From Acidobacteriaceae bacterium (GTDB lineage Bacteria; Acidobacteriota; Terriglobia; Terriglobales; Acidobacteriaceae): a stretch of DNA of 64,000 nucleotides. Of the stretch, positions 1 to 64,000 are shown piece after piece. The notes below the pieces were generated by a model. That model was not told where the DNA came from. It ran no database searches and was given only the letters and a program-made list of their open reading frames with translations. The first letter of the stretch is position 1. The number at the start of each line of letters is the position of its first letter. A program made the translations under genes and the position numbers. The DNA lies in the NCBI GenBank assembly GCA_028283655.1, contig JAPWKE010000003.1:2356001-2420000 (forward strand). The letters are read 5' to 3'.

Positions 1-63
1 TAGCCGTGCCCCCTCAGACAATGGCCTCTGCGCAAAGACCAATGGCCGCAGGGGCATTCTGGA

Positions 64-121
64 GTAGCCGTGACCTTCAGGCCACGGAATCAGCTTCTGC
101 ATAAAGGGGCTCCAGCCCGGC
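64..121 (+). repeat. REP-like double hairpin with GTAG head
   Basis: A GTAG tetranucleotide (64-67) is followed at once by an imperfect hairpin (68-87, CCGTG...CACGG) and then by a second short hairpin, GGGGCTCCAGCCCGG, near 106-120. The same head-plus-two-hairpins layout recurs near 29616, 34326, 34527 and 37033. It matches the known layout of bacterial REP/BIME elements. Bases 1-63 upstream hold no gene that I can support. Confidence 0.55.
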
Positions 122-136
122 ATCTCCACAAAACCG

Positions 137-165
137 TTGACACTTTGCAATACAAAGTTTTAACT
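137..165 (+). promoter_or_regulatory. sigma70-type promoter with operator in its spacer
   Basis: A perfect -35 box, TTGACA (137-142), is followed by exactly 17 bases and a weak -10, TTAACT (160-165). The spacer is filled by the first arm of the palindrome at 141-180, so a bound regulator would block polymerase. The predicted transcript starts near 172, just before the ATG at 190. Confidence 0.6.
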
Positions 166-180
166 TTGTATTGCAAAGTG
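141..180. promoter_or_regulatory. 40-bp palindromic operator
   Basis: Bases 141-159 (CACTTTGCAATACAAAGTT) are the exact reverse complement of 162-180, separated by two bases. Each arm is itself a dyad, ACTTTG-N5-CAAAGT. A third copy of the 17-base dyad sits just before the CreD-like gene at 1216-1233. The natural candidate to bind it is the winged-helix protein encoded at 794-1180. Confidence 0.75.
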
Positions 181-189
181 GTGATGCTT

Positions 190-804
190 ATGAACGATCT
201 CGATCGAGCACTTGGAGACATTCGCGATATCCGCCGAAACATGGCGCAGAACACCGTCTTCCGCGGCTATGGGCCGCTGGCGCTCTGCACCACGGCGGCC
301 TTCGCCGTAATCGCCGCACTCCTGCAAGCGCACTTCGTTCCGTTGCCAACAGAACATCCGCGCCTCTACGTCGGCCTCTGGACTTCGACAGGTGTGCTTT
401 CCGCAGCCTGGATCCTCGTGCACGCCGTCACGCGCTCTCGTCGACTGCACTCCGCGCTCGCCGATGACATGATCTCGCTGGCAATTGAGCAGTTCCTTCC
501 CGCTGCCGTCGCAGGCTGCCTGCTCACCATCGTCCTTCTTCTCAACGCTCCACAATCGATCTGGATGCTTCCCGGCCTCTGGCAACTCATCTACAGCCTC
601 GGGGTCTTCGCCTCCTGCCGCTTTCTCCCACGCGCCATGCTTTCGGCTGCTGCATGGTTTCTGCTCAGTGGACTCCTCTGCCTCAGCCTCGGCAACCAAC
701 GTGCGCTGCAGCCATGGACGATGGCAAGCGCCTTCGGCATCGGCCAGACGCTCATCGGCCTCGTACTCTACGCAACCGCAAAAGGAGAGGCCCATGACGC
801 CTAA
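190..804 (+). CDS. six-helix integral membrane protein, function unknown
   Basis: A 204-residue protein whose first 27 residues are charged and cytoplasmic-looking (MNDLDRALGDIRDIRRNM), followed by about six hydrophobic segments near residues 28-50, 61-80, 103-123, 125-142, 145-165 and 175-195. I chose the ATG at 190 because the promoter/operator ends at 180 and the frame further upstream runs through a repeat. It overlaps the next gene, a winged-helix regulator, by 11 bases, so the two are co-transcribed and probably translationally coupled. I recognise no family. The place in a regulator/CreD unit suggests an envelope role or a role as membrane partner of the regulator, but that is inference. 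Confidence 0.75.
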   Translation: MNDLDRALGDIRDIRRNMAQNTVFRGYGPLALCTTAAFAVIAALLQAHFVPLPTEHPRLYVGLWTSTGVLSAAWILVHAVTRSRRLHSALADDMISLAIEQFLPAAVAGCLLTIVLLLNAPQSIWMLPGLWQLIYSLGVFASCRFLPRAMLSAAAWFLLSGLLCLSLGNQRALQPWTMASAFGIGQTLIGLVLYATAKGEAHDA

Positions 805-1180
805 CCAGGACGACAATGAAGGACGTTTTGCCTACGAGGGTCTGGACCGCGTCATCCACGAACGCGCTCGCCTCAGCATTCTCACCTCACTGCTCTCCCA
901 CGCATCCGGGCTTTCCTTCGTCGAGCTCAAACAGCTCTGCAGCCTCACCGATGGCAACCTCGCTCGCCATCTACAGTTGCTCGAGGCCGAAAGCATGATC
1001 AAGATCTCCAAGGATACACAGCGACCCCGCACGCAGACTATTTGCTCCATCACAACTGCAGGACGCAAGCGTTACGTCGAGTACCTGGCCACGCTGGAGC
1101 AGGTGGTACGTGATGCAGCAGCCATCCAGAAGCAAGCGCTCAAACAAAGCCGTAAGCTCAAGCTCGCTTCAGAGCAGTAA
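794..1180 (+). CDS. winged-helix transcriptional regulator
   Basis: A 128-residue protein with one winged-helix DNA-binding domain: helices around residues 15-50, a recognition region TDGNLARHLQLLEAESMI near 51-70, a wing carrying KISKDTQRPRTQTICSIT, and a C-terminal helix suited to dimerisation. It resembles small single-domain MarR/ArsR-like regulators. The start at 794 has AGGAG about seven bases upstream and overlaps the preceding membrane-protein gene by 11 bases. The dyads at 141-180 and 1216-1233 flank its transcription unit and are the obvious targets, so autorepression plus control of the CreD-like gene is likely. No sensor domain is visible, so the signal is unknown. Confidence 0.85.
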   Translation: MTPNQDDNEGRFAYEGLDRVIHERARLSILTSLLSHASGLSFVELKQLCSLTDGNLARHLQLLEAESMIKISKDTQRPRTQTICSITTAGRKRYVEYLATLEQVVRDAAAIQKQALKQSRKLKLASEQ

Positions 1181-1215
1181 GCTCTTCGCTTCAATCTGAA
1201 TTTGCCGTGCCTTCC

Positions 1216-1233
1216 AACTTTGCAATACAAAGT
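1216..1233. promoter_or_regulatory. single operator copy before the CreD-like gene
   Basis: AACTTTGCAATACAAAGT repeats one arm of the 141-180 palindrome exactly. It lies only three bases before the AGGAG ribosome-binding site (1237-1241) of the gene starting at 1248. A -10-like AATACA lies inside it, with TTGCCG about 17 bases further upstream, so it may control a second promoter. Bound protein could also act as a roadblock. Confidence 0.65.
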
Positions 1234-1247
1234 AAAAGGAGATTTAA

Positions 1248-1973
1248 ATGAACTTTGCCTCTATCCTCCAACCTGACAACAGCGCTTCCAAACACTTCTT
1301 CACCAGCTTCAGCACGGGCAGTAAATTCTTTGTCCTTCTCTTTATGGCCATCTTTATGAGCATTCCGGCCTTCTTCGTCGATAGTCTTGCCGATGGCCGC
1401 GCCCAGACTCATCATGCAATAACAACCTACGACGACAAAGGCATCGTGCATCCGCCCGCAGCAGTTCTTGGCATCAGGCTTGCTGACTCGTACCGAGGCG
1501 TTACTCGTTCATTGAAATACATCACTCTCTTCCTTGGCCTCGTCTTTCTCACGTACTTCATCTTTGAGGTACGCTCAGGCCACAGGGTTCACATTGCGCA
1601 GTACGCCCTCGTAGGCGTTGGCCAGACAGCCTTCTACCTTCTTCTCTTGTCGTTCGCCGAGCACCTTGGTTTTGATCTTTCCTTTCTCATTGCAGGCGCG
1701 GCTACAGTTCTTCTTTTCTCCTTCAATGCAGAATGGCTCTTCGGCAGTCGCCAACACAGCAAGCAAGCCTTCATCATCTTCGGTCTTCTCTACGCGTTCA
1801 TATACGTCCTGCTTCGTCTCGACAACTATGCCCTGATGATCGGAGCTCTGGTCAGCTTTGGAGCCGTGGCCGCGACCATGTACCTAACCCGCAACGTCGA
1901 CTGGTATGAAGGCAGAACGGCGCCCGCCGGAGCAACCCCGAACGCCACATCGCGCCACTCTTTCCTCGACTAA
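1248..1973 (+). CDS. creD: CreD-like inner-membrane protein lacking its periplasmic domain
   Basis: A 241-residue membrane protein. Residues 26-46 form a helix followed by a DSLADGRAQTHH segment, which resembles the N-terminal anchor of CreD. From about residue 80 the pattern DSYRGVTRSLKY and five helices, with the AQYALVG and TRNVDWY motifs, match the C-terminal half of CreD. Family members are usually near 450 residues, and here the large domain between these parts is absent. CreD proteins are linked to envelope stress; E. coli creD is under CreBC, whereas this gene follows a small winged-helix regulator and its operator. The start has AAAAGGAG six bases upstream. Family assignment is good; function is unproven. 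Confidence 0.75.
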   Translation: MNFASILQPDNSASKHFFTSFSTGSKFFVLLFMAIFMSIPAFFVDSLADGRAQTHHAITTYDDKGIVHPPAAVLGIRLADSYRGVTRSLKYITLFLGLVFLTYFIFEVRSGHRVHIAQYALVGVGQTAFYLLLLSFAEHLGFDLSFLIAGAATVLLFSFNAEWLFGSRQHSKQAFIIFGLLYAFIYVLLRLDNYALMIGALVSFGAVAATMYLTRNVDWYEGRTAPAGATPNATSRHSFLD

Positions 1974-2064
1974 ACAATTCCTCGACCAAACAGAATGGCT
2001 GCATCGGCACAATCGATGCAGCCGTTCACCGCTCTCCGACATGTCATGGTGCATCCTAATACTC

Positions 2065-3030
2065 ATGGCAAACGAACTCACTACAAGACGACTCGGCAAC
2101 AGCGACCTGCACCTCACCCGCATCGGCTTCGGCGCATGGGCCATCGGTGGCGACGACTGGGCGCACGGCTGGGGACCACAAGACGACAACGACTCCATAG
2201 CCGCACTTCACCACGCCATCGACGTTGGCATCAACTGGATCGACACCGCCGCCGTCTACGGACTCGGCCACTCCGAAGTAATCGTTGGCAAGGCCCTCAA
2301 GTCCGCCGGCAGCAAGCCCTACATCTTTACCAAGTGCGCCATGACCTGGGGAGAAGACCGCAAAATCGTTCAGTCCCTGAAGAAGATTCGCCAGGAGTGC
2401 GAAGACAGCCTCAAGCGCCTCGACATCGACACCATCGATCTCTACCAGATCCACTGGCCCGTACCCGACGACGAAATCGAAGAAGGCTGGCAGGTCATGG
2501 CCGATCTACAGCGCGAAGGCAAGGTTCGCTACATCGGCGTCTCCAACTTCACCGTTGAGCAGATGAAGCGCGCGCAAAAGATTGCCTCCATCACCTCGCA
2601 GCAGCCACCTTACTCGGCAATCAACCGCAGCTACGAAGCCGAGAACCTCCCCTTCTGCCTCGAGCACAACATCGGCGTCATCAACTACGCGCCCATGCAC
2701 AGCGGTCTACTCACCGGAGCCATGTCCCGCGAGCGCGTTGCTACGCTGCCCGACACCGACTTCCGCAAGCGCGCCAAGAACTACCAGGAACCGCAACTCA
2801 GCAAGAACCTCGCGCTCGCAGAAAAGATGAAAGAGATCGGCACGCGTCACAACGTCATCGCCGGCGTCATCGCAACCGCGTGGACTCTCCACAACCCCGC
2901 CATCACGGCAGCCATCGTTGGCGGCCGCAATGCCAGCCAGATCGACGGCGTCCTCCCTGCAGCGTCGTTCACCCTCACCGAGGCCGAGTACGAGGAGATC
3001 AACAGCTTTCTCGCGCAGAACCTCGAATAA
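2065..3030 (+). CDS. aldo/keto reductase
   Basis: A 321-residue NADPH-type aldo/keto reductase of about the usual barrel length. The complete catalytic tetrad is visible: Asp60 and Tyr65 in DTAAVYG, Lys90 in FTKCAM, and His130 in YQIHWP. The strand-loop GFGAWAIGG at 21-29 is typical. The ATG at 2065 was chosen because homology begins at ANELTTRRLG; the frame extends upstream with no support. It is a single gene, with a TAATAC box just before the start and a terminator after it. It should reduce an aldehyde or ketone in the cytoplasm; the substrate cannot be read from the sequence. Confidence 0.88.
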   Translation: MANELTTRRLGNSDLHLTRIGFGAWAIGGDDWAHGWGPQDDNDSIAALHHAIDVGINWIDTAAVYGLGHSEVIVGKALKSAGSKPYIFTKCAMTWGEDRKIVQSLKKIRQECEDSLKRLDIDTIDLYQIHWPVPDDEIEEGWQVMADLQREGKVRYIGVSNFTVEQMKRAQKIASITSQQPPYSAINRSYEAENLPFCLEHNIGVINYAPMHSGLLTGAMSRERVATLPDTDFRKRAKNYQEPQLSKNLALAEKMKEIGTRHNVIAGVIATAWTLHNPAITAAIVGGRNASQIDGVLPAASFTLTEAEYEEINSFLAQNLE

Positions 3031-3046
3031 GCAACTCTTCCTACGC

Positions 3047-3082
3047 AAAAAAGCAGGCCCGGCGATCACTCGCCGGGCCTGC
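3047..3082 (-). terminator. bidirectional rho-independent terminator
   Basis: A 12-bp perfect stem (3053-3064 with 3071-3082, loop ATCACT) has a six-A run on its left flank. It therefore reads as a strong terminator for the minus-strand VWFA gene and a weaker one for the reductase on the plus strand. Confidence 0.85.
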
Positions 3083-3094
3083 TTCCGTCTCGAT

Positions 3095-4699
3095 CTACTT
3101 CACCAGAGACACGTCATACGTCCCCATTTTCCCGCTGTTGTTATCACGCACGACGAACCTCAGAGTCATCGCCTTTAGAGCAGGTTGGGCCTCGAAATAG
3201 AAGTTCGCAAGTTCTTTTTCATCATGCAGGTTGACGTCAGTTTTCGCTGTCGCGGAGCCGTTATTCGCAACGTGCCCTATAGGCCGACCTCTCTTATTGA
3301 GCGAAACCGCCATAACGGTAACATCGGCCTTTGAAGAGCCATCGTCCTGCGGCTGCCAGGCAAGCTCCGGGGCCTGCACCCGAACGATCCAATCATCTTC
3401 ATTGGCCTCTGCGTCGGTATTGTGATCAACAATCAACGCCAAACCGTTCATCGGCCTTGAGCTCGTTGCCGCCGTGCTCAAGTCATAACTCAGCTCATGT
3501 TTCGCGTTATAAGCTGACACCGTCCCACCGTAATACCCCTTACGAGTCGTCACAACAGCATCCGGGCGACGACACACGACACGAATATTGCGATACTTCA
3601 GCGCATCATTGCTCTTGTTCGTCGGCGAATAACTCATCGTGTAGTACTGCGCAGAGTAATTAACGCTAATCGCTATCTGGTGAGCGATGTTATTCATGTT
3701 GCGGATCGTGCGGCCGCCTGTAACCATGCTCAGGGTATTGAACCCAAGTGAGGTATCCACCGGATCCATCTGTGCCGCCGGTAGTTCTCCCATCAACCCG
3801 GCAAAGGCCATCTCCTGGAAATCAGTGATCTCACTCATCCCTGCCGCAGAGCTTGTCGGGTCCACAACATACAACGTCATGCGTGCATCCAGTAACTCGT
3901 TGGAGACGTGCCTGACCGTATCGTCTACCTCACGATAGTCATTGTGCGCCAGAGACTCAGGATCAAGCGTAGGGAACCCACCACCAACCCAGATCAGATT
4001 CTTACGGCCAGGAATACGCCCATAAACCTGCGTCATCTCCTGGAGTGCACGCAGCGTGGTTTCCAACCGGGTGATTGGCCCGTTATCAGCCTTCCCCTTC
4101 AGCTCCAGGTCCCACGAGTACTTCACAGGAGACTTCTTCAACGCATCTTCAAGCTTGCTTCGGTCGCGAGTAAACTCCTGCAGCAGCTTGAAATGATCCT
4201 GATACACCACCAGCAAGGTCGTCGGCTGGCCTAGTACTGCTGGCTGCTTCGAGAGATACTCTGCCATCTGGCGTCGCGCAAAAGAGCTATCCGCGAAGTG
4301 CGTATTCAATTGATCAAGCACAAGGATGTTAACGGCAGACTGCCCGAAGTTTGCAGGCTTTGCTGGATCAAAGACCTGCGCCTTCGCCTGCTCCGGCGTT
4401 TGCTCTTCGGTGGGAAGCTGATGCTCCGAAGGCTTTTCGAAATTACGAATGGTTTGTGGCTGCTTGTTCTCAAAAATCGCAAAATCATCGCGAGTGAGAT
4501 CTGTGATTGGCTGCCCCTTCTTATCGGTAACAACAACATCCAGCACGACAAGACGAGAAGTAACTTGAATCGTGTTGCCACCTGAAGCAATAGATTGCTG
4601 GGCAGAGACAACACCATGTGCCATCACAAGAAGAATGGCAGCCAGCAATGGTACAAAACACACTCTGTATGTACGAGAAAGAGTTGTTGCGATCTTCAA
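3095..4699 (-). CDS. secreted VWFA-related acidobacterial protein (paralogue 1)
   Basis: A 534-residue protein that starts with a signal peptide (hydrophobic stretch to VSA|QQ near residue 33). It continues with the strand-rich motif VTSRLVVLDVVVTDKKGQP, then RDDFAIFENKQPQTIRNFE, which marks the VWFA-related domain family named for Acidobacteria. A VWA-like core follows (ILVLDQLNTHFADSS, GRKNLIWVGGGF). I chose a TTG start at 4699 because GAGG lies seven to eight bases upstream and the paralogue next to it starts in the same way. A GTG at 4747 is possible but has no ribosome-binding site. Probably exported and binding or adhesive; no enzyme motif is seen. Confidence 0.85.
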   Translation of the reverse strand: MKIATTLSRTYRVCFVPLLAAILLVMAHGVVSAQQSIASGGNTIQVTSRLVVLDVVVTDKKGQPITDLTRDDFAIFENKQPQTIRNFEKPSEHQLPTEEQTPEQAKAQVFDPAKPANFGQSAVNILVLDQLNTHFADSSFARRQMAEYLSKQPAVLGQPTTLLVVYQDHFKLLQEFTRDRSKLEDALKKSPVKYSWDLELKGKADNGPITRLETTLRALQEMTQVYGRIPGRKNLIWVGGGFPTLDPESLAHNDYREVDDTVRHVSNELLDARMTLYVVDPTSSAAGMSEITDFQEMAFAGLMGELPAAQMDPVDTSLGFNTLSMVTGGRTIRNMNNIAHQIAISVNYSAQYYTMSYSPTNKSNDALKYRNIRVVCRRPDAVVTTRKGYYGGTVSAYNAKHELSYDLSTAATSSRPMNGLALIVDHNTDAEANEDDWIVRVQAPELAWQPQDDGSSKADVTVMAVSLNKRGRPIGHVANNGSATAKTDVNLHDEKELANFYFEAQPALKAMTLRFVVRDNNSGKMGTYDVSLVK

Positions 4700-4832
4700 A
4701 CGAGACCTCAAAGTGCGGAGTCCGAAGCAAACGACTAAGGCAGGCACAACACCAAAAAATCAACGGCATACTTCCCGCTGCATGCGCCGAACTTTCTGAT
4801 ACAGAGTACGACGAGATCACCAGCTTCCAAAT

Positions 4833-4895
4833 AAAAAACGATGCAGGACGCAGCAGAGCCCAGCCGACCGGCTGGGCTCTGCTGCATCCTGCATC
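4833..4895 (-). terminator. terminator of VWFA paralogue 2
   Basis: A long, nearly perfect hairpin (about 4840-4895, core GCAGAGCCCAGCC with GGCTGGGCTCTGC) lies just after the stop of the minus-strand gene ending at 4903. It is followed on that strand by a T-run (A-run 4833-4838 on the plus strand). Confidence 0.88.
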
Positions 4896-4902
4896 GAAAC
4901 TC

Positions 4903-6510
4903 TTACTTCTTCGTTATCGCTACATCGAACGACCCCATCTTGCCATTCGTTGCATCACGAACCACAAAACGCAGCATCACAGCCTTCGGCGCAGGCTCCG
5001 CCGTAAAGTCGAAGTTTGCGAGCTTCGCTTCATTACGAAGATTCACGCCTGCACGCGCCGTTGCCGATCCATTCTTGGCAACATGCGTCAGCGGCCTGCC
5101 CTTCTTATCCAACGAGACAGCCATCACGGTGACATCGGCCTTCGAAGATCCATCCTCCATCGACTGCCACGTCAGCCCTGGTGCCTGAACATGAATAATC
5201 CATTCATCATTCAGCACCGCAACAGAAGTGTTTCGCTCTACCGTTATATTCAGCCCGTTCAGCCGCTGCGAACTCGCCGCTGCCGTGCTCAAGTCGTAGC
5301 TCAACTCATGCTTGGCGTTGTACGCCGGCACATTGCCGCCATAGTAGCCCTTGCGCGTCGTCACCACAGTGCCAGGCCGCTTGCAAACCACGCGAATCTT
5401 GCGGAACTTCAAAGCATTGTCGCTCTTGTTCGTCGGCGAGTAGCTCATCGTGTAGAACTGATCCGCATAGTTCACGCTCACTTCAATCTGGTGCGTGATG
5501 TTGTTCATGTTGCGGATCACACGGCCACCCGTCACAGAGCTCAGCGTATCGAACCCCGCAGCGCTATCCACAGGATCGATCGGCGCAGAGCCAAGATCGC
5601 CGCTCAACTGAGCGAACGCCATCTGTTGAAAGTCCGTGATCTCCGTCATCGGCGGAGCAGAACTCGTCGGATCAATCGCATACAAAGTCATGCGTGCGTC
5701 GAGCATCTCGTTCGTCACATGCTTGATGGTGTCATCCACTTCGCGATAGTCGGTGTTTGTCAACGACTCAGGATCGAGCGAAGGGAAACCAGCGCCCAGC
5801 CAGATCAGATTCTTACGCCCCGGAATACGGCCGTATACCTGCGTCATCTCCTGCAACGCACGGATCGAAGTCTCCAGGCGAGTGATCGGCCCATTGTCCG
5901 CCTTGCCTTTCATCTCCAGCTCCCACGAGTAACTCACAGGGGCTTTCTTCAGCGACTCTTCCAGCTTGCTACGATCGCGCGTAAATTCCTGCAGCAACTT
6001 GAAGTGGTCCTGATACACCATCAGCAGCGTCGTCGGGTGATTCAGCGCTTCAGGCTGCTTTGCCAGATACTCCGCCATCTGACGGTGCGCAAACGAGCTG
6101 TCAGCAAAATGCGTATTCAACTGATCAAGAACCAGAATGTCGACCGCCGACTGACCGAACGTCGAAGGCTTCGCCGGATCGAATACCTGCGCCTTAGCCT
6201 GCTCCGGAGTCTGCGCATCATCAGGAAGTTGGTGATCCGACGGCTGCTCGAAGTTACGAATCGACTGCGGCTGGTTATCCTCGTAGATATCAAAATCATC
6301 ACGAGTAAGATCAGGGATCGGCTGACCCTTCTTATCGGTGACGACCACGTCCAACACCACCAGGCGCGACGTGACATGGATTGTGCTTCCGCTCGGTGCA
6401 GCAGCCTGCTGCGCCGAAGCCATCCCGGAAGACAACATTAAAAGAATGGCGCCGAGCGCCTGCGCTCTACGCGCTCCAGATAGGTGGGTGCGATTTGTTG
6501 CGATCTTCAA
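4903..6510 (-). CDS. secreted VWFA-related acidobacterial protein (paralogue 2)
   Basis: A 535-residue protein, colinear with its neighbour at 3095-4699 and highly similar along its whole length, so the pair is a tandem duplication. Signal peptide to about residue 33 (ASA|QQ), then VTSRLVVLDVVVTDKKGQP, RDDFDIYEDNQPQ and the VWA-like core with ILVLDQLNTHFADSS and GRKNLIWLGAGF. The TTG start at 6510 follows AGAGG; both copies share LKIAT as first residues, which supports this start. Each copy has its own terminator. Likely an exported protein; whether the metal-ion site is intact cannot be judged by eye. Confidence 0.87.
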   Translation of the reverse strand: MKIATNRTHLSGARRAQALGAILLMLSSGMASAQQAAAPSGSTIHVTSRLVVLDVVVTDKKGQPIPDLTRDDFDIYEDNQPQSIRNFEQPSDHQLPDDAQTPEQAKAQVFDPAKPSTFGQSAVDILVLDQLNTHFADSSFAHRQMAEYLAKQPEALNHPTTLLMVYQDHFKLLQEFTRDRSKLEESLKKAPVSYSWELEMKGKADNGPITRLETSIRALQEMTQVYGRIPGRKNLIWLGAGFPSLDPESLTNTDYREVDDTIKHVTNEMLDARMTLYAIDPTSSAPPMTEITDFQQMAFAQLSGDLGSAPIDPVDSAAGFDTLSSVTGGRVIRNMNNITHQIEVSVNYADQFYTMSYSPTNKSDNALKFRKIRVVCKRPGTVVTTRKGYYGGNVPAYNAKHELSYDLSTAAASSQRLNGLNITVERNTSVAVLNDEWIIHVQAPGLTWQSMEDGSSKADVTVMAVSLDKKGRPLTHVAKNGSATARAGVNLRNEAKLANFDFTAEPAPKAVMLRFVVRDATNGKMGSFDVAITKK

Positions 6511-6647
6511 AATGAGACCTCTATGTACGGTGTCCAAAGTTTAAATGACGTGCAGAAGTCACTGCGAGTTTCACACAAACGTAGAGTAACGGACTAACAT
6601 GACAGTACACAGCCGCAAAGTCTATGTCCGCGGCAGGAGATTGCTGA

Positions 6648-7568
6648 ATGAACCGATCGAAACTTCGGCTGCTGGCACGCCAGGCCGCTGTAGCAACATT
6701 GATGTTTGCACTCGCAACCGAGCCGACCTGGGCATGGGGCCGTGATGGTCATCGCATCACCGCTCTCGTTGCAGAGTCTTACCTGACGCCTTCGGCCAAA
6801 GCCGCCATTGCCGAACTCCTGCACGGTCAACGAATTTCCGACATCGCCTCATGGCCAGATGAAATTCGTTCCAGCCGTCCCGAGACAGGCCCCTGGCACT
6901 ACATCGACATTCCTCGCTCTGCTGATAAGTTCGATCGTGATCGCGACTGCCCCTTGAACTCCAAGGATCCGAAGAGCCCCTGGCGCGACTGTGTCACCGA
7001 TCGCATCAACTACTTCGAAGGCCGCCTCGGCGATGATTCGCTCACTGAGGACCAGCGTGCCGAAGCCCTTAAGTTTCTCGTTCACTTCATTGGGGATATT
7101 CATCAACCGATGCACGCTATCGGTGACGACCGCGGCGGCAACAGCATCCGCGTCAACTTCCTCGGCTCTCCTCAGTGCGGCAACTACAAGTGCAACCTGC
7201 ACGGCGTCTGGGACGAGTCAATCCTCGAGCACCGCAATCTTAGCAACGAGAAGTACCGTGACCTCCTTCTTACGGAGATCAAGGACAACAACTGGCTACG
7301 TATGAGCGGCGGCGAACCGGTTACCTGGGCCAACGTCTCGCATCACTACGCTGTTCTTGCCTACGCACCGAACGGCGCTCTCCTAGACAGCAAGTACGTC
7401 GCAGAAGAGACCAAGGTAATTGATGCTGAACTCGCACTCGGAGGACTCCGTCTGGCTCGAGTCCTGAACCGCATTCTCGGCGACCCAAGCCAGCAGGACC
7501 CGACCCGCCAGCAGGCACCCGCTGTAGCCGCGCCTGCCCCGGAAGCAACACCTGCACCAACCAAGTAG
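6648..7568 (+). CDS. secreted S1/P1-type nuclease
   Basis: A 306-residue protein. The signal peptide appears cut after residue 29, leaving Trp30 as the new N terminus, as in P1 nuclease where the terminal Trp binds zinc. Further zinc-cluster residues are visible: His35 (WGRDGH), the Asp of DIASWPDE, His of GPWHYIDIP, His/Asp/His in FLVHFIGDIHQPMH, and His/Asp in NLHGVWDES. The enzyme should degrade single-stranded nucleic acids or remove 3' phosphates outside the cytoplasm. The last 35 residues are a Pro/Ala/Gln-rich tail. The ATG has AGGAG eight bases upstream. It reads away from the VWFA pair and has its own terminator. Confidence 0.9.
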   Translation: MNRSKLRLLARQAAVATLMFALATEPTWAWGRDGHRITALVAESYLTPSAKAAIAELLHGQRISDIASWPDEIRSSRPETGPWHYIDIPRSADKFDRDRDCPLNSKDPKSPWRDCVTDRINYFEGRLGDDSLTEDQRAEALKFLVHFIGDIHQPMHAIGDDRGGNSIRVNFLGSPQCGNYKCNLHGVWDESILEHRNLSNEKYRDLLLTEIKDNNWLRMSGGEPVTWANVSHHYAVLAYAPNGALLDSKYVAEETKVIDAELALGGLRLARVLNRILGDPSQQDPTRQQAPAVAAPAPEATPAPTK

Positions 7569-7586
7569 TTTCCAAACACATCAAGT

Positions 7587-7623
7587 AAGCGAACGGGCAG
7601 CCTCATAGGCTGCCCGTTCGCTT
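7587..7623 (+). terminator. terminator of the S1/P1 nuclease gene
   Basis: A 16-17 bp perfect stem (7587-7603 with 7607-7623, loop CAT) lies 18 bases after the stop. No long T-run follows, but the stem is very stable. Confidence 0.75.
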
Positions 7624-7670
7624 GCTGGCTACACATCACTGCTTGAGATCAAACACAAACAATCATTGCA

Positions 7671-7702
7671 CAAGAGAGGCGACCCGAAGGCCGCCTCTCT
7701 TG
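7671..7702 (-). terminator. terminator-like hairpin of the TonB-receptor gene
   Basis: CAAGAGAGGC at 7671-7680 pairs with 7693-7702, and inner bases extend the stem. It lies just beyond the stop of the minus-strand gene ending at 7720. The following T-run is poor, so confidence is moderate. Confidence 0.55.
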
Positions 7703-7719
7703 TTTACATTCCACGCACT

Positions 7720-10700
7720 TTAGAAGTGGAGCCGTGCTGCCAACTGAAGCTGACGTGGTGTGTAGGTATAGTTGCTGTTCGAGTTCGTGTAGGTACCGAA
7801 GTTCGGCTGAAGTGTCAGTGTGTTTACAACGCTGTCTACCCCAGAGGAGTTAACGCTGCCCGTATAGCTTAGGTTGTAAGCGGTGCTCTGCACACCAGTG
7901 ACATTTTGATGATTGAAAACATTAAACACTTCAGCAAAGACTTCAAAACGAAGCCGCTCAAGGCCAAGGTGGTTAATATTATTCAGATAGAAGTTCTTAC
8001 TTACACGAATATCAGCCTTATAGGTATTCGGGCGGTGAAACTGATTCCGCTCAAGCCCATCAATACGACCAGAAGTGCCACCTGCGCCGTTAGCGCTACG
8101 AACACCTGAAGCACTTTCTCCTGGATACCCCGAGATATAGGGCGTAAATGCATAGCCGGTTTGCAGCTGCGCAACAGGAGCTAGACGCCAGCCTCCAAGA
8201 GCCATATCTCTCCATCCATGGAAGTGAGTGATCGGAGCATAGCTGAAGGCAACTACACCGCGCTGACGAATATCCAGAGAGCTATTGCCATACTCCTTCG
8301 ATAAATCATTCGGATCAAGAATGTTGAAGTTGGGAACTCCTGTTCCGATGTAGGGGTTTGCGTCTAGGGAATGAGACCAAGTGTAATTGGATAGGAAAGA
8401 AAAACCATTCTTGTAACGCTTGTTGATCTGAATAGCAACGGCGTTGTAATTCGTGTTTACGTTTGAAGAGATCTCGAGAACACGATAATAGTCCGGATCA
8501 ATGCGTGCACCGCGATAGACCTTCACAGGGATTGTGCCACTCTTGAAAGGCGCAGGTAGCCCGCCATGAGGATACGCAACCGCTTTGCTTGCAGGAAAAC
8601 GTGGTGTGTTATTTACAACGTAATTCGAAAGATAGACGCCAGGAACAAATGTTGTCGAACTTGAGGAATACGGAACATACTGACTAAGGCTAAGATTTAC
8701 GTCATTCGCGCTATCCAGCTTACGACCGTACGATCCCATGTAGGTAACCGTTGCCACCCAACCCTTGCCCAGATCCTGCTGAACATCGAGATCCGTTTCG
8801 TACACCTGCGGATTTTCAAGCTTTGAGTTCAAGAACCCGACACTCGGATGCGAGCTTGCCGTCGTTGTATAGCTGGCGCAAGAATGTGCTTGGGCATAAG
8901 TTAGAATGCCAGGGAAAACATTACGGCACGCTGCAGCCACAGATCCATCTGCACTAGGCCCGTAATCAGGATAAACACCAAGGATATTAATCTGAGAGTT
9001 TGGACCACCGGAGTTTTGATAGGTCTGAACAATATTGGCATTCACGATACGGCCAAAATACCAGCCATACCCTCCGCGAACCACCGTCTTACTATTTCCG
9101 AAGACGTTATAAGCAAAACCAAAACGCGGAGCAATATTGTTCCGGTCATCCGGTTTATTGTACGTATTCGGCATATCCGCTTTGGCAACATTCGACTTCA
9201 GGAACGATGCATTTGCGCCGTTTAGGTCCGAATTCGGTGTTGGGTTCATCGGAACGTACTGATACTCATAACGAACGCCAGCCGTCAACGTAAGCTTCGG
9301 TGTAATGCGCCAATCGTCGGTAAAGTAGCCTGCATACTCGCGTGTTGTGAGCAGCTCACCCGCGCCAACCGCGTTCACCTTGCCACTAGCATCGGGAACC
9401 GTAAAGCCCTGGCTGAAGCTCGAGTACAAACCTACGTTGGTATCGCAATATGCAGTTGAAGAAGTAGCTGCACAAGTGGAGCCGTCCTCATTATGGAAAG
9501 CGCCACCACCCGCATAATTATCACCACCCAGATTGATGGTCTTGTGCAAATAATCGCCGATGAAGCTGTAAGCCCAATCGTAGTTATAGGTTCCGTAGCC
9601 GTTGTACAGATTGTTGATGTAATCGCCAACCTTGTTATAGTCCAGCCCCCACTTCATCGTGTGCATGCCATGAGAAAGAGTCATGTCGTCCTTCAGTTGC
9701 AGACGACGTTCATCCGGCAATGCATAACGGTTGAAGAGTGCTGGTGTACCAGCATCGAATCCGCTGGCATCATAACCATAACCAATACTGAGGTCAGGAG
9801 CCGCCGAGTAGCAGGTTCCCTTGGGAGCGGAGCACTCACCTGTTGGCAGAGCATTCTGCAGGCCCAACTCATTGCTAGTCGGACGATTGCCACCAAACTC
9901 CGTTTCCATATCGCGACCGTACTGCGCGAGGAACGTATTCACCAGCGAGTTTGTCAGCACAGAGGTGTAACGGAAGATCGTGACATCCGCCTTCACAAAG
10001 TCATCGCCAAACGAGCCGCGACCATAGAAGTTAGAGGCCTGGGTCTGTGTTCCGTTCGGAGAATCCCAGCGTACGCGGTTGTACTGCAGGCTAATACGAT
10101 TGCGGTCATTGATCTGGAAATCAATCTTCGGGAAGTTAATCGTCTGGTTACCAACGCGCGGAGTCAGACCAAAGAAAGACGACAGAACCTGTAGTCCCTG
10201 GTTGTAATAAGCTGCTGCTTGCTGATAAGGAAGAGCGGATCCAAGCGTGGTATCAGGAGCTATAGCTGCAGCCAGTGCGCAGGCACCGAAGTTGCCCTGA
10301 TACGCAGAACCGGTCGGATACTGAGCAGTGTTCGTACCTGTCGGCGACGACAGGTTCCCAGTAATCGTAAAGCCACCCGAGTTGAAGCTGCCGTTCGAAT
10401 ACGCTGCAATTGGAGCACCAAAATCATAAGTGCCATAGGTATTGCTTGAACGGATGCAGCTCTCGGCAGAGCCAAGGTTCGGCGAAGCCAGGGCGAACAT
10501 GTCATACGGATCAGAGGTGCGAGCAACACCCGGGAAGTTACGCTTCTGCTGATCGAACGCGTAGAACCAGAACAGGCGATCACGCCAAAGGGCACCACCG
10601 ATGCCGAAGCCATACTGCTTGCGCCAGTCCTTCGGTTGAATCGTCTGCGGATTGATGCCTGTCGAGGAATTGAAGTTATAGAGCTGGGTGTACGCGTTTG

Positions 10701-11526
10701 TCGCGCCACCTAAGCCGTTGTCACGGTCATAGAAATAGGCCGAGCCATGGAGCTGATTACTGCCCGACTTCGTAACCGTATTGATCACGCCGCCTGCCGC
10801 ACGCCCATACTCTGCCGAGTAGTTTGAGGTGTTCACCTGGAACTCCTGCAGCGAACCCTGGGTGACGGTATAGGCCGAGCGCGTACGTCCACGGGCTTCA
10901 GAGAAGTACGCCTGGTTATCATCCGCACCATCTACCGTGCTGTTGTTCAGCAGGTAGCTGATACCACGGAAGCTCAAAAGACCAAAGCCATCAGAGCTCG
11001 ATACAACACCTGGGGTCAGCAAGGCAAAGTCAGACCAACGGCGACCATTGATCGGAAGATTCTCGATCGCGTGCTGGTCAATTGTGGTCGAAATGTCGGC
11101 ACCTGTCGTCTTGATTGCCGCAGTGTCAGCCGAAACTTCCACCTTGTCCGTAACCGAACCTGCGAGCAACTTCGGCGCGACCATAGCGACGCCACCAACC
11201 GTGACAACGATATCCTTCGTTACAGACGTCTGAAAGCCATCCGAAGTAAAGGTCACGCTGTAAGTGCCAGGCTGAAGCTCCGGAACGCGGAACTCACCGG
11301 AGCTATTGGTTTTCACTGTACGGCTGAAACCAGTATCTGCACTTATTACGGTGACAGACGTTCCCGGCAGCAAAGCGCCGCTGACGTCTGTGACAGCACC
11401 AGCGATGGCACCGCTAGATGCGGACTGAGCGTAGGCCTTGGCCTCAAATGAAAAAGTCGATAGGGGCGTCAGCACCAGAGCAAACGCGAGAACTGACTTG
11501 GCGACGGAGCGATATGAAACGTGCAT
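7720..11526 (-). CDS. Oar-type TonB-dependent receptor with carboxypeptidase-regulatory-like domain
   Basis: A 1,268-residue outer-membrane protein. The signal peptide runs to about residue 34 (AYAQ|SAS). Residues about 38-120 form a carboxypeptidase-regulatory-like beta domain (GAIAGAVTDVSGALLPG, LQPGTYSVTF). A plug follows (LPINGRRWSDFALLTPG, EFQVNTSNYSAEYGRAAGGVINTVTKSG), then a long barrel ending in an aromatic residue (LAARLHF). Such Oar-like receptors are numerous in acidobacteria and are thought to import polymers or large ligands; the substrate here is unknown. The ATG at 11526 was chosen for its AGGAG and because it begins the signal peptide. Transcribed alone, behind a terminator that ends the upstream NHL gene. 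Confidence 0.93.
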   Translation of the reverse strand: MHVSYRSVAKSVLAFALVLTPLSTFSFEAKAYAQSASSGAIAGAVTDVSGALLPGTSVTVISADTGFSRTVKTNSSGEFRVPELQPGTYSVTFTSDGFQTSVTKDIVVTVGGVAMVAPKLLAGSVTDKVEVSADTAAIKTTGADISTTIDQHAIENLPINGRRWSDFALLTPGVVSSSDGFGLLSFRGISYLLNNSTVDGADDNQAYFSEARGRTRSAYTVTQGSLQEFQVNTSNYSAEYGRAAGGVINTVTKSGSNQLHGSAYFYDRDNGLGGATNAYTQLYNFNSSTGINPQTIQPKDWRKQYGFGIGGALWRDRLFWFYAFDQQKRNFPGVARTSDPYDMFALASPNLGSAESCIRSSNTYGTYDFGAPIAAYSNGSFNSGGFTITGNLSSPTGTNTAQYPTGSAYQGNFGACALAAAIAPDTTLGSALPYQQAAAYYNQGLQVLSSFFGLTPRVGNQTINFPKIDFQINDRNRISLQYNRVRWDSPNGTQTQASNFYGRGSFGDDFVKADVTIFRYTSVLTNSLVNTFLAQYGRDMETEFGGNRPTSNELGLQNALPTGECSAPKGTCYSAAPDLSIGYGYDASGFDAGTPALFNRYALPDERRLQLKDDMTLSHGMHTMKWGLDYNKVGDYINNLYNGYGTYNYDWAYSFIGDYLHKTINLGGDNYAGGGAFHNEDGSTCAATSSTAYCDTNVGLYSSFSQGFTVPDASGKVNAVGAGELLTTREYAGYFTDDWRITPKLTLTAGVRYEYQYVPMNPTPNSDLNGANASFLKSNVAKADMPNTYNKPDDRNNIAPRFGFAYNVFGNSKTVVRGGYGWYFGRIVNANIVQTYQNSGGPNSQINILGVYPDYGPSADGSVAAACRNVFPGILTYAQAHSCASYTTTASSHPSVGFLNSKLENPQVYETDLDVQQDLGKGWVATVTYMGSYGRKLDSANDVNLSLSQYVPYSSSSTTFVPGVYLSNYVVNNTPRFPASKAVAYPHGGLPAPFKSGTIPVKVYRGARIDPDYYRVLEISSNVNTNYNAVAIQINKRYKNGFSFLSNYTWSHSLDANPYIGTGVPNFNILDPNDLSKEYGNSSLDIRQRGVVAFSYAPITHFHGWRDMALGGWRLAPVAQLQTGYAFTPYISGYPGESASGVRSANGAGGTSGRIDGLERNQFHRPNTYKADIRVSKNFYLNNINHLGLERLRFEVFAEVFNVFNHQNVTGVQSTAYNLSYTGSVNSSGVDSVVNTLTLQPNFGTYTNSNSNYTYTPRQLQLAARLHF

Positions 11527-11581
11527 CCAGCAAATCTCCTGAACCTGTGACAGATACGACAAAGCAAAATCGGAAAATTCA

Positions 11582-11614
11582 TTGCCGGGACAGATGATAT
11601 TTCTGTCCCGGCAA
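11582..11614 (-). terminator. terminator of the NHL-repeat gene
   Basis: A 13-bp perfect stem (11582-11594 with 11602-11614) lies eight bases beyond the stop of the minus-strand gene, with a short T-run about five bases downstream on that strand. It separates that gene from the TonB-receptor gene. Confidence 0.8.
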
Positions 11615-11621
11615 CCAAGGA

Positions 11622-14210
11622 CTACTTGACTGTGAGGGTTACCGTGGTGGTTTGTGTACCCAATGAAACCGTCGGTGAACCTGCAGCCGTAACCGTCACC
11701 GTGTATGTGCCTGACGTTGTGGGGACCGATTTATCCGAGATCTTGCTGGAGCAGGCGGTAAGTCCGCTGGTAGCAATCAGCATCGCTAGAAGCATCGCTA
11801 CCGTACCAAATCCAGCACCGAGCTTCCGACGACGCAGACCCACTAGAAGCGCAAGCCCTGCACCAACCAGCATCATCCACGAACGACGTCCACCCAAGCT
11901 GCTCAGTGTTGTAGGGTTCGGCGAAGTAATGATACCGAGAGACACGTTATAAGAAGTGGCGCAACGTGTCGCAGCAACTACCGCCGGGCTAAACACACAG
12001 GAAGCTCCAGCAGGCAGACCGGAACAAACAAGGCTGATGTTGCCCGAGTAAGAGGTTGTACTCAGCACAAGACCATACAAAGCGGTCTGACCCGCAGTTA
12101 CGGTGCTTTGCGCTGTGATGTTTGGATCCGCTGCAACACTAAAGCTTGTATCGGCAGTCGAGAAAGCAAGTGCCGTAACCGATGTCGAAGTGTTGAACGA
12201 CGTATCACCAGCGTACGTTGCGGTGAAGGAGTAAGAGCCAGCTGGGAAGGTCTGCGAGATCGTAGCCGTATTCGACGAGCTCAACTGTACCGGCGAGCCA
12301 AAGGCAACTTTGTTGTTATAGAACTGAACAGTGCCCGTTGCCGTACCTGCAGCACTTACTGTGGCTGTGATCGTCAGTGTGGTCGAGCTCGAGTACGCTG
12401 AGCTCGTGCTGCAAGTATCGCCACCAGTAACCGCCAGCGTGGTAGTGGTGGTGGGACTGGCTACATAAATGCCCGAAAGTGGGAATACCGTGGACTTACC
12501 AGCCGCACTGGTTACCGTAAGCGCTCCCGTAAACGTCTGCGGAGTCGTCGGAAGTGTTGCAGTCACGGGAACCGGGCAGTCCTTTGTGTTGTCAGAGTTC
12601 GTAACGCATGTTCCCGGTGTTCCGACAGCAAAGTTAGCCGAGCCTGTCGAAATGACATACGGTGTGCTCGTCGCTGGACCATCATTCACACCAAAGTGAA
12701 TCGTCAGCGTATTCGTCGTCGCGTTCGACGTAAGAACTCCGAACTGAGCTCCGGTAGAGATTTCACGAACCAGGTTCGTTTCCGTGTCACCCGCGTAAAC
12801 ATTGCCGTAGGTGTCAACGGTCAAGCCATAAACACCGGGGCCCGGCAGGGTTGTGGAGGCGTAGGTCGTACCGCTCAAACCAAAGGTGGTCTGGGTTGCA
12901 GGGCAACCATCGCCATAAGTATCAGTGGCTGTAGCGCAAACAGTTCCTGCACCAGCGATCACATACTGTGAAAGCGTATCCGCATCGACACGAAGAATTG
13001 CACCGAGCGAGGCGTCAGAGAAATACACGTTGCTGTTTGCATCGGTCGCGACACCGAACGGGCTTCCAATAACGGTTGTACCTGCAGTCGTACGCGCTGC
13101 TGCACTTCCAGTACTATCCGCGATGCCTGCGAAATCCGTCAGTAACCCCGTTGAGCTGACCTTGCCGATGTAGTTGTAATACTCGTTGGCAAAGTAGACA
13201 TTCCCTTTAGCATCGGGTGCCGCAGCGTATGGGTTATCAATGTAGGTGGCAGTTGCCTGAACGTTGAAAGTTGTCGTTCCATAGCTGCAACCATTCGTCG
13301 TTGCCGGAGCATTCGGACAGTCGCTTCCTGCGCTGGACGAGGATCCCAGAATCTTACCAATAGTTCCGCCGGGGATGCTGATTCCCTGCAGGGTCACTGC
13401 CGTGGAAGAAGGGTTGTAGACCAGTACAGCCTCTTTATACTCGTCCATCACGTACAGATTGCCTGCGGCATCGAAGGACAGGCTGTACGGCGCATAGAGA
13501 TAGCTGGTTGTCGGCGTAATGCAGGTAGTCGTTGCAGTCGTTGTGCAGGTCGACGGATTAGCCGCATAGCCCTTGGCATTGCTGGCCTGACCAAGTACCA
13601 GGCTGATGGTTCCCGTCGTCGGAATCTTGCCATTCGTGGCCGCAATGCGGCGAACATGCGCGCCGCCCGTGGTACTTGTCGCGAAGTCCGCTTCGGAGAA
13701 ATAGAGATCGCCATTCGAGGCAAACGCCAGCCCCATCGGCTTAAGCAACTTCACCGCAGTACCGAGGCAGCCGTCACCCAGTGCATCCGTGGAGGCGAGC
13801 GAACCGCATGCCGCACCAACGGCAGGGGTCGTGGTTGCACCACCCGCAACCGCCGTCACAATGTGCGTCGTCGCATCCACGCGGCGAATCAAGCCATTGC
13901 TGTAATCGCTGAAAAACACGTTACCATCAGCATCCGCAATCGCATACCGCGAACCTGGAGTTGCAGCTGCCGTCCCAAGGATAATCTCGGTAGCTAGGCA
14001 GCCATCACCGTACGTATCGGTCGGCGTCTTTCCAGACACTGGACACAAGCCACCGCTGAGCGCCGCTCCGCCGCCTGCGACCAGAACGGACTTAACCGGC
14101 AAAAGCTGTGGTGCCGTCTGGGCAAATGCACCGGCAGCGCCGCCAGTAAGAGACGCCATTGCCGTTACAAGAAAAGAAAGCTTTACTGCTGCATGTCGGA
14201 AGAATTGCAC
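11622..14210 (-). CDS. secreted NHL-repeat protein with Ig-like domain and C-terminal membrane segments
   Basis: An 862-residue protein. Signal peptide to about residue 30 (AFAQ). Residues about 40-480 carry repeated beta-propeller blades of NHL type (YAIADADGNVFFSDYSNGLIRRVD and several variants). One Ig-like repeat of the bacterial Big_3 type follows near 590-690 (TGTVQFYNNKVAFGSPVQL, SYSFTATYAGDTSF). Near the C terminus, residues 777-791 and 797-815 are hydrophobic, separated by RRRK, and Cys820 sits in a lipobox-like LTAC context. The GTG start at 14210 has AGGAG ten bases upstream. Probably a surface-anchored binding or scaffold protein; no catalytic site is seen. Confidence 0.8.
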   Translation of the reverse strand: MQFFRHAAVKLSFLVTAMASLTGGAAGAFAQTAPQLLPVKSVLVAGGGAALSGGLCPVSGKTPTDTYGDGCLATEIILGTAAATPGSRYAIADADGNVFFSDYSNGLIRRVDATTHIVTAVAGGATTTPAVGAACGSLASTDALGDGCLGTAVKLLKPMGLAFASNGDLYFSEADFATSTTGGAHVRRIAATNGKIPTTGTISLVLGQASNAKGYAANPSTCTTTATTTCITPTTSYLYAPYSLSFDAAGNLYVMDEYKEAVLVYNPSSTAVTLQGISIPGGTIGKILGSSSSAGSDCPNAPATTNGCSYGTTTFNVQATATYIDNPYAAAPDAKGNVYFANEYYNYIGKVSSTGLLTDFAGIADSTGSAAARTTAGTTVIGSPFGVATDANSNVYFSDASLGAILRVDADTLSQYVIAGAGTVCATATDTYGDGCPATQTTFGLSGTTYASTTLPGPGVYGLTVDTYGNVYAGDTETNLVREISTGAQFGVLTSNATTNTLTIHFGVNDGPATSTPYVISTGSANFAVGTPGTCVTNSDNTKDCPVPVTATLPTTPQTFTGALTVTSAAGKSTVFPLSGIYVASPTTTTTLAVTGGDTCSTSSAYSSSTTLTITATVSAAGTATGTVQFYNNKVAFGSPVQLSSSNTATISQTFPAGSYSFTATYAGDTSFNTSTSVTALAFSTADTSFSVAADPNITAQSTVTAGQTALYGLVLSTTSYSGNISLVCSGLPAGASCVFSPAVVAATRCATSYNVSLGIITSPNPTTLSSLGGRRSWMMLVGAGLALLVGLRRRKLGAGFGTVAMLLAMLIATSGLTACSSKISDKSVPTTSGTYTVTVTAAGSPTVSLGTQTTTVTLTVK

Positions 14211-14564
14211 GAAAGGATCGCTCCTGGTTCAAAAGCAACGCATCGGAACGATGGACGTTCCGTATCACTCATGGTGGTCGGGTTTCCGAAAAGACAAATT
14301 ACGGGACAGGAATGCCCCGGACGTCTCCTCGTGAAACGCGAAAAGCTTGGTAGATGTCCCCAAGATTAGCACGCACTCGCGCTTAGCGAACATTTTCTTA
14401 TCAAGACAAAAAAGAAAGTTCCGGGCTAACTTCAGCCCAGAACTTTGAAATATCGACTCAACCTCTGAAAACACAAGGCTTGACTCTAGGCAATCGTTAA
14501 AGTACACCGCATGTCAGGTGCCTTCAGTTGCCAAATTTTCACACTCCAGCTTCGAAAAACGCAG
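14211..14564. other. 354-base non-coding interval between map and the NHL gene
   Basis: Holds the ribosome-binding site of the NHL gene (AGGAG near 14221-14225) and the terminator of the ribosomal cluster at 14408-14446. I saw no convincing promoter and no small gene with coding character. Confidence 0.6.
14408..14446 (-). terminator. terminator of the spc cluster after map
   Basis: AAAGTTCCGGGCT (14415-14427) pairs with AGCCCAGAACTTT (14434-14446) with one mismatch and a six-base loop. A T-run follows on the minus strand (A-run 14408-14413). It lies about 120 bases after the map stop and is the first good terminator after secY-adk-map. Confidence 0.85.
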
Positions 14565-15314
14565 CTACAGCGTCAAAATAACGGGGCCATCTTTTGTAAT
14601 TGCCACCGTATGTTCGAAGTGTGCGCTCATGCTGCCGTCGGTCGTAATCGCGGTCCAGCCGTCTTCGAGCACCTTCACCTCGGCCGTTCCGGCATTGATC
14701 ATCGGTTCAATCGCCAGCACCATTCCAGCCTTCAGACGCGGGCCCTTCCCTGCTTCGCCATAGTTCGGAACCTGGGGATCTTCGTGCATGTTCTTGCCAA
14801 TGCCATGCCCGACAAACTCGCGCACGACGCCATAGCCTTCGGCCTCGCACATTGCCTGCACCGCATGGCCAATGTCGAACAGGCGACCACCAACAACGGC
14901 CTTATCGATCGCCGCATAGAGCGACGCTTCCGTCACTCGCAGCAGCTTCTCCGTCGCCGGTGAAATCGTGCCCACAGCATGTGTCACCGCTGCATCCGAG
15001 TAATAGCCATCCACAATCACACCACAATCGACGGAGACGATATCGCCTTCCTTCAGCTTGCCGCGGTCGCTCGGGATTCCATGAATCACTTCGTGGTTCA
15101 CCGAAGTGCAGAGGATCGCCGGAAAGCCGCCATATCCCTTGAACGCCGACTTTACGCCCAGTTCCTTGACCTTGGCTTCCGCAGCACGCTCCAGATCCAT
15201 TGTCGTCGCGCCCGGCTTTACCGCAGCTTTTACAGCGTCATGTACCTTGCGCAGGGCAATGCCCGAAATACGCATCTTTTCAATTTCAGCAGTCGTCTTG
15301 ATTTGAATCGCCAT
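14565..15314 (-). CDS. map: methionine aminopeptidase, type I
   Basis: A 249-residue enzyme that removes the N-terminal Met from nascent proteins in the cytoplasm. All metal ligands are present and spaced as in E. coli: Asp96 (SVDCG), Asp107 (YYSDAAVTH), His170 (GHGIG), Glu203 (AIEPM) and Glu234 (FEHTVAI), plus His78. It lacks the zinc-finger extension of eukaryotic forms. The ATG at 15314 follows TAGGA and starts the homology (MAIQIKTTAEIEKMR). It is the last gene of the secY-adk-map end of the spc cluster. The usual infA/rpmJ/rpsM/rpsK/rpoA genes do not follow here. Confidence 0.96.
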   Translation of the reverse strand: MAIQIKTTAEIEKMRISGIALRKVHDAVKAAVKPGATTMDLERAAEAKVKELGVKSAFKGYGGFPAILCTSVNHEVIHGIPSDRGKLKEGDIVSVDCGVIVDGYYSDAAVTHAVGTISPATEKLLRVTEASLYAAIDKAVVGGRLFDIGHAVQAMCEAEGYGVVREFVGHGIGKNMHEDPQVPNYGEAGKGPRLKAGMVLAIEPMINAGTAEVKVLEDGWTAITTDGSMSAHFEHTVAITKDGPVILTL

Positions 15315-15410
15315 CGGATTCCTACGTCTTTCCCAGCTATCGGCGAGCCGTTCGAGGTTAATGAAAAAGTTTGCGCGGCGACCGCGCCCAGCTATGCGCA
15401 TATCCGCGAC

Positions 15411-16115
15411 CTAAGCCGGATCAGGATGATGACGCAGCTTCAACAGTGCAGCACGAATCTCGTTCGTCACCACATCCACCGGCTGATCGCCATTGACCTC
15501 AGCGAAACGTCCGCCATGCGTACGGTAGTACTCAATCACCGCAGCCGTCTTGGCCTCAAACGCCTTCATGCGCTCGTAAAATACCTCTTCGGTATCGTCC
15601 TTGCGCTGCTCCAGCTTTTCGCCCGTCACATCACAGATGCCCTCAACCTTGGGGGGATTCGTGTAGATGTTATAGATCGCACCCGACGGCGCAATACGGC
15701 GGCCAGTAATGCGCTCCAACAGCACACGCTCCGGAACCATGATGTTGACCGCAACCACCGGCAGCATGTACGCGACAAGCTGGCCATCCAGCCACTCGGC
15801 CTGCGTAATCGTGCGCGGATAGCCGTCGAGAATGTAGCCATGCTCGGTATCGGGCTTCTTGAAGCGGTCCGCAACCATATCGTTGACCAGGTCATCCGGC
15901 ACAAGCTGTCCCTTGGACATCAACTCATCGGCCAGCATTCCAAGCTCTGTCTGGTTCTTGCGATGCTCGCGCAGCAGGTCGCCCGTCGAAATCTGCGGAA
16001 TGCCAAACTCTTCCATCAGCAGTTTGGCCTGCGTTCCCTTCCCTACACCTGGAGCGCCAAGAAGCAGCATTGGGCCAGGAAGAAAATCGCTCGCGTTCGG
16101 TAGTGGCTTACTCAT
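15411..16115 (-). CDS. adk: adenylate kinase
   Basis: A 234-residue cytoplasmic kinase that interconverts AMP, ADP and ATP. The P-loop GAPGVGKGTQ is at residues 20-29, ISTGDLLR binds AMP, and GYILDGYPRT is the DGxPR motif. The long-form LID (about 140-175) contains only one Cys, so it is not the zinc-binding type. The ATG at 16115 was preferred; GAGGA is about 12 bases upstream, and an in-frame TTG lies 18 bases further up. It lies between secY and map as in many bacteria. Confidence 0.95.
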   Translation of the reverse strand: MSKPLPNASDFLPGPMLLLGAPGVGKGTQAKLLMEEFGIPQISTGDLLREHRKNQTELGMLADELMSKGQLVPDDLVNDMVADRFKKPDTEHGYILDGYPRTITQAEWLDGQLVAYMLPVVAVNIMVPERVLLERITGRRIAPSGAIYNIYTNPPKVEGICDVTGEKLEQRKDDTEEVFYERMKAFEAKTAAVIEYYRTHGGRFAEVNGDQPVDVVTNEIRAALLKLRHHPDPA

Positions 16116-16199
16116 AAAACTATTCGTCCTCAAAAACTAAGGGTCCAGAACGGATTGCGTTCTGAACCCTGGACCGTGGGTCCTGAACCCGATGGTCGG
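16116..16199 (-). repeat. GGGTCC-type repeat in the secY-adk spacer
   Basis: The spacer contains AGGGTCCAGAACG, CTGAACCCTGGACC and GTGGGTCCTGAACCC: alternating and inverted GGGTCC/GGACCC words. Similar text occurs in most spacers of the ribosomal cluster (for example 18640-18700, 19265-19305, 21298-21330, 27955-27990) and before tuf (33029-33060). Confidence 0.5.
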
Positions 16200-17612
16200 T
16201 TACCAGCTACGACGGCCTTTGATACGTCCGGACTTCGGCGCAAAACCTTCGTAGTGCTGCATGATCAACTGCGCTTCAATCTGCTGAACCGTATCCATCG
16301 CCACACCCACTACGATCAGCAGCGACGTGCCGCCAAAGTAGAAGTTGAGACCGAGACCGTTCGTCGTCCACGCCGGCAGCGAGTCGAAGATGTGTCCGAC
16401 CAGCGGCAGGTGGTTGAAGTGGATGCCCGAGATCAGGAACATCGGCAGAATCGAAATCACGATCAGGTAGATAGCGCCCACCAGCGTGATGCGCGTCAGC
16501 ACATCGTTGATGTAGTCGCTCGTACGCTTACCAGGACGTACACCCGGGATAAACGAACCATACTTGCGCATGTTGTCCGCAATATCGTCCGGGCGGAAGA
16601 TGATCGAGATGTAGAAGTACGCGAAGAAGATGATCGCAACGATGTAGAGCACGACATACCAGGGCTCTGCGGGCTGCAACTGGCGCAGAATCCAGCCCAT
16701 TACCTTCGTATCGCGCAGCGGGCCCGAGCCGAAGAGGGAGATGTTCTGCATCAGCAACGGTGCCGACAGGATCGACGCCGCAAAGATCACCGGCATCACG
16801 CCGCCGGAGTTCACCTTCAGCGGCAGGTACGAGGTCGATGCCTGCGAGGTCATACGACCTGTCGTCATCTTCGCAGCCTGAATCGTAATGCGGCGCTCCG
16901 AGCGCTCCACGTAGATGATGAACGCAACCACCAGGATCATCATGACCACGAGCACTACCATGACGATCGGCGTAGCCGCTCCCCAGGTATTGGTCTTGAA
17001 CTTGACGTAGAGGTCCTGAATGCCCTTCGGCAGACCCACCACGATACCCGTGAAGATCAGCAGCGACATACCGTTGCCGATACCACGCTCCGTGATCTGC
17101 TCACCGAGCCACATGATGAACGCCGTACCGCAGGTCAGGGTTACGATGCAAAGCGGCACAAAGCCAGCCTTCGGAATCGTCACCATGGACTGGCCGGTCT
17201 GTGTGCTCGTCAGCGTCAGCGCGATGAAGAAGCTCTGAACGATCGCGAGAGCCACCGTGACGTAGCGTGTCCACTGGGTGATCTTCTTGGTACCGGCCTC
17301 GCCTTCCTTCTGCAGCTTGTTCAACGGCTCATAGATCACCGTAAGCAGCTGGAAGATAATCGACGCGGTAATGTACGGCATAATGCCAAGCGCGAAGATC
17401 GTCAGCTTGCGCAGGTTGCCGCCATTGAACAGGTCAAGCAGGCCAAGCGCCGAGCCGGAGTTCTGGTTAAAGAACTGCGAGAGCATGTCCGCGTTGATGC
17501 CAGGAGTCGGAATGTGCGCGCCGAGACGGTACACAGCAAGCAGGCCAAGCGTAAAGAAAATGCGCTTGCGCAGATCGGGAATGCGGAAGACGTTCTGGAG
17601 CTTTTCAAGCAT
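16200..17612 (-). CDS. secY: protein translocase subunit SecY
   Basis: A 470-residue polytopic membrane protein, the channel of the SecYEG translocon, with about ten helices. Family hallmarks are the start LQNVFRIPDLRKRIFFTLGLLAVYR, the plug-side RLGAHIPTPGI, the loop TRYVTVALA, and the cytoplasmic loop with YVERSERRITIQ. The C terminus is basic (KSGRIKGRRSW). It follows rplO, separated by a stable hairpin at 17714-17749, and precedes adk. The ribosome-binding site is weak. Confidence is very high from motifs and position. Confidence 0.97.
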   Translation of the reverse strand: MLEKLQNVFRIPDLRKRIFFTLGLLAVYRLGAHIPTPGINADMLSQFFNQNSGSALGLLDLFNGGNLRKLTIFALGIMPYITASIIFQLLTVIYEPLNKLQKEGEAGTKKITQWTRYVTVALAIVQSFFIALTLTSTQTGQSMVTIPKAGFVPLCIVTLTCGTAFIMWLGEQITERGIGNGMSLLIFTGIVVGLPKGIQDLYVKFKTNTWGAATPIVMVVLVVMMILVVAFIIYVERSERRITIQAAKMTTGRMTSQASTSYLPLKVNSGGVMPVIFAASILSAPLLMQNISLFGSGPLRDTKVMGWILRQLQPAEPWYVVLYIVAIIFFAYFYISIIFRPDDIADNMRKYGSFIPGVRPGKRTSDYINDVLTRITLVGAIYLIVISILPMFLISGIHFNHLPLVGHIFDSLPAWTTNGLGLNFYFGGTSLLIVVGVAMDTVQQIEAQLIMQHYEGFAPKSGRIKGRRSW

Positions 17613-17713
17613 CGAGGTGAGGAGCCTTACGAGAGCCAGACGTTTGTGCAGTGGGCAATGGGTGCGTTTGCTGCAGGTACGCCTGGTTGGGAATCTTGCG
17701 TTTGATTCTACGC

Positions 17714-17749
17714 GAGAAACGCGCTGCGGGGTTCCGCAACGCGTATCTC
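17714..17749 (-). other. stable 16-bp hairpin between rplO and secY
   Basis: GAGAAACGCGCTGCGG (17714-17729) pairs with CCGCAACGCGTATCTC (17734-17749) with one mismatch and one wobble around a four-base loop. No T-run follows on the minus strand, so it is more likely an RNA processing, stability or attenuation element than a terminator. Confidence 0.5.
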
Positions 17750-17801
17750 GTGTGCAAAAAAGGTAAGCCGGAGCGTTCTAGCCCCGGCCCAGATCCTTTG
17801 G

Positions 17802-18266
17802 TTAGGCTGCCGGAGCTTCCTGGCCGATCACGATAGCCTTACCACCGGCTGCTTCGATCGCCTTGGCCGCAGCCGCAGAGAACTTGTGCGCGTGAACCGT
17901 AACTGCGGTGGTCAGCTCGCCGTTTGCGAGAACCTTCACCAGCTTGTTGCGGCCCTTCACGATACCGCGCTCCTGCAGCGCTTCGAACGTCAGTTCGCTA
18001 ACGCCCAGCTCGGCGATCTTGTCCAGACCAAGTACCAGGTACTCGGTGCGGAAGATGTTCGTGAAGCCACGCTTCGGCAGACGGCGGTGCAGCGGCATCT
18101 GGCCGCCTTCGAAACCGCGCATCAGCGACGAGCCCGAGCGCGATCCCTGGCCCTTGTGACCACGGGTCGAGGTCTTACCCATACCCGAGCCCATACCACG
18201 GCCGACGCGCTTCTTGTTGGAGTTCGCACCCTTCGGTGCAGAGAGGTTCGAAAGATTCTTTGCCAT
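17802..18266 (-). CDS. rplO: 50S ribosomal protein L15
   Basis: A 154-residue large-subunit protein with the typical basic, glycine-rich N-terminal half (KRVGRGMGSGMGKTSTRGHKGQ) and RLPKRGF motif, followed by the globular end (KAIEAAGGKAIVIG). It is preceded by rpmD with a 160-base spacer and followed by secY, the standard spc order. Confidence 0.97.
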   Translation of the reverse strand: MAKNLSNLSAPKGANSNKKRVGRGMGSGMGKTSTRGHKGQGSRSGSSLMRGFEGGQMPLHRRLPKRGFTNIFRTEYLVLGLDKIAELGVSELTFEALQERGIVKGRNKLVKVLANGELTTAVTVHAHKFSAAAAKAIEAAGGKAIVIGQEAPAA

Positions 18267-18426
18267 TGTTATCCTCGCTATCGCCGGAAGAACTTCTAGT
18301 CTTCGCCCTCAGCTTCTAACCAGGGGTGAAAACCGATGAGCCCGACCGACTCGCATGTTGTGGCCACTTTTTCAAGTGGCGAAGGGGATAGCTGCCAGCA
18401 CGAAACCGACAGCTATACGCAAGTAC

Positions 18427-18612
18427 TTAGTCGACGATACGAACAAGGTGAGGAATCTTCTTCACCATGCCGCGGATCGACGGAGTGTCTTCGCGCTCAA
18501 CGATCTGGTTCAGCTTCGTAAAGCCGAGACCCTTCACGACGGCCTTGTGCTTCACCGGCGTGCAGATCTGCGAGCGGAAGTACTGGATCTTGATTGTGCT
18601 GGTCGCTGCCAT
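18427..18612 (-). CDS. rpmD: 50S ribosomal protein L30
   Basis: A 61-residue protein with the L30 pattern IKIQYFRSQICTPVKHKAVVKGLGF...RGMVKKIPHLVRI. The ATG at 18612 begins MAATSTIKI; the frame runs nine codons further upstream without homology. Located between rpsE and rplO as expected. Confidence 0.95.
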   Translation of the reverse strand: MAATSTIKIQYFRSQICTPVKHKAVVKGLGFTKLNQIVEREDTPSIRGMVKKIPHLVRIVD

Positions 18613-18704
18613 TGTTCTTCTCCAAATGTCTCTAGGCACAGAGCCCAGAGGCCAGAAAACTTTCGTCGTTACTGGGCCCTGTACTCCGGGCCCGAATCCT
18701 GCTC

Positions 18705-19211
18705 TTAGAGCTCGTCTACCGACTTGCCGCGCAGTGCAGCAACTTCGTTGCGGTCGCGCAGCTGCTCAAGAGCATCGAAGGTCGCCTTGATGACGTTGTG
18801 CGGGTTCTTCGTTCCGAGCGACTTCGTCAGCACGTTCTGAACACCAGCAGCGGTCATCACAGCGCGAACCGTCTTGCCTGCGATCACACCGGTACCTTCA
18901 GGAGCCGGCTTCAGCAGAACCTCGCCTGCGCCGAAGTGGCCGAGCGTCTGGTGCGGGATCGAGTAATCGGTCAGGTTCACCTTGATCAGGTTCTTCTTCG
19001 CCGACTCGATGCCCTTGCGGATCGCCTGCGGAACTTCCTTCGCCTTACCCGAGCCGTAGCCCACAACACCTTCAGCCGGATCGCCAACGATCACGAGTGC
19101 TGCGAACGACATGTTCTTACCGCCCTTGACCACCTTGGTCACGCGGTTAATCGAAACGACTTCGTCCTTCAGGTTCAGGCGGTTTGCGTCAATGCGCTTT
19201 TTGAATGCCAT
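18705..19211 (-). CDS. rpsE: 30S ribosomal protein S5
   Basis: A 168-residue small-subunit protein. The N-terminal dsRBD-like domain carries [15 protein letters not shown] and [15 protein letters not shown]; the C-terminal domain carries the ligand loop [13 protein letters not shown] and [21 protein letters not shown]5 shapes mRNA entry and decoding accuracy. It follows rplR in the spc order. Confidence 0.97.
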
Positions 19212-19308
19212 ATTAGGTCTCTTCTCTCTTTATGTTTTGTCCCCGGCACACCGGTCCGGAGCTTTCCTGTTTCGACTTGGCCCTGGACTTTACGCCCCGG
19301 GCCGAATC

Positions 19309-19674
19309 TTAGAAGTCGAGGCCAGCTTCACGAGCAGCATCGGCCAGAGCCTTGATGCGACCGTGATACAGGTAACCGCCGCGGTCGAATACGACCTTCT
19401 TCACGCCAGCAGCCTGAGCGCGCTCTGCGATCAGCTTGCCAACAGCCTTTGCAGACTCGATGTTGCCACCTGCGGTCTGCTCCGTGCCCTTCTTGGCCAC
19501 CGTCGATGCCGAAGCGAGCGTTACGCCGTTCGCATCGTCGATGAGCTGCGTGTAGATGTGGTTCAGCGAGCGGTACACGTTCAGGCGCGGACGCTCTGCG
19601 GTGCCGGAAATCTTGCTGCGGATACGCGTGTGAACGCGCTGGCGGATCTCATTACGCTTGGGAATGTTGATCAT
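19309..19674 (-). CDS. rplR: 50S ribosomal protein L18
   Basis: A 121-residue 5S-rRNA-binding protein with the basic N-terminal tail ([19 protein letters not shown]), [19 protein letters not shown] and the C-terminal [21 protein letters not shown], which ends exactly as the family does. It lies between rplF and rpsE. Confidence 0.97.
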
Positions 19675-19799
19675 TGAAATTTTCCTTTCCTAAAGACGTC
19701 GTCAGCCTCTGACGACGTTCGGTGAGCTTGTCATGGTTAGGGTTAAGATCCAGAGAAAGAACTTGTCTGCTCTCTGGACCCTACCCCCTATACCCTGTC

Positions 19800-20339
19800 T
19801 TACTTGGCGCCGGTCTTTCCGACCTTCTTCTTCAGCTTCTCGTCAGAGTAGCGAACGCCCTTGTTCTTGTACGGATCAGGCTTACGCAGCGAACGCATAT
19901 CGGCAGCAACCTGGCCAACCTTTTGGCGGTCGATACCTTCAACCGTCACATGTGTCTGCTTCGGATCGATCGTCACCGAGATGCCCGTGGGCAGCGGAAA
20001 CTCGATCGGGTGGGAGTAGCCGAGCGTGAACACAACCATGCCCGCACCCTTCATTTCCACGCGGTAACCGATACCGACAACGTCCAGTTCCTTCTTCCAG
20101 CCAGTCGACACGCCTTCAATTGCATTGAAGACCAGTGCGCGGGTCAGGCCATGGAAAGGCTTCTGCTTGTCGTTCTCGCGAACAACGTTCAGAACGCCGT
20201 CCTTCTCTTCGAACGTGATACCAGCCGGGACGAGCGCGCTCACCTTGCCCTTGGGGCCTTCAGCGAGGAACGAACCTTCGCTCACGGTGTACTTCACGCC
20301 CTTCGGCAGGGTGATCGGCTTCAAACCAATACGTGACAT
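19800..20339 (-). CDS. rplF: 50S ribosomal protein L6
   Basis: A 179-residue protein with the twofold L6 fold: the start [39 protein letters not shown] in the middle, and the rRNA-binding [16 protein letters not shown] near the end, followed by a lysine-rich C terminus. Normal spc position after rpsH. Confidence 0.97.
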
Positions 20340-20485
20340 TTTCTAATCCTTTGGGTGGCTTGCGAGTCGCTCAGAATCATCCGAGTTCCACTGCAGCCGG
20401 TACAACAAGGGTCAGGAGCATAGCTCCACACCCGAAATACTTCACAAAAGCTGGGCCCCGGACACGACGTCCCGGGCCCTGTCTT

Positions 20486-20884
20486 TTACCAGACTTCGCA
20501 GAGCAACTCGCCGCCGACGTTTTCACGACGAGCCTGACGGCCGGTCATGACGCCCTTTGGCGTGGTCAGGATGGCGATACCGAGACCGCCCTGTACGCGG
20601 CGAATCTCGTCACGGCCAACGTATACGCGGCAGCCGGGCTTGGATACACGCTGCAGGTCGCGGATAGCGGCTTCGTTGTTTGCACCGTACTTCAGGTACA
20701 CACGAAGAACCTTCTGGCCGTTCTCTTCTGCAGGCTTGTAGTTTGCGATGTAGCCCTCTTCCTTGAGGATGCGTGCAATCTCTGCCTTCAGCTTCGACGC
20801 AGGAACGTCAAGCTTCTGGTGGCGTGCGCCATGAGCGTTGCGGATACGGGTCAGGAAGTCTGCTACGGGATCAGTCAGGTTCAT
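20486..20884 (-). CDS. rpsH: 30S ribosomal protein S8
   Basis: A 132-residue 16S-rRNA-binding protein with TDPVADFLTRIRNA at the start and the C-terminal GIAILTTPKGVMTGRQARRENVGGELLCEVW typical of S8. In E. coli S8 represses the spc operon; no matching leader was identified here. A 201-base spacer separates it from rpsN upstream. Confidence 0.97.
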   Translation of the reverse strand: MNLTDPVADFLTRIRNAHGARHQKLDVPASKLKAEIARILKEEGYIANYKPAEENGQKVLRVYLKYGANNEAAIRDLQRVSKPGCRVYVGRDEIRRVQGGLGIAILTTPKGVMTGRQARRENVGGELLCEVW

Positions 20885-21085
20885 CTTCAGTTTCCTTCTT
20901 CCCCGTTAGCTTCGGGTCGTTTGCGACCGGAAGAACCTGCGGGAATGGTTGTGGTAATTCGCAGCAAGTGCGTCTCACCGTTCTTCGTTGCCGGGCTTGG
21001 CTAGGGCGCGATCTAGGCGCGCCCCGGGCTCCGGCCGAAGGGCGACTCATCGGAGTCGCTCTTCGCAATCTTTACAATAGGCCGT

Positions 21086-21271
21086 TTACCAGCTCGACTT
21101 CACAACACCCGGGATCTCGCCCTTGTGTGCCAGCGAACGGAAGCACAGACGGCAGATACCGAACTTGCGCAGGAAGGCGCGAGGACGGCCGCAGAGCTGG
21201 CAGCGGTTGTGCTGGCGTGACTTGAACTTCGGCTTCTTTGCGTCTTTGACGCGCTTTGCAGTAGTAGCCAT
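21086..21271 (-). CDS. rpsN: 30S ribosomal protein S14, zinc-binding short form
   Basis: A 61-residue type Z S14. The zinc ribbon is intact: Cys24 and Cys27 (CQLCGR), Cys40 and Cys43 (CRLCFR). The short four-cysteine form is the ancestral type, replaced under zinc limitation in some bacteria by a longer cysteine-free copy that is not seen here. A GCGACTC-loop-GAGTCGC hairpin (21042-21059) lies just downstream. Confidence 0.96.
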
Positions 21272-21330
21272 TTCTCTTATTCCTTTGGCTTTCGCCGTTT
21301 GGACCCTAAACCCCGGTCCATAAACCCTGT

Positions 21331-21879
21331 TTAGTTGCCCTGGCGGAACGGCATGCCGAACGCCTTGAGCAGCGTGCGAGCGCCGTTGTCGTCCTTCGCC
21401 GACGTCACGATCGTGACGTTCATACCCTTGGTCTTGTCAACCTTCGAGTAATCGATTTCCGGGAAGATCAGCTGATCGCGAAGACCGAGCGTGTAGTTGC
21501 CACGGCCGTCGAAGCTCTTCGAGCTGACGCCACGGAAGTCGCGCACGCGGGGCAGAGCTACCGAAACCAGACGGTCCAGGAACTCGTACATCGCATCGCC
21601 ACGCAGCGTAACCATCGCTCCGATGGGCATGCCTTCGCGCAGCTTGAACGCAGCGATCGACTTCTTCGCCTTCGTAACCACCGGCTTCTGGCCGGCGATG
21701 GAAGCGAGATCGGCCACAAGCGGGTCGAGCATCTTGCTGTTCTGCGTTGCTTCGCCGAGACCCATGTTGATAACGATCTTCTCGAGGCGCGGAACCTGCA
21801 TCACGTTCTCAAGGCCGAGTTCCTTCTGAACCGAAGCCTTGATCTCGCTCGTGTATTTGTCTTTCAGACGTGTTGCCAT
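21331..21879 (-). CDS. rplE: 50S ribosomal protein L5
   Basis: A 182-residue 5S-rRNA-binding protein with [13 protein letters not shown], the [22 protein letters not shown] segment, and [18 protein letters not shown], all typical of L5. It is placed between rplX and rpsN. Confidence 0.97.
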
Positions 21880-21969
21880 TGTCTTTATCTCTCTTTCTCA
21901 CGGTTTCGGAGTGGATACCGGTTCGTGAGGTGTTCAATTTCGAGGCCCCGAAGGGCCACGTTCCTTCAA

Positions 21970-22305
21970 CTACTTCGCTGTTTCGACCGTCTGTCCGTTG
22001 GACTTGGTCACGCGAACCTTCTTGCCGTCAACGATCTTGTAGCCAACACGGCTGACATTGCCAGCTGCGTCAAGCAACATCACGTTGGAGATGTTGACCG
22101 TGGGGTTCAACTCCTGGATGCCGCCCTGCTCGCCCGTCTGCTGGTTCGGCTTGACGTGCTTCTTGATCATGCGGAGCTTATCGCCCTGGATACCTTCAAG
22201 AAGAACGCGGTTCTTATCGGTGATGACACGCAGTACGCGCGCCTTCTTGCCCTTGTTGTTACCCGCGATCACCAGAACCTGGTCGTTACGCTGAATCTTT
22301 GCCAT
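21970..22305 (-). CDS. rplX: 50S ribosomal protein L24
   Basis: A 111-residue assembly-initiator protein with a KOW motif (QVLVIAGNNKGKKARVLRV) and the downstream KKHVKPNQQTGEQGGI segment. The ATG at 22305 begins MAKIQRNDQ; the frame extends 34 codons upstream without homology. Between rplN and rplE as expected. Confidence 0.96.
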   Translation of the reverse strand: MAKIQRNDQVLVIAGNNKGKKARVLRVITDKNRVLLEGIQGDKLRMIKKHVKPNQQTGEQGGIQELNPTVNISNVMLLDAAGNVSRVGYKIVDGKKVRVTKSNGQTVETAK

Positions 22306-22423
22306 TGCGTTAGTACTCTCTTTCGATTTGCCTCGGCAGTCTTGCCTCCGAAGAGGCGCGGAGCCGGAGTCCGCTAACAACGCTACGAGATGCGTGCCCG
22401 AAAGCAACGCATCTCATTCGCGC

Positions 22424-22795
22424 TTAGATTACTTCCGGAGCCAGCGAGACGATCTTGAGGAACTTCTTCTCGCGGAGCTCACGAGCAACCGGACCAAATA
22501 CGCGCGTGCCAACCGGCTCCATCGCGTCGTTGATCACCACAGCCGCGTTCTCATCGAAGCGGATGTAGGTGCCGTCCTTGCGGCGGTATTCCTTGTGCGT
22601 GCGCACAATAACCGCCTTGACGACCTTGCCCTTCTTCACAGTACCGTCCGGCGAAGCTTCCTTCACCGCAGCGGTTACAACATCGCCCAGGCCGGCCTTC
22701 TTACCGAGACCGCCGCCGAGCGGCAGAATCACCTGGAGCTTGCGCGCGCCGGAATTGTCGGCAACGGCGAGCATGGTGCGCATTTGAACTGCCAT
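22424..22795 (-). CDS. rplN: 50S ribosomal protein L14
   Basis: A 123-residue protein at the subunit interface, with the family start [21 protein letters not shown] and [24 protein letters not shown] at the end. Between rpsQ and rplX. Confidence 0.97.
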
Positions 22796-22840
22796 GGTAT
22801 TTCTCCTTGCGCTGCGAGCCTTAGGGCCCGCGCTATCTCG

Positions 22841-23173
22841 TTACTTCGTGGCCGACTCAGCCGCGACAGGCTTCTCTTCCGCAAGCGTCGAAAGCGACGA
22901 GCGGCGGATGATTTCTTCAAGTGACCAGCGCTTCAGCTTCGACAGCGGACGGGTCTCGCGAATGCGAACCATGTCGCCCACGCGGGCCGAGTTCTGCTCG
23001 TCATGCGCGTAGAACTTCTTGTTCGACTTCATCACGCGCTTGTACTTCGGGTGGGCCTTGCGCATTTCGATCTCAACTACGATCGTCTTCTGCATTTTGG
23101 TCGAAACAACCAGACCGACCTTTTCGGTGCGGTGCGAGATTGCTTCCGGGGTGCTCACAGTGGTTTCAGCCAT
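22841..23173 (-). CDS. rpsQ: 30S ribosomal protein S17 with C-terminal extension
   Basis: A 110-residue S17: the core ([50 protein letters not shown]) is followed by a tail of about 25 residues rich in Ser, Ala and Glu. The start codon overlaps the stop of rpmC by one base (TAATG), so the pair is translationally coupled. Confidence 0.95.
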
Positions 23174-23382
23174 TACTTGCCTGCCTTGCTGGCCGCGAGC
23201 TCGCGCTGGCGGACGATGGTCTTGATGCGTGCGATGTCGAGCTTCAGCGAGCGGATCTTGCCGACGCCTTCCTGCTTGCCCAGGCCCTTCGCGAAGCGGA
23301 TGCGGAAAAGCTGCTCAGCAACCTTCGTGCTCTCAGCCTTCAACTCCTCGTCGCTCAGTCCGCGGATCTTTTCGAGTTCCAT
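23173..23382 (-). CDS. rpmC: 50S ribosomal protein L29
   Basis: A 69-residue helical-hairpin protein near the exit tunnel, with [28 protein letters not shown] and the C-terminal [13 protein letters not shown] motif of L29. Its stop overlaps the rpsQ start by one base. Confidence 0.96.
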
Positions 23383-23434
23383 GTTCGTTTCCTCTTAGGG
23401 GCGCGCTCCAATGCAGGAGCAGCGCGAAATGTCG

Positions 23435-23869
23435 TTACTTGGCGGAGACTTCCTGGCTCACGCCGGGACGAATGATGAACGTCGTCTTGAGCGGAAGCTT
23501 GTTCGTTGCCAGGCGCATCGCTTCGCGTGCGACGTCAACAGGAACGCCTTCCATCTCGAACATGATCTTGCCAGGGCGAACAACAGCTACCCAGTGATCA
23601 GGAGCGCCCTTACCCTTACCCATACGGGTTTCGGCCGGCTTGCGGGTGATGGGCTTGTCCGGGAAAATACGCAGCCAGACCTTACCACCACGCTTGATGA
23701 AGCGGGTCATTGCGATACGAGCGGCTTCGATCTGACGGTCGGTGATGTAGCCGCACTCGACAACCTTGAGGCCGAAATCGCCGAAGGCCAGGTCAGAGCC
23801 ACGCCACGCCTTGCCGGTCATACGGCCGCGCTGTTGCTTGCGATACTTAACGCGCTTTGGTGAAAGCAT
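23435..23869 (-). CDS. rplP: 50S ribosomal protein L16
   Basis: A 144-residue protein with the family start [20 protein letters not shown] and the motifs [26 protein letters not shown] and [12 protein letters not shown]. In most bacteria rplP follows rpsC within a few bases. Here 363 bases intervene with a terminator-like hairpin, a promoter and a leader of about 250 bases, so rplP heads its own transcription unit. Confidence 0.97.
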
Positions 23870-24122
23870 TTCTTAATCCTTTATCTTGATCGGCAAGCCA
23901 AAAGGCCGCCGGAACTTACCAGGCCAAAGCCCGGGAGCCCGCCCATACAGCAGCGAACCCAGCAAATGGTGCGACAAAAGCCGCAGAACAGCCGAGGAGC
24001 TTCGAGCAGAACCCTTGAAATGCGAGGGGAATGCATGGAGTGGAATCGAGAAACCATCCAAGTCTGAAAGCTCGACCGAGGTCTCTGCCGCAGAACAGCT
24101 CCGGGCAGACTCAGGGCCAAAC
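23870..24122 (-). other. about 250-base leader of rplP
   Basis: The 363-base interval between rpsC and rplP has no convincing gene. Downstream of the promoter at 24129-24157 it would form a leader of about 250 nucleotides ending in AGGATTAAGA before the rplP ATG. The 13-base word GCCGCAGAACAGC occurs twice in it (23980-23992 and 24087-24099). The length and the repeat suggest a structured regulatory leader; no known class was recognised. Confidence 0.5.
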
Positions 24123-24128
24123 CTGACT

Positions 24129-24157
24129 AGTGTAACAAAGATTGGCACCTTCACCAA
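24129..24157 (-). promoter_or_regulatory. internal promoter upstream of rplP
   Basis: On the minus strand, TTGGTG (24157-24152) is separated by 17 bases from TACACT (24134-24129), which is preceded by TGT, an extended -10. It lies just after the terminator-like hairpin at 24180-24213, so transcription could restart here after stopping behind rpsC. Confidence 0.6.
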
Positions 24158-24179
24158 ACTTTTTTGCTACAAAAGCGAA

Positions 24180-24213
24180 GAGTGTAGAGCATATTTCTAC
24201 GCCCTACACTCTC
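24180..24213 (-). terminator. terminator-like hairpin after rpsC
   Basis: AGAGTGTAG (24180-24188) pairs with CTACACTCT (24205-24213); the 16-base interior can pair in part. On the minus strand it is followed by TCGCTTTTGT, then an A-run. It stands 20 bases after the rpsC stop, inside what is normally a continuous operon. It may be a full terminator or an attenuator. Confidence 0.55.
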
Positions 24214-24232
24214 TTGCTCTACTTCGCGATCG

Positions 24233-24907
24233 TTAGAATACGCCAGCAGCGCCAACGGTTTCAGCCGGCTTGCGCTTCTTCTGCTCGTAGATGTCGCCAC
24301 GGTAGATCCACGTTTTCACGCCGATGATGCCGTAGGTCGTCTTTGCTTCCGAGAAGCCGTAGTCGATGTCAGCACGCAGCGTGTGCAGCGGCAGACGTCC
24401 CTGCAGATACCACTCCGAACGCGCAATTTCGTTGCCGTTCAGACGGCCCGACACGCGGACCTTGATACCCTTGCAGCCAAAACGCAGAGCCGAATCAACG
24501 CTCTTACGCATCGCGCGGCGGAACGAAACGCGCTTCTCGAGCTGGAGAGCAATATTCTCCGAGACGAGCTGTGCGTCGAGCTCCGGCTTGTTCACTTCCA
24601 GAATGTCGATGAAGACTTCGCGCGAGGTGCGCTTCTGGATGTCAGCCTTGAGCTTGTCGATTTCAGCGCCCTTGCGGCCGATGATGATGCCCGGACGAGC
24701 CGTGCGGATGATGAGGCGGAGCTTGTTGCCCGGGCGCTCGACTTCAACGCTCGAAACACCAGCCTGCTTCAGCTTTTCGCGAAGCTCAGCCTTCAGCTTT
24801 ACGTCCTCAACGAGGAGCTTGTCATAACCGCGCTCTACAAACCAGCGCGACTTCCAGGGCTTGTTGACGCCCAGGCGGAATCCATAAGGATGGACTTTCT
24901 GTCCCAT
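24233..24907 (-). CDS. rpsC: 30S ribosomal protein S3
   Basis: A 224-residue protein with the start [13 protein letters not shown], a KH domain with [16 protein letters not shown], and the C-terminal domain containing [24 protein letters not shown] and [15 protein letters not shown]3 forms part of the mRNA entry helicase site. It is the last gene of the first transcription segment of the cluster. Confidence 0.97.
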
Positions 24908-25010
24908 AATTTCCTTCTTTTCTCACCCTCTCCGGTTGAGCCGGGAGAGTGGACTACACGGATTTTGTGGGCTGCGGATCGCTCCTCAGCCCACTCACCA
25001 GAACTACGAG

Positions 25011-25505
25011 TTATTCAGCAGCTGCCGTCTTCTTGGCAGCCTTCTTTGCGGCCTTCTTCGCAGGCTTCGCCGGCGCAGCAACTTCCGCAGCAGGTGCTGC
25101 AGGAGCCTTCTTCACAACCACTTCAGCGGCCTTCTTCTCGGCCACGGTGATGATGATGTGCGCAATGCGGCGCTGGTAGCGGAACGCACGACCCATCGGG
25201 GCAGGGCGGATACGCTTCATGCGCGGACCTTCGTTCGCCACAGCCGTCTTTACGATCAGGTTGTCCAGATCGATGTTCAGGCCGCGCTCGTCGGAGAGGT
25301 GCTGTGCGTTGGCGATCGCCGAGCGGAGAACCTTCTCCACCACAGGAGCGATGCGCTTGTTGGTGAACGCGACCGTATTGATCGCAGCTTCCACGCGCTG
25401 TCCCTTGATCAGATCAAGAACCAGCTTAGCCTTCTGCGGGCTTACCCGCTGAAACTTGGCCTCGGCGCGGAACTCGGGAGCGGTATTTGCAGTCTTCTTA
25501 GCCAT
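25011..25505 (-). CDS. rplV: 50S ribosomal protein L22 with Ala/Lys-rich tail
   Basis: A 164-residue L22. The core carries RVSPQKAKLVLDLIKGQRVEAA and the tunnel hairpin near MKRIRPAPMGRAFRYQRR. About 45 C-terminal residues form a low-complexity tail of Ala, Pro and Lys. The ATG at 25505 begins MAKKTANTAPEF; the frame extends 66 codons upstream as an artefact overlapping rpsS. Confidence 0.95.
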   Translation of the reverse strand: MAKKTANTAPEFRAEAKFQRVSPQKAKLVLDLIKGQRVEAAINTVAFTNKRIAPVVEKVLRSAIANAQHLSDERGLNIDLDNLIVKTAVANEGPRMKRIRPAPMGRAFRYQRRIAHIIITVAEKKAAEVVVKKAPAAPAAEVAAPAKPAKKAAKKAAKKTAAAE

Positions 25506-25516
25506 TGCTCTCTCCC

Positions 25517-25801
25517 TTACTTGCCCTTCGCCGTGTCGCCGCCCTTGGCCACGTGGCCCTTGAACGTACGAGTTGCCGAGAATTCGCCGAGCTTGTGCCC
25601 GACCATGTTTTCCGTGCAATACACGGGGATGAACTTGCGTCCGTTGTGAACCGCAATCGTGTGTCCAACCATGTCCGGGTGGATCGTCGAGCGGCGTGAC
25701 CACGTGCGGATGACCTTACGGTCGCCTGCTGCGTTCATCACGTTAACCTTCGTCATCAGGTGCTCGTCGATAAACGGGCCCTTCTTCGTAGAACGTGCCA
25801 T
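25517..25801 (-). CDS. rpsS: 30S ribosomal protein S19
   Basis: A 94-residue protein of the small-subunit head, with [15 protein letters not shown] at the start and [39 protein letters not shown] as hallmarks. AAGGAA precedes the start. Between rplB and rplV. Confidence 0.97.
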
Positions 25802-25921
25802 AGTGATTTCCTTTTCAGTACTCGGTACAACGAATCACAGGAGAGGAGTCTGCGACTTGGTGTAGCTCTTCTGTTCGCAGGCCTGACCTGCATCAGGCCC
25901 ACGCCTCTCAGAGCGCCGTTA

Positions 25922-26746
25922 CTACTTCTTGCGACGCGAAACGATGAATACGTCGGTGCGCTTGTTGTTACGCGTCTTGTAACCACGCGTCGGCTGGCCC
26001 CACGGCGTCACTGGGTGACGTCCGCCCGAGGTCTTACCTTCACCACCACCGTGCGGGTGATCGACCGGGTTCATCGACACACCACGGTTGGCAGGACGGA
26101 TGCCCTTCCAACGGTTACGACCGGCCTTACCGATCGTGACGTTCTCGTGGTCCGTGTTGCCTACCTGACCAATGGTGGCCATGCAGTCAACCAGAACACG
26201 ACGGGTTTCGCCCGAAGGAAGCTTCAGAAGAGCGTAATCGCCTTCCTTCGCTACCAGGTTCACCTGTGCGCCTGCCGAACGTGCCATCTGCGCGCCCTTA
26301 CCAGGACGAAGCTCGATGTTGTGCACGATCGTACCGGTCGGGATGTTGCGCAGCGGCAGTGCGTTGCCGACAAGGATGTCAGCCTCGGGGCCGCTCATCA
26401 CCATCTGGCCGACCTTCAGGCCGACAGGCTGGATGATGTAGCGCTTCTCGCCGTCCGCATAGCTGATCAGAGCGATGCGCGAGCTGCGGTTTGGATCATA
26501 TTCGACCGTCGCAACCTTGCCGGGGATACCGAACTTATCGCGCTTGAAGTCGATGAGGCGAAGCTGCTGCTTGTGACCACCACCCTGGTGGCGGACAACC
26601 AGCTTGCCCATGTTGTTACGACCGCCGGTGCGCTGCTTCGGTGCCAGCAACGGCTTATACGGCTTGTCGGTCGTGATGTCGTCATTTACCAGCTTCGTCT
26701 GGAAACGAAGCGTAGGTGTAATCGGTCGAAAGCTCTTAATCGGCAT
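25922..26746 (-). CDS. rplB: 50S ribosomal protein L2
   Basis: A 274-residue peptidyl-transferase-centre protein with [13 protein letters not shown] at the start and the conserved end [23 protein letters not shown], including the invariant histidine of the HPHGGGEG motif. Between rplW and rpsS. Confidence 0.98.
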
Positions 26747-26865
26747 TTCTAATCCCTTGAATTTCTCCGCGCCTCTAATTTGGAGTTCGTCACTCCGGCG
26801 CGATAGTTACTGCATCAGGTTCAGGGTGAGGTGGCGTCTAGCCCCCTGCACCCGTCACCTTGTTC

Positions 26866-27162
26866 TTACTGGAGTTCCGCGGTAAAGTCGGGAACCGTCT
26901 CGCCGGCCTTCAGCTTCACATAAGCCTTCTTCCAGTCAGGAAGATAGCCAGAGAAACGGCCACGGCGGCGTTCCTTGCCTTCAACGTTCGCGGTGCGGAT
27001 CGACGCAACCTTCACGTTGAAGAGCTTCTCTACAGCCTGCTTCACTTCGGTCTTCGTTGCGGTTGTCGCAACTTCGAACACGAGCGAGCCTTCAGTCTCG
27101 CGCGTCACCAGGGCCTTCTCGGTGATCAGCGGACGACGGATTACGTTATATACGGTAGGCAT
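26866..27162 (-). CDS. rplW: 50S ribosomal protein L23
   Basis: A 98-residue tunnel-exit protein that docks SRP and trigger factor. Hallmarks: YNVIRRPLITEKALV, FEVATTATKTEVKQAVEKLFNVKV. Its start lies two bases after the rplD stop, so translation is probably coupled. Confidence 0.96.
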   Translation of the reverse strand: MPTVYNVIRRPLITEKALVTRETEGSLVFEVATTATKTEVKQAVEKLFNVKVASIRTANVEGKERRRGRFSGYLPDWKKAYVKLKAGETVPDFTAELQ

Positions 27163-27164
27163 GT

Positions 27165-27818
27165 TTACTTAGCCTCCTTCTTGCTGATGTTCTTCTTCAG
27201 CGTCTCCTGCAGAGCTTCGAACGCAGCCTTCGAGAAGATTGCGTTCTCATAGCGAAGCAGGTCATACGGGTGAACTTCCGAGCTCAGAACCAGATCCACG
27301 CCCGAAAGATTGCGGGAGCCGAGGTAGAACTTCTCTTCAATCTGCTGCGAAGACTCAACCAGCAGAGCGGTCTTCTTCGCTTCCAGCTTGTCGAGGGCCT
27401 GGCGGTACAGCTTCGTCTTGGCTTCCGCCAGTTCAAAGCTGTCAACGATCGTCAGCTTGCCATCGTTCAGCTTCTGTGCGAGAGCCGAGCGCAGAGCGCC
27501 GAGCAGCTTCTTGCGCGGGAACGCGTACTCATACGAGCGCGGCTGAGGTCCGTGGACCGTACCACCACCACGCCAGAGCGGGGTGCGGATCGATCCGACA
27601 CGAGCGCGGCCCGTGCCCTTCTGCTTCCAAAGCTTCTTACCGGCGCCCGAAACGCTCGAACGAACCTTCGTCGAGTGCGTACCCTGACGCAGCGAAGCGC
27701 GGTAGTGCTTTACAGCCTCCCACAGGAGAGCTTCATTAACCTCGCCGGCGAAAAGAGGATCGAGTTCAAACTCGCCTACCTTCGCGCCTTCGAGATTGAC
27801 AACATTGATGTTTGCCAT
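27165..27818 (-). CDS. rplD: 50S ribosomal protein L4
   Basis: A 217-residue protein lining the exit tunnel. Hallmarks: HYRASLRQGTHSTKVRSSVSGAGKKLWKQKGTGRARVGSIR, and RGGGTVHGPQPRSYEY. In E. coli L4 represses the S10 operon through its leader; whether that works here is unknown. The ATG at 27818 begins MANINVVNLEG; the extra 12 upstream codons lack homology. Confidence 0.96.
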   Translation of the reverse strand: MANINVVNLEGAKVGEFELDPLFAGEVNEALLWEAVKHYRASLRQGTHSTKVRSSVSGAGKKLWKQKGTGRARVGSIRTPLWRGGGTVHGPQPRSYEYAFPRKKLLGALRSALAQKLNDGKLTIVDSFELAEAKTKLYRQALDKLEAKKTALLVESSQQIEEKFYLGSRNLSGVDLVLSSEVHPYDLLRYENAIFSKAAFEALQETLKKNISKKEAK

Positions 27819-27993
27819 CTCACTTCTTCTTTCCGTGCTCGTGATCGGTGCCACGAGCCCTGACTGTTATCACGGTGTGTTCCCGGTCTCTTCCCCGCAC
27901 ACCTTTTTAGTACTTCGGTAAGCCGGGGATCTCTCCCCGGCTTACCTCCATCTTCCAAACCCTGGGCCCTTGAATCTAGGCCCCGGAGTTCAG

Positions 27994-28719
27994 TTACTTC
28001 TTCTTTGCTGAAGCCTTCTTGGAAGCCTTCAGAGCGTCCTTCGTAGCCGCACCAGCAAACCCACGACGCTCACGCGGCGGAGCTACCGACTTCGACACGA
28101 GGATGTAACCATCCTTCGCACCCGGGACCGCGCCGTCTACCAGGAGGAGGTTGTCCTCGAGGTCGATGCCGCGAACACGCAGGTTGCGGACCGTCACCTG
28201 ATCGTTACCGAAGCGGCCCGGCATGCGCTGGCCCGGGAAAACACGCGACGGGAACGACGATGCGCCGATCGAACCCTGAATCTGGAACATGTGACCATGC
28301 GACTTGGGTCCACCGCCGAAGCCGTGGCGACGCACAACACCAGCAAAACCGCGACCCTTCGAGTGACCGATCACATCGACGAAACGCGTCTCCGAGAAGA
28401 TCTCTACCGTCAGACGATCGCCAGCCTTGGGGGCTTCCTGACCTTCTTCAACGGGCTCGATCTGCACTTCGCGGATCTCGCGAACCGGAGCCACATCTGC
28501 CTTGGCAAAGTGGCCGGTCATGGCCTTGTTCACTCTGTTTGCCTTCACGAACTCGACAAGACCGATCTGGGCAGCTTCGTAGCCGTCCTTCTGCTGAGTC
28601 TTGACCTGCGTGATGACGCACGGGCCGACCTTCAGAACCGTAACGGGGTGTACAACACCCGCGTCATCGAATACCTGGGTCATGCCAATCTTCTTACCGA
28701 GAATTCCTGCTACTGACAT
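27994..28719 (-). CDS. rplC: 50S ribosomal protein L3
   Basis: A 241-residue protein with GILGKKIGMTQVFDDAG at the start, the central VIGHSKGRGFAGVVRRHGFGGGPKSHG and PGRRMPG-like FPGQRMPGRFG motif, and a basic Lys/Ala-rich C terminus. The ATG at 28719 follows GAGGAG. It is the second gene of the cluster. Confidence 0.97.
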   Translation of the reverse strand: MSVAGILGKKIGMTQVFDDAGVVHPVTVLKVGPCVITQVKTQQKDGYEAAQIGLVEFVKANRVNKAMTGHFAKADVAPVREIREVQIEPVEEGQEAPKAGDRLTVEIFSETRFVDVIGHSKGRGFAGVVRRHGFGGGPKSHGHMFQIQGSIGASSFPSRVFPGQRMPGRFGNDQVTVRNLRVRGIDLEDNLLLVDGAVPGAKDGYILVSKSVAPPRERRGFAGAATKDALKASKKASAKKK

Positions 28720-28854
28720 TTCAATCTCCTCATCATGCCCGCGGTTGAGCCGCCGCACTGTAGGTTTCTACAGGGCCGGAACGTTCCTTCCAGCCCTCGC
28801 AAAACTTGTTTTGATTCCGGAGTTCCGGGCCGAAGCCCTGAACCTTCGCAACCG

Positions 28855-29172
28855 TTACTTGGTGACGGTCTTGATCTCTACGTCCACACCAGCGGGCAGA
28901 TCGAGCTTCATCAGAGCGTCCACGGTCTGCTGTGTGGGCTCGAGAATGTCGATCAGACGCTTGTGTGTGCGGATCTCGAACGCTTCACGCGACTTCTTGT
29001 CGACGTGCGGCGAACGGAGAACGCAATACTTGTTCTTCATGGTGGGCAGGGGAATCGGTCCTGCAACCTGTGCGCCTGTGCGCTTTGCGGTCTCTACGAT
29101 TTCGCCGGTGGACGTATCGAGGACGCGGTAATCATAAGCCTTCAGGCGGATACGAATGCGCTGTTGCGCCAT
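28855..29172 (-). CDS. rpsJ: 30S ribosomal protein S10
   Basis: A 105-residue protein, also known elsewhere as the NusE antitermination factor. Hallmarks: [57 protein letters not shown]. The ATG at 29172 begins MAQQRIRIR; the 27 upstream codons are artefact. First gene of the S10 cluster. tuf, fusA and the str genes do not lie next to it. Confidence 0.97.
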
Positions 29173-29716
29173 GTGGGTGCTTCTTTCTGACTTTGCAAGC
29201 AAAGATCGGCTGGGAGTGGTTTGCAGGCGATCGACATCTAGACCGTCCAGCAACCCTCATTTTGTCGTAGTGACATAGGGCTCCATAGACACACGAAGCC
29301 CAACCAATCAAGAATACGGGCAATCGGTGGAAAACGCAAGAAATTCCTTCAAGCCTCTCCGCCAGCCCCCTGCAACCACCACCCTGCAGCTCCCCCCAGC
29401 ACCCCTTATCATCCCGAATGCAGTGAGGGCCCTGCTTACGCAGAGCCACCCACTTCCGCACGCCACAATCCCTTCGCGAACTTCGCGCCTAACTTGGCGT
29501 ACTTAGCGTTGAAGCTCTGCCCTCAGCCGGCGGGTTTCTACCACCCTGGCCCTCTCTCCGTGCCGTTCTCCGCGACCTCTGCGTTCTGCCTCTGCGTTCT
29601 GCCTTTGCTTTTGGAGTAGAGGTGGGCTTTAGCCCCGGCCCCGGCCCGCCCCCTACTTCCTACTCCCTACTCCCTACTCCCTACTCCCTACCAAAGCCCA
29701 CACAAGAAAAAGCCGC
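29173..29716. repeat. 544-base gene-free interval with four repeat families
   Basis: Besides the rpsJ leader and promoter it holds: a dispersed word near 29406-29450 (ATCCCGAATGCAGTGAGG...), also seen near 31389 and 32830; TTCGCG-rich text at 29471-29515; CTCTGCGTTCTGC-type text at 29559-29610; a REP-like GTAG element at 29616-29640 (GGTGGGCTTTAGCCCCGGCC); and about five copies of the heptamer CTACTCC at 29652-29691. No gene seen. Confidence 0.65.
29311..29339 (-). promoter_or_regulatory. rpsJ: probable promoter of the S10 cluster
   Basis: On the minus strand, TTGCGT (29339-29334) and TATTCT (29316-29311) are 17 bases apart. Transcription would start near 29304 and give a leader of about 130 bases before rpsJ. 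Position and spacing fit; the hexamers are not perfect. Confidence 0.5.
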
Positions 29717-30598
29717 TCACGCCGCCACATCCCCAGCGATCGTATCCAGCTCCTGCACCGCATCCTCCGGCAACACCAACTCGGCGGCCTTCAGATTCTC
29801 CTCCAAATGCGCCACCTTCGACGTGCCCGAGATCAGCAGCAAGTTTGGCGAACGCTGCAACAGCCACGCCTGCGCCACCTGCATCGGCGAAGCTCCCAGC
29901 CTCTCCGCCACACTCGTCAGCTTGCCCGACTGCAGCGGCGTAAACCCACCCAGCGGGAAGAACGGCACATACGGAATCCCCTGCTTCGCCAGGTCAGCGA
30001 TCAACGCATCGTCCGCACGATTGGCCAGGTTGTACATGTTCTGCACACACACCACCGGCGCTATCGCCTGCGCATCCGCCAGCTGCTTCGCATTCACATT
30101 GCTCACGCCGATATGCTTCACCAGCCCCTTGCGCTGCATCTCCGCAATGACCTCCACGGACGACCGAATGTCGAACGCAGGATCAGCTGCGGCCATTCCC
30201 AGACCACGCACGTTCACGATATCCAACGCGTCCAGCTTCAGGCTCCGCAGGTTGTCATGAACGCTGCCCTCCAGCAACTCCCGGCTGTGGTCCTGGAACC
30301 ACTCGCCCTGCCCCCCGCGATACGCGCCCACCTTCGTCACAATCACCAGGTTCTTCGCATAAGGATGCAACGCCTCCTGCACGATCCAGTTCGCATAATG
30401 CGGGCCATAGAAGTCACCCGTATCGATATGGTCGACACCAGCCTCCACCGCTCGCCGCACCACCCGCACGCACTCCTCGCGGTCCATCGGAGGACCAAAC
30501 ACATGCGGTCCGGCAAGCTGCATCGCACCAAAGCCCACCCGGCGCACGGTCAGCCCCGTACCCGGAAACGAAAACACACCACCCAGCTTTTCAGACAT
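29717..30598 (-). CDS. aldo/keto reductase with Arg in place of the catalytic His
   Basis: A 293-residue aldo/keto reductase. Asp59 and Tyr64 (DTGDFYG) and Lys89 (VTKVGAY) of the catalytic tetrad are present. At the position of the His, the sequence reads DIVNVRG, so residue 131 is Arg. I recall related oxidoreductases with a VNLR-type motif here, so this may mark a subfamily rather than a dead enzyme. It diverges from a TetR regulator across 72 bases, which suggests control by that regulator. Cytoplasmic; substrate unknown. Confidence 0.87.
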   Translation of the reverse strand: MSEKLGGVFSFPGTGLTVRRVGFGAMQLAGPHVFGPPMDREECVRVVRRAVEAGVDHIDTGDFYGPHYANWIVQEALHPYAKNLVIVTKVGAYRGGQGEWFQDHSRELLEGSVHDNLRSLKLDALDIVNVRGLGMAAADPAFDIRSSVEVIAEMQRKGLVKHIGVSNVNAKQLADAQAIAPVVCVQNMYNLANRADDALIADLAKQGIPYVPFFPLGGFTPLQSGKLTSVAERLGASPMQVAQAWLLQRSPNLLLISGTSKVAHLEENLKAAELVLPEDAVQELDTIAGDVAA

Positions 30599-30640
30599 CA
30601 GAAAATCTCCTCAGCAGACTCGCTGCTATGTATCGTTAGA

Positions 30641-30654
30641 TGAAGAAAGCTTCA
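30641..30654. promoter_or_regulatory. small inverted repeat between the reductase and tetR genes
   Basis: TGAAG-AAAG-CTTCA lies midway in the 72-base divergent interval. TetR proteins usually bind palindromes in such places, but five-base arms could occur by chance, so this is only a candidate. Confidence 0.3.
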
Positions 30655-30670
30655 CATTTGGAGTTCGCAT

Positions 30671-31336
30671 TTGCCAGCCCTTCTCGCCCCTATCGAAAAG
30701 CAGCGTAAACAGCCCACGCAAGCCCGTTCAGCCGTCACCGTAGACGCGATCCTCCAGGCCTGCCTTCAGGTTTTAACCGCTGTCGGCAAAGAGAAACTCA
30801 CCACGACTCTGGTCGCCCACCGCGCCGGGGTCTCTGTCGGCACACTCTACCAGTACTTCCCCAACAAGCGTTCGCTGCTGCAGGCCGTCCTGCGCAAACA
30901 CCTCACCCACGTCACCGAACTCTTCGAGCACGCCTGCGACACCCAGCACGGCAAGCCGCTCTGCGAGATGATCACCACCATCGCGACCACCTTCTTCCGC
31001 GCCAAGATGCAGGACCCCAAAGCCGGCCTCGCGCTCTACTCCGTCAGCTCCGACGTCGACGGCCTCCGCATCACGGAAGACCTCCGCATCCGCCAGGAAG
31101 CAGCCTTCACCCGCGTCCTCACCAGCTCACCAGAAAAGCTCACCGTCGACCCCGCCGTCGCTGGCTTCGCCTTCCAATCCACGATGATCGGCGTCGCCCG
31201 CCGCATTCTTGAGGCCCGCATCCCCGCCCGCGAACACGCCGCCCTCCACGCAGAGATGATCACCATGCTCTGCGCCTACGCCGCCACCATCAGCCGCCCT
31301 GCAGCAACAGAACAGCAGCCTTCAAACCGCAAATAG
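30671..31336 (+). CDS. TetR-family transcriptional regulator
   Basis: A 221-residue protein with a TetR N-terminal HTH: AILQACLQVLTAVGKEKLTTTLVAHRAGVSVGTLYQYFPNKRSLLQAV, with the recognition helix near residues 53-63 (VSVGTLYQYF). The all-helical C-terminal part would bind a ligand and dimerise. The start is TTG at 30671, with GGAG seven bases upstream; no ATG is available near the beginning of homology. It is divergent from the reductase gene and probably represses it. Confidence 0.87.
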   Translation: MPALLAPIEKQRKQPTQARSAVTVDAILQACLQVLTAVGKEKLTTTLVAHRAGVSVGTLYQYFPNKRSLLQAVLRKHLTHVTELFEHACDTQHGKPLCEMITTIATTFFRAKMQDPKAGLALYSVSSDVDGLRITEDLRIRQEAAFTRVLTSSPEKLTVDPAVAGFAFQSTMIGVARRILEARIPAREHAALHAEMITMLCAYAATISRPAATEQQPSNRK

Positions 31337-31388
31337 GCGCACAAAAGATACACAACTCACCACAGATCACACACACACCGCTTGTCTT

Positions 31389-31449
31389 CCCTAACGCAGT
31401 GAGCGACCTGCTTATCGCGCAGGCACCCCACACTGACAACTGACAACTA
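31389..31449. repeat. dispersed repeat and GACAACT tandem behind tetR and arsR
   Basis: 31389-31430 repeats the CTAACGCAGTGAGCGACCTGC word also seen at 29406 and 32830. It is followed by CACTGACAACTGACAACT at 31431-31448, a 7-8-base tandem that recurs at 44600-44630. Both genes converge on this spot. Confidence 0.5.
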
Positions 31450-31791
31450 CCCCCGCGCCGCATCCGCCAGCTGAATAGTATGCGCACTCACAATCGCCGT
31501 AATCAGCCCCGGATACCGGGCCTCCACCTCAGCGCACCGTGACGTATTGTGCATCTCCACCCCGCGCCGTTCGCTGCGGATCAACCCCGCCTCGCGCAGC
31601 ACTTTGAAATGCTGCGACAGCGTCGACTTCGGAATCGCCTTGTCCAGCACATGCAGAAACATCGAGCAAGTCTGCGAACACTCCTGCCCCACAATGTCCG
31701 CATAAATCGCTACCCGCGTCGGGTCTGACAACGCATGAAGGATGGCCTCTACAGGCACATCGGCAATCGCGGGATGGAATAAAGGACGCAT
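31447..31791 (-). CDS. ArsR-family regulator
   Basis: A 114-residue winged-helix repressor. Residues about 14-30 (VEAILHALSDPTRVAIYADI) and 50-75 (AIPKSTLSQHFKVLREAGLIRSERRG) match ArsR helices and wing. Two cysteines (QECSQTCSMF near 38-43) lie where metal- or thiol-sensing ArsR proteins often have them, but a metal site cannot be assigned. It diverges from an SDR gene with a 21-base inverted repeat between them, the usual arrangement for a self-controlled repressor of its neighbour. Confidence 0.87.
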   Translation of the reverse strand: MRPLFHPAIADVPVEAILHALSDPTRVAIYADIVGQECSQTCSMFLHVLDKAIPKSTLSQHFKVLREAGLIRSERRGVEMHNTSRCAEVEARYPGLITAIVSAHTIQLADAARG

Positions 31792-31836
31792 TGTCGTACT
31801 CCCATCTTAGAATGCAACGCTCTCTGCAAAGATTCT

Positions 31837-31857
31837 TAGTTCTAATTTACCGAACTA
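31837..31857. promoter_or_regulatory. candidate ArsR operator
   Basis: TAGTTC (31837-31842) and GAACTA (31852-31857) form a perfect dyad around nine bases, in the middle of the 147-base interval between the divergent ArsR and SDR genes. Confidence 0.5.
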
Positions 31858-31938
31858 TTGAATCATCCTCTTCCCCCACTCATCCCATTGCCTGTAACGA
31901 AGCGCAGAACACCAGCACTTCGACAAAGGAGATTCACC

Positions 31939-32670
31939 ATGGGAAAGCTTGAAGGAAAAGTCGCCGTCATCACCGCTGCCACATCCGGCATGGCACTCGC
32001 TACCGCAAAGCGCTTCGTCGCAGAAGGCGCCTACGTCTTCATCACCGGCCGCCGTCAGGACGCACTCGACAAAGCCGTCGCCGAGATCGGCCTCAACGTC
32101 ACCGGCGTCCAGGGCGACGCCTCCAACCTCGACGACCTCGACCGCCTCTACGACGTCGTCAAGAGTGAAAAGGGCCACATCGACATCCTCTTCGCCAGCG
32201 CCGGTCGCGGTGAGTTCGCCCCCATCGGTCAGATCACCGAACAGCACTTCGACGAGACCTTCGACCTCAACGTCCGCGGCACGCTCTTCACCGTGCAGAA
32301 GGCTCTTCCCCTCTTCACCGACGGCGGCTCCATTCTGCTGAACGCTTCCATCGTCAGCATCAAGGGCTTCCCTGCCTTCGGTGTCTACGCGGCAAGCAAG
32401 GCGGCTGTCCGCTCCTTCGCCCGCACCTGGGTCAACGACCTCAAGGACCGCAAGATCCGCGTAAACGTCATCAGCCCCGGCCCCATCGACACCCCGGCCC
32501 TTGACCCACTTGGAGCCGATGCCAAGGAAGGCTTCAAGTCCCTGATCCCCCGCGGCACGATGGGCACATCAGAAGAGATCGCCGGAGCAGCCTTGTTCCT
32601 CGCCTCCGAGGACTCCAGCTTCGTCAACGGCGTAGAACTCTTCGTCGACGGCGGCGTAGCCCAGATCTAA
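31939..32670 (+). CDS. short-chain dehydrogenase/reductase
   Basis: A 243-residue classical SDR. The cofactor motif is TAATSGMA (12-19) in place of TGxxxGxG: the first Gly is Ala and the third position is Met, a known variation. ASAG (87-89 region), Asn111, Ser137, Tyr150 and Lys154 make up the active site (YAASK). The C-terminal [16 protein letters not shown] is typical. Arg38-Arg39 after the second strand favour NADP(H). AAAGGAG lies eight bases before the ATG. It is probably repressed by the divergent ArsR protein. Substrate unknown. Confidence 0.9.
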
Positions 32671-32693
32671 ATCCACTTCGAACTAAACAGCAC

Positions 32694-32721
32694 AGCGGCG
32701 GCACGACATCGTGCCGCCGCT
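32694..32721 (+). terminator. terminator of the SDR gene
   Basis: A 13-bp perfect stem (32694-32706 with 32709-32721) followed by ACCTTTTCC, 23 bases after the SDR stop. Confidence 0.8.
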
Positions 32722-32991
32722 ACCTTTTCCAACAATCCTCCACCGCTCCCAAATCACCGCCACAACAGATGTCCCCCGCCGTTTACAGCCCCCTCCACTC
32801 CCACATTTCCCCTTACACAACGCCATCTCCATCCTGAACGCAGTGAGGATCCTATCTGCCGCAAGCCGAGCCACCACGTCTCCGCGCGCCCCGGTCCCCT
32901 TCGCGAACTTCGCGTTAGGCCTTTGCCTTCCCGACTCCCGACTCCCGACCCGAGTCGAGGTGGGCTTCAGCTCCGGCCTTCCACCCAACGC

Positions 32992-33023
32992 AGAACGGCC
33001 ACCGATTCCTCGGTGGCCGTTCT
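32992..33023 (-). terminator. terminator of tuf
   Basis: A 14-bp perfect stem (32992-33005 with 33010-33023, loop TTCC) lies 40 bases after the tuf stop on the minus strand. Confidence 0.75.
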
Positions 33024-33062
33024 TGTCGTTCTGGACCCTGGGCCCTAAGCCCTGGACCCTCG

Positions 33063-34250
33063 TTACTTGATGATTTCCGAGATCGCGCCTGCACCAACGG
33101 TGCGGCCACCCTCACGGATAGCGAAACGCAGACCCTTTTCCATCGCAACCGGCGTGTGAAGCGTGATCTCCAGCGAGATGTTATCGCCAGGCATCACCAT
33201 CTCCGTACCTTCCGGCAGCTTCGCCGATCCGGTCACGTCCGTCGTACGGAAGTAGAACTGGGGACGGTAGCCGTTGAAGAACGGGGTATGACGACCGCCT
33301 TCTTCCTTCGACAACACGTACACTTCGCCCGTGAACACCGTGTGAGGAGTGATCGAACCCGGCTTGGCAAGAACCATGCCGCGCTCAACGTCGTCCTTCG
33401 CCGTGCCGCGGAGCAGCAGACCTGCGTTGTCGCCGGCAAGACCTTCGTCAAGCTGCTTCTTGAACATCTCAACGCCGGTAACCGTCGTCGCCTGCGTGTC
33501 GCGGAAGCCAACGATCTGTGCGGGTTCGCCAACCTTGATCTTGCCGCGCTCGATACGACCCGTGACCACCGTGCCACGACCCGAGATCGAGAAGATATCT
33601 TCGATCGGCATCAGGAACGGCAGGTCGACCAGACGGTCAGGCTGAGGAACGTTGTCGTCCACTGCCTGCATCAGCTCGTCGATCTTCGCTTCCCACTGTG
33701 CTTCGCCGTTCAGCGCGCCCAGGGCCGAACCACGAACCACGGGAACGTCGTCGCCCGGGAACTCGTACTTCGACAGAAGCTCACGAACTTCCATCTCGAC
33801 CAGGTCGATCAGTTCTTCGTCTTCCACCGCATCGCACTTGTTCAGGAACACAACGATGTACGGTACGCCTACCTGGCGAGCGAGCAGAACGTGCTCCTTC
33901 GTCTGGGGCATCGGGCCGTCGGTCGCTGCAACCACGAGGATCGCGCCGTCCATCTGCGCTGCGCCCGTGATCATGTTCTTGATGTAATCCGCGTGGCCCG
34001 GGCAATCAACGTGAGCATAGTGACGGTTCGCCGTCTCATACTCCACGTGAGACGTCGAGATCGTGATACCGCGCTCGCGCTCTTCCGGTGCGTTATCGAT
34101 CTGATCGAACGACTTGAACGCGTTCTTCGGGTTGTGCTTCGACAACACCTTCGTAATCGCCGCAGTCAACGTCGTCTTGCCGTGATCGATGTGACCGATC
34201 GTGCCTACGTTTACGTGCGGTTTGCTACGGTCAAATTTTTCCTTCGCCAT
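33063..34250 (-). CDS. tuf: elongation factor Tu
   Basis: A 395-residue GTPase that delivers aminoacyl-tRNA to the ribosome. G1 is GHIDHGKT (19-26 region), followed by the DCPGHADY and NKCD motifs; domains 2 and 3 end in [13 protein letters not shown]. It stands at the end of a tRNA-Thr/Tyr/Thr/Gly array rather than in a str operon, which matches the tufB-type locus of E. coli. A 341-base repeat-filled gap and a small gene separate it from the tRNAs. secE, nusG and rplK, common after such a tuf gene, are not found downstream. Confidence 0.98.
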
Positions 34251-34591
34251 GAGTCCTTCTCCGTCCTTCTTAGTTCAAACTTCTCCGAGCCTCTCGACCC
34301 GAATCCTGTCTCCGTCTCAAACGGAGTAGCGGCGGGCACTGCCCGCCACCCAAAAATCATCCCCAAAGCCGCGCCAAACTCAACGCTTCCCTTCGGAGTA
34401 GAGGGACCTTTCACAGCCGCCTCAACACAGAAACCTATCAGAGTAGCGGCATCTCTTGACGACCCCGGAATGAACCCGTCGGAGTCGAGATACCTTGTGA
34501 GCCACCCGGTATGAAGGCCTTTGGAGGTAGAGGCAGGCTTCAGCCCACCGTCCGCGCACAAACAGGAATGAGGGGCTTTAGCCCCGGCATC
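34251..34591. repeat. 341-base gene-free interval with a REP-like cluster
   Basis: At least four GTAG-headed elements follow each other: 34326-34347 (GTAG then GGCGGGCACTGCCCGCC), one near 34397, one near 34443, and a double hairpin at 34527-34586 (AGGCAGGCTTCAGCCCACC, then AGGGGCTTTAGCCCCGG). They lie between the small gene at 34592 and tuf, in the tuf 5' region. No gene seen. Confidence 0.6.
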
Positions 34592-34909
34592 CTAGTAATA
34601 CGCGTAAATCTTGAAATACTTATCGCGCAGGTCCATCGAGACCTTCTCCAGCGACGCAAGATACAGTTCGCGGATCATGCCCTGGTCGCCATCGCCCAGC
34701 TTCGCATACGCTGCTGCCGCATTCGGCCCCAGCTTGCCAGCCTTCAGCACATGCTCAAACTCGCGAATGCGCAGTTTGCTGCTGTCCAGCGACTTGAGAA
34801 ACTTCTCCACACCATTCGGCGCATAGTTCGCGTCAATGGCACTCTTGACTACACCAAACGTCGTCGGATCGGCGACGGGGATCACTGCCTGCTGAAACGT
34901 TGTGCTCAA
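34592..34909 (-). CDS. small protein of unknown function between tRNA-Gly and tuf
   Basis: A 105-residue soluble-looking protein, mostly helical (VEKFLKSLDSSKLRIREFEHVLKAG, MIRELYLASLEKVSMDLRDKYFKI). No family recognised. The start is TTG at 34909 with AGGA seven bases upstream. It begins 40 bases after the tRNA-Gly gene on the same strand and precedes tuf, so it may be made from the tRNA-tuf transcript. Composition and codon use look like those of a real gene. Confidence 0.65.
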   Translation of the reverse strand: MSTTFQQAVIPVADPTTFGVVKSAIDANYAPNGVEKFLKSLDSSKLRIREFEHVLKAGKLGPNAAAAYAKLGDGDQGMIRELYLASLEKVSMDLRDKYFKIYAYY

Positions 34910-34949
34910 CGACTTTTCCTAGGTTGGGGGGATGTCGGTGCGGGATTGC

Positions 34950-35024
34950 TGGAGCGGGAGACGGGAATCGAACCCGCGACCAACAGCTTGGAAGGCTGTG
35001 ACTCTACCACTGAGTTACTCCCGC
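34950..35024 (-). tRNA. tRNA-Gly (anticodon TCC)
   Basis: A 75-base cloverleaf including encoded CCA. Acceptor GCGGGAG pairs with CTCCCGC; the anticodon loop is CTTCCAA; the T arm carries GGTTCGATTCC. Fourth tRNA of the array leading to tuf. Confidence 0.95.
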
Positions 35025-35062
35025 CCTACGAGATTTGAGTTTACGCTCAAACCTCTGAATTC

Positions 35063-35137
35063 TGGAGCTGATGGAGAGGATTGAACTCTCGACCTCTCCC
35101 TTACCAAGGGAGTGCTCTGCCACTGAGCTACATCAGC
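35063..35137 (-). tRNA. tRNA-Thr (anticodon GGT)
   Basis: A 75-base cloverleaf with encoded CCA. Acceptor GCTGATG pairs with CATCAGC; anticodon stem CTCCC/GGGAG around TTGGTAA; T arm AGTTCAATCC. Confidence 0.95.
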
Positions 35138-35150
35138 TTCCCGTACAACT

Positions 35151-35324
35151 CTATCGCGTTCGCCACCGACCGAGTACCACCCGGAGGGCAAAAAATGCGA
35201 TTAGCAGCCATGTAAGCTGCTGATACTTCCCTGGCTCCATCGTGCGCCAGACAAGCAATGCCAGCAGCCCAAGAACCGCCAGCGAAACGACCATACGGCC
35301 GTTGGAAGCAGGAGCCATATCCAT
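35151..35324 (-). CDS. 57-residue two-helix membrane protein inside the tRNA array
   Basis: Two hydrophobic segments (VVSLAVLGLLALLVW and LTWLLIAFFALRVVLG) joined by a short polar loop MEPGKYQQ, and a basic C terminus RWRTR. The ATG at 35324 has GGAGG nine bases upstream; a second ATG lies two codons later. It sits between tRNA-Tyr and tRNA-Thr on the same strand. The open frame runs further upstream, but that part is only the tRNA-Tyr gene read as protein. Family unknown. Confidence 0.6.
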   Translation of the reverse strand: MDMAPASNGRMVVSLAVLGLLALLVWRTMEPGKYQQLTWLLIAFFALRVVLGRWRTR

Positions 35325-35366
35325 TCGGCTTTGCCTCCGAACACTCTCCGAAGAGAGATAAAAAAA

Positions 35367-35453
35367 TGGTGCACAGGGAAGGATTCGAACCTTCGTAGCG
35401 ACAAGCGCGGCAGATTTACAGTCTGCTGCCATTAACCACTCGGCCACCTGTGC
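35367..35453 (-). tRNA. tRNA-Tyr (anticodon GTA)
   Basis: An 87-base class II tRNA with a long variable arm and encoded CCA. Acceptor GCACAGG pairs with CCTGTGC; anticodon stem GCAGA/TCTGC around CTGTAAA; T arm GGTTCGAATCC. Confidence 0.96.
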
Positions 35454-35545
35454 CCAGGTTTACTACAGAGTTGTCTGGGGGAGCCTTGCTGGTTACGGCA
35501 GGAACTTCCAAACCCTCTTCCCTTGCTGCGTGGTGTTTTTGAAAC

Positions 35546-35621
35546 TGGAGCTGGCGAAGGGATTTGAACCCCCGACCGCCTGATTACAAATCAGGTGCTC
35601 TACCAGCTGAGCTACGCCAGC
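35546..35621 (-). tRNA. tRNA-Thr (anticodon TGT)
   Basis: A 76-base cloverleaf with encoded CCA. Acceptor GCTGGCG pairs with CGCCAGC; anticodon stem CCTGA/TCAGG around TTTGTAA. First tRNA of the array; its promoter should lie in 35622-35720, but I could not pick a clear one. Confidence 0.95.
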
Positions 35622-35903
35622 CCACACAGCAAAGTGCGCTGCTCACACTGCCGCAGCGCTGAATATGAATCTATCACAAACCAGGCTCTTCGCGAGTGTG
35701 GGAAAGCTCACGAAAACATCCCTTCTCACCGCCACTCCTTATCCGCCGCGAAACCCTCTGCACCCTCCGCGTGCTTTTCTCGCGCACTCAGCGTCGAAGC
35801 TCTCCCTCCCCTCGCCACAAACTCCGCTCTAGGACTCCCCACCCGGCATCCCCGGTGCTACCATCATGCCAACCGCACCTCAACACCTGCGGCCCTAGAC
35901 GCC

Positions 35904-36893
35904 TTGAAGCATCCCACACGCAACCGCGGACTCATCATCACGCTGGCCCTGCTGGCGCTGCTCTCTGTCGTAGGCCTCGTCCTCTACCTGCGAGCCAAAG
36001 CTCCCCCCGACGCTGCGCGCCTCCTCCCGGAATCAGACGCCATCGTCTTCTTCCAGCTCAAGACACTCCGCGCCGCCACGCACTTCGACCGCCAGCCCAT
36101 CACCCGCTCGGCCGACTTCGCCCGCTTCATCGCCGCCACCGGCATCGAGCCCGAGCGCGACATCGACTCCGCCGCCTTCGCCCTGCACCGTATGCCCGAT
36201 CCCCACGGCCCCAACGGCCCGGTCGCCTACTCTGAAGTCTTCACCGGCCACTTCGACGGCCAGCGCCTCACCAGCTACCTCGCCTCCATCGCCACCGCTC
36301 GCGAAACCTACGACGACCACGAGATCTTTTCCATCCCTATCGACGGCCGCACGCTCCGCGTCGCGCAACTCGGCTACGACACCATCGCCGCCAGCAACAT
36401 GCCCACCACTGAGCAGATCCACTCCATGCTCGACCGCTGGCGCGCCTCCGGCATCGGCACCCCCGGCTCTTCGCTCCTCGCCCGCCGTTACCACGACGTC
36501 CCTCTGCTTTCACAAGCCTGGGGCATCGGCCGCATCGGCCTCCCCTTCGCCCAGGACGGCAAGATCACCCTCTTCGGCCTCGAACTCCCCATCTCTTCCG
36601 ACACCGAACTCGTCGCCAGCCTCCGCTTCCAGGGCAAAGTCCAGCTTCGCGTCGAAGACTTCGCTCACTCCGACGACGAAGCCCGCACCACAGCCGACGC
36701 CATGAACACCATGCTGAACCTGGCCCGCGGCCTTACCGGAGCGACTCCCCAGCAGGACGCCCCCGCCGTCGCCGTCCGCGACCTGCTCAACACCTCCACC
36801 GTCGAGCAAAAAGGTAGCCAGGCCACTCTCACCGCCACCGCAAGCCTCGAGCAACTGAAGGCCCTGGCAAACGTCTCGACCGCTGCCCAATAG
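35904..36893 (+). CDS. membrane-anchored periplasmic protein, function unknown
   Basis: About 329 residues. A short basic start (LKHPTRNRG) leads into a transmembrane anchor (LIITLALLALLSVVGLVLYL, residues 10-29), followed by a soluble domain with DAIVFFQLKTLRAATHFDRQP near the beginning. The end is helical and Ala-rich. No catalytic motif was recognised. The start is uncertain: TTG at 35904 gives the best anchor topology, no ATG is in frame nearby, and no ribosome-binding site is obvious. Base composition and codon use fit a real gene. It starts about 280 bases from the tRNA-Thr gene on the other strand. Confidence 0.65.
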   Translation: MKHPTRNRGLIITLALLALLSVVGLVLYLRAKAPPDAARLLPESDAIVFFQLKTLRAATHFDRQPITRSADFARFIAATGIEPERDIDSAAFALHRMPDPHGPNGPVAYSEVFTGHFDGQRLTSYLASIATARETYDDHEIFSIPIDGRTLRVAQLGYDTIAASNMPTTEQIHSMLDRWRASGIGTPGSSLLARRYHDVPLLSQAWGIGRIGLPFAQDGKITLFGLELPISSDTELVASLRFQGKVQLRVEDFAHSDDEARTTADAMNTMLNLARGLTGATPQQDAPAVAVRDLLNTSTVEQKGSQATLTATASLEQLKALANVSTAAQ

Positions 36894-37224
36894 CCTTCGG
36901 CAGACAGTCACCACGACCGTTCTCGCAACCGCACCCCTTCGCGTACTTCGCGCCTAGCCTTAGCGCACTTCGCGTTAAGGCTCTGCTCCCTCCATCCCAC
37001 CCTTAGCTCTAGATTTCGCCCTTCGCCTTGGAGTAGAGGTGGGCTTCAGCCCACCGTCAAACCCTCAAACATGAAGGGCTTTAGCCCCGGCCATTGCTAC
37101 CCACAGCATCCTCTGTATCTGCATTCAGAGCCGTCCCTCCTTCAACCATAGGCAAACGCTTCTCCAGCCCCAAACGCGAGCCAAAGAAGCGTTTCTCCCA
37201 AGCCAACAATCAGCCTGCAAACTT
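36894..37224. repeat. 331-base gene-free interval with TTCGCG repeat and REP-like pair
   Basis: 36937-36985 is TTCGCGTACTTCGCGCC-type text, repeated in degenerate form. 37033-37092 is a GTAG-headed double hairpin (AGGTGGGCTTCAGCCCACC, then AAGGGCTTTAGCCCC), the best-preserved copy of this element in the window. The 3' end carries the hairpin of the collagen-like gene. No gene seen. Confidence 0.6.
37154..37194 (-). terminator. terminator-like inverted repeat after the collagen-like gene
   Basis: AAACGCTTCT (37154-37163) pairs exactly with AGAAGCGTTT (37185-37194) around 21 bases, 31 bases beyond the stop on the minus strand. The loop is long and the T-run poor. Confidence 0.45.
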
Positions 37225-39273
37225 CTATGGCTTTTCGTTCGACGCCACGTGGATGGGCAAAGCAGGCGCTGCGGCATCGGCTGAATTACGCACCTCGACA
37301 TCAGCCTGCGCCGCATAGGTATCAGGTAGCGTAACTCCGATCAACGTCCCAGTTGTGCCATCCGTCGTCGCCAAAACGCCAGCCGGAGTTCCCGCAATCC
37401 AGATAGCCGTTTTCTTGTCGATGAAACCGGCTCCCGTAATGGTCACATTTGCAGAGGCATTTTTTAATATCGCCTGCCCGGAAGTCGCTGGCGAAATCGT
37501 TGCTGTTTTGATCGTTGGATCATAAGCAACCGTCACGTCGTAGCTGCTTGAAACAGTTCCTTTTGTAACTTTGAATGTGAGCTTGTCTCCGGGGGCAATC
37601 GGCTTTAAAACAGTCAGCGTGCCGCTCACTGCAGAAGCACCAACATTCGCAGCGTTGAACTTCGCAACATCAGACGGCGACACCGCGACGGAGACCTGCT
37701 CTCCGTTCCATAGGTCACTACCGTTGATCGTTACGGCAAGCTCCGTACCAACCGTCGCAAGCCCCACCGGCTTATCGATCTTCACAGTGCTCACCGTTGG
37801 TGTGCTTTGATCGAGCTCTGAAACAAACGCTCCGTCAACACACACATCCACGGCCTGCGGATCGATCACATAGGCCAGCGTTTCGTTCGGGACGAACACC
37901 GCAAACGCTCGCGAACGACCTTTCTCGATCACAACATTAGCCTGGAACGCGCTGTCACTCAGCCGATTGAGCTGTGTTGCCTGGTGATTTGGAAGAATCT
38001 TGGAATAGCCCTGCGCAAACGGCCCGTTAAACGCCGCAACCGCAGGCCCCATCACATCCGCAAACGGCGTCAGAGCGGTCACACCGCCCGCCACAGATCC
38101 GATGCCCTCGATGATGTTGTACGCCATATTCCGAGGGTCCAGATCCGCTCCCTGCTCCGGGATACCGCGCATCAGGGAGAGATCCCGCGTCGACGCCCTG
38201 TACTGCAGGTTGGAGCTACTGCTGCTGCCAGCCGCATCCTTCCAGTCCAATGTAATGTCATGCACTAAATAAAAGTGATCGGCATCGAGGTTTGCCACCG
38301 TCACCTGATAAGTCCGGTAGTGATTGCCTATGCGATACCCAAAATCATCCTTCGACTCGAAGCCTTCCATCAGGGATCGCGTCACACGCAGCTTTTGAAC
38401 TCCCAACTGCCCCGAGGCCGAACCTGTAACCGGAGAGCAAGCCGAAAGCGACTGAGAGGCGCTCAAGGAAGCCGCAGTCACAACAGCCCCTCCTCCGCCA
38501 CTATCCTTCGCACTGACGCTTCCCGAGGCCCCAGTTGCCCCGGTGCTGCCACTTGCCCCCGAAGGGGCAACGATACCCACAGGAACAGTAGCGTCAGGCA
38601 CCATAGCATTGATCAGGGGAAGAGTCAGCGCATGAATGTCGCTGGCACTGTAGAGTTCTGTTGTCTTCCCCGTCGGATCCACCAGCTTATATGTCGGAGT
38701 CTTGAGGGAAGGCATCTTTATCTTCGCTCCGGCTGCACCCACCGGCTTCTTTTCGCTTCCGTTACTACTCCCGCGTCCAGTAGCTGCCGACGCTCCTGTG
38801 GCGCCGCGAGCGCCTGTGGCTCCTGTGGCTCCAGTGGCTCCTGTGGCGCCGGTTGCCCCTGTGGATCCGGTCGCCCCTGTGGCTCCTTTGACCCCGGTAG
38901 GGCCAGTAGACGCAGTTGCTGGAGTGTCACTCGGCGGCTTTGCTGCAGCAGTCCCCGTTGCATCGTTCCAGCTGGAACTGAAACTGCGCATCATGCGCTG
39001 CAGCATCAACTCGTCCTGAAGACAACCGACGGCTTCACGAATCTTCTTCTTCTTGCCAGACTTCATCGCATCGCTCAGCTTGCAGGAAGTCATCACATCT
39101 TTGGCAGTGACTTTATCCTCTGCGGGTTCGGGCGTTGGAGTCTGTGCGTTGATTGCCGTAACGACTGGCGGTGTAACAGCGGGTTGAGATGCTTGGGAGG
39201 AAAGGGCAAAGGCAGCCGCTCCGGGCTGCCCAACGAGGATCGCGCACAACGCAGCATAGGCCGCTATCCGCAT
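37225..39273 (-). CDS. secreted protein with collagen-like Gly-X-Y repeats
   Basis: A 682-residue protein. Signal peptide to about residue 24. Residues 124-159 are twelve uninterrupted Gly-X-Y triplets, mostly Gly-Ala-Thr, and a second set of about four (GASGSTGATGASGS) lies further on. The rest is beta-rich, with an IPT/TIG-like end (ATISPATSGQAILKNASANVTITGAGF) and a possible similar repeat before it (VKIDKPVGLATVGTELAVTINGSDLW). Thr-rich triplets resemble glycosylated bacterial collagens. Probably a surface or extracellular fibre-forming protein. The ATG at 39273 follows AAGGA and starts the signal peptide. It is divergent from a dehydrogenase gene. Confidence 0.8.
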   Translation of the reverse strand: MRIAAYAALCAILVGQPGAAAFALSSQASQPAVTPPVVTAINAQTPTPEPAEDKVTAKDVMTSCKLSDAMKSGKKKKIREAVGCLQDELMLQRMMRSFSSSWNDATGTAAAKPPSDTPATASTGPTGVKGATGATGSTGATGATGATGATGATGARGATGASAATGRGSSNGSEKKPVGAAGAKIKMPSLKTPTYKLVDPTGKTTELYSASDIHALTLPLINAMVPDATVPVGIVAPSGASGSTGATGASGSVSAKDSGGGGAVVTAASLSASQSLSACSPVTGSASGQLGVQKLRVTRSLMEGFESKDDFGYRIGNHYRTYQVTVANLDADHFYLVHDITLDWKDAAGSSSSSNLQYRASTRDLSLMRGIPEQGADLDPRNMAYNIIEGIGSVAGGVTALTPFADVMGPAVAAFNGPFAQGYSKILPNHQATQLNRLSDSAFQANVVIEKGRSRAFAVFVPNETLAYVIDPQAVDVCVDGAFVSELDQSTPTVSTVKIDKPVGLATVGTELAVTINGSDLWNGEQVSVAVSPSDVAKFNAANVGASAVSGTLTVLKPIAPGDKLTFKVTKGTVSSSYDVTVAYDPTIKTATISPATSGQAILKNASANVTITGAGFIDKKTAIWIAGTPAGVLATTDGTTGTLIGVTLPDTYAAQADVEVRNSADAAAPALPIHVASNEKP

Positions 39274-39434
39274 GGGAATGTCCTTGAAATGAAATAAGTT
39301 ATCGGGCCGGAGTAAGGTAAAACAGGAAGTGAAATGAGTCTGACATGACATCAAAACCGCAACAAGTAAAAACTCACTCTCGGCATAAGTTTTTAGCCTC
39401 GCATCACGATGCCTTCAATTCGCGTCCAACCCAC

Positions 39435-40901
39435 ATGCGACTTCTTCAGGCAACAGCTTCCGCCGCCCTCTTCGTTGCTGCTGCATCTGCCTTTGCCCAG
39501 CAGCCCGTCCTCACTGGCCAATCCGCCTTCACCAACTGGGACCAGCAGCACCCCGGCGTTCGCCACAAGATCACCCTCGCCGACCTCCCCGCGCCGCACC
39601 CCGAAGAGAGCGTGCAGAACACCGCACACCTCGTCCCGCGTCCTGCCGGAGCCATGCCCATCGCCCCCGCAGGCTTCACCGTCACGCTCTACGCCGGCGG
39701 CGACAACGGCCCCATGCAGCGCGCCGACAACACCGAGCACATGAAGCGCGCCTCCGGCACCTTCACCATGCCGCGCCTCATGCGCACCGCGCCCAACGGC
39801 GACATCTTCCTCGCCGACTCCGGCGACGGCACGCTCTTCCTCCTCCGTGGCCTCAGCCCCGACGGTCACGCCGCCACCGTCACTCCCTTCGTCACCGGCC
39901 TCGACCACCCCTTCGGCATCGCCTTCTACCCCGCCTCCAACCCGCAGTGGATCTACGTCGGCAACGCCACCACCATCCAGCGCATTCCCTACCACTCCGG
40001 CGACACCAAAGCCACCGGCGTTCCGCAGACCATCGTCCCCGACATCCCCGGCTACGCCCAGCTCACCGGCGGCGGCCACTGGACCCGCGACGTCGTCTTC
40101 ACCGCCGACGGCAAACACATGCTCGTATCCGTTGGCTCCGGCTCCAATATCAACAACCCCGACACCGACTACGAACGCTCCGGCGGCAAGCGTGAGGCCC
40201 TCGAACTCCACCGTGCCGACATCCTCGAGTACACCCCCGAGGGCAAGTTCGAAAAGGTCTACGCCTCCGGCATTCGCAACTGCGTCGGCGAAGCCATCAA
40301 TCCCGCCAACAATGAGCTCTGGTGCTCCACCAACGAGCGCGACGAACTCGGCAACCACCTCGTCCCCGACTACGTCACCAGCGTTCCCGAAGGCAGCTTC
40401 TTCGGCTGGCCCTGGTACTACATGGGCGGCCATCAGGACCCACGCCTCCCGCAGCCCTGCGCCAACGGCACCGGACCCAATCCGCAGCGCTCCACCTCGC
40501 TCACCGAAGCCGAAGCCAAGTCCTGCAAACACGTCGACCTCAGCCGGAAAGTCCGCACCCCTGACGTCCTCGTCCAGCCCCACATGGCTTCGCTCGAGAT
40601 GACCTTCTACCCATCCACACATGCGCCGCAGGCCTTCCCGCGCAGCTTCCACGGCGGTATCTTCGCCGCCGAACACGGCTCCTGGAACCGCGCCCAGCGC
40701 GCCGGCTACGAAGTCATCTTCATCCCCACCACCGCCAACGGCAAAACCACCGGCGAGTACGACGACTTCCTCACCGGCTTCGTCACCAAAGACGGCAAAG
40801 TCTGGGGCCGCCCCGTCGGCGTCACCGTCGGCCAGGACGGCGCACTCTATGTCTCCGATGACGGCTCCCGCAGCGTCTGGCGAGTAGCCCCCACCAGGTA
40901 A
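39435..40901 (+). CDS. secreted PQQ-type sugar/sorbosone dehydrogenase-like protein
   Basis: A 488-residue protein with a signal peptide (ALFVAAASAFAQQ) and a six-bladed propeller of the soluble glucose/sorbosone dehydrogenase family: MPRLMRTAPNGDIFLADSGDGTLFLLRG, GLDHPFGIAFYP, VYASGIRNCVGEAINPANNELWCSTNERDELG, GWPWYY and FHGGIFAAEHGSWNRAQRAGY. These enzymes oxidise sugars in the periplasm with PQQ; PQQ binding is assumed from family. The ATG at 39435 starts the signal peptide, although the frame runs 30 codons further upstream. No strong ribosome-binding site. Confidence 0.85.
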   Translation: MRLLQATASAALFVAAASAFAQQPVLTGQSAFTNWDQQHPGVRHKITLADLPAPHPEESVQNTAHLVPRPAGAMPIAPAGFTVTLYAGGDNGPMQRADNTEHMKRASGTFTMPRLMRTAPNGDIFLADSGDGTLFLLRGLSPDGHAATVTPFVTGLDHPFGIAFYPASNPQWIYVGNATTIQRIPYHSGDTKATGVPQTIVPDIPGYAQLTGGGHWTRDVVFTADGKHMLVSVGSGSNINNPDTDYERSGGKREALELHRADILEYTPEGKFEKVYASGIRNCVGEAINPANNELWCSTNERDELGNHLVPDYVTSVPEGSFFGWPWYYMGGHQDPRLPQPCANGTGPNPQRSTSLTEAEAKSCKHVDLSRKVRTPDVLVQPHMASLEMTFYPSTHAPQAFPRSFHGGIFAAEHGSWNRAQRAGYEVIFIPTTANGKTTGEYDDFLTGFVTKDGKVWGRPVGVTVGQDGALYVSDDGSRSVWRVAPTR

Positions 40902-40919
40902 GCCTACCGCCAAAAACAA

Positions 40920-40948
40920 AAAGGCCGCGTCTCCACGACGCGGCCTTT
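40920..40948. terminator. bidirectional terminator
   Basis: An 11-bp perfect stem (40920-40930 with 40938-40948) with A-runs on the left and TTT on the right, between the convergent dehydrogenase and DUF3037 genes. The minus-strand reading is the stronger one. Confidence 0.85.
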
Positions 40949-40964
40949 CTACACACCACAGGGT

Positions 40965-41348
40965 TCACGAAATCAGATCGCCCGCAAGCTTCGCCAGCGT
41001 CAACGCGGCATCGTCCGTCACGCCCGTCCGTACCGGCGAGATCTGAATCATCGTACTGCGCGGCGACGTCAGCCATTGAAACCGTTCACTCTGCGAAAGC
41101 TTCGCGATCGGCCCACCATCCGCATCGCCGTTGCAGATCTTCTCCACCGCATCCAGATGGTTGCGAATCGCGGCGATGGGCGTCCCCGGCCACAGCGCCA
41201 TCAGCTTCTCTTCGCTCAGCTCCATCTTCAGCCCCAGAAACTTCTTCTGAGCAGAAAACAGAATCACGCCCGCATTCACAAACTCATCGCGCTCCACACG
41301 GGGCACAACACGAATCACCGCGTAGTTATAGGCTTTGCGCTCGGACAC
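40965..41348 (-). CDS. DUF3037-family protein, partner of the HipA-like kinase
   Basis: A 127-residue protein with the DUF3037 pattern: YNYAVIRVVPRVERDEFVNAGVILFSAQKKFLGLKM near the start and a C-terminal segment with ERFQWLTSPRSTMIQISPVRTG. The GTG start at 41348 has AGGAG seven bases upstream and overlaps the end of the HipA-like gene by 23 bases, so the two are translationally coupled. From memory, such pairs recur in proteobacteria and others. The role is unknown: substrate, antitoxin or modulator of the kinase are the open choices. A TTG six codons upstream is a weaker start. Confidence 0.82.
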   Translation of the reverse strand: MSERKAYNYAVIRVVPRVERDEFVNAGVILFSAQKKFLGLKMELSEEKLMALWPGTPIAAIRNHLDAVEKICNGDADGGPIAKLSQSERFQWLTSPRSTMIQISPVRTGVTDDAALTLAKLAGDLIS

Positions 41349-42111
41349 GGACAATCTCCTCTTCAAAGATAGCCGAATGCTTCAGCCGTTCTGCAAAGTA
41401 CGCGCGATACCCCGCGCGCTGCTCTTCCACGGAAACACCGTCGTCCTCTGGCAAAAACTCTTCCGGCACCGCCGCCACCAGCTCCGCAAAAAATTCCGCA
41501 GTCAGTCGCTCATGCGCCCACGTCGACGCGCCTGCGATCTCACCCGCGCAAGGCAGCAGAATGTGGTCTCGAATCGCCGCAAACGCATCCACCGCTTTGC
41601 TCTGCGCAGAAGGCCAATGAAAGTGAAAGATCATCGAAGCGCCATGGTCGATCAGCCATAGCTTATGGTCCTTCATCAACAGGTTCGCGTTCCGCGGAGT
41701 CCTGTCCACATTGCGTACAAACGCATCCAGCCACACCACGCGCGACGCTTCCTCCGCACTCACGCGATCACCCGCGACCGGATCAAACACCGTGGACTGC
41801 GGCAGATACTCCAGCCCGAAGTTCACCCCGGCCGAGCGTTGAAACAGCTCCCGCACCTCCGGGTCCGGCTCCGTCTTCCCAAACACCGCGTCCAGCGTCA
41901 CCGCTGTCAGACGAGGCACCCGCAACTCCAGCCTGCGCGCAATCTCGCCCGTCAGAAACTCGGCGGCAAGCACACGCGGTCCCTGTCCGGCACCGCGCAG
42001 CTTCACCACATAGCGCCTGGCATCTTCTGTTTCCAGCAGCGCAGGCATCGACCCGCCTTCGCGCATCGACAGCATGTAACGAATCGCACTCGTACGTGGC
42101 AACGACAACAT
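41326..42111 (-). CDS. HipA-like kinase
   Basis: A 261-residue protein of the small HipA_2 type. Kinase-like elements in order: Lys37 in YVVKLRG for ATP, Glu51 in AAEFLTGEIAR, the catalytic loop NVDRTPRNANLL with Asp136 and Asn141, and the metal-binding Asp155 in LIDHGAS. It lacks the N-subdomain 1 of classical HipA and has no HipB-type HTH gene beside it. Its partner is the overlapping DUF3037 gene. A TACACT box ends six bases before the ATG, suggesting a leaderless mRNA. PspA lies 16 bases upstream on the same strand. Confidence 0.82.
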   Translation of the reverse strand: MLSLPRTSAIRYMLSMREGGSMPALLETEDARRYVVKLRGAGQGPRVLAAEFLTGEIARRLELRVPRLTAVTLDAVFGKTEPDPEVRELFQRSAGVNFGLEYLPQSTVFDPVAGDRVSAEEASRVVWLDAFVRNVDRTPRNANLLMKDHKLWLIDHGASMIFHFHWPSAQSKAVDAFAAIRDHILLPCAGEIAGASTWAHERLTAEFFAELVAAVPEEFLPEDDGVSVEEQRAGYRAYFAERLKHSAIFEEEIVRVRAQSL

Positions 42112-42127
42112 TCGCCTAGTGTAGCCG

Positions 42128-42826
42128 TTACCCTGCCTGCAGCATCCGCGCCTGCTTCTGCTTCAACTCACCCAGCAGCCGCTCCACCTTCTCATCCCGC
42201 TCCAACACCTCAAAGCGGTCCTCCAGCGAAGCCGGGTTCAACGCCTCGCCATGCAGCAGCTCCTTGCTCGCCGCATTCGAAGCCTCCACACTCTGCAGCC
42301 GCGCCTTAAGCCTCTGCAGCGGAGACGTTCTCGCACCCGCCGCCTTCGCCACCTCTTCCTGCGCCGCATTCGCCTTGCTCATCATCCGAGCCCTCCGTGC
42401 CTGCGCCGCCACCATCTCGCACTGCGCTTCCGTCTGCTTCAGCTTCGCTTCGAGCTTCCCATACGTCACGCGCAATGCATCCGCCTCAGCCGTCTGCTCG
42501 TCATACTGCCGCGCAAACCCTTCCGCCATCTGCGTATGCGACAACGACCGCTCCAACGCCGCACGAGCCAGGTCTTCCTGCTCCTTGCTCAACGCCAGCT
42601 CCGCCTTCGCATGCCAACCGGCAGAGATCTCCTCCTGCTCCTTGCGCTTCTTGTTCAACAGGTGCTGGTCCGCGATCGCAATCGCCACCTGCGTCTTCAC
42701 CTGGAGCAACTGGTTCTCCATATCGAGCACCAACTGGCGCAGCATCTTCTCCGGGTCTTCTGCGCGATCGATCAGATCATTCACATTCGCGCGCATCAAC
42801 ATCGCCACTCTCTCCATCAACGCCAT
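42128..42826 (-). CDS. pspA: PspA/IM30-family membrane-maintenance protein
   Basis: A 232-residue, nearly all coiled-coil protein. It starts with the amphipathic helix typical of the family (ALMERVAMLMRANVNDLIDRAEDPEKMLRQLVLDMENQL) and continues as long heptad helices (residues about 25-190). PspA/Vipp1 proteins form ESCRT-III-like polymers that repair the inner membrane. It follows flotillin with a 205-base spacer that contains a REP-like pair, and lies in line with NfeD and the XRE regulator, so it is probably part of that stress unit. The ATG has a weak AAGG upstream. Confidence 0.92.
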   Translation of the reverse strand: MALMERVAMLMRANVNDLIDRAEDPEKMLRQLVLDMENQLLQVKTQVAIAIADQHLLNKKRKEQEEISAGWHAKAELALSKEQEDLARAALERSLSHTQMAEGFARQYDEQTAEADALRVTYGKLEAKLKQTEAQCEMVAAQARRARMMSKANAAQEEVAKAAGARTSPLQRLKARLQSVEASNAASKELLHGEALNPASLEDRFEVLERDEKVERLLGELKQKQARMLQAG

Positions 42827-42877
42827 CTCATCACGCCTTTCTCACAACCTCGCCGAACTTCATTCACCCGGGAATCG

Positions 42878-42939
42878 AAGGGGCATGGCTTCAGCCATGC
42901 CATCAACCATCCGCAAATCAAGGGGCTTCAGCCCCTGAG
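42878..42939. repeat. double hairpin in the flotillin-pspA spacer
   Basis: GGGGCATGGCTTCAGCCATGCC followed after about 20 bases by AGGGGCTTCAGCCCCT. It is the two-hairpin form of the dispersed REP-like element, here without a clear GTAG head. It may stabilise or separate parts of the operon transcript. Confidence 0.5.
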
Positions 42940-43031
42940 GTACGTTTGGAAGACGATCGAACGATCACATCTCCCAGCCAATCTCAAAAAGCCAACCGCC
43001 GGAGTCCAAAGGACCCCGGCGGCCAACTCTC

Positions 43032-44459
43032 TTACTTCTCTTCACCATCAATGGTCGGCCCGCTGTTCGGACGCACAGCCATCTGCTTCACGTTCGCCAT
43101 CAGGTCGCTCATCTTCATACCGCTCAGGGCCTCAAACAACGCAGGCACCTGGGCGGCAATCTCGGTGATCTCTCCCGTCAGCTTATGCGCGCCCACCGTC
43201 TTGCCATCGCCCGTAGACACAATCGTGATCTTGTCCACATTCGACAGCGGTTCAGCCATCGCCCGCACCACATCCGCCATGTTCGTCAGCAGCTTGTCGA
43301 CCACCGCAGCCTGCGACCACTCCTGGTACGCCTCGGCCTTGATGTTCATCGCCTTCGCCTCTGCCTCACCCTTCTGGAAGATGATCGAAGCCTCCGCTTC
43401 ACCCTGCGTGCGGATCGCCTGCGCCCGTCCTTCGGCCTCAGCAATCACACGCGCGCGCTCTGCGTTCGCCATGTTGTTGATGCGTTGCGCTTCAATCTCC
43501 GAACGCTTCAACACCGTCGCCGTCAGCTCAGCCTGGTTACGCATAATCTCGGCCTCCTGCACCTTGACCTGCGCTTCCTTCTCGACCTGCTGTACTTTCA
43601 CCTGCTCGGCGATCACCTTCTGCTGCATCACATTCGTCTGCAGCTCATAAGCCTTATCGGCCTGCGCTTCCTGGCGACGCGCAATCTCCATGAACTGCGC
43701 CTTCTGCACATCCAGGTCACGCTGCGCCTCTGCCTGCTTGGCCAGCGACTGCGTCTCTGCCAGCACGCGTTCCTGGTCCGCAGCAGACTTCGCGACAGCA
43801 GCTTCACGCAACGCAATCGCGCGACGAATCGCCGTGTCACGTTCGGCTTCTGCAGACGCAATCTCCGCGTCACGACGAATGCGAGCTACATCCGGACGTC
43901 CCATGTTGGTGATGTACTCGTTCTTATCGCGAACCTCGCGAATCGTGAACGAAACCACCTCCAGGCCCATCTTGCTCAGGTCCTCCGAACAGGTCGCGCG
44001 CATACGCTCGCCCACCATCTCCGGCTCCTTCACAATCTGTTCGACCGTAAGCTGACCGATGATGCCGCGGAGATGACCTTCCATCACCAGGCGAATCAAG
44101 CCTTCACGCTCCATCGGAGTCTTCGTCAGAAACTGTTCGGCAGACGTCATAATGCTCGTCTCATCCGAGCGCACCTTGATCTGCGCCACAGCTTCCACCG
44201 TCACCGCAACACCCTGCTTCGTGTACAGGTCCTGCTGCGGGGCCACGTCAAAACTCATCAGCTCAAGAGAAAGAATGCGGGCGTGCTCGACCACTGGAAA
44301 CACCAGCGCTCCATGCCCTGTAATCACCTTCTTGCCACGAAAACCATAGCGGATCAACGCTTCGTTTGGACCAGCTTTGCGGAACATGGACGCCATTACG
44401 CCCATCAGTCCAAACACCACCAGAACACACGCACCAACCACAATCATGGTCGTATTCAT
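43032..44459 (-). CDS. flotillin-like SPFH protein
   Basis: A 475-residue protein. A short N-terminal membrane segment (TTMIVVGACVLVVFGLMGVMASMF) is followed by the SPFH domain (residues about 28-210: RYGFRGKKVITGHGALVFPVVEHARILSLELMSFDV, FTIREVRDKNEYITNMGRPDVARIRRDAEI). A long Ala/Glu/Lys-rich coiled coil (about 200-390) leads to a C-terminal oligomerisation region. It resembles B. subtilis YuaG/FloT. The neighbouring NfeD-like gene upstream mirrors yuaF-yuaG. The protein scaffolds membrane microdomains. Not FloA-type, which lacks this long coil. Confidence 0.93.
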   Translation of the reverse strand: MNTTMIVVGACVLVVFGLMGVMASMFRKAGPNEALIRYGFRGKKVITGHGALVFPVVEHARILSLELMSFDVAPQQDLYTKQGVAVTVEAVAQIKVRSDETSIMTSAEQFLTKTPMEREGLIRLVMEGHLRGIIGQLTVEQIVKEPEMVGERMRATCSEDLSKMGLEVVSFTIREVRDKNEYITNMGRPDVARIRRDAEIASAEAERDTAIRRAIALREAAVAKSAADQERVLAETQSLAKQAEAQRDLDVQKAQFMEIARRQEAQADKAYELQTNVMQQKVIAEQVKVQQVEKEAQVKVQEAEIMRNQAELTATVLKRSEIEAQRINNMANAERARVIAEAEGRAQAIRTQGEAEASIIFQKGEAEAKAMNIKAEAYQEWSQAAVVDKLLTNMADVVRAMAEPLSNVDKITIVSTGDGKTVGAHKLTGEITEIAAQVPALFEALSGMKMSDLMANVKQMAVRPNSGPTIDGEEK

Positions 44460-44582
44460 TTACTTCTGCCTCTCAACAGAGAACAACATCTTGCAGGTTA
44501 TGGAAGCGCAGCCTGTATCCAGCCACTACCTCCGGTTCACGTCAAGCAAGCGGCAATCCAACTCACCGCCCGCACCAAAACT

Positions 44583-44630
44583 CAAACTAACTACTCCCTA
44601 CCGACAACTGACAACTGAAAACTGACAACC
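44583..44630. repeat. GACAACT tandem between NfeD-like and flotillin genes
   Basis: ACTACTCCCTACC followed by CGACAACTGACAACTGAAAACTGACAACC, a degenerate 7-10-base tandem. The same words occur at 29652-29691 and 31431-31449, so the 173-base spacer carries dispersed intergenic repeats. No gene seen. Confidence 0.5.
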
Positions 44631-44632
44631 AA

Positions 44633-45244
44633 TCACCCTCTCCCCTCCACCCCCTGCACCTCCCCACCCATCAATCCATCCTCAAACTCACTCCAACGCC
44701 GCACCTGTGCGACACCGCGAGCAAAGCTCATCACCACAACTTCCGCGCCCCGATCAATCGCATGGCCATCCAGCGCTCTCACCGCCACCGACCGCCGCGA
44801 TCCGTTCTGCGCGTAGAGCATCTCGCCCACGCCACCTTCACGAATCGGCTGCGACAGCTTCCCGAGCACACCGACAATCTCCGTATCCGCGGCCTCCAGC
44901 GTGCGCTCTGCTTTCATCAGCACACCGGTCAGAAACCACAGCAGCAGCCCCGCACCAGCCAGCCCGGAAAGCATCGCTAACGTCAGCACAATCGCCGGAC
45001 CAAACGTATGCGCCCGATGCATCAGATAGCCCGCTCCGCCGAACCAGCAAAGGAAGCCCGTGATCGTGAACGCATTCACCGGCGAAAGCCCATGCCGATG
45101 GCCAGCACCATGCGCATGTCCATGGCCAATATGCCAGTGACCAACGTGCAGATGCATCGCTCCCGTCATCACCGACAACACGCTCAACAACAGCCCGATC
45201 ACAAAGCAAGTCAGATAAAGCGAGTTCCAATCAATATGGCTCAA
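44633..45244 (-). CDS. NfeD-like membrane protein with a histidine-rich loop
   Basis: A 203-residue protein. Helix 1 lies at residues 8-30 and further hydrophobic segments near 57-75 and 80-108. Residues about 122-185 form a beta-rich OB-like domain (EIVGVLGKL, GGVGEMLYAQNGSRRSVAVRA, GAEVVVMSFARGVAQVRRW), as in NfeD/YuaF partners of flotillins. Between helices 1 and 2, residues 31-51 contain nine histidines in 21, unusual for this family and suggestive of metal binding. The TTG start at 45244 has AAAGGAG seven bases upstream and overlaps the XRE stop (TTGA). An upstream extension of the frame is artefact. Confidence 0.78.
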   Translation of the reverse strand: MSHIDWNSLYLTCFVIGLLLSVLSVMTGAMHLHVGHWHIGHGHAHGAGHRHGLSPVNAFTITGFLCWFGGAGYLMHRAHTFGPAIVLTLAMLSGLAGAGLLLWFLTGVLMKAERTLEAADTEIVGVLGKLSQPIREGGVGEMLYAQNGSRRSVAVRALDGHAIDRGAEVVVMSFARGVAQVRRWSEFEDGLMGGEVQGVEGRG

Positions 45245-45873
45245 CGTTGAACTCCTTTCTTCACGGCACTCTTCTTCACTGCACGCGTAGTAGCTGCACT
45301 CGTAGTGGCTGTGCTCTTCGCGGCAACTCGCTTCTCCGCAAGCCTCTTCGACACACGTTTTTCTCCGTGCACCTCTGCGGCCTCCGCGCTCTCCGTGTTC
45401 GCCTTTGCTCCCGGATGCAACACCTCCAGCAAGCGGTCCGCGAGCCCATCGGTGGCGAGAATGCACTCCAGCAGCAACAGGCACCGCCGCGAATCTTCAT
45501 GCCGCGCAATCTCCAGCAGCGACCGGCGAACCTCGGGGTCTTTGCGGAAGCGTTCAGCCCCGCCAATCAACCACAGGTCGAGCGTGTCCTCCTGCAACCG
45601 CACATCGCTCATCAGCTCTGCATGGTAGCCGTCAGGATCATCGACCAGGTAGCCGGGATGCACCTTGAAGAACTTCGCCAGCAGCAGTCGTGTGTTGTTG
45701 GTCAGGTGCGGACGCGATCCACTTTCGATCTGCGAGAGGTAGCTCTGGCTCAACGCCTGGCCCGTCTCCGACCCAATCGCCTTCACCAACTCGCCCTGCG
45801 TCATCGCACGGCCCAGCCCTCGAAGGCTTCCTTCCACTTCCCGAAGGTAGCGAATTTTGTCAGCCAGCTTCAT
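45241..45873 (-). CDS. XRE-family regulator of the flotillin unit
   Basis: A 210-residue protein with an N-terminal XRE HTH (residues 5-70: TQGELVKAIGS, LSQSYLSQIESGSRPHLTN), a central helical domain, and a C-terminal tail from about residue 160 that is low-complexity (TESAEAAEVHGEKRVSKRLAEK, then Lys/Ala/Thr). The tail DNA (45356-45410) matches an intergenic repeat family, so it seems to have been acquired. The ATG at 45873 lies about 26 bases from the predicted transcription start. A palindrome inside its promoter predicts autoregulation. The next gene (NfeD-like) overlaps its stop. Confidence 0.87.
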   Translation of the reverse strand: MKLADKIRYLREVEGSLRGLGRAMTQGELVKAIGSETGQALSQSYLSQIESGSRPHLTNNTRLLLAKFFKVHPGYLVDDPDGYHAELMSDVRLQEDTLDLWLIGGAERFRKDPEVRRSLLEIARHEDSRRCLLLLECILATDGLADRLLEVLHPGAKANTESAEAAEVHGEKRVSKRLAEKRVAAKSTATTSAATTRAVKKSAVKKGVQR

Positions 45874-45905
45874 GGCTCTATCCGGCTCCATTGCGGATTG
45901 CAATC

Positions 45906-45934
45906 AATATATCGCAATTTGCGATAATGGTCAA
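45906..45934 (-). promoter_or_regulatory. promoter of the XRE-NfeD-flotillin unit
   Basis: On the minus strand, TTGACC (45934-45929), 17 bases, TATATT (45911-45906): a near-consensus sigma70 promoter. Its spacer contains the operator at 45910-45926. The mRNA would start near 45899. Confidence 0.75.
45910..45926. promoter_or_regulatory. 17-bp operator for the XRE regulator
   Basis: TATCGCAA-T-TTGCGATA is a perfect palindrome with eight-base arms, lying between -35 and -10 of the promoter. Binding there must block transcription. The XRE protein encoded directly downstream is the likely ligand. Confidence 0.7.
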
Positions 45935-46003
45935 GAGCCCGAAAAATGCGCCTTGCGAAAGGCGCATTTAATCGTTTCAAAGTGCTCAATTCCGTTCCGG
46001 TTT

Positions 46004-47128
46004 TTACCCGCCCGTGGAGCCCGTTCCACCAAGCTGAGCCATCGTCGTTCGCAGGTATTTATGCGGGTTTACGGCCGTTCCGCGCACCTGTACCTCGTAA
46101 TGCAGGTGATTGCCCGTCGTCCGTCCGGAGTGCCCCACAAAGCCGATGACCTGGCCCTTTACGACCGTTTCACCGGCCGTAACATTCCATCCCGAAAGAT
46201 GGCCATAGACCGTCACAATCCCGTTTCCGTGGTCAATTTCGATCTCGCGGCCATAACCATTGCCCATGCTGGCTTTGATGACCCTGCCAGGTGCCGGAGC
46301 ATGGACCGGCGTACCCTGCGGCGAGCCGATATCCACACCCTTGTGGAACTCACCCGTACCGCCGCCAATCACCGGATCTTCGCGCTCGCCAAAGCCGGAA
46401 GTGATCGGCCCCATGATCGGCCACATGTCAGGAATCGTGCCCAGGCCAGCGATATCAATCGCGCCTAAACCGCTCAAAGCACTACGGATACCGAGGTTCG
46501 GGTCAATCGAGCTGGGAGCCAGAAGACCGCTGGCAGCGGTCTTCTTCAGCGCATAAAACGTGTCCAGCGACTTGTAATAGCTATCGTCGGTAAAGCTCGC
46601 TGTATCGTCCTTCAGCGCCGCACTTTCCACAGCATTCGCAGCGCTTTTCGTCGGCGTACGGAAGCCGTGCCGAAGCGGAAGCGTCAGCTTTCCAGCGGTC
46701 AGGCCATAGATCGCCGAAACCTCGCTGGCCAGCGAGCCAAGGCTCGCAACCTGCACATCTTTTTCGTGGTTCTGCTTTTCCAGATGCGCATAATCACTGC
46801 GGCTCATCGCCAGCTCATTGCGTAAGTGGTTGATTGTCTCGGCTTTAGCCAGCATCCGGGTGTAGGAACCGGCCATACCCGCGATCGTGAACATGCCCAT
46901 GATCGTCGCTGTCAGAAAGACGTAGACGTACCGCATGGGGATGTTGACCTCATCGGCCGATCCATCCTCATTCCGCGTGACGTAGACAAAATACCGTTTG
47001 CGCAAACCGTTCCTGTTCCCTGCCCGCGCCGCATAAAAGCGGTGCAAAAGGCGACTTTTCTTTGTTCTGCCCGGTAAAACACTCTCCCGGCAGAGTCGAG
47101 CCTTGAGCGCAGCGGAACGCAGCGCCAT
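46004..47128 (-). CDS. membrane-anchored M23 peptidase
   Basis: A 374-residue protein. A basic N-terminal region of about 65 residues is followed by one transmembrane helix (YVYVFLTATIMGMFTIAGMAGSY), a coiled-coil region (LAKAETINHLRNELAMSRSDYAHLEKQNHEK), a linker, and the LytM/M23 domain from about 245: zinc ligands in HKGVDIG and HLHYEV, with YGHLSGW between. These enzymes cut peptidoglycan cross-links in the periplasm. The motifs look intact, so it is probably active. A TACTCT box ends eight bases before the ATG, suggesting a leaderless mRNA. thiL is divergent. Confidence 0.9.
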   Translation of the reverse strand: MALRSAALKARLCRESVLPGRTKKSRLLHRFYAARAGNRNGLRKRYFVYVTRNEDGSADEVNIPMRYVYVFLTATIMGMFTIAGMAGSYTRMLAKAETINHLRNELAMSRSDYAHLEKQNHEKDVQVASLGSLASEVSAIYGLTAGKLTLPLRHGFRTPTKSAANAVESAALKDDTASFTDDSYYKSLDTFYALKKTAASGLLAPSSIDPNLGIRSALSGLGAIDIAGLGTIPDMWPIMGPITSGFGEREDPVIGGGTGEFHKGVDIGSPQGTPVHAPAPGRVIKASMGNGYGREIEIDHGNGIVTVYGHLSGWNVTAGETVVKGQVIGFVGHSGRTTGNHLHYEVQVRGTAVNPHKYLRTTMAQLGGTGSTGG

Positions 47129-47219
47129 GTACCACTAGAGTAACCTGTCGTCACCCGGATAACCAAGCCGCAGCTCCCCTTGAACGCTCTCAAAACAGAG
47201 CATTGGTATTCTGTGCGCG

Positions 47220-48245
47220 ATGCCTCCGCGATCCGGATCGACGAGCACTCATCACCGCAGGACGCCGCCCCCCAGCGGCGAACTTGCTTTGATTCAACGC
47301 ATTCGCCTGCGCGCTGGGGCCAAACCGTCGAAAACGCTACGGCTCGGCATCGGCGACGACTGCGCGATTCTCGCGCCCACGCCGGGTGCGGAAGTTGTTG
47401 TTACTACAGACTTTTCCCTCGAAAACCGCCACTTTACCCGCTCCCACCACAGCCCCAAAGCCATCGGCCATCGCATTCTGGCGCGCGGCCTCAGCGACCT
47501 CGCCGCGATGGGCGCAACGCCGATGGTGGCGTTCCTTTCTCTCGCTCTCCCGCGCTCGCTGGCCACCGATTCCCGCTGGCTGGACGGTCTGCTCGAAGGT
47601 TTCTCGGCACTGGCAAAACGCACGAAAACCCCCTTGGCTGGCGGCGATACGTCGGAGTCTCCGGGGGATTTCGCCCTGGCGGACATCGTGCTTCTCGGGC
47701 AAGCGAAGGCTGGAACCGCGATGCGACGGACAGGCGCGCGGGTCGGCGATTCGCTTTACGTCACCGGCTCTTTGGGCGGGGCTGCCGCAGAGCTGAAGGA
47801 TGTGCTCGCGGGAAAGAAGATATCTTCGCGAGGCCTGCATCCGCACCTCTTTCCCGAGCCCCGGCTGGCAGCGGGCAAGGCCCTGCGCGAGCGAGGGTTG
47901 GCGACCGCGTGCATGGACTTATCTGACGGCGTTTCTACCGATCTGGCGCACCTTTGCGAAGCCTCTGGCGTAGGGGCCGAGGTCGAACTCGCGCTGCTTC
48001 CACTGCATCCGCTTGCGCTGCGCAAGGCCCAGCCCCTGCAACTGGCGCTGCATGGTGGCGAGGATTACGAACTTCTCTTTACGGCGCGGCCGGGAACGAA
48101 GCTTCCGGCGAAGCTTGGCGGCGTGCCTGTGACGCGCATCGGACGAATCGTTCGAGTGCGTAAAGATCAACCGCTTGTGAGCTCCGTTGGAACGGACGGC
48201 AAGCGAGAACCGCTGCTTCGCGGCGGATGGGAGCACCTGCGATGA
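47220..48245 (+). CDS. thiL: thiamine-monophosphate kinase
   Basis: A 341-residue kinase that makes thiamine diphosphate from the monophosphate with ATP. Motifs in order: GELALIQRIR, LGIGDDCAIL with the metal-binding Asp pair, TTDFSLENRHF, LSDLAAMGATP, GGDTSESP, and the C-terminal MDLSDGVSTDLAHLCEASGVGA and GGEDYELLF. The first 18 residues are unrelated to the family, but no better start is visible. TATTCT ends seven bases before the ATG. The stop overlaps the next gene by four bases (ATGA). No TPP riboswitch was seen upstream. Confidence 0.95.
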   Translation: MPPRSGSTSTHHRRTPPPSGELALIQRIRLRAGAKPSKTLRLGIGDDCAILAPTPGAEVVVTTDFSLENRHFTRSHHSPKAIGHRILARGLSDLAAMGATPMVAFLSLALPRSLATDSRWLDGLLEGFSALAKRTKTPLAGGDTSESPGDFALADIVLLGQAKAGTAMRRTGARVGDSLYVTGSLGGAAAELKDVLAGKKISSRGLHPHLFPEPRLAAGKALRERGLATACMDLSDGVSTDLAHLCEASGVGAEVELALLPLHPLALRKAQPLQLALHGGEDYELLFTARPGTKLPAKLGGVPVTRIGRIVRVRKDQPLVSSVGTDGKREPLLRGGWEHLR

Positions 48246-48826
48246 GTACGCCTGAGGTCCACCTGGACTTCCCTGCAACGTGGAGCGCGAAAGTTCTGCA
48301 ACGGCCACCGATGATCGCCCCGGCGCGGCAGTTTATCTATCCCCAGTTTGTGCCGGGTGAAGAAGAAGCCATGGCTCGCGGCGCGTTGTTTGCCGAGGTT
48401 CGACCGGCGAGCGGAGGACTATTTCTGGCGCAGTGTGCGTTGGGGTTTCATTCCCCCGACCTGCCGAGCGGGCTCTGGGCCTGCCCCCATGCCGATGAGT
48501 TGCTGGCGGTTGCGGGAGGCTATGCCTACCTGGTGAATACGCTTGCGCCGGAGCGTTGCGTATTTCTGGAGCAGAGGCCGGTAACAGCCGTGATTGCGGC
48601 TCCGGACGCGGGACTCATCCTGCTGGCGGGGTTCCACAATGTGGTCGCGCTGGGGGCTGAGGGCGTGGCGTGGAAGAGCAAACGGCTGTCGTGGGAGGGC
48701 GTCACGCTAGGCCAGGTGCGCGAGGGCAAACTGCACGGCACGGGATGGCACATGATGGAGGACCGCGATGTGCCGTTCGTGATGGACCTTGGCAGCGGTG
48801 AGCATAGCGGTGGTGGGTTTGATTGA
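48242..48826 (+). CDS. conserved-looking protein of unknown function
   Basis: A 194-residue soluble protein without signal peptide. Its sequence (HADELLAVAGGYAYLVNTLAPERCVFLEQRPVTAVIAAPDAGLILLAGFHNVVALGAEGVAWKS) suggests an all-beta fold of WD/propeller-like strands, but I recognise no family. It overlaps thiL by four bases (ATGA), so the two are translationally coupled. That is its only functional clue. Confidence 0.75.
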   Translation: MSTPEVHLDFPATWSAKVLQRPPMIAPARQFIYPQFVPGEEEAMARGALFAEVRPASGGLFLAQCALGFHSPDLPSGLWACPHADELLAVAGGYAYLVNTLAPERCVFLEQRPVTAVIAAPDAGLILLAGFHNVVALGAEGVAWKSKRLSWEGVTLGQVREGKLHGTGWHMMEDRDVPFVMDLGSGEHSGGGFD

Positions 48827-48884
48827 GCTTCGCGGGCTGAGATTCGCGGCTGAGATTCGCAGCTCGGTGAGAGAAAGCTTCGAC

Positions 48885-48962
48885 GCAGAGTTCGCGAAGG
48901 ACGCTAAGGGTACGCGAAGGAAGGCTTTGAGTGCAGAAGGCGCAGAGGGTGTTGCGGGGAGG
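48885..48962. repeat. degenerate TTCGCG/CTCTGCG repeat between unknown gene and rsmD
   Basis: GACGCAGAGTTCGCGAAGG, ACGCTAAGGGTACGCGAAGG and GCAGAAGGCGCAGAGG follow one another. Read on the other strand this is the same text as at 29471, 29559 and 36937. The convergent genes end on both sides; no clear terminator seen. Confidence 0.45.
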
Positions 48963-48982
48963 CGAAGATCTCTGCGCGGCGC

Positions 48983-49576
48983 TTACTCTGCGGGTGTGTC
49001 GGCGACGCGGTAGAAGCTGAGGGCGGCGTCCCCTTGTTCGAGGACGCGCGTGCGTTCGAGCACGCCGATGCGTTCAGGCAAAGGGGCTTTCTTGCGGTGC
49101 TCGGCGACGACGACGGCCTCAGAGTTCAGCACCTGGGCGTGGAGGCGGGAGAGCGTGCGCAGCGTGCTCTCGTACTCGTCGGCAGCTTCGTAGGGTGGGT
49201 CGAGGAAGACGATGTCTGCACCCTGCGTACGGCCAAGTTTGGCAGAAGTTTTTGCCATGCCTTCGAGAGTGCGCGTTACGCCTTTGGACTCCACCTGAAC
49301 GCCGGTGACGAGCTTCAACGAAGAGAGATTTTTGCGGATGGCCGCAATGGCAGGCGGAGCGTTTTCTGCGAAGAGGCAGGAGGCCGCGCCGCGGCTGAGG
49401 GCCTCGATGCCTACGGAGCCGGAGCCCGCGTAGAGATCGAGGACATGGGCGCCGTCGATGCGAGGGGCAAGGACGTTGAACAGGGTTTCGCGCAGACGGT
49501 CGCTGGTGGGGCGGGTGTCCATGCCACGCGGGGCGTCGAGCGGACGCGAACGGAATTGACCGGCAATCACTCTCAT
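48983..49576 (-). CDS. rsmD: 16S rRNA (guanine966-N2)-methyltransferase
   Basis: A 197-residue Rossmann methyltransferase. The start MRVIAGQFRSRPLDAP and RPTSDRLRETLFNVLAP are family hallmarks; VLDLYAGSGSVGIEALSRGA binds S-adenosylmethionine; FLDPPYE is the catalytic (D/N)PPY motif. The ATG at 49576 is fixed by homology; the frame runs about 200 codons further upstream through the opposite-strand gene and is artefact. TATGCT ends eight bases before the ATG. It is divergent, with only 39 bases between, from the S2P-CBS gene. Confidence 0.94.
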   Translation of the reverse strand: MRVIAGQFRSRPLDAPRGMDTRPTSDRLRETLFNVLAPRIDGAHVLDLYAGSGSVGIEALSRGAASCLFAENAPPAIAAIRKNLSSLKLVTGVQVESKGVTRTLEGMAKTSAKLGRTQGADIVFLDPPYEAADEYESTLRTLSRLHAQVLNSEAVVVAEHRKKAPLPERIGVLERTRVLEQGDAALSFYRVADTPAE

Positions 49577-49615
49577 CAGACCTGAGCATATCGTGCGGCC
49601 TACAATGAAAGGTGC

Positions 49616-50719
49616 ATGATTCGTTTCTCTATCCCGCTGGGCCGCTTCTTTGGCGTTGATGTGCGGTTGCACGTCTCTTTCGTTCTTCTGCTGGCTCTTG
49701 CCACGGGCTTTTCCGCCGTGGTGACCGGCTCGACGATGCGCGGCTTCGGCCTGTGGCTGGCGCTGTGCGCGGCGATCGTGGTGCGCGAGGTGGCCCGTGG
49801 CGTGACGACGGCGTATCTCGGAATGGACCTGCGCGCGCTGCTGCTCTTCCCGATGGGCGGCATCATGGCGCTGACGCCTTCGCGCACGGAGCCGAAACTG
49901 ACCGCAGTGGCTGTTGCAGGGCCTGTGGCGAACGTCTTCTGTGGGCTGCTGATGCTGGGAACGTCGTACGCGTTTCTGTCCGGGCTGCAGCTGTTTGCTC
50001 AGCCGTGGCTGAGCTTTGCCCACATCCTGCGGTCGTTTGTGTGGATGCAGTTTGTGATCGCCATTGTGGGTCTGTTGCCGAGTGCGCTGCCCAACCGCAA
50101 GCTCTTTGGCAAGCGCGAGACGGCGCCTGCGGCTGCGGTACCGGCAGGCTCGATGCCTCCGTTCCACCTGGGGTCCATGGTGGCGCTTGCCGTCGCACTG
50201 GCAGGGTTGGCGACGCTGAATCCGTGGCTGATTGCGCTGGGTGGATTGTTCTTCCTGGGCGCGCAGATCAACCTGTCACAGCAACCGGCAAACACGCAGG
50301 AGGCAAGCTCGATCCGCGTACGCGAGGTGATGCTGACGGACCTGATTCTGCTGTCGAGTTCGGACACGCTGGGCGACGTGCTGACGCGCACGGTGCATAC
50401 GATGCAGGAAGTGTTCCCGGTCGTGCGTGGCGATCGCCTGGTGGGCTCGGTGAGCCGCGGAACGGTGGTCGAGCACATGCGGGTGAACGGCGATGGCTAT
50501 CTGCAGGGCGTGATGATGCGGTCGCTGCACAGTGCGTCTCCCGATGAGAGCCTGAGCGAGGCGCTGCAGCGTTCGGCTGCGCTGGGCGCGAGCGAGTTCC
50601 TTCCGGTGGTGGAAGAAGATGGCCGCCTGATGGGCATTCTGACGCCCCAGAGCCTGACGCGTGCGGTGCAGTTGGTGAAGGCGCAGGCAGCTCCGGCAAC
50701 GAACTCGGGGCAGGCATGA
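49616..50719 (+). CDS. site-2-protease-like protein with CBS pair, active site lost
   Basis: A 367-residue protein with the S2P/M50 membrane core (residues 1-235) and two CBS domains (about 240-355: VREVMLTDLILLSSSDTLGDVL, EFLPVVEEDGRLMGILTPQSL). The fold signature LFPMGGIMALTPSR follows the place of the zinc motif. However, where HExxH is expected the sequence is REVAR (57-61): Glu58 is kept but both His are Arg. The second motif reads GLLPSALPNRK, without the metal-binding Asp. It should therefore lack protease activity. Perhaps a CBS-gated regulator or scaffold. It overlaps rsmI by four bases (ATGA). Confidence 0.85.
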   Translation: MIRFSIPLGRFFGVDVRLHVSFVLLLALATGFSAVVTGSTMRGFGLWLALCAAIVVREVARGVTTAYLGMDLRALLLFPMGGIMALTPSRTEPKLTAVAVAGPVANVFCGLLMLGTSYAFLSGLQLFAQPWLSFAHILRSFVWMQFVIAIVGLLPSALPNRKLFGKRETAPAAAVPAGSMPPFHLGSMVALAVALAGLATLNPWLIALGGLFFLGAQINLSQQPANTQEASSIRVREVMLTDLILLSSSDTLGDVLTRTVHTMQEVFPVVRGDRLVGSVSRGTVVEHMRVNGDGYLQGVMMRSLHSASPDESLSEALQRSAALGASEFLPVVEEDGRLMGILTPQSLTRAVQLVKAQAAPATNSGQA

Positions 50720-51591
50720 TGGTTGCGGAGAAGAAGCCGCTGGCACCGGGGCTGTATCTGGTCGCAACGCCGATTGGAAACCTTGAAGACATTACGCTGC
50801 GGGCGCTGAGTGTGCTGGCTTCGGCCGACCGCATTGCGTGCGAAGACACGCGGCAGACGTCGAAGCTGCTGTCGCACTTCGGCATCTCGACGCCGACGGT
50901 GAGCTACCACGACTTCAACGAACTTTCGCGGGCGACACAGCTTGTGGAGCAGTTGAAGCAGGGTGCGCGCATCGCGGTGGTGAGCGATGCGGGTACGCCG
51001 GGCATTGCTGATCCCGGAGCGGTGCTAGCTGCGGATGCGATGGCTGCCGGGATTGCAGTGATTCCGATCCCCGGAGCGAATGCGGCGGTGAATGCGCTGA
51101 TTGCCAGCGGGCTTTCGGCCGAGAAGTTTGCGTTCAACGGTTTTTTGCCTTCGAAAGAAGGTGCACGGAAGACGCAGCTTGAGGCGTTACGAGCGGTGCT
51201 GGTAAAGGACGAATCGCCAGCAACGCAGATCTTCTACGAGACGCCGCATCGCATTCTGGAAGCGCTGGCGGATGTGATCGCCGTGTTTGGTGCAGAGCAT
51301 CGTGTGGCGCTGGCCCGCGAGCTGACGAAGCTGCATGAGGAGTTTGTGCGCGGTACGGCAGGAGCGGTGCTGGCGGAGCTGCAGGCAAGGCCTGCGGTGC
51401 GCGGCGAGATGGTGTTGCTGCTCGACGGCAAGGTGGCTGCAGCAGCGCAGACGGCGATGACTCTGGCGGCGGAGGTGGCTGCGCTGGTGGCTGGCGGAGC
51501 GAGCGAGAAGGATGCGCTGAAGCAGGCGGCGAAGGCCCGCGGGCTGGGCAAGAGCGAAGCGTATCGCGAGTGGCAGCGGACGAAGCGTTAA
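50716..51591 (+). CDS. rsmI: 16S rRNA (cytidine1402-2'-O)-methyltransferase
   Basis: A 291-residue tetrapyrrole-methylase-fold enzyme that modifies the decoding centre. Hallmarks: GLYLVATPIGNLEDITLRAL, ADRIACEDTRQTSKLLSHFGI, VVSDAGTPGIADPG, PIPGANAAVNALIASGL and FYETPHRI. Its start overlaps the S2P-like gene by four bases (ATGA). A strong terminator follows. Confidence 0.96.
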   Translation: MMVAEKKPLAPGLYLVATPIGNLEDITLRALSVLASADRIACEDTRQTSKLLSHFGISTPTVSYHDFNELSRATQLVEQLKQGARIAVVSDAGTPGIADPGAVLAADAMAAGIAVIPIPGANAAVNALIASGLSAEKFAFNGFLPSKEGARKTQLEALRAVLVKDESPATQIFYETPHRILEALADVIAVFGAEHRVALARELTKLHEEFVRGTAGAVLAELQARPAVRGEMVLLLDGKVAAAAQTAMTLAAEVAALVAGGASEKDALKQAAKARGLGKSEAYREWQRTKR

Positions 51592-51596
51592 AACGA

Positions 51597-51625
51597 CGAA
51601 CGGCGAGCCCAGGGCTCGCCGTTCG
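51597..51625. terminator. bidirectional terminator between rsmI and a convergent gene
   Basis: CGAACGGCGAGCCC (51597-51610) is the reverse complement of 51612-51625. The hairpin stands six bases behind rsmI, with CTTT on its right and AAAA on its left. Confidence 0.8.
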
Positions 51626-51645
51626 CTTTGGTGCAGAAACAAATT

Positions 51646-52071
51646 TTAGACGTGTTCGCGGCCGCGGAGACGGTCGTACATGTACACGTCGCTGGTGGTT
51701 CCCATCGCTTCGTTGTAGAGCACGAGCGCACCAGCGGCTTCCTTCAGCTCTTCGTTGAAGAGGTGGATGGCTCGGAGCTGATCTGCCGTGGCCGGAATTT
51801 CGAGCTTCGACGTCTTCAGGAACTTCTGGTAGCCGCGATCGAGCAGACTTGCGATCTCGCCGCCGAGCAGCCAGCCGCCCTTGGAGAGTAGGCGGACGGG
51901 TGAGTCCTTCGCCGTGGCGGGAGCGATCTCTGCCGCACAGCCGTATTTCGAGACGCGGCGAGCGCCTGCGGAACGGTTTGCACCTTCTGTCGCGGGTGCG
52001 ACATCAAACTTTTCATTGCCAAGAGCGGCAAGAACTTCGTCGAACGTGGGCTGCTTAATTGCCTTCGCCAT
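51646..52071 (-). CDS. small protein of unknown function
   Basis: A 141-residue protein. The N-terminal half is low in hydrophobic content (MAKAIKQPTFDEVLAALGNEKFDVA); the C-terminal half is helical (SLLDRGYQKFLKTSKLEIPATADQLRAIHLFNEELKEAAGALVLYNEAMG). No signal peptide or catalytic motif. The ATG at 52071 has AAGGAAG nine bases upstream. It converges on rsmI and diverges from cysM. No family recognised. Confidence 0.75.
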   Translation of the reverse strand: MAKAIKQPTFDEVLAALGNEKFDVAPATEGANRSAGARRVSKYGCAAEIAPATAKDSPVRLLSKGGWLLGGEIASLLDRGYQKFLKTSKLEIPATADQLRAIHLFNEELKEAAGALVLYNEAMGTTSDVYMYDRLRGREHV

Positions 52072-52175
52072 CTGCGGAATCTTCCTTATGAACTCTGTGG
52101 GCGCGCGATAAACGCTGCGCACCGATCAGCTACACTCAACTAACTGTCGCACACTTGCGCCGAACGCTTCAAACG

Positions 52176-53174
52176 ATGACTGATTCTGCTTCCAAGCCGC
52201 TTGGCACCGCCCTTCTCGATCGCGTGGGCAACACTCCGCTGATTCGCCTTGACCGCCTGACCGCACACCTGCCCGGAACGCTGATTCTGGGCAAAGCCGA
52301 GTGGGCCAACCCAGGGGGCAGCGTGAAAGATCGCGCCGCTTCTGCGATTGTGGCCGACGCGCAGGCCAAAGGCCTGCTGACGCCGGGAAAGCATCTGCTC
52401 GATGCCACCAGCGGCAACACGGGCATCGCCTACGCGATGCTGGGTGCGGCGCAGGGCTTCCCGGTAACGCTGTGTGTGCCCGCAAACGTGAGCTCCGAAC
52501 GCAAACACATTCTCGCGGCCTATGGCGCGAACATCGTGTGGACCGACCCGGCAGATGGCTCGGATGGGGCGATTCGCATGGCGCGGAAGCTCTTTGCGGA
52601 GCAGCCGGAGAAGTACTTCTACGCCGACCAGTATGGCAATGAGAACAACTGGCGTGCGCATTACAACACCACCGCGAACGAGATCTGGGAGCAGACGGAA
52701 GGGCGCGTGACGCACTTCGTCGCAGGGCTCGGGACGTCGGGCACGTTTGTGGGCACGACGCGCCGCCTGAAAGAGTTGAACCCGGCGATCCAGTGCTACT
52801 CGATGCAGCCGGATTCTCCGTTCAATGGGCTGGAAGGCCTGAAGCACATGGAGACGGCGATCGTTCCGCCGATCTATGACGACAAGCTGGCCGATCGCGA
52901 TATCGCGATGCCGACCGAGCGTGCCTATGCGATGGCCAAGCGACTGGGCCGGACGCAGGGGTTGCTGGTTGGCGTTTCCGCAGCGGCGGCGGTGGCGGTC
53001 TGCGTCGATGTGGCGGAGGAAGAGTCCAAGGCAGGGCGTGAGGCTGTGATCGTGGTGATTCTGCCGGATTCGGCGGACAAGTATCTCAGCGAACGTTTCT
53101 GGTCGGAAGCGGCCGAAGACGAAGCCGCACCCGATATGGTCGACGGCGATCGCTATGTGGGCCAGCGGACCTAG
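52176..53174 (+). CDS. cysM: cysteine synthase of the CysM type
   Basis: A 332-residue PLP enzyme. The PLP lysine is Lys51 in NPGGSVKDRAA; TSGNTGIAYAMLGAAQG binds phosphate or substrate; GLGTSGTFVGTTRRL is the PLP-phosphate loop. Length and Lys position match M. tuberculosis CysM, which adds sulfur from thiocarboxylated CysO to O-phosphoserine. The genes that follow (mec, cysO, moeZ) support this route rather than the sulfide-dependent one. The ATG at 52176 begins MTDSASKP; seven further codons upstream are possible. Only 30 bases separate it from mec. Confidence 0.92.
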   Translation: MTDSASKPLGTALLDRVGNTPLIRLDRLTAHLPGTLILGKAEWANPGGSVKDRAASAIVADAQAKGLLTPGKHLLDATSGNTGIAYAMLGAAQGFPVTLCVPANVSSERKHILAAYGANIVWTDPADGSDGAIRMARKLFAEQPEKYFYADQYGNENNWRAHYNTTANEIWEQTEGRVTHFVAGLGTSGTFVGTTRRLKELNPAIQCYSMQPDSPFNGLEGLKHMETAIVPPIYDDKLADRDIAMPTERAYAMAKRLGRTQGLLVGVSAAAAVAVCVDVAEEESKAGREAVIVVILPDSADKYLSERFWSEAAEDEAAPDMVDGDRYVGQRT

Positions 53175-53204
53175 ATTTTTACTTTACCGATGCAAGGAAT
53201 AGAC

Positions 53205-53639
53205 GTGAGTTTTCTGATCTCTCAAGCTCTCTACAGCGACCTTCGCAAGCATGGCGAAGAGACGTATCCGCACGAATGCTGCGGCATCATCCTCGGCAAG
53301 GGCGATGTGAACGGCACGCATGTTCACAAGCTGATCCGCGCGGGGAATACGCGCGTGGATTCGGCGCATAACCGCTACAACATCGCTCCCGGAGAGCTGA
53401 TGAAGGCGCAGCGGGAGGCGCGGCAGTCGGGGCTGGACATCGTCGGCTTCTACCACTCGCACCCGGACCATCCGGCGCAGTGGTCGCAAACGGATTACGC
53501 CGAAGCGCACTGGTTTGGCTGCGCGTATGTGATTACGGCGGTCGACCACGGACACGCGACCACGACGAACAGCTTCCTGCTGTCGGGGACGTGCGAGGAA
53601 GATAAGCGGTTCGAGAACCAGCCGATTGCGTTTGAGTAG
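53205..53639 (+). CDS. mec: JAMM/Mov34 metallopeptidase, Mec+ type
   Basis: A 144-residue zinc peptidase with an intact JAMM site: Glu24 (PHECCGII), His84 and His86 (YHSHPDHP), then Ser94 and Asp97 (SQTD). Mec+ releases cysteine from CysO-cysteine; relatives (QbsD) also trim carrier tails. The GTG at 53205 was chosen because AAGGA lies six bases upstream; an in-frame ATG at 53190 has no ribosome-binding site. It directly follows cysM and is followed after a hairpin-rich gap by cysO. Confidence 0.92.
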   Translation: MSFLISQALYSDLRKHGEETYPHECCGIILGKGDVNGTHVHKLIRAGNTRVDSAHNRYNIAPGELMKAQREARQSGLDIVGFYHSHPDHPAQWSQTDYAEAHWFGCAYVITAVDHGHATTTNSFLLSGTCEEDKRFENQPIAFE

Positions 53640-53982
53640 GGTTTGAGGCCTTCCGGAGAGATTTTTCACCGGGGAGGTGAAAACTTGAACGCAAAGGACG
53701 CAAAGTTTAAGCGCGATGTACACGAAGGGGCCAGCTGATCAGCTGGCCCCTCTTGCTTTGCCTATTTTCGGGCGTTTGCGGCTGGGGGAAGAAAGTCTGG
53801 AACGCAGAGTGCGCGGAGGACGACGCGTAGAGAACGCAGAGAGAGTTGCGGCTGAGAGGCTTTGCGAGCGACGAGCAGGTCTGTCGCGGCTCTCGGGGTG
53901 AGAAATCATGGATGAGGAGCCGCAGGATGCGGATTGGTTGCATCCGAGACAGAGGCTCGCGCATCTCGTAGAATGGAACGAC
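53640..53982. other. 343-base interval between mec and cysO
   Basis: Contains a perfect eight-bp hairpin TTTTCACC-GGGGA-GGTGAAAA (53663-53683), a terminator (53726-53751), and degenerate GCAGAG/GCGGAGG repeats (53800-53850). A TAGAAT box (53969-53974) ends eight bases before the cysO ATG. No gene seen. The terminator suggests that cysO-moeZ is a separate transcript from cysM-mec. Confidence 0.6.
53726..53751 (+). terminator. terminator after cysM-mec
   Basis: AGGGGCCAGCT (53726-53736), loop GATC, AGCTGGCCCCT (53741-53751), followed by CTTGCTTTG. The whole is a perfect palindrome. Confidence 0.7.
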
Positions 53983-54288
53983 ATGAAGATTCACATCCCC
54001 ACACCGCTACGTGCGTACACCGAGAAGCAGGAAACTGTTTCGGTCGGCGGCACGACCGTGGCCGAAGGGCTTGAGGAGCTGACGAAGGCCTATCCGGCCA
54101 TGCGTGCACACCTCTTCACTCCCGAAGGCAAGCTGCGGAGCTTCGTCAATGTTTATCTTGAAGACGAAGACGTCCGCTATCTCCCGGAGAAGGAAGCAAC
54201 TGCTGTTGCTGCCGAAGCCGAACTCACGATTATCCCCTCCATCGCTGGCGGCTGTTGTAGCCTGCCCGCTGAAGGCTGTTGTCGCTAG
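53983..54288 (+). CDS. cysO: CysO-type sulfur carrier protein with tail after Gly-Gly
   Basis: A 101-residue ubiquitin-like (MoaD/ThiS) protein. The fold is recognisable from VSVGGTTVAEGLEELTKAYPAMRAHLFTPEGKLRSFVNVYLEDEDVRYL to ELTIIPSIAGG. In usual CysO the chain ends with Gly-Gly (89-90 here), whose carboxylate is adenylated and thiolated. Here 11 residues follow: CCSLPAEGCCR, with four cysteines. The carrier should be inactive until the tail is removed, probably by the JAMM enzyme next door. The ATG at 53983 lies eight bases after TAGAAT, suggesting a leaderless mRNA. Confidence 0.87.
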   Translation: MKIHIPTPLRAYTEKQETVSVGGTTVAEGLEELTKAYPAMRAHLFTPEGKLRSFVNVYLEDEDVRYLPEKEATAVAAEAELTIIPSIAGGCCSLPAEGCCR

Positions 54289-54416
54289 CTCCCAGTAGCC
54301 GCGAGAACCCTCAGCAACCCCGCTTCCCTCTGTTCACCATTCATCGCCTGCGCGCACTGAGACAAACGCTTTTACGGCGTTCGGATCAGAGCGAATCGCC
54401 CCACAAAAGGAACGCC

Positions 54417-55646
54417 ATGCCAGCCACGTTTGAAGCACCGACGACCGCCGAGCTGCCGAAGCTCTCTAACGAAGAAATCGCCCGCTACTCGCGGCACCTG
54501 ATCCTGCCGGAAGTGGGCATGGAAGGCCAGCAGAAGCTGAAGGCCGCGAAGGTGCTCTGCGTGGGTACGGGTGGCCTGGGTGCGCCGCTGGCGCTGTACC
54601 TGGCCGCGGCCGGTATCGGCACGATCGGCCTGGTGGACTTTGACGTGGTCGATGAGTCGAACCTGCAGCGCCAGATCATCCACTCGCAGTCGACCGTCGG
54701 CAAGCTGAAGGTCGACTCGGCGGAGATCATGCTGAAGGGGTTGAACAAGAACGTCAACGTCATCAAGCACAATACGATGCTGACCTCGCACAACGCGCTC
54801 GAAATCTTCAAGGATTACGACGTGATCGCGGACGGCACGGACAACTTCCAGACACGGTACCTGGTGAACGATGCCTGCGTACTGACCGGCAAGCCGAACG
54901 CTTATGGCTCGATCTTCCGCTTCGAGGGACAGGCTTCTGTCTTCGCTACGGAAGAAGGCCCGTGCTATCGCTGCCTGTATCCCGAACCGCCGCCTCCGGG
55001 GCTGGTTCCGAGCTGCGCGGAAGGTGGCGTGCTCGGCATCCTGCCGGGTCTTGTCGGCGTCATTCAGGCGACGGAAGTGATCAAGCTGGTGCTCGGCATC
55101 GGCGAGCCGCTGGTTGGCCGTTTGCTGCTGGTGGACGCGCTGAACATGGGCTTCCGGACACTGAAGCTGCGCAAGAACCCCGAGTGCCCGGCCTGCGGCA
55201 CGCGTGAGATCAAGGAACTGATCGACTATGACCAGTTCTGCGGAATCGCACCGCCAACCTCGACCGGACCGCTTGAGGTTTCCTCGCATGGCTCTGTCGA
55301 CCAGGGCGCGAACGTCGTCGACGGCATTCCGCAGGTGACGGTGGAAGAGTACAAGGCGCGTCTGGACAAGGGCGACAAGCCGTTCCTGCTGGATGTGCGT
55401 GAGACGCACGAGTACCAGATCTGCAACCTGGGCGCGCCGCTGATTCCGGTAGGCCAGGTAGGTTCGCGACTGAACGAAATTCCGGTTGGCAAGGATGTAG
55501 AGATTCTCGTCCATTGCAAGTCGGGCGGGCGTTCGCAGAAGGCGGCGCTGGAGCTGAAGGCTGCAGGCTTCACGAACGTGAAGAACCTTGCGGGCGGTAT
55601 TACGGCATGGGCGGATCGCATCGATCCCAGCGTGCCAAAGTACTAA
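54417..55646 (+). CDS. moeZ: adenylyltransferase/sulfurtransferase MoeZ
   Basis: A 409-residue fusion: an E1-like ThiF/MoeB domain (residues about 15-270) and a C-terminal rhodanese domain (about 300-405). The ATP loop is VGTGGLGAP (49-57), with LVDFDVVDESNLQRQ for nucleotide and metal. CYRCLYP and ECPACG give the four zinc cysteines; PSCAEGGVLG carries the conserved Cys. Cys367 in HCKSGGRS is the rhodanese sulfur carrier. It adenylates and thiocarboxylates CysO, and perhaps MoaD. AAAGGA precedes the start. Confidence 0.95.
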   Translation: MPATFEAPTTAELPKLSNEEIARYSRHLILPEVGMEGQQKLKAAKVLCVGTGGLGAPLALYLAAAGIGTIGLVDFDVVDESNLQRQIIHSQSTVGKLKVDSAEIMLKGLNKNVNVIKHNTMLTSHNALEIFKDYDVIADGTDNFQTRYLVNDACVLTGKPNAYGSIFRFEGQASVFATEEGPCYRCLYPEPPPPGLVPSCAEGGVLGILPGLVGVIQATEVIKLVLGIGEPLVGRLLLVDALNMGFRTLKLRKNPECPACGTREIKELIDYDQFCGIAPPTSTGPLEVSSHGSVDQGANVVDGIPQVTVEEYKARLDKGDKPFLLDVRETHEYQICNLGAPLIPVGQVGSRLNEIPVGKDVEILVHCKSGGRSQKAALELKAAGFTNVKNLAGGITAWADRIDPSVPKY

Positions 55647-55659
55647 GTTGTTTTGCAGT

Positions 55660-55692
55660 AAAAGCGGCAGCCGGAAACGGCTGCCGCTTTTT
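55660..55692. terminator. terminator of moeZ, also facing the phosphodiesterase gene
   Basis: A perfect 14-bp stem (55660-55673 with 55678-55691) with a GAAA loop followed by a T-run; the left side has AAAA. Confidence 0.93.
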
Positions 55693-55718
55693 TGTGTCTG
55701 CGCCTTTCGGAGATTCGG

Positions 55719-56972
55719 TCAGTGCTTCAAGGCGGGTTTCAGCGGCTTGAGACTGCCGTCGGTCTTGCCGGGCTTCAGGTTGAGTATCTTTGCGACGAAG
55801 TCGTAGACGTCGACGTTATCGAAGCTCGGCAGCTTGATGCCGGGCTGTACGTCGGGGCCTTCGGCGTAGAAGATCGCCTTCATCTCAGGCGTCGCGTGCG
55901 CGTTGAAGCCGTGGCTGCCGATGTACCCGTGGCCGTGGTTGGAGGGATGCCACGAGACGCTGTACGGAGCGTTGGGGATGACGACAGGGTCACCTTCGCG
56001 CGGGTTGGTGCGGAAGTGCAGCTCCTTCGGCGTGTTTTTGCGGCGATAGACGCGGAAGCGAGGGTCGTTCTTCGCCGCGAGCTGCTTGTAGATGCGCTGC
56101 GTCTCGGCCTCGGACGAAGGGTAGATGTAGGGGCCGGAGGTGCGGACGTTCTTGATGTCGACGAGGGTATCGAGCACGACGGGCGTGGGGTCGAGCTTGA
56201 TCATGCCGTGGTCGGCGGTGACGATGAGATCGACGGGGAGGCCGGTGGCTTTGAGCTTTTCGCGGAGCTCGCCGATGAGTTCGTCGACGTGATGGACGGC
56301 CTCTTTGGCTTCGGGAGAGTCCGGGCCGAAGTGGTGCCCGGCGTCGTCGGTGTTGGAGTAGTAGAGCGTGAGGAAGTGCGGGCGCTCGGCCTCGGGGAGT
56401 TGCAGCCACTGGATGATCTGCGCGACGCGTTTGTAGTCGTCCAGCTTGCCGTCGAAGTGCAGGTAGAAGGACGGGCGCTTTCCGCCGATCTCAGCCTCAG
56501 AGCCCGGCCAGAAGAAGCAGGCGGAGCGCATTCCCTGCTCTTCTGCGAGCACCCAGAGTGGAGTGCCGCTGTACCAACTGCCGTCGCTGTTGGTTTTGGA
56601 GTCGGCGAAGAGGTAGCGCTGCTTGCGGGTGGGGTCCCAGAACTCCATACCGACGATACCGTGGTGCTCGGGGCGGAGACCGGTGACGAGCGTGTAGTGG
56701 TTCGGGAAGGTCACCGAGGGGTAGGACGGCAACATGCCGTCGGGCGTGCTGGCGCCGTCGGCAGCCATCTCGTCGAGATGCGGCGCGCCGTGCTCGCGGG
56801 CGTAGTCGTAGCGGAAGCCGTCGAGCGAGACCATGACGACGTAGTGCTTTGCCAGTGTCGCGGCGGCGTTTGGTGGGTTTTCCACGTGAACGACCGGCGT
56901 GACGTCCTGCGCAAAAACGGCACTGCTCGCCATCCCGGTGAGCAGTGCGATGGCGAGCAATGAGCGATGCAT
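55719..56972 (-). CDS. secreted alkaline-phosphatase-superfamily phosphodiesterase (NPP-like)
   Basis: A 417-residue protein with a signal peptide (LLTGMASSAVFAQ). It belongs to the type I phosphodiesterase/nucleotide pyrophosphatase family: Asp in MVSLDGFRYD, the nucleophilic Thr in YPSVTFPNHY, NTDDAGHHFGPDSPE with Asp and His, TADHGM with Asp and His, and the last His in GSHGFNAHA. All metal and nucleophile positions look intact, so it should cleave phosphodiester or pyrophosphate bonds outside the cytoplasm. AGGAG lies before the ATG. It starts 21 bases after the hom stop and may share its transcript. Confidence 0.9.
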   Translation of the reverse strand: MHRSLLAIALLTGMASSAVFAQDVTPVVHVENPPNAAATLAKHYVVMVSLDGFRYDYAREHGAPHLDEMAADGASTPDGMLPSYPSVTFPNHYTLVTGLRPEHHGIVGMEFWDPTRKQRYLFADSKTNSDGSWYSGTPLWVLAEEQGMRSACFFWPGSEAEIGGKRPSFYLHFDGKLDDYKRVAQIIQWLQLPEAERPHFLTLYYSNTDDAGHHFGPDSPEAKEAVHHVDELIGELREKLKATGLPVDLIVTADHGMIKLDPTPVVLDTLVDIKNVRTSGPYIYPSSEAETQRIYKQLAAKNDPRFRVYRRKNTPKELHFRTNPREGDPVVIPNAPYSVSWHPSNHGHGYIGSHGFNAHATPEMKAIFYAEGPDVQPGIKLPSFDNVDVYDFVAKILNLKPGKTDGSLKPLKPALKH

Positions 56973-56993
56973 GAAGGCTCCTGAAGAGGGCTG

Positions 56994-58274
56994 TTAGTCG
57001 GTTTGGTGATCGTCGCTGACGAGGAGCTGCATGGCCAGGGGTGGCTCGATGGAGAAGTCAAGTTTCGACATCTCGTCGACAGCGGCTTCGATCTTGGAAC
57101 GCAGGCAGGGCTCCGTGGTGACGACGAACGGAAGGCGGTCGGCGGGGTACCCACGATGCTGCAGCAGCGAATCAATATTGATGCCGTGCGCCGCGAGCAC
57201 GCCGGCGATGGCAGCCACGATGCCGGGCTTGTCGCTGACGATGAAGCGCAGGTAGTATGGCGCGATAACGTCGCCGCTGACGGGGAGCTTCTGCGCCGGG
57301 AAGAGCACCTGACCGGCACCAGCCGAGACGCTGAGCACATCGCTCATGACTGCGACAGCGGTGGGGTGACCGCCTGCTCCGTGGCCGCTGAAGACGACGT
57401 CGCCGCCGAACTGGCCGCTGGTGACGACCATGTTCTGCGTGTCGTGCGACCAGGCGATGGGGAGCTTGGTGGGGATGAGCATGGGGCCGACGCGGGCGTA
57501 GACCTTTTCGCCGTCGCGCTCTGCGCGGGAGACCTGGCGAATAGTGCAGCCGAGCTCCTTGGCGTAGGCGAAGTCGATGGCGGAGACGGTGGAGATGGTC
57601 TGCGCGGGGACGTCGTCCGGGTTGAGCTCGGCGCGGAGAGCGAGGCGCGAGAGCACGCAGAGCTTGGCGCGAGCGTCGAAGCCGTCGACGTCCGCAGAGG
57701 GGTTGGCCTCGGCGTAGCCAAGTTGCTGCGCGGTCTTGAGGACGTCGGCGTACTCGGCTCCGGCTTCCATCGCGCTTAGGATGAAGTTGCAGGTGCCGTT
57801 GAGGATGCCGGAGATGCGTGTGATGCGGTCGCCGCCCAGCCCGGCAACGAGGCCGGGGATGACCGGAACGCCGCCAGCGACGGCTGCGTTGTAACGAAGC
57901 TGCACGTTGCTCTCCGCAGCGAGCGCGATGAGCGTTTCGCCGCGATAGGCGATGAGCTGCTTGTTCGCGGTGACGACGTGCTTGCCTGCGCGAACGGCAG
58001 CGGAAAGCCACTGCTCGATGGGCTCGAGGCCGCCGATGAGTTCAACGACGACGTCGACGTCGTCTGCGGTGATGACTTCGGCAGCGTCAGAGGTCCATTT
58101 TGCGTCAGACGGAACGAACCTGGCGCGCTCGTGCGAACGCTTGCGTTCGACGTCGCGGTTGAAGACGCGCGTGATGCGGATGTCTGCTCCGCTCGCTGCG
58201 AGCACCTCGGCAAACGAGCTGCCGACTGTGCCAAACCCCAACAGACCTACGCGTAGCGATTTCGTTGCGTGCAT
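56994..58274 (-). CDS. hom: homoserine dehydrogenase with ACT domain
   Basis: A 426-residue enzyme for the threonine/methionine branch of aspartate metabolism. NAD(P) loop GLLGFGTVGSSF near residues 10-21; catalytic Lys in VVTANKQLIA; substrate region GILNGTCNFIL and PSADVDGFDARAKL. The C-terminal ACT domain (about 350-420: FIVSDKPGIVAAIAGVLAAHGINIDSL) is the usual threonine-sensing part. The ATG at 58274 has AGGTGGAG upstream; a GTG four codons earlier is less likely. It follows guaD by 22 bases. Confidence 0.95.
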   Translation of the reverse strand: MHATKSLRVGLLGFGTVGSSFAEVLAASGADIRITRVFNRDVERKRSHERARFVPSDAKWTSDAAEVITADDVDVVVELIGGLEPIEQWLSAAVRAGKHVVTANKQLIAYRGETLIALAAESNVQLRYNAAVAGGVPVIPGLVAGLGGDRITRISGILNGTCNFILSAMEAGAEYADVLKTAQQLGYAEANPSADVDGFDARAKLCVLSRLALRAELNPDDVPAQTISTVSAIDFAYAKELGCTIRQVSRAERDGEKVYARVGPMLIPTKLPIAWSHDTQNMVVTSGQFGGDVVFSGHGAGGHPTAVAVMSDVLSVSAGAGQVLFPAQKLPVSGDVIAPYYLRFIVSDKPGIVAAIAGVLAAHGINIDSLLQHRGYPADRLPFVVTTEPCLRSKIEAAVDEMSKLDFSIEPPLAMQLLVSDDHQTD

Positions 58275-58296
58275 TTCGTACTCCACCTTTTAGTAC

Positions 58297-58779
58297 TTAG
58301 TACTCCACCTTGAACGGGCTCTTGTCCCAGGCAGCAAAACTCTCCCAGGCTTCTTCGGGCAAAAGACGATGCATCGGCACTTCGCGCTCTTCGATAGGAA
58401 GGCGAAGCTGCTCGTAGAACGCAGCGTCGTCGAAGCCGATCTTTGCAGCTTCGGCAGCGCCGTTGCCGTAGTAAATTTTGCCGATGCGCGACCAGAGAAT
58501 CGCGGCCAGGCACATGGGGCAAGGCTCGCAGCTGGTGTAGATCTCGCAGCCCTGGAGGTCGAAGGTTGCCAGCAAGGTGCAGGCGTTGCGGATCGCGGTG
58601 ACTTCGGCGTGCGCGGTCGGATCGTTGGAAGAGGTGACGCAGTTTGCGCCGGTGGCCACAACTTCGCCGTTTTTGACGATGACTGCACCGAACGGGCCGC
58701 CACGGCCACTGGTTACGTTTTCTGTGGCCAGATCGATGGCCTGCTGCATGAAACGAGAGTCTGGGTGAGGCTGGCTCAT
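58297..58779 (-). CDS. guaD: guanine deaminase
   Basis: A 160-residue cytidine-deaminase-fold enzyme. Zinc ligands are His57 (AHAEV), Cys87 and Cys90 (PCPMC); Glu59 shuttles the proton. The pattern from HAEVTAIRNAC to the C-terminal SPFKVEY is that of bacterial GuaD rather than tRNA deaminase TadA. It converts guanine to xanthine in the cytoplasm. It is divergent, across 70 bases, from the allantoin/urate cluster, which fits a common purine-breakdown role. The ATG at 58779 is preferred over a TTG three codons upstream. TadA remains a less likely alternative. Confidence 0.87.
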   Translation of the reverse strand: MSQPHPDSRFMQQAIDLATENVTSGRGGPFGAVIVKNGEVVATGANCVTSSNDPTAHAEVTAIRNACTLLATFDLQGCEIYTSCEPCPMCLAAILWSRIGKIYYGNGAAEAAKIGFDDAAFYEQLRLPIEEREVPMHRLLPEEAWESFAAWDKSPFKVEY

Positions 58780-58849
58780 GGCGTGCAATATCCAATCCGG
58801 CCTTCCGGATGTGTCAACGGCGCAGTCTGGAAGGCATAATCAAGACTAA

Positions 58850-60250
58850 ATGGTACACGCTATCCGCAGTCGTCGTGTCGTTACGCCCGAGGGCGTTCGT
58901 GATGCCGTCGTCGTTCTTGACGGCGAGTGCATTGTTGCCGTGAAGGCCGCTGAAGAGCTTGCGCCGGATGTGCCGGTGGAAGACCTTGGCGATGTCGCGC
59001 TGCTGCCCGGGCTGATCGATGCGCATACGCACATCAACGAGCCGGGACGCACAGAGTGGGAAGGCTTTGTGACCGCTACACGCGCAGCCGCAGCAGGTGG
59101 GTTCACCACCGTTGTCGACATGCCGCTGAACTGCCTGCCAGAGACGATTGATGTTGATGCGCTGGAAACGAAGCGTGAAGCGGCGAAAGGGAAATGCCTG
59201 ATCGACTATGCGTTGTGGGGCGGTGCCGTAGATGGCAACCAGCTTTCGATTGAACCGCTGGCGCTCGATGGCGTGCCGGGCTTCAAGTGCTTTCTGATTT
59301 ATCCCGGCTGCGATGGCTTTACGTCAATTGATCGCGTGAACCTGGAGCAGGCGTTGCCACACATTGCGAAGACAGGCCTGCCTCTGCTGGTCCATGCAGA
59401 GCTGGCGGCGCCGATTGACGCGGCGGTGGCAGAGTTGAACGCGAGCGGAGCGAACTGGCGCGAGTACAAGACGTATCTTGCGTCACGACCCGATGCGGCC
59501 GAGTTGCAGGCGATTGAGATGCTGCTGGAGCTTTGCCGCCAGTACAAGTTCAAGCTGCACATCGTGCACCTGGCTACAGCGGAGGCTTTGCCCATGCTGG
59601 TAGCCGCCAGGCAGGAAGGTCTGCCCGTGACGGTGGAGACTTGCCCGCATTATCTGCACATCAGCGCCGAGCAGATCGCCGATGGAGCGACGCAGTTCAA
59701 GTGCGCGCCGCCGATCCGGTCGGACGCGAACCGCGAGAAGCTTTGGCAGGCGCTAGTCGACGGCACGCTGGATTTGATCGCCACGGACCACTCGCCGTGC
59801 CCGCCGGAGATGAAGCGATTGACGGTGACAGAACCGGGGCAGGAAGCCGGTCGCTTCGACGAAGCGTGGGGAGGCATCGCTTCCCTTTCGACGGCTCTGC
59901 CAGTGCTTTGGACGGAGTGCGCGAAGCGTGGGTTGACGCTGGAGCAGCTGGCAAAGTGGACGTCGCTGGGCCCGGCGCAGCTTGCAGGGTTGGCGACGGA
60001 GGTTGGCTCGATTGAGCCGGGCAAGCACGCAAACTTTGTCGCGCTGGATACGGAGGCGAGCTTCGTCCTGCGCGAGGAGGACCTGCATTATCGGCACAAA
60101 GTATCGCCGTATCTAGGCGAAACGTTGCAGGGCGTGGTGCGCGCGACGTGGCTGCGCGGCGAAAAAATCTACACCAACGAGAGCGGTGAAGCTGTGTTCG
60201 CCGACACAAACAAGGGGCGCGAGTACGCGCTATCCTGTGCACTCAACTAA
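58850..60250 (+). CDS. allB: allantoinase
   Basis: A 466-residue amidohydrolase that opens allantoin to allantoate. Metal ligands: His59 and His61 (DAHTHINEPGRTEWEGF), the carboxylated Lys in PGFKCFL, His in LLVHAEL and HIVHLATAEA, and Asp in IATDHSPCPPEMK. The GRTEWEGF and DHSPCPPE motifs favour allantoinase over dihydropyrimidinase or dihydroorotase. First gene of a tight run in pathway context; its stop lies ten bases before uraD. A CATAAT box ends nine bases before the ATG. Confidence 0.94.
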   Translation: MVHAIRSRRVVTPEGVRDAVVVLDGECIVAVKAAEELAPDVPVEDLGDVALLPGLIDAHTHINEPGRTEWEGFVTATRAAAAGGFTTVVDMPLNCLPETIDVDALETKREAAKGKCLIDYALWGGAVDGNQLSIEPLALDGVPGFKCFLIYPGCDGFTSIDRVNLEQALPHIAKTGLPLLVHAELAAPIDAAVAELNASGANWREYKTYLASRPDAAELQAIEMLLELCRQYKFKLHIVHLATAEALPMLVAARQEGLPVTVETCPHYLHISAEQIADGATQFKCAPPIRSDANREKLWQALVDGTLDLIATDHSPCPPEMKRLTVTEPGQEAGRFDEAWGGIASLSTALPVLWTECAKRGLTLEQLAKWTSLGPAQLAGLATEVGSIEPGKHANFVALDTEASFVLREEDLHYRHKVSPYLGETLQGVVRATWLRGEKIYTNESGEAVFADTNKGREYALSCALN

Positions 60251-60260
60251 GCTGGAACGC

Positions 60261-60827
60261 ATGGCGCTGAACTTTACCCCATCCTCGAACCCGATTCTCG
60301 AAGCCTGGAACCGCACAGAGCAAGATACGGCCATGCATACGATCCTGCCATGCAACGGCTCACAAGCGTGGGCCATTGGCGTGGTGAATGAGTATCCGTA
60401 CGACACACCGGAAGAGCTTTTTGCTTCCGCCGATAAGGTCTGGTGGTCGCTGAGCGAGAAGGACTGGCAGGAGGCGTTCGACTCGCATCCTCGCATTGGC
60501 GAAGCGAAGGCCAAGGCTGCGACGGAGAAGTCGCTGACGTGGAGCGAAGGCGAACAGGCTGCAGCGAACCCGGATGCTGCGGTCAAGGCGAAGCTTGCGG
60601 AGGCGAACAAGGAGTACGAGCAGAAGTTCGGCCGCATCTTCATCGTTTGCGCCACGGGCAAGTCTGCCGCAGAGATGCTGGCAATTCTGGAAGCCCGCAT
60701 GAGCAACGATGCGAACACGGAGCTGAAGGAAGCCGCGGAGCAGCAGCGGCAGATTACACAGCTTCGCTTGCGCAAGTGGCTCGAGCTTCCGCTGAATTAC
60801 GGCACAATGTCGAAAGGAGCCAAGTAA
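60261..60827 (+). CDS. uraD: OHCU decarboxylase
   Basis: A 188-residue helical enzyme that decarboxylates 2-oxo-4-hydroxy-4-carboxy-5-ureidoimidazoline to S-allantoin. The catalytic His76 is in DSHPRIGEAK; the family C-terminal motif FIVCATGKSAAEMLAILEARM is complete. The ATG at 60261 begins MALNFTPSS; the upstream frame overlaps the allB end. It lies between allB and uraH, two bases before the latter. Confidence 0.94.
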   Translation: MALNFTPSSNPILEAWNRTEQDTAMHTILPCNGSQAWAIGVVNEYPYDTPEELFASADKVWWSLSEKDWQEAFDSHPRIGEAKAKAATEKSLTWSEGEQAAANPDAAVKAKLAEANKEYEQKFGRIFIVCATGKSAAEMLAILEARMSNDANTELKEAAEQQRQITQLRLRKWLELPLNYGTMSKGAK

Positions 60828-60829
60828 CG

Positions 60830-61165
60830 ATGGGTCTTTCGACGCACATTCTGGATACCAACCTGGGACGTCCTGCAGCCAACGTTTCGTTGACGCTTTC
60901 GATCCTGCATAACGATTCGTGGAATGAGATCGGGCGAGGCTTTACCGATATCGACGGCCGTTGCAAGACACTGCTGGGCGATGCTCCGCTGGAAGTGGCG
61001 GTGTACAAGGTGCGCTTTGCGACGAGCGAGTACTTCGCCGCGCAGCATATGTCGGGCCTTTATCCCTTTGTTGAAATCGTCTTCACGGTCCGGCAGCCGG
61101 ACCAGCATTACCACATACCGCTGCTGTTGAGCGCTAACGGATACTCCACCTACCGAGGAAGCTGA
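60830..61165 (+). CDS. uraH: 5-hydroxyisourate hydrolase (transthyretin-like)
   Basis: A 111-residue enzyme converting 5-hydroxyisourate to OHCU. Signature: STHILDTNLGRPAANV near the start with His6, HYHIPLLLSANGYSTYRGS at the end, ending in the diagnostic YRGS. It is cytoplasmic (no signal peptide). It starts two bases after the uraD stop and is followed by uricase after six bases; AAAGGAG lies upstream within uraD. Confidence 0.96.
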   Translation: MGLSTHILDTNLGRPAANVSLTLSILHNDSWNEIGRGFTDIDGRCKTLLGDAPLEVAVYKVRFATSEYFAAQHMSGLYPFVEIVFTVRQPDQHYHIPLLLSANGYSTYRGS

Positions 61166-61171
61166 CGAAAC

Positions 61172-62035
61172 ATGGCAATCGCAAAACTCTCCGACAATCG
61201 TTACGGCAAATCGCTGGTGCGCGTGATGCGCGTGACCAAGCATGAAGATCATCACGACCTCGATGAGTGGACAGTTCAGATTCTGCTCACGGGTGACTTC
61301 GAGACCGCGCATACCGAAGGCGATAACGTAAATATTCTGCCAACGGACACGATGAAGAACACGTGCTACTTCGTGGCGAGCGAGTCCAAGGCCGAGTCCA
61401 TCGAAGAGTACGCGATGGCGCTGGTGGACTACATCCTGACGCGCCAGTCGCACATCTCCGGCGCGGAAGTGATTGTGAAGTCGCACCTGTGGAAGCGCAT
61501 GAAGGTGAACGGCGAAGAGTATCCGACGGCGTTCCTGCGCGGATCCAACGAGGTGCAGACGACGCGCGTTTCGCGCACGCAGGGCGGCACGTTTGAGATC
61601 GTCAGCGGACTCGATGGCCTGAACGTGCTGAAGACAACGCAGAGCGGCTTTGTCGGCTATATCAAGGACCATCTGACGACGCTGCCGGAGACGACCGATC
61701 GCCTCTTCGGCACGGTGGTGAAGGCCGAGTGGCCGTATACGGCGAAGGCCATTGCCGAAGGCATCGACTTCAACAAAGTGCGCGAGCATCTGCGCGAGGT
61801 GATGGTGTCGACATTTGCCAAGCATGACTCGCTGAGCGTGCAGCAGACGCTGTTCCAGATGGGTGAGGACGCGCTGGCGCACACGGACATCATCGACTCG
61901 GTGTACATGCTGATGCCGAACAAGCACAACCTGCTGATCGACCTGAAGCGCTTCGGGCTCGACAACCCGAACCACATCTTCGTACCGACGGATGAACCGC
62001 ACGGCACGATTGAAGCGACGATCGTTCGCGGATAA
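61172..62035 (+). CDS. pucL: urate oxidase (uricase)
   Basis: A 287-residue cofactorless uricase. The Lys/Thr pair of the active site is visible as Lys13 (RYGKSLVRV) and Thr58 (LPTDTMKNT); the C-terminal NKHNLLIDLKRFGLDNPNHIFVPTDEPHGTIEATI carries the third catalytic His. It oxidises urate to 5-hydroxyisourate, the substrate of UraH next to it. Two T-fold domains account for its length. No alternate start needed. Confidence 0.96.
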   Translation: MAIAKLSDNRYGKSLVRVMRVTKHEDHHDLDEWTVQILLTGDFETAHTEGDNVNILPTDTMKNTCYFVASESKAESIEEYAMALVDYILTRQSHISGAEVIVKSHLWKRMKVNGEEYPTAFLRGSNEVQTTRVSRTQGGTFEIVSGLDGLNVLKTTQSGFVGYIKDHLTTLPETTDRLFGTVVKAEWPYTAKAIAEGIDFNKVREHLREVMVSTFAKHDSLSVQQTLFQMGEDALAHTDIIDSVYMLMPNKHNLLIDLKRFGLDNPNHIFVPTDEPHGTIEATIVRG

Positions 62036-62063
62036 ATAACACGGATAAATGGCGCGGATAAAT
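62030..62063 (+). repeat. three 13-bp direct repeats (GGATAAAT)
   Basis: GGATAAAT at 62030, 62043 and 62056, 13 bases apart, with similar flanks (CGCGGATAAATAACA). The first overlaps the uricase stop. No function can be read. Confidence 0.5.
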
Positions 62064-62080
62064 CGCAAGCAACTGCAGGC

Positions 62081-62107
62081 AGATGGCTCCCCGTGTGGGA
62101 GCCATCT
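62081..62107 (+). terminator. terminator-like hairpin after uricase
   Basis: AGATGGCTCCC (62081-62091) pairs perfectly with GGGAGCCATCT (62097-62107) around CGTGT, followed by GTCGTTTG. It probably ends the allB-uricase transcript, and a TAGAAT box for allC follows. Confidence 0.65.
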
Positions 62108-62137
62108 GTCGTTTGCGCGCAGTAGAATGTGTTGCAC

Positions 62138-63370
62138 ATGATGACTCACGAAGAACGCGCTGCCCGCATCATCAGCCGCTGCCGCGAGCTGGCCCGCATC
62201 ACCGATGTCGAGGGCGAGACGACCCGGCTGTTTCTTTCGCCAAAGACGCGCGATGCGCACACGCTGCTCTCGTGGTGGATGCGCGAGGCGGGTCTCGAGG
62301 CCCGGGTGGACGATATCGGCAACGTTCGCGCGGTGCGTGCGGGTGAGTCAACGGATGCTCCGACGCTGGTGCTTTACTCGCACATCGACACCGTGCCGAA
62401 CGCAGGTGCGTTCGACGGGCCGCTGGGCGTGATTCTTGCGTTGGAAGCGGTTGCCGCCGTAGGGGGCACAGCGCTTCCGTTTGCGATTGAACTGGTGGCG
62501 TTCAGCGAAGAAGAGGGCGTGCGCTTTGCGTTTCCGTTCCTCTCGTCACGGGCGGCTACAGGGCAGCTAGCCGCAGAGCATCTGGCTCGCACAGACAAAG
62601 ATGGCGTGAGCGTGAGCGAGGCTCTGCTGGCGTTCGGGCTTGATCCCGCACAGATTGCCGAGAGTGCACCGTTTGCCGCGAATGCGTTTGCGGCTCTCGA
62701 AGTTCACATTGAACAAGGGCCTGTGCTGGAGGCCGAGAACGCGTCGCTGGCGGTGGTGGAAGCAATCGTTGGCCAGTCGCGGCTGCAGTTGACGTTTGAA
62801 GGCGCGGCCAACCATGCGGGCACGACGCCCATGGCGCTGCGCCACGATGCGCTGGTGGCTGCGGCAAAGTTCATCGTGGAGGTAGAAACCTATGCGAGCA
62901 ACTACAAGCAGCTTGTGGCCACGGTGGGTCACGTTGAAGCGTTGCCGGGAGCGATGAACGTTGTGCCAGGCACAGTGCATTGCACGCTGGATGTGCGGCA
63001 TCCGAAGGATGATTCCCGTCATGCAGCGGTGGCGCATCTGCTGACCAAGGCGCAGGCTGCGGGCGAGCTGCATGGCGTGAAGGTGAATGCGACGCTGCTG
63101 AGCGAGCAGCGCGCAGTGCCGATGGATGCAGCGCTGACGCAGAAGCTGCACAACGCTGCCGAACGCTCCGGGCACGATGCCCTGCAGCTGTTCTCGGGCG
63201 CAGGACACGACAGCATGATCGTTGCGACGAAGCTGCCGACGACGATGTTGTTTGTGCGTTCGCCGGGCGGTGTGAGCCATAATCCTGCGGAAGATGTGCG
63301 GCAGGAAGATGTGGCTGCGGCACTTGAAACGGTCGTCAACTTCCTGATGCACCTGCATCCGCACGCCTGA
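62138..63370 (+). CDS. allC: allantoate amidohydrolase (M20 family)
   Basis: A 410-residue binuclear metallohydrolase. Metal ligands: His and Asp in LYSHIDTVPNAGAFDGPLGV, Glu-Glu in FSEEEGVRF, and later His. AALEVHIEQGPVLEAE and GQSRLQLTFEGAANHAGTTPMALRHDAL are shared with allantoate and N-carbamoyl amidohydrolases; the neighbours decide for allantoate. It should release ammonia and CO2 to give ureidoglycine. The ATG at 62138 is chosen; another ATG follows directly and GTG/TTG codons precede. TAGAAT ends nine bases upstream. Confidence 0.9.
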   Translation: MMTHEERAARIISRCRELARITDVEGETTRLFLSPKTRDAHTLLSWWMREAGLEARVDDIGNVRAVRAGESTDAPTLVLYSHIDTVPNAGAFDGPLGVILALEAVAAVGGTALPFAIELVAFSEEEGVRFAFPFLSSRAATGQLAAEHLARTDKDGVSVSEALLAFGLDPAQIAESAPFAANAFAALEVHIEQGPVLEAENASLAVVEAIVGQSRLQLTFEGAANHAGTTPMALRHDALVAAAKFIVEVETYASNYKQLVATVGHVEALPGAMNVVPGTVHCTLDVRHPKDDSRHAAVAHLLTKAQAAGELHGVKVNATLLSEQRAVPMDAALTQKLHNAAERSGHDALQLFSGAGHDSMIVATKLPTTMLFVRSPGGVSHNPAEDVRQEDVAAALETVVNFLMHLHPHA

Positions 63371-63387
63371 GGCTATACTTTTCCCCT

Positions 63388-64000
63388 ATGCATCATCTTG
63401 GACACACGACCAGCTCGAACAAGCGCGATCATCTGCTGCTTTCGCCCGACACCTTCATCCGCACGCCGATGCCGGGCATCACGGGTGGCTTTGCCATCGT
63501 GCATGTCGCGCCGCAGGCCGGCGCAGCATTCACGCAGATGACGGTGGAGCTGGAGCCGAACGGAACGTTAAGCGAAGGCCCGACGCAGCGCCTGGTGTAC
63601 GTGCTGGAAGGCAAACTGACGCTGCAGGAGCCGAGCCAGCGCAAGCTGCATCAGCTGACGGCGGGGTCGTACGCGTATCTGCCGACGGAGCATCCACACA
63701 CGATTACAGCGAAGACCAAGGCAAGGCTGGCGGTGATCGACAAGCCGTTTCTGCCGCTGGAGACGGAGCCGAATCCGGAGTTCTTCGTGGGCCGCGAGCA
63801 GGATGTAAAGCCGACGGCGTTGAACGGCGATCCTGACCTGGAAGTCCGCGCGCTGCTGCCGGACTCTGCACGCTTCGACTTTGCCTGCAACACCATGACG
63901 TATCAGCCGGGCGCGTCGCTGGCGCAGGTTGAGATCCACTACATGGAGCATGGGCTGCTGATGCTTGAAGGTGGCGGGATTTATCGGCTAGGGGATAGCT
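63388..64000 (+). CDS. allE: (S)-ureidoglycine aminohydrolase, cut by the window end
   Basis: The first 204 residues of a bicupin enzyme that converts S-ureidoglycine to S-ureidoglycolate and ammonia. The first cupin (about 25-110: TRLVYVLEGKLTL-like RLVYVLEGKLTLQEP, GSYAYLPTEHPHTI) and the start of the second (YQPGASLAQVEIHYMEHGLLMLEGGGIYRL) are present, including the manganese-ligand motif EIHxxEHG. The frame is open at base 64000. TATACT (63374-63379) ends eight bases before the ATG. It continues the pathway after allC. Confidence 0.92.
   Translation, partial: MHHLGHTTSSNKRDHLLLSPDTFIRTPMPGITGGFAIVHVAPQAGAAFTQMTVELEPNGTLSEGPTQRLVYVLEGKLTLQEPSQRKLHQLTAGSYAYLPTEHPHTITAKTKARLAVIDKPFLPLETEPNPEFFVGREQDVKPTALNGDPDLEVRALLPDSARFDFACNTMTYQPGASLAQVEIHYMEHGLLMLEGGGIYRLGDS

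Follow-up and report, generated by a model that had tools for sequence, protein, structure and literature searches.

Gene Organization of the cysO Locus

The window, that is, the whole stretch of 64,000 nucleotides analysed here from the genome of an Acidobacteriaceae bacterium, contains four genes in the order cysM-mec-cysO-moeZ, all on the + strand. The genes and the features within and between them are as follows.

52155-53174, + strand: cysM-like cysteine synthase (PLP enzyme), the first gene of the cluster (Pfam PALP, E = 3e-66)
53190-53639, + strand: mec-like JAMM metallopeptidase, the presumed trimmer of CysO after Gly-Gly (Pfam Prok-JAB, E = 2.9e-24)
53983-54288, + strand: cysO, sulfur carrier with an encoded tail (Pfam ThiS, E = 6.4e-9, above the cut-off)
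54247-54252, + strand: codons of Gly89-Gly90, the expected mature C-terminus, which align with the final two residues of 3dwg_C
54253-54285, + strand: tail CCSLPAEGCCR, with TGT for all four cysteines and homologous tails in relatives
54277-54282, + strand: TGT TGT run, one codon ahead of the stop, a candidate ribosome-stalling site
54289-54416, + strand: cysO-moeZ spacer of 128 nt, a candidate regulatory region
54417-55646, + strand: moeZ-like E1 adenylyltransferase with a rhodanese domain, the presumed target of regulation (Pfam ThiF, E = 1.5e-80; Rhodanese, E = 1.3e-13)

The top NCBIfam match of the first gene was cysM (TIGR01138, E = 3.2e-100, under the family cut-off). For the mec product, the closest solved chain was 2kcq_A (E = 1.5e-22), and the product contains HSHPDHPAQWSQTD, which we take to be the JAMM consensus. 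The preliminary description of this DNA had placed a JAMM peptidase about 340 bases upstream of the carrier gene; the Prok-JAB match confirms this, and 343 bases separate the end of the JAMM gene, at 53639, from cysO. The genes for CysM, Mec and the E1-like MoeZ all adjoin cysO, which is the gene context of a carrier system.

The frame at 53983-54288 (+) encodes a protein of 101 residues in which residues 86-90 are SIAGG, followed by CCSLPAEGCCR and then TAG. The earlier statement that the carrier runs past SIAGG (residue 90) into this tail is thus borne out by the translation. Starting from an alternative in-frame ATG, at 53908, the protein would have 126 residues, but the start at 53983 is likelier because the homologues begin with MKIHIP. 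The closest solved chain was CysO of M. tuberculosis (3dwg_C, E = 2e-13), which stops at the Gly-Gly aligned with that of the window CysO, so the window tail departs from the best studied CysO. As Gly-Gly is internal in the encoded protein, a free C-terminal Gly-Gly is absent unless the tail is removed.

A second carrier, ending in GGSR, was seen in the same genome (L105, positions 5054-6654 and 7088-9871; C3 near 1546000). By eye, a threonine-synthase-like gene overlaps the gene of this carrier and a metH-like gene is close by; the locus is possibly a thiocarboxylate route to homocysteine.

Encoded Tails in Related Genomes

We gathered 236 cysO loci and retained 205 non-redundant ones, namely 159 window-type cysO genes, 23 CysO-MoeZ fusions, 22 paralogues and L180, which is interrupted by N and was excluded from the 159. 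Before counting, we removed partial matches, loci that gave no cysO match, and duplicates, meaning loci with the same core end and tail; the set may still include nearly identical genomes from two collections.

We found residues past Gly-Gly in 157 of the 159 cysO loci, with lengths from 1 to 39, and only L116 and L199 stop at Gly-Gly. Both length and sequence of the tail are hypervariable across the set. In 11 of the 159 loci the tail is exactly one cysteine, so that the protein ends in Gly-Gly-Cys. The window tail had been described as much longer than the two-residue tail of QbsE; against a range of 0 to 39 residues in the set, its length does not stand out. A comparison of relatives' tails, proposed in the same description, indicated that the tail is a lineage trait and that near relatives carry similar ones: the tail is CCSLPAAGCCRS in L002 (90% identity) and CCSPLAAGCCR in L003 (86%). 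These two relatives rule out a sequencing error as the cause of the tail. Cysteine made up 258 of the 1221 tail residues in the 159 loci, compared with 1.5% in 628 background ORFs from 112 loci, and this richness is therefore not a matter of chance.

In the 23 fusion genes, cysO is joined in frame to moeZ. Across the phylum, 33 matches outside the window's family had E below 1e-20, and 29 of them lay in open frames of at least 483 aa; CysO and MoeZ were confirmed in one frame for 11 of the 14 loci L306-L319 (loci L297-L319 were left out of all counts, apart from this fusion check of L306-L319). Where a free Gly-Gly is required, the carrier would have to be released from such a fusion by cleavage. 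A Mec/JAMM gene was present in all 26 genomes searched, 21 of which had been chosen since no mec lay beside cysO in the examined stretch, and mec was found upstream of cysO in 128 of the 154 loci having at least 1 kb of upstream sequence.

The earlier claim that the carrier needs its tail removed is backed by this comparison (157/159 cysO genes with residues past Gly-Gly, 23 moeZ fusions, Mec in 26/26 genomes), which supports the view that CysO has to be trimmed to expose Gly-Gly. Trimming by Mec is likely the first half of the answer. Judged from the compared genes, a tail to be trimmed is the norm in this lineage, and the linker of a former CysO-MoeZ fusion may be its origin. There are also precedents. 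Iyer et al. proposed in 2006 that JAB peptidases process such carrier fusions (PMC1779556, in the part available). According to the accessible part of the MoaX report, this fused MoaD-MoaE is cut after Gly82 by a protease that was unidentified in that study (PMC4326299). Capped carriers with a JAMM peptidase are described as established in Streptomyces in the accessible text on PtmS2 and PtmS3/PtmS1 (PMC6006322).

In L048, L053, L067 and L068, the DNA past the Gly-Gly codons is alike (CCGCACGGGC...) even though the stop codon is placed differently, which may point to conservation of this DNA at the nucleotide level, as DNA or as RNA.

Codon Usage of the Cysteine Runs

A run, defined as at least two adjacent Cys codons, occurred in 58 of the 159 tails, and the other 101 had none. 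Within runs, the Cys codons were TGT 164 times and TGC 17 times, and isolated tail cysteines used TGT 37 times and TGC 40 times. In moeZ of the same loci, the corresponding numbers were 65 and 1139. For other two-fold codons with a pyrimidine ending, the T-ending share in the 58 run loci was 25% in the CysO body and 24% in moeZ. When loci were grouped at 80% identity, 24 of the 27 clusters with a run had a TGT majority, one had a TGC majority, and two were equal.

Over the 159 loci, the tails (3663 nt) contain the word TGTTGT 89 times in frame and 0 times out of frame, which indicates that these words are read by ribosomes. Past the stops, 9 were counted in any frame in 8797 nt. The paralogous carriers are also Cys-rich past Gly-Gly, with TGC 53 times and TGT 14 times (22 loci), so a Cys-rich tail by itself does not bring UGU with it. 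Adjacent identical residues had identical codons in 91 of 106 Cys pairs compared with 21 of 60 other pairs, so slippage alone is a poor cause of the runs. On these codon counts, the Cys pairs appear to fit codon selection better than thiol selection.

Seventeen of the 22 paralogous carriers start their tail with Cys-Cys, mostly written TGC (paralogues in L084-L101). Several long paralogue tails end like CSCCSYCGQEECICGD, and such ends are a possible residue-level Cys cluster. A scan of the window's own genome for TGTTGT-N(0-9)-TAG gave 133 matches, compared with 325 for the reversed control, and was therefore uninformative.

Position and Phylogenetic Distribution of the Runs

The last run lies 0-3 codons from the stop in 54 of the 58 run loci, and exactly 1 codon from it in 36, and its distance from Gly-Gly varies across loci. 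For the 43 tails of at least 5 codons, the run-stop distance was 2.8 codons against 4.0 in shuffled tails (p = 1e-4). On a CysO+MoeZ tree of 181 rows, the run state changes at least 22 times; the run is therefore not one inherited accident. No Cys run was found in any of the 23 CysO-MoeZ fused genes.

Of the 23 loci from the window's genus, 19 carry a run and 4 lack it; close relatives without it include L018, L019, L020 and L023. In 17 of the 19 run loci, the run closes with TGT TGT; TGC is found in this place only in L021 and L022. When the 19 loci were compared, run codons were unequal in 34 of 342 comparisons, every one of them due to L021 or L022; for other two-fold codons, 608 of 1982 comparisons were unequal. 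(An earlier version of this comparison used 16 hand-picked loci and omitted L016, L021 and L022; it was repeated with all 19.) In L021 and L022, an antisense gene parts cysO from moeZ or hides moeZ, and the TGC in these two cases is a hint, and no more, of relaxed codon selection. L083 also keeps its run; in these three loci moeZ is more than 1.2 kb off or unseen, with an antisense gene between.

An antisense gene between cysO and moeZ, or directly past cysO, was observed in L020, L021, L022 and L083, and by eye it resembles an alpha-galactosidase (PPMGWNSWNHF motif). TGA is the stop of cysO in 3 of the 58 run loci compared with 38 of the 101 non-run loci (median p = 0.22 in phylogenetic pairs), so that after pairing an avoidance of TGA in run loci is only suggestive.

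Cysteine-Ending ORFs Upstream of cysD/cysH-Family Genes

We also examined the regions upstream of PF01507 (cysD/cysH-family) genes, using one locus for each genome with a match (29 loci from 31 genomes). Short ORFs ending in Cys runs, with the run within the last five codons, were present in 9 of the 29 loci in one 150-nt window, where 0.085 were expected.

L240, L246, L247, L248, L249, L250, L252, L253 and L254, positions about 1195-1268, on the strand of the gene: polycysteine short ORFs

Their Cys codons were TGT 28 times and TGC 9 times. The PF01507 gene of L246, the one gene tested, is cysD. By eye, a terminator-like hairpin with a T run lies between ORF and gene in L246, L250 and L260; L260, with a polycysteine ORF and this hairpin, is omitted by the five-codon rule. 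All nine loci belong to the window's genus, of which 19 genomes were searched, and the region upstream of the window's own cysD (L255) has no Cys run. From these ORFs, cysteine leaders of the ordinary type seem to exist in the window's genus.

Search for an RNA Switch between cysO and moeZ

Several candidate switches were tried, and none gained clear support. The pattern for intrinsic-terminator attenuation of moeZ is not general: it occurred in 4 of the 50 run loci and in 3 of the 64 others (1.3 and 3.0 in shuffles). Unmasking of the Shine-Dalgarno sequence did not stand out either, as the predicted opening on stalling is small and alike in run (46) and non-run (41) loci. Two further associations were lost in phylogenetically independent pairs: a wider cysO-moeZ gap in loci with a run (Fisher's test, p = 7e-5; median p = 0.69 in pairs) and a Rho-type C>G region past the stop (raw p = 9e-8, 50 vs 59 loci; median p = 1 in pairs).

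The stretch 54253-54419 folds no more stably than its shuffles (z = −0.13). Within it, the run strand 54274-54285 pairs with 54301-54308 in a weak stem, and across the 58 run loci such stems between run and downstream strand are weak in general (mean z = −0.31, p = 0.03). An Rfam search of 52000-56500 gave no match, and a shared fold was absent in MAFFT/RNAalifold analyses of five hand-picked clusters.

At 54365-54416, the elements AACGC / GCGTT and GGCGTTC / GAACGCC could form alternative pairings, of which the second would cover the moeZ Shine-Dalgarno sequence. This arrangement was not seen in L002, and the stretch as a whole has no unusual stability. L131 has about 100 nt extra with inverted ends, inserted between the first bases of the last Arg codon and the CTAG before ACAAC. 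This insert breaks a stem at the cysO stop that is common to the relatives L128, L129 and L134.

A Possible Leader Peptide at the End of cysO and Other Explanations

The end of cysO may be a cysteine-responsive leader peptide that lies within a structural gene and acts on moeZ; we put the chance of this at about even. CysO would be made with a disposable C-terminal extension, and Mec would cut past Gly-Gly and free the carrier. The extension would thus be free to drift in length and sequence, and its cysteines would be tolerated because Mec presumably removes them. In many Acidobacteriaceae, this free space appears to have been taken by a run of the rare codon UGU that is set one to three codons ahead of the stop. 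Under a shortage of charged tRNA-Cys, ribosomes near the end of cysO would stall at this run. The stall would alter the fate of the downstream mRNA and probably raise the expression of moeZ, whose product loads CysO with sulfur. Candidates for the RNA step are Rho-dependent termination, masking of the Shine-Dalgarno sequence, or another process.

A broader form of this explanation is more tentative and falls somewhat short of an even chance. Here, the protease-disposable tail would be a built-in cysteine sensor, with the UGU codons at the end of cysO serving as a leader for moeZ, the carrier's own loading enzyme. Trimming by the JAMM peptidase would keep the carrier end intact whatever the tail or the rescue tag of a stalled ribosome. 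Proteolysis would have lifted the constraint on the peptide and, on repeated and independent occasions, Acidobacteriaceae would have turned the space into regulatory code.

Two features of an attenuator are present, namely a Cys codon run near the stop (54277-54282 in the window) and a cysteine-pathway gene directly downstream (moeZ, after 128 nt; L021, L022 and L083 are exceptions). A dedicated short leader ORF is absent, and the run ends a structural gene of 101 codons. As this ORF is missing and a switching structure was not found, we compare the cysO end with attenuators in its way of working and do not assign it to their class. The in-frame, stop-anchored TGT runs, the codon bias, the 22 or more changes on the tree, the run-free fusions and the cysD-type ORFs all strengthen the case for a leader. 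It is weakened by the lack of a conserved terminator or Shine-Dalgarno switch, the unstructured spacer and the failed phylogenetic pairing. The run-free state of 101 of the 159 loci, the retention of the run in L021, L022 and L083, which have no adjacent moeZ, the absence of a Cys run at the window's own cysD, and the restriction of the nine cysD-type matches to the window's genus weaken it too. Stalling on cysO under cysteine shortage could also lower CysO itself, which counts against a leader.

Other explanations have to be weighed against the same data. The UGU run could slow ribosomes at the end of cysO for some other purpose, such as tuning of CysO output, termination, re-initiation or co-translational trimming by Mec. 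We consider this unlikely, even though the codon evidence suits any codon-level role and the run is kept in the three loci without an adjacent moeZ. A published parallel is sinR, a structural gene with a serine sensor that works at the codon level, according to the accessible part of that paper (PMC3862929). However, the polycysteine ORFs before cysD/cysH-family genes (9/29 loci) point to control of a downstream gene, the run occurs in 0 of 23 fused genes, and less CysO under cysteine shortage would presumably be counterproductive. The preliminary description had instead proposed that the cysteines act as residues and that a metal- or redox-sensing tail controls CysO trimming. Cysteines are indeed paired at both ends of the window tail and abundant in tails generally (258/1221 residues), and the paralogue tails with ordinary codons (TGC 53 : TGT 14, 22 loci) suggest that residue-level Cys tails may exist nearby. 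Yet the pairs are written with UGU (164:17 in runs vs 65:1139 in moeZ), in frame only and next to the stop; their position past Gly-Gly is not fixed, and they are missing in 101 of the 159 loci, including congeners and several close relatives. On account of this codon bias, frame and position, we set the metal or redox reading aside as improbable.

Mec cuts the CysO-cysteine adduct in the cysteine pathway. The first Cys past Gly-Gly might be its recognition residue, with Gly-Gly-Cys as a mimic of that adduct. Cysteine is first in the tail in 56 of the 159 loci and forms the whole tail in 11, and a single-Cys cap has been published for PtmS3, as the available text states (PMC6006322). Another residue comes first in 103 loci, the fused genes start mostly with AP, TP or SP, and stop-anchored runs with UGU bias are left unexplained, so that this idea has a slim chance as the sole account; it may be true alongside codon reading of the last run. 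We give as little credence to a neutral tail, a linker remnant of a former CysO-MoeZ fusion in which Cys runs arose through slippage of TGT repeats. Its enrichment is for cysteine alone, on which 27 clusters agree; codons are identical in 21 of 60 other repeats vs 91 of 106 for Cys; and TGT persists in 17 of the 19 congeners with a run. These facts outweigh the hypervariable length and sequence of the tail and the frequency of fusion outside the family (29/33 matches in long frames; 11 of the 14 loci L306-L319), which a neutral tail would fit.

Comparison with Known Systems

If the end of cysO does act as a leader for moeZ, amino-acid attenuation and the proteolytic maturation of ubiquitin-like carriers would be joined in a new way. 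A leader peptide would then need no ORF of its own, as a discarded part of a real protein would suffice. It would also be a warning that codons should be checked before cysteine-rich tails are called metal or redox sites. Among the matches listed from open-licence PubMed Central, none described a cysteine leader from Acidobacteria or one that lies within cysO.

In the SecM system, a ribosome stall at the end of one gene regulates the gene that follows, and the stall acts through the SecM peptide sequence. The cysO end would be similar in that an upstream coding end controls the next gene; it differs in that its codons point to amino-acid supply. The carrier QbsE reportedly bears a short tail past Gly-Gly that is trimmed by the JAMM enzyme QbsD. 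QbsE/QbsD resembles the present system in having residues past Gly-Gly, a JAMM gene in the genome and an E1-like partner, and so do PtmS2 and PtmS3/PtmS1, as far as the accessible part of PMC6006322 describes them. The QbsE and PtmS caps have one or two residues, whereas cysO tails have 0-39 with patterning at the coding level. MoaX (PMC4326299) and the proposal of Iyer et al. (PMC1779556) likewise concern, in the portions available, the release of a Gly-Gly carrier that is fused at its C-terminus; the partner of MoaX is MoaE and here it is MoeZ.

A uORFC-8-2 motif before cysS in Rhodobacterales has two tandem Cys codons and was read as ribosome-mediated attenuation in the accessible part of the report (PMC8632094). 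The cysO tail shares the tandem Cys codons, but uORFC-8-2, as described there, is a short uORF with a terminator, and UGC is dominant. Seliverstov et al. (2005, PMC1262725) described cysteine leader peptides in Actinobacteria with runs of Cys codons by the stop and no terminators and, in the text available, suggested a Rho step. Polycysteine ORFs in mycobacteria were reported by Canestrari et al. (2020), whose work is represented here by the citing papers PMC9094748, PMC9031893 and PMC13236596 in part. As far as these partial sources go, both groups of leaders share with the cysO loci the stop-near Cys runs ahead of cysteine-pathway genes, the lack of a conserved terminator and a suggested step of Rho or translation. 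Unlike the actinobacterial leaders, which in the same sources are dedicated short ORFs, the run in the cysO loci is the terminal part of a functional carrier gene within an operon, and UGU is dominant.
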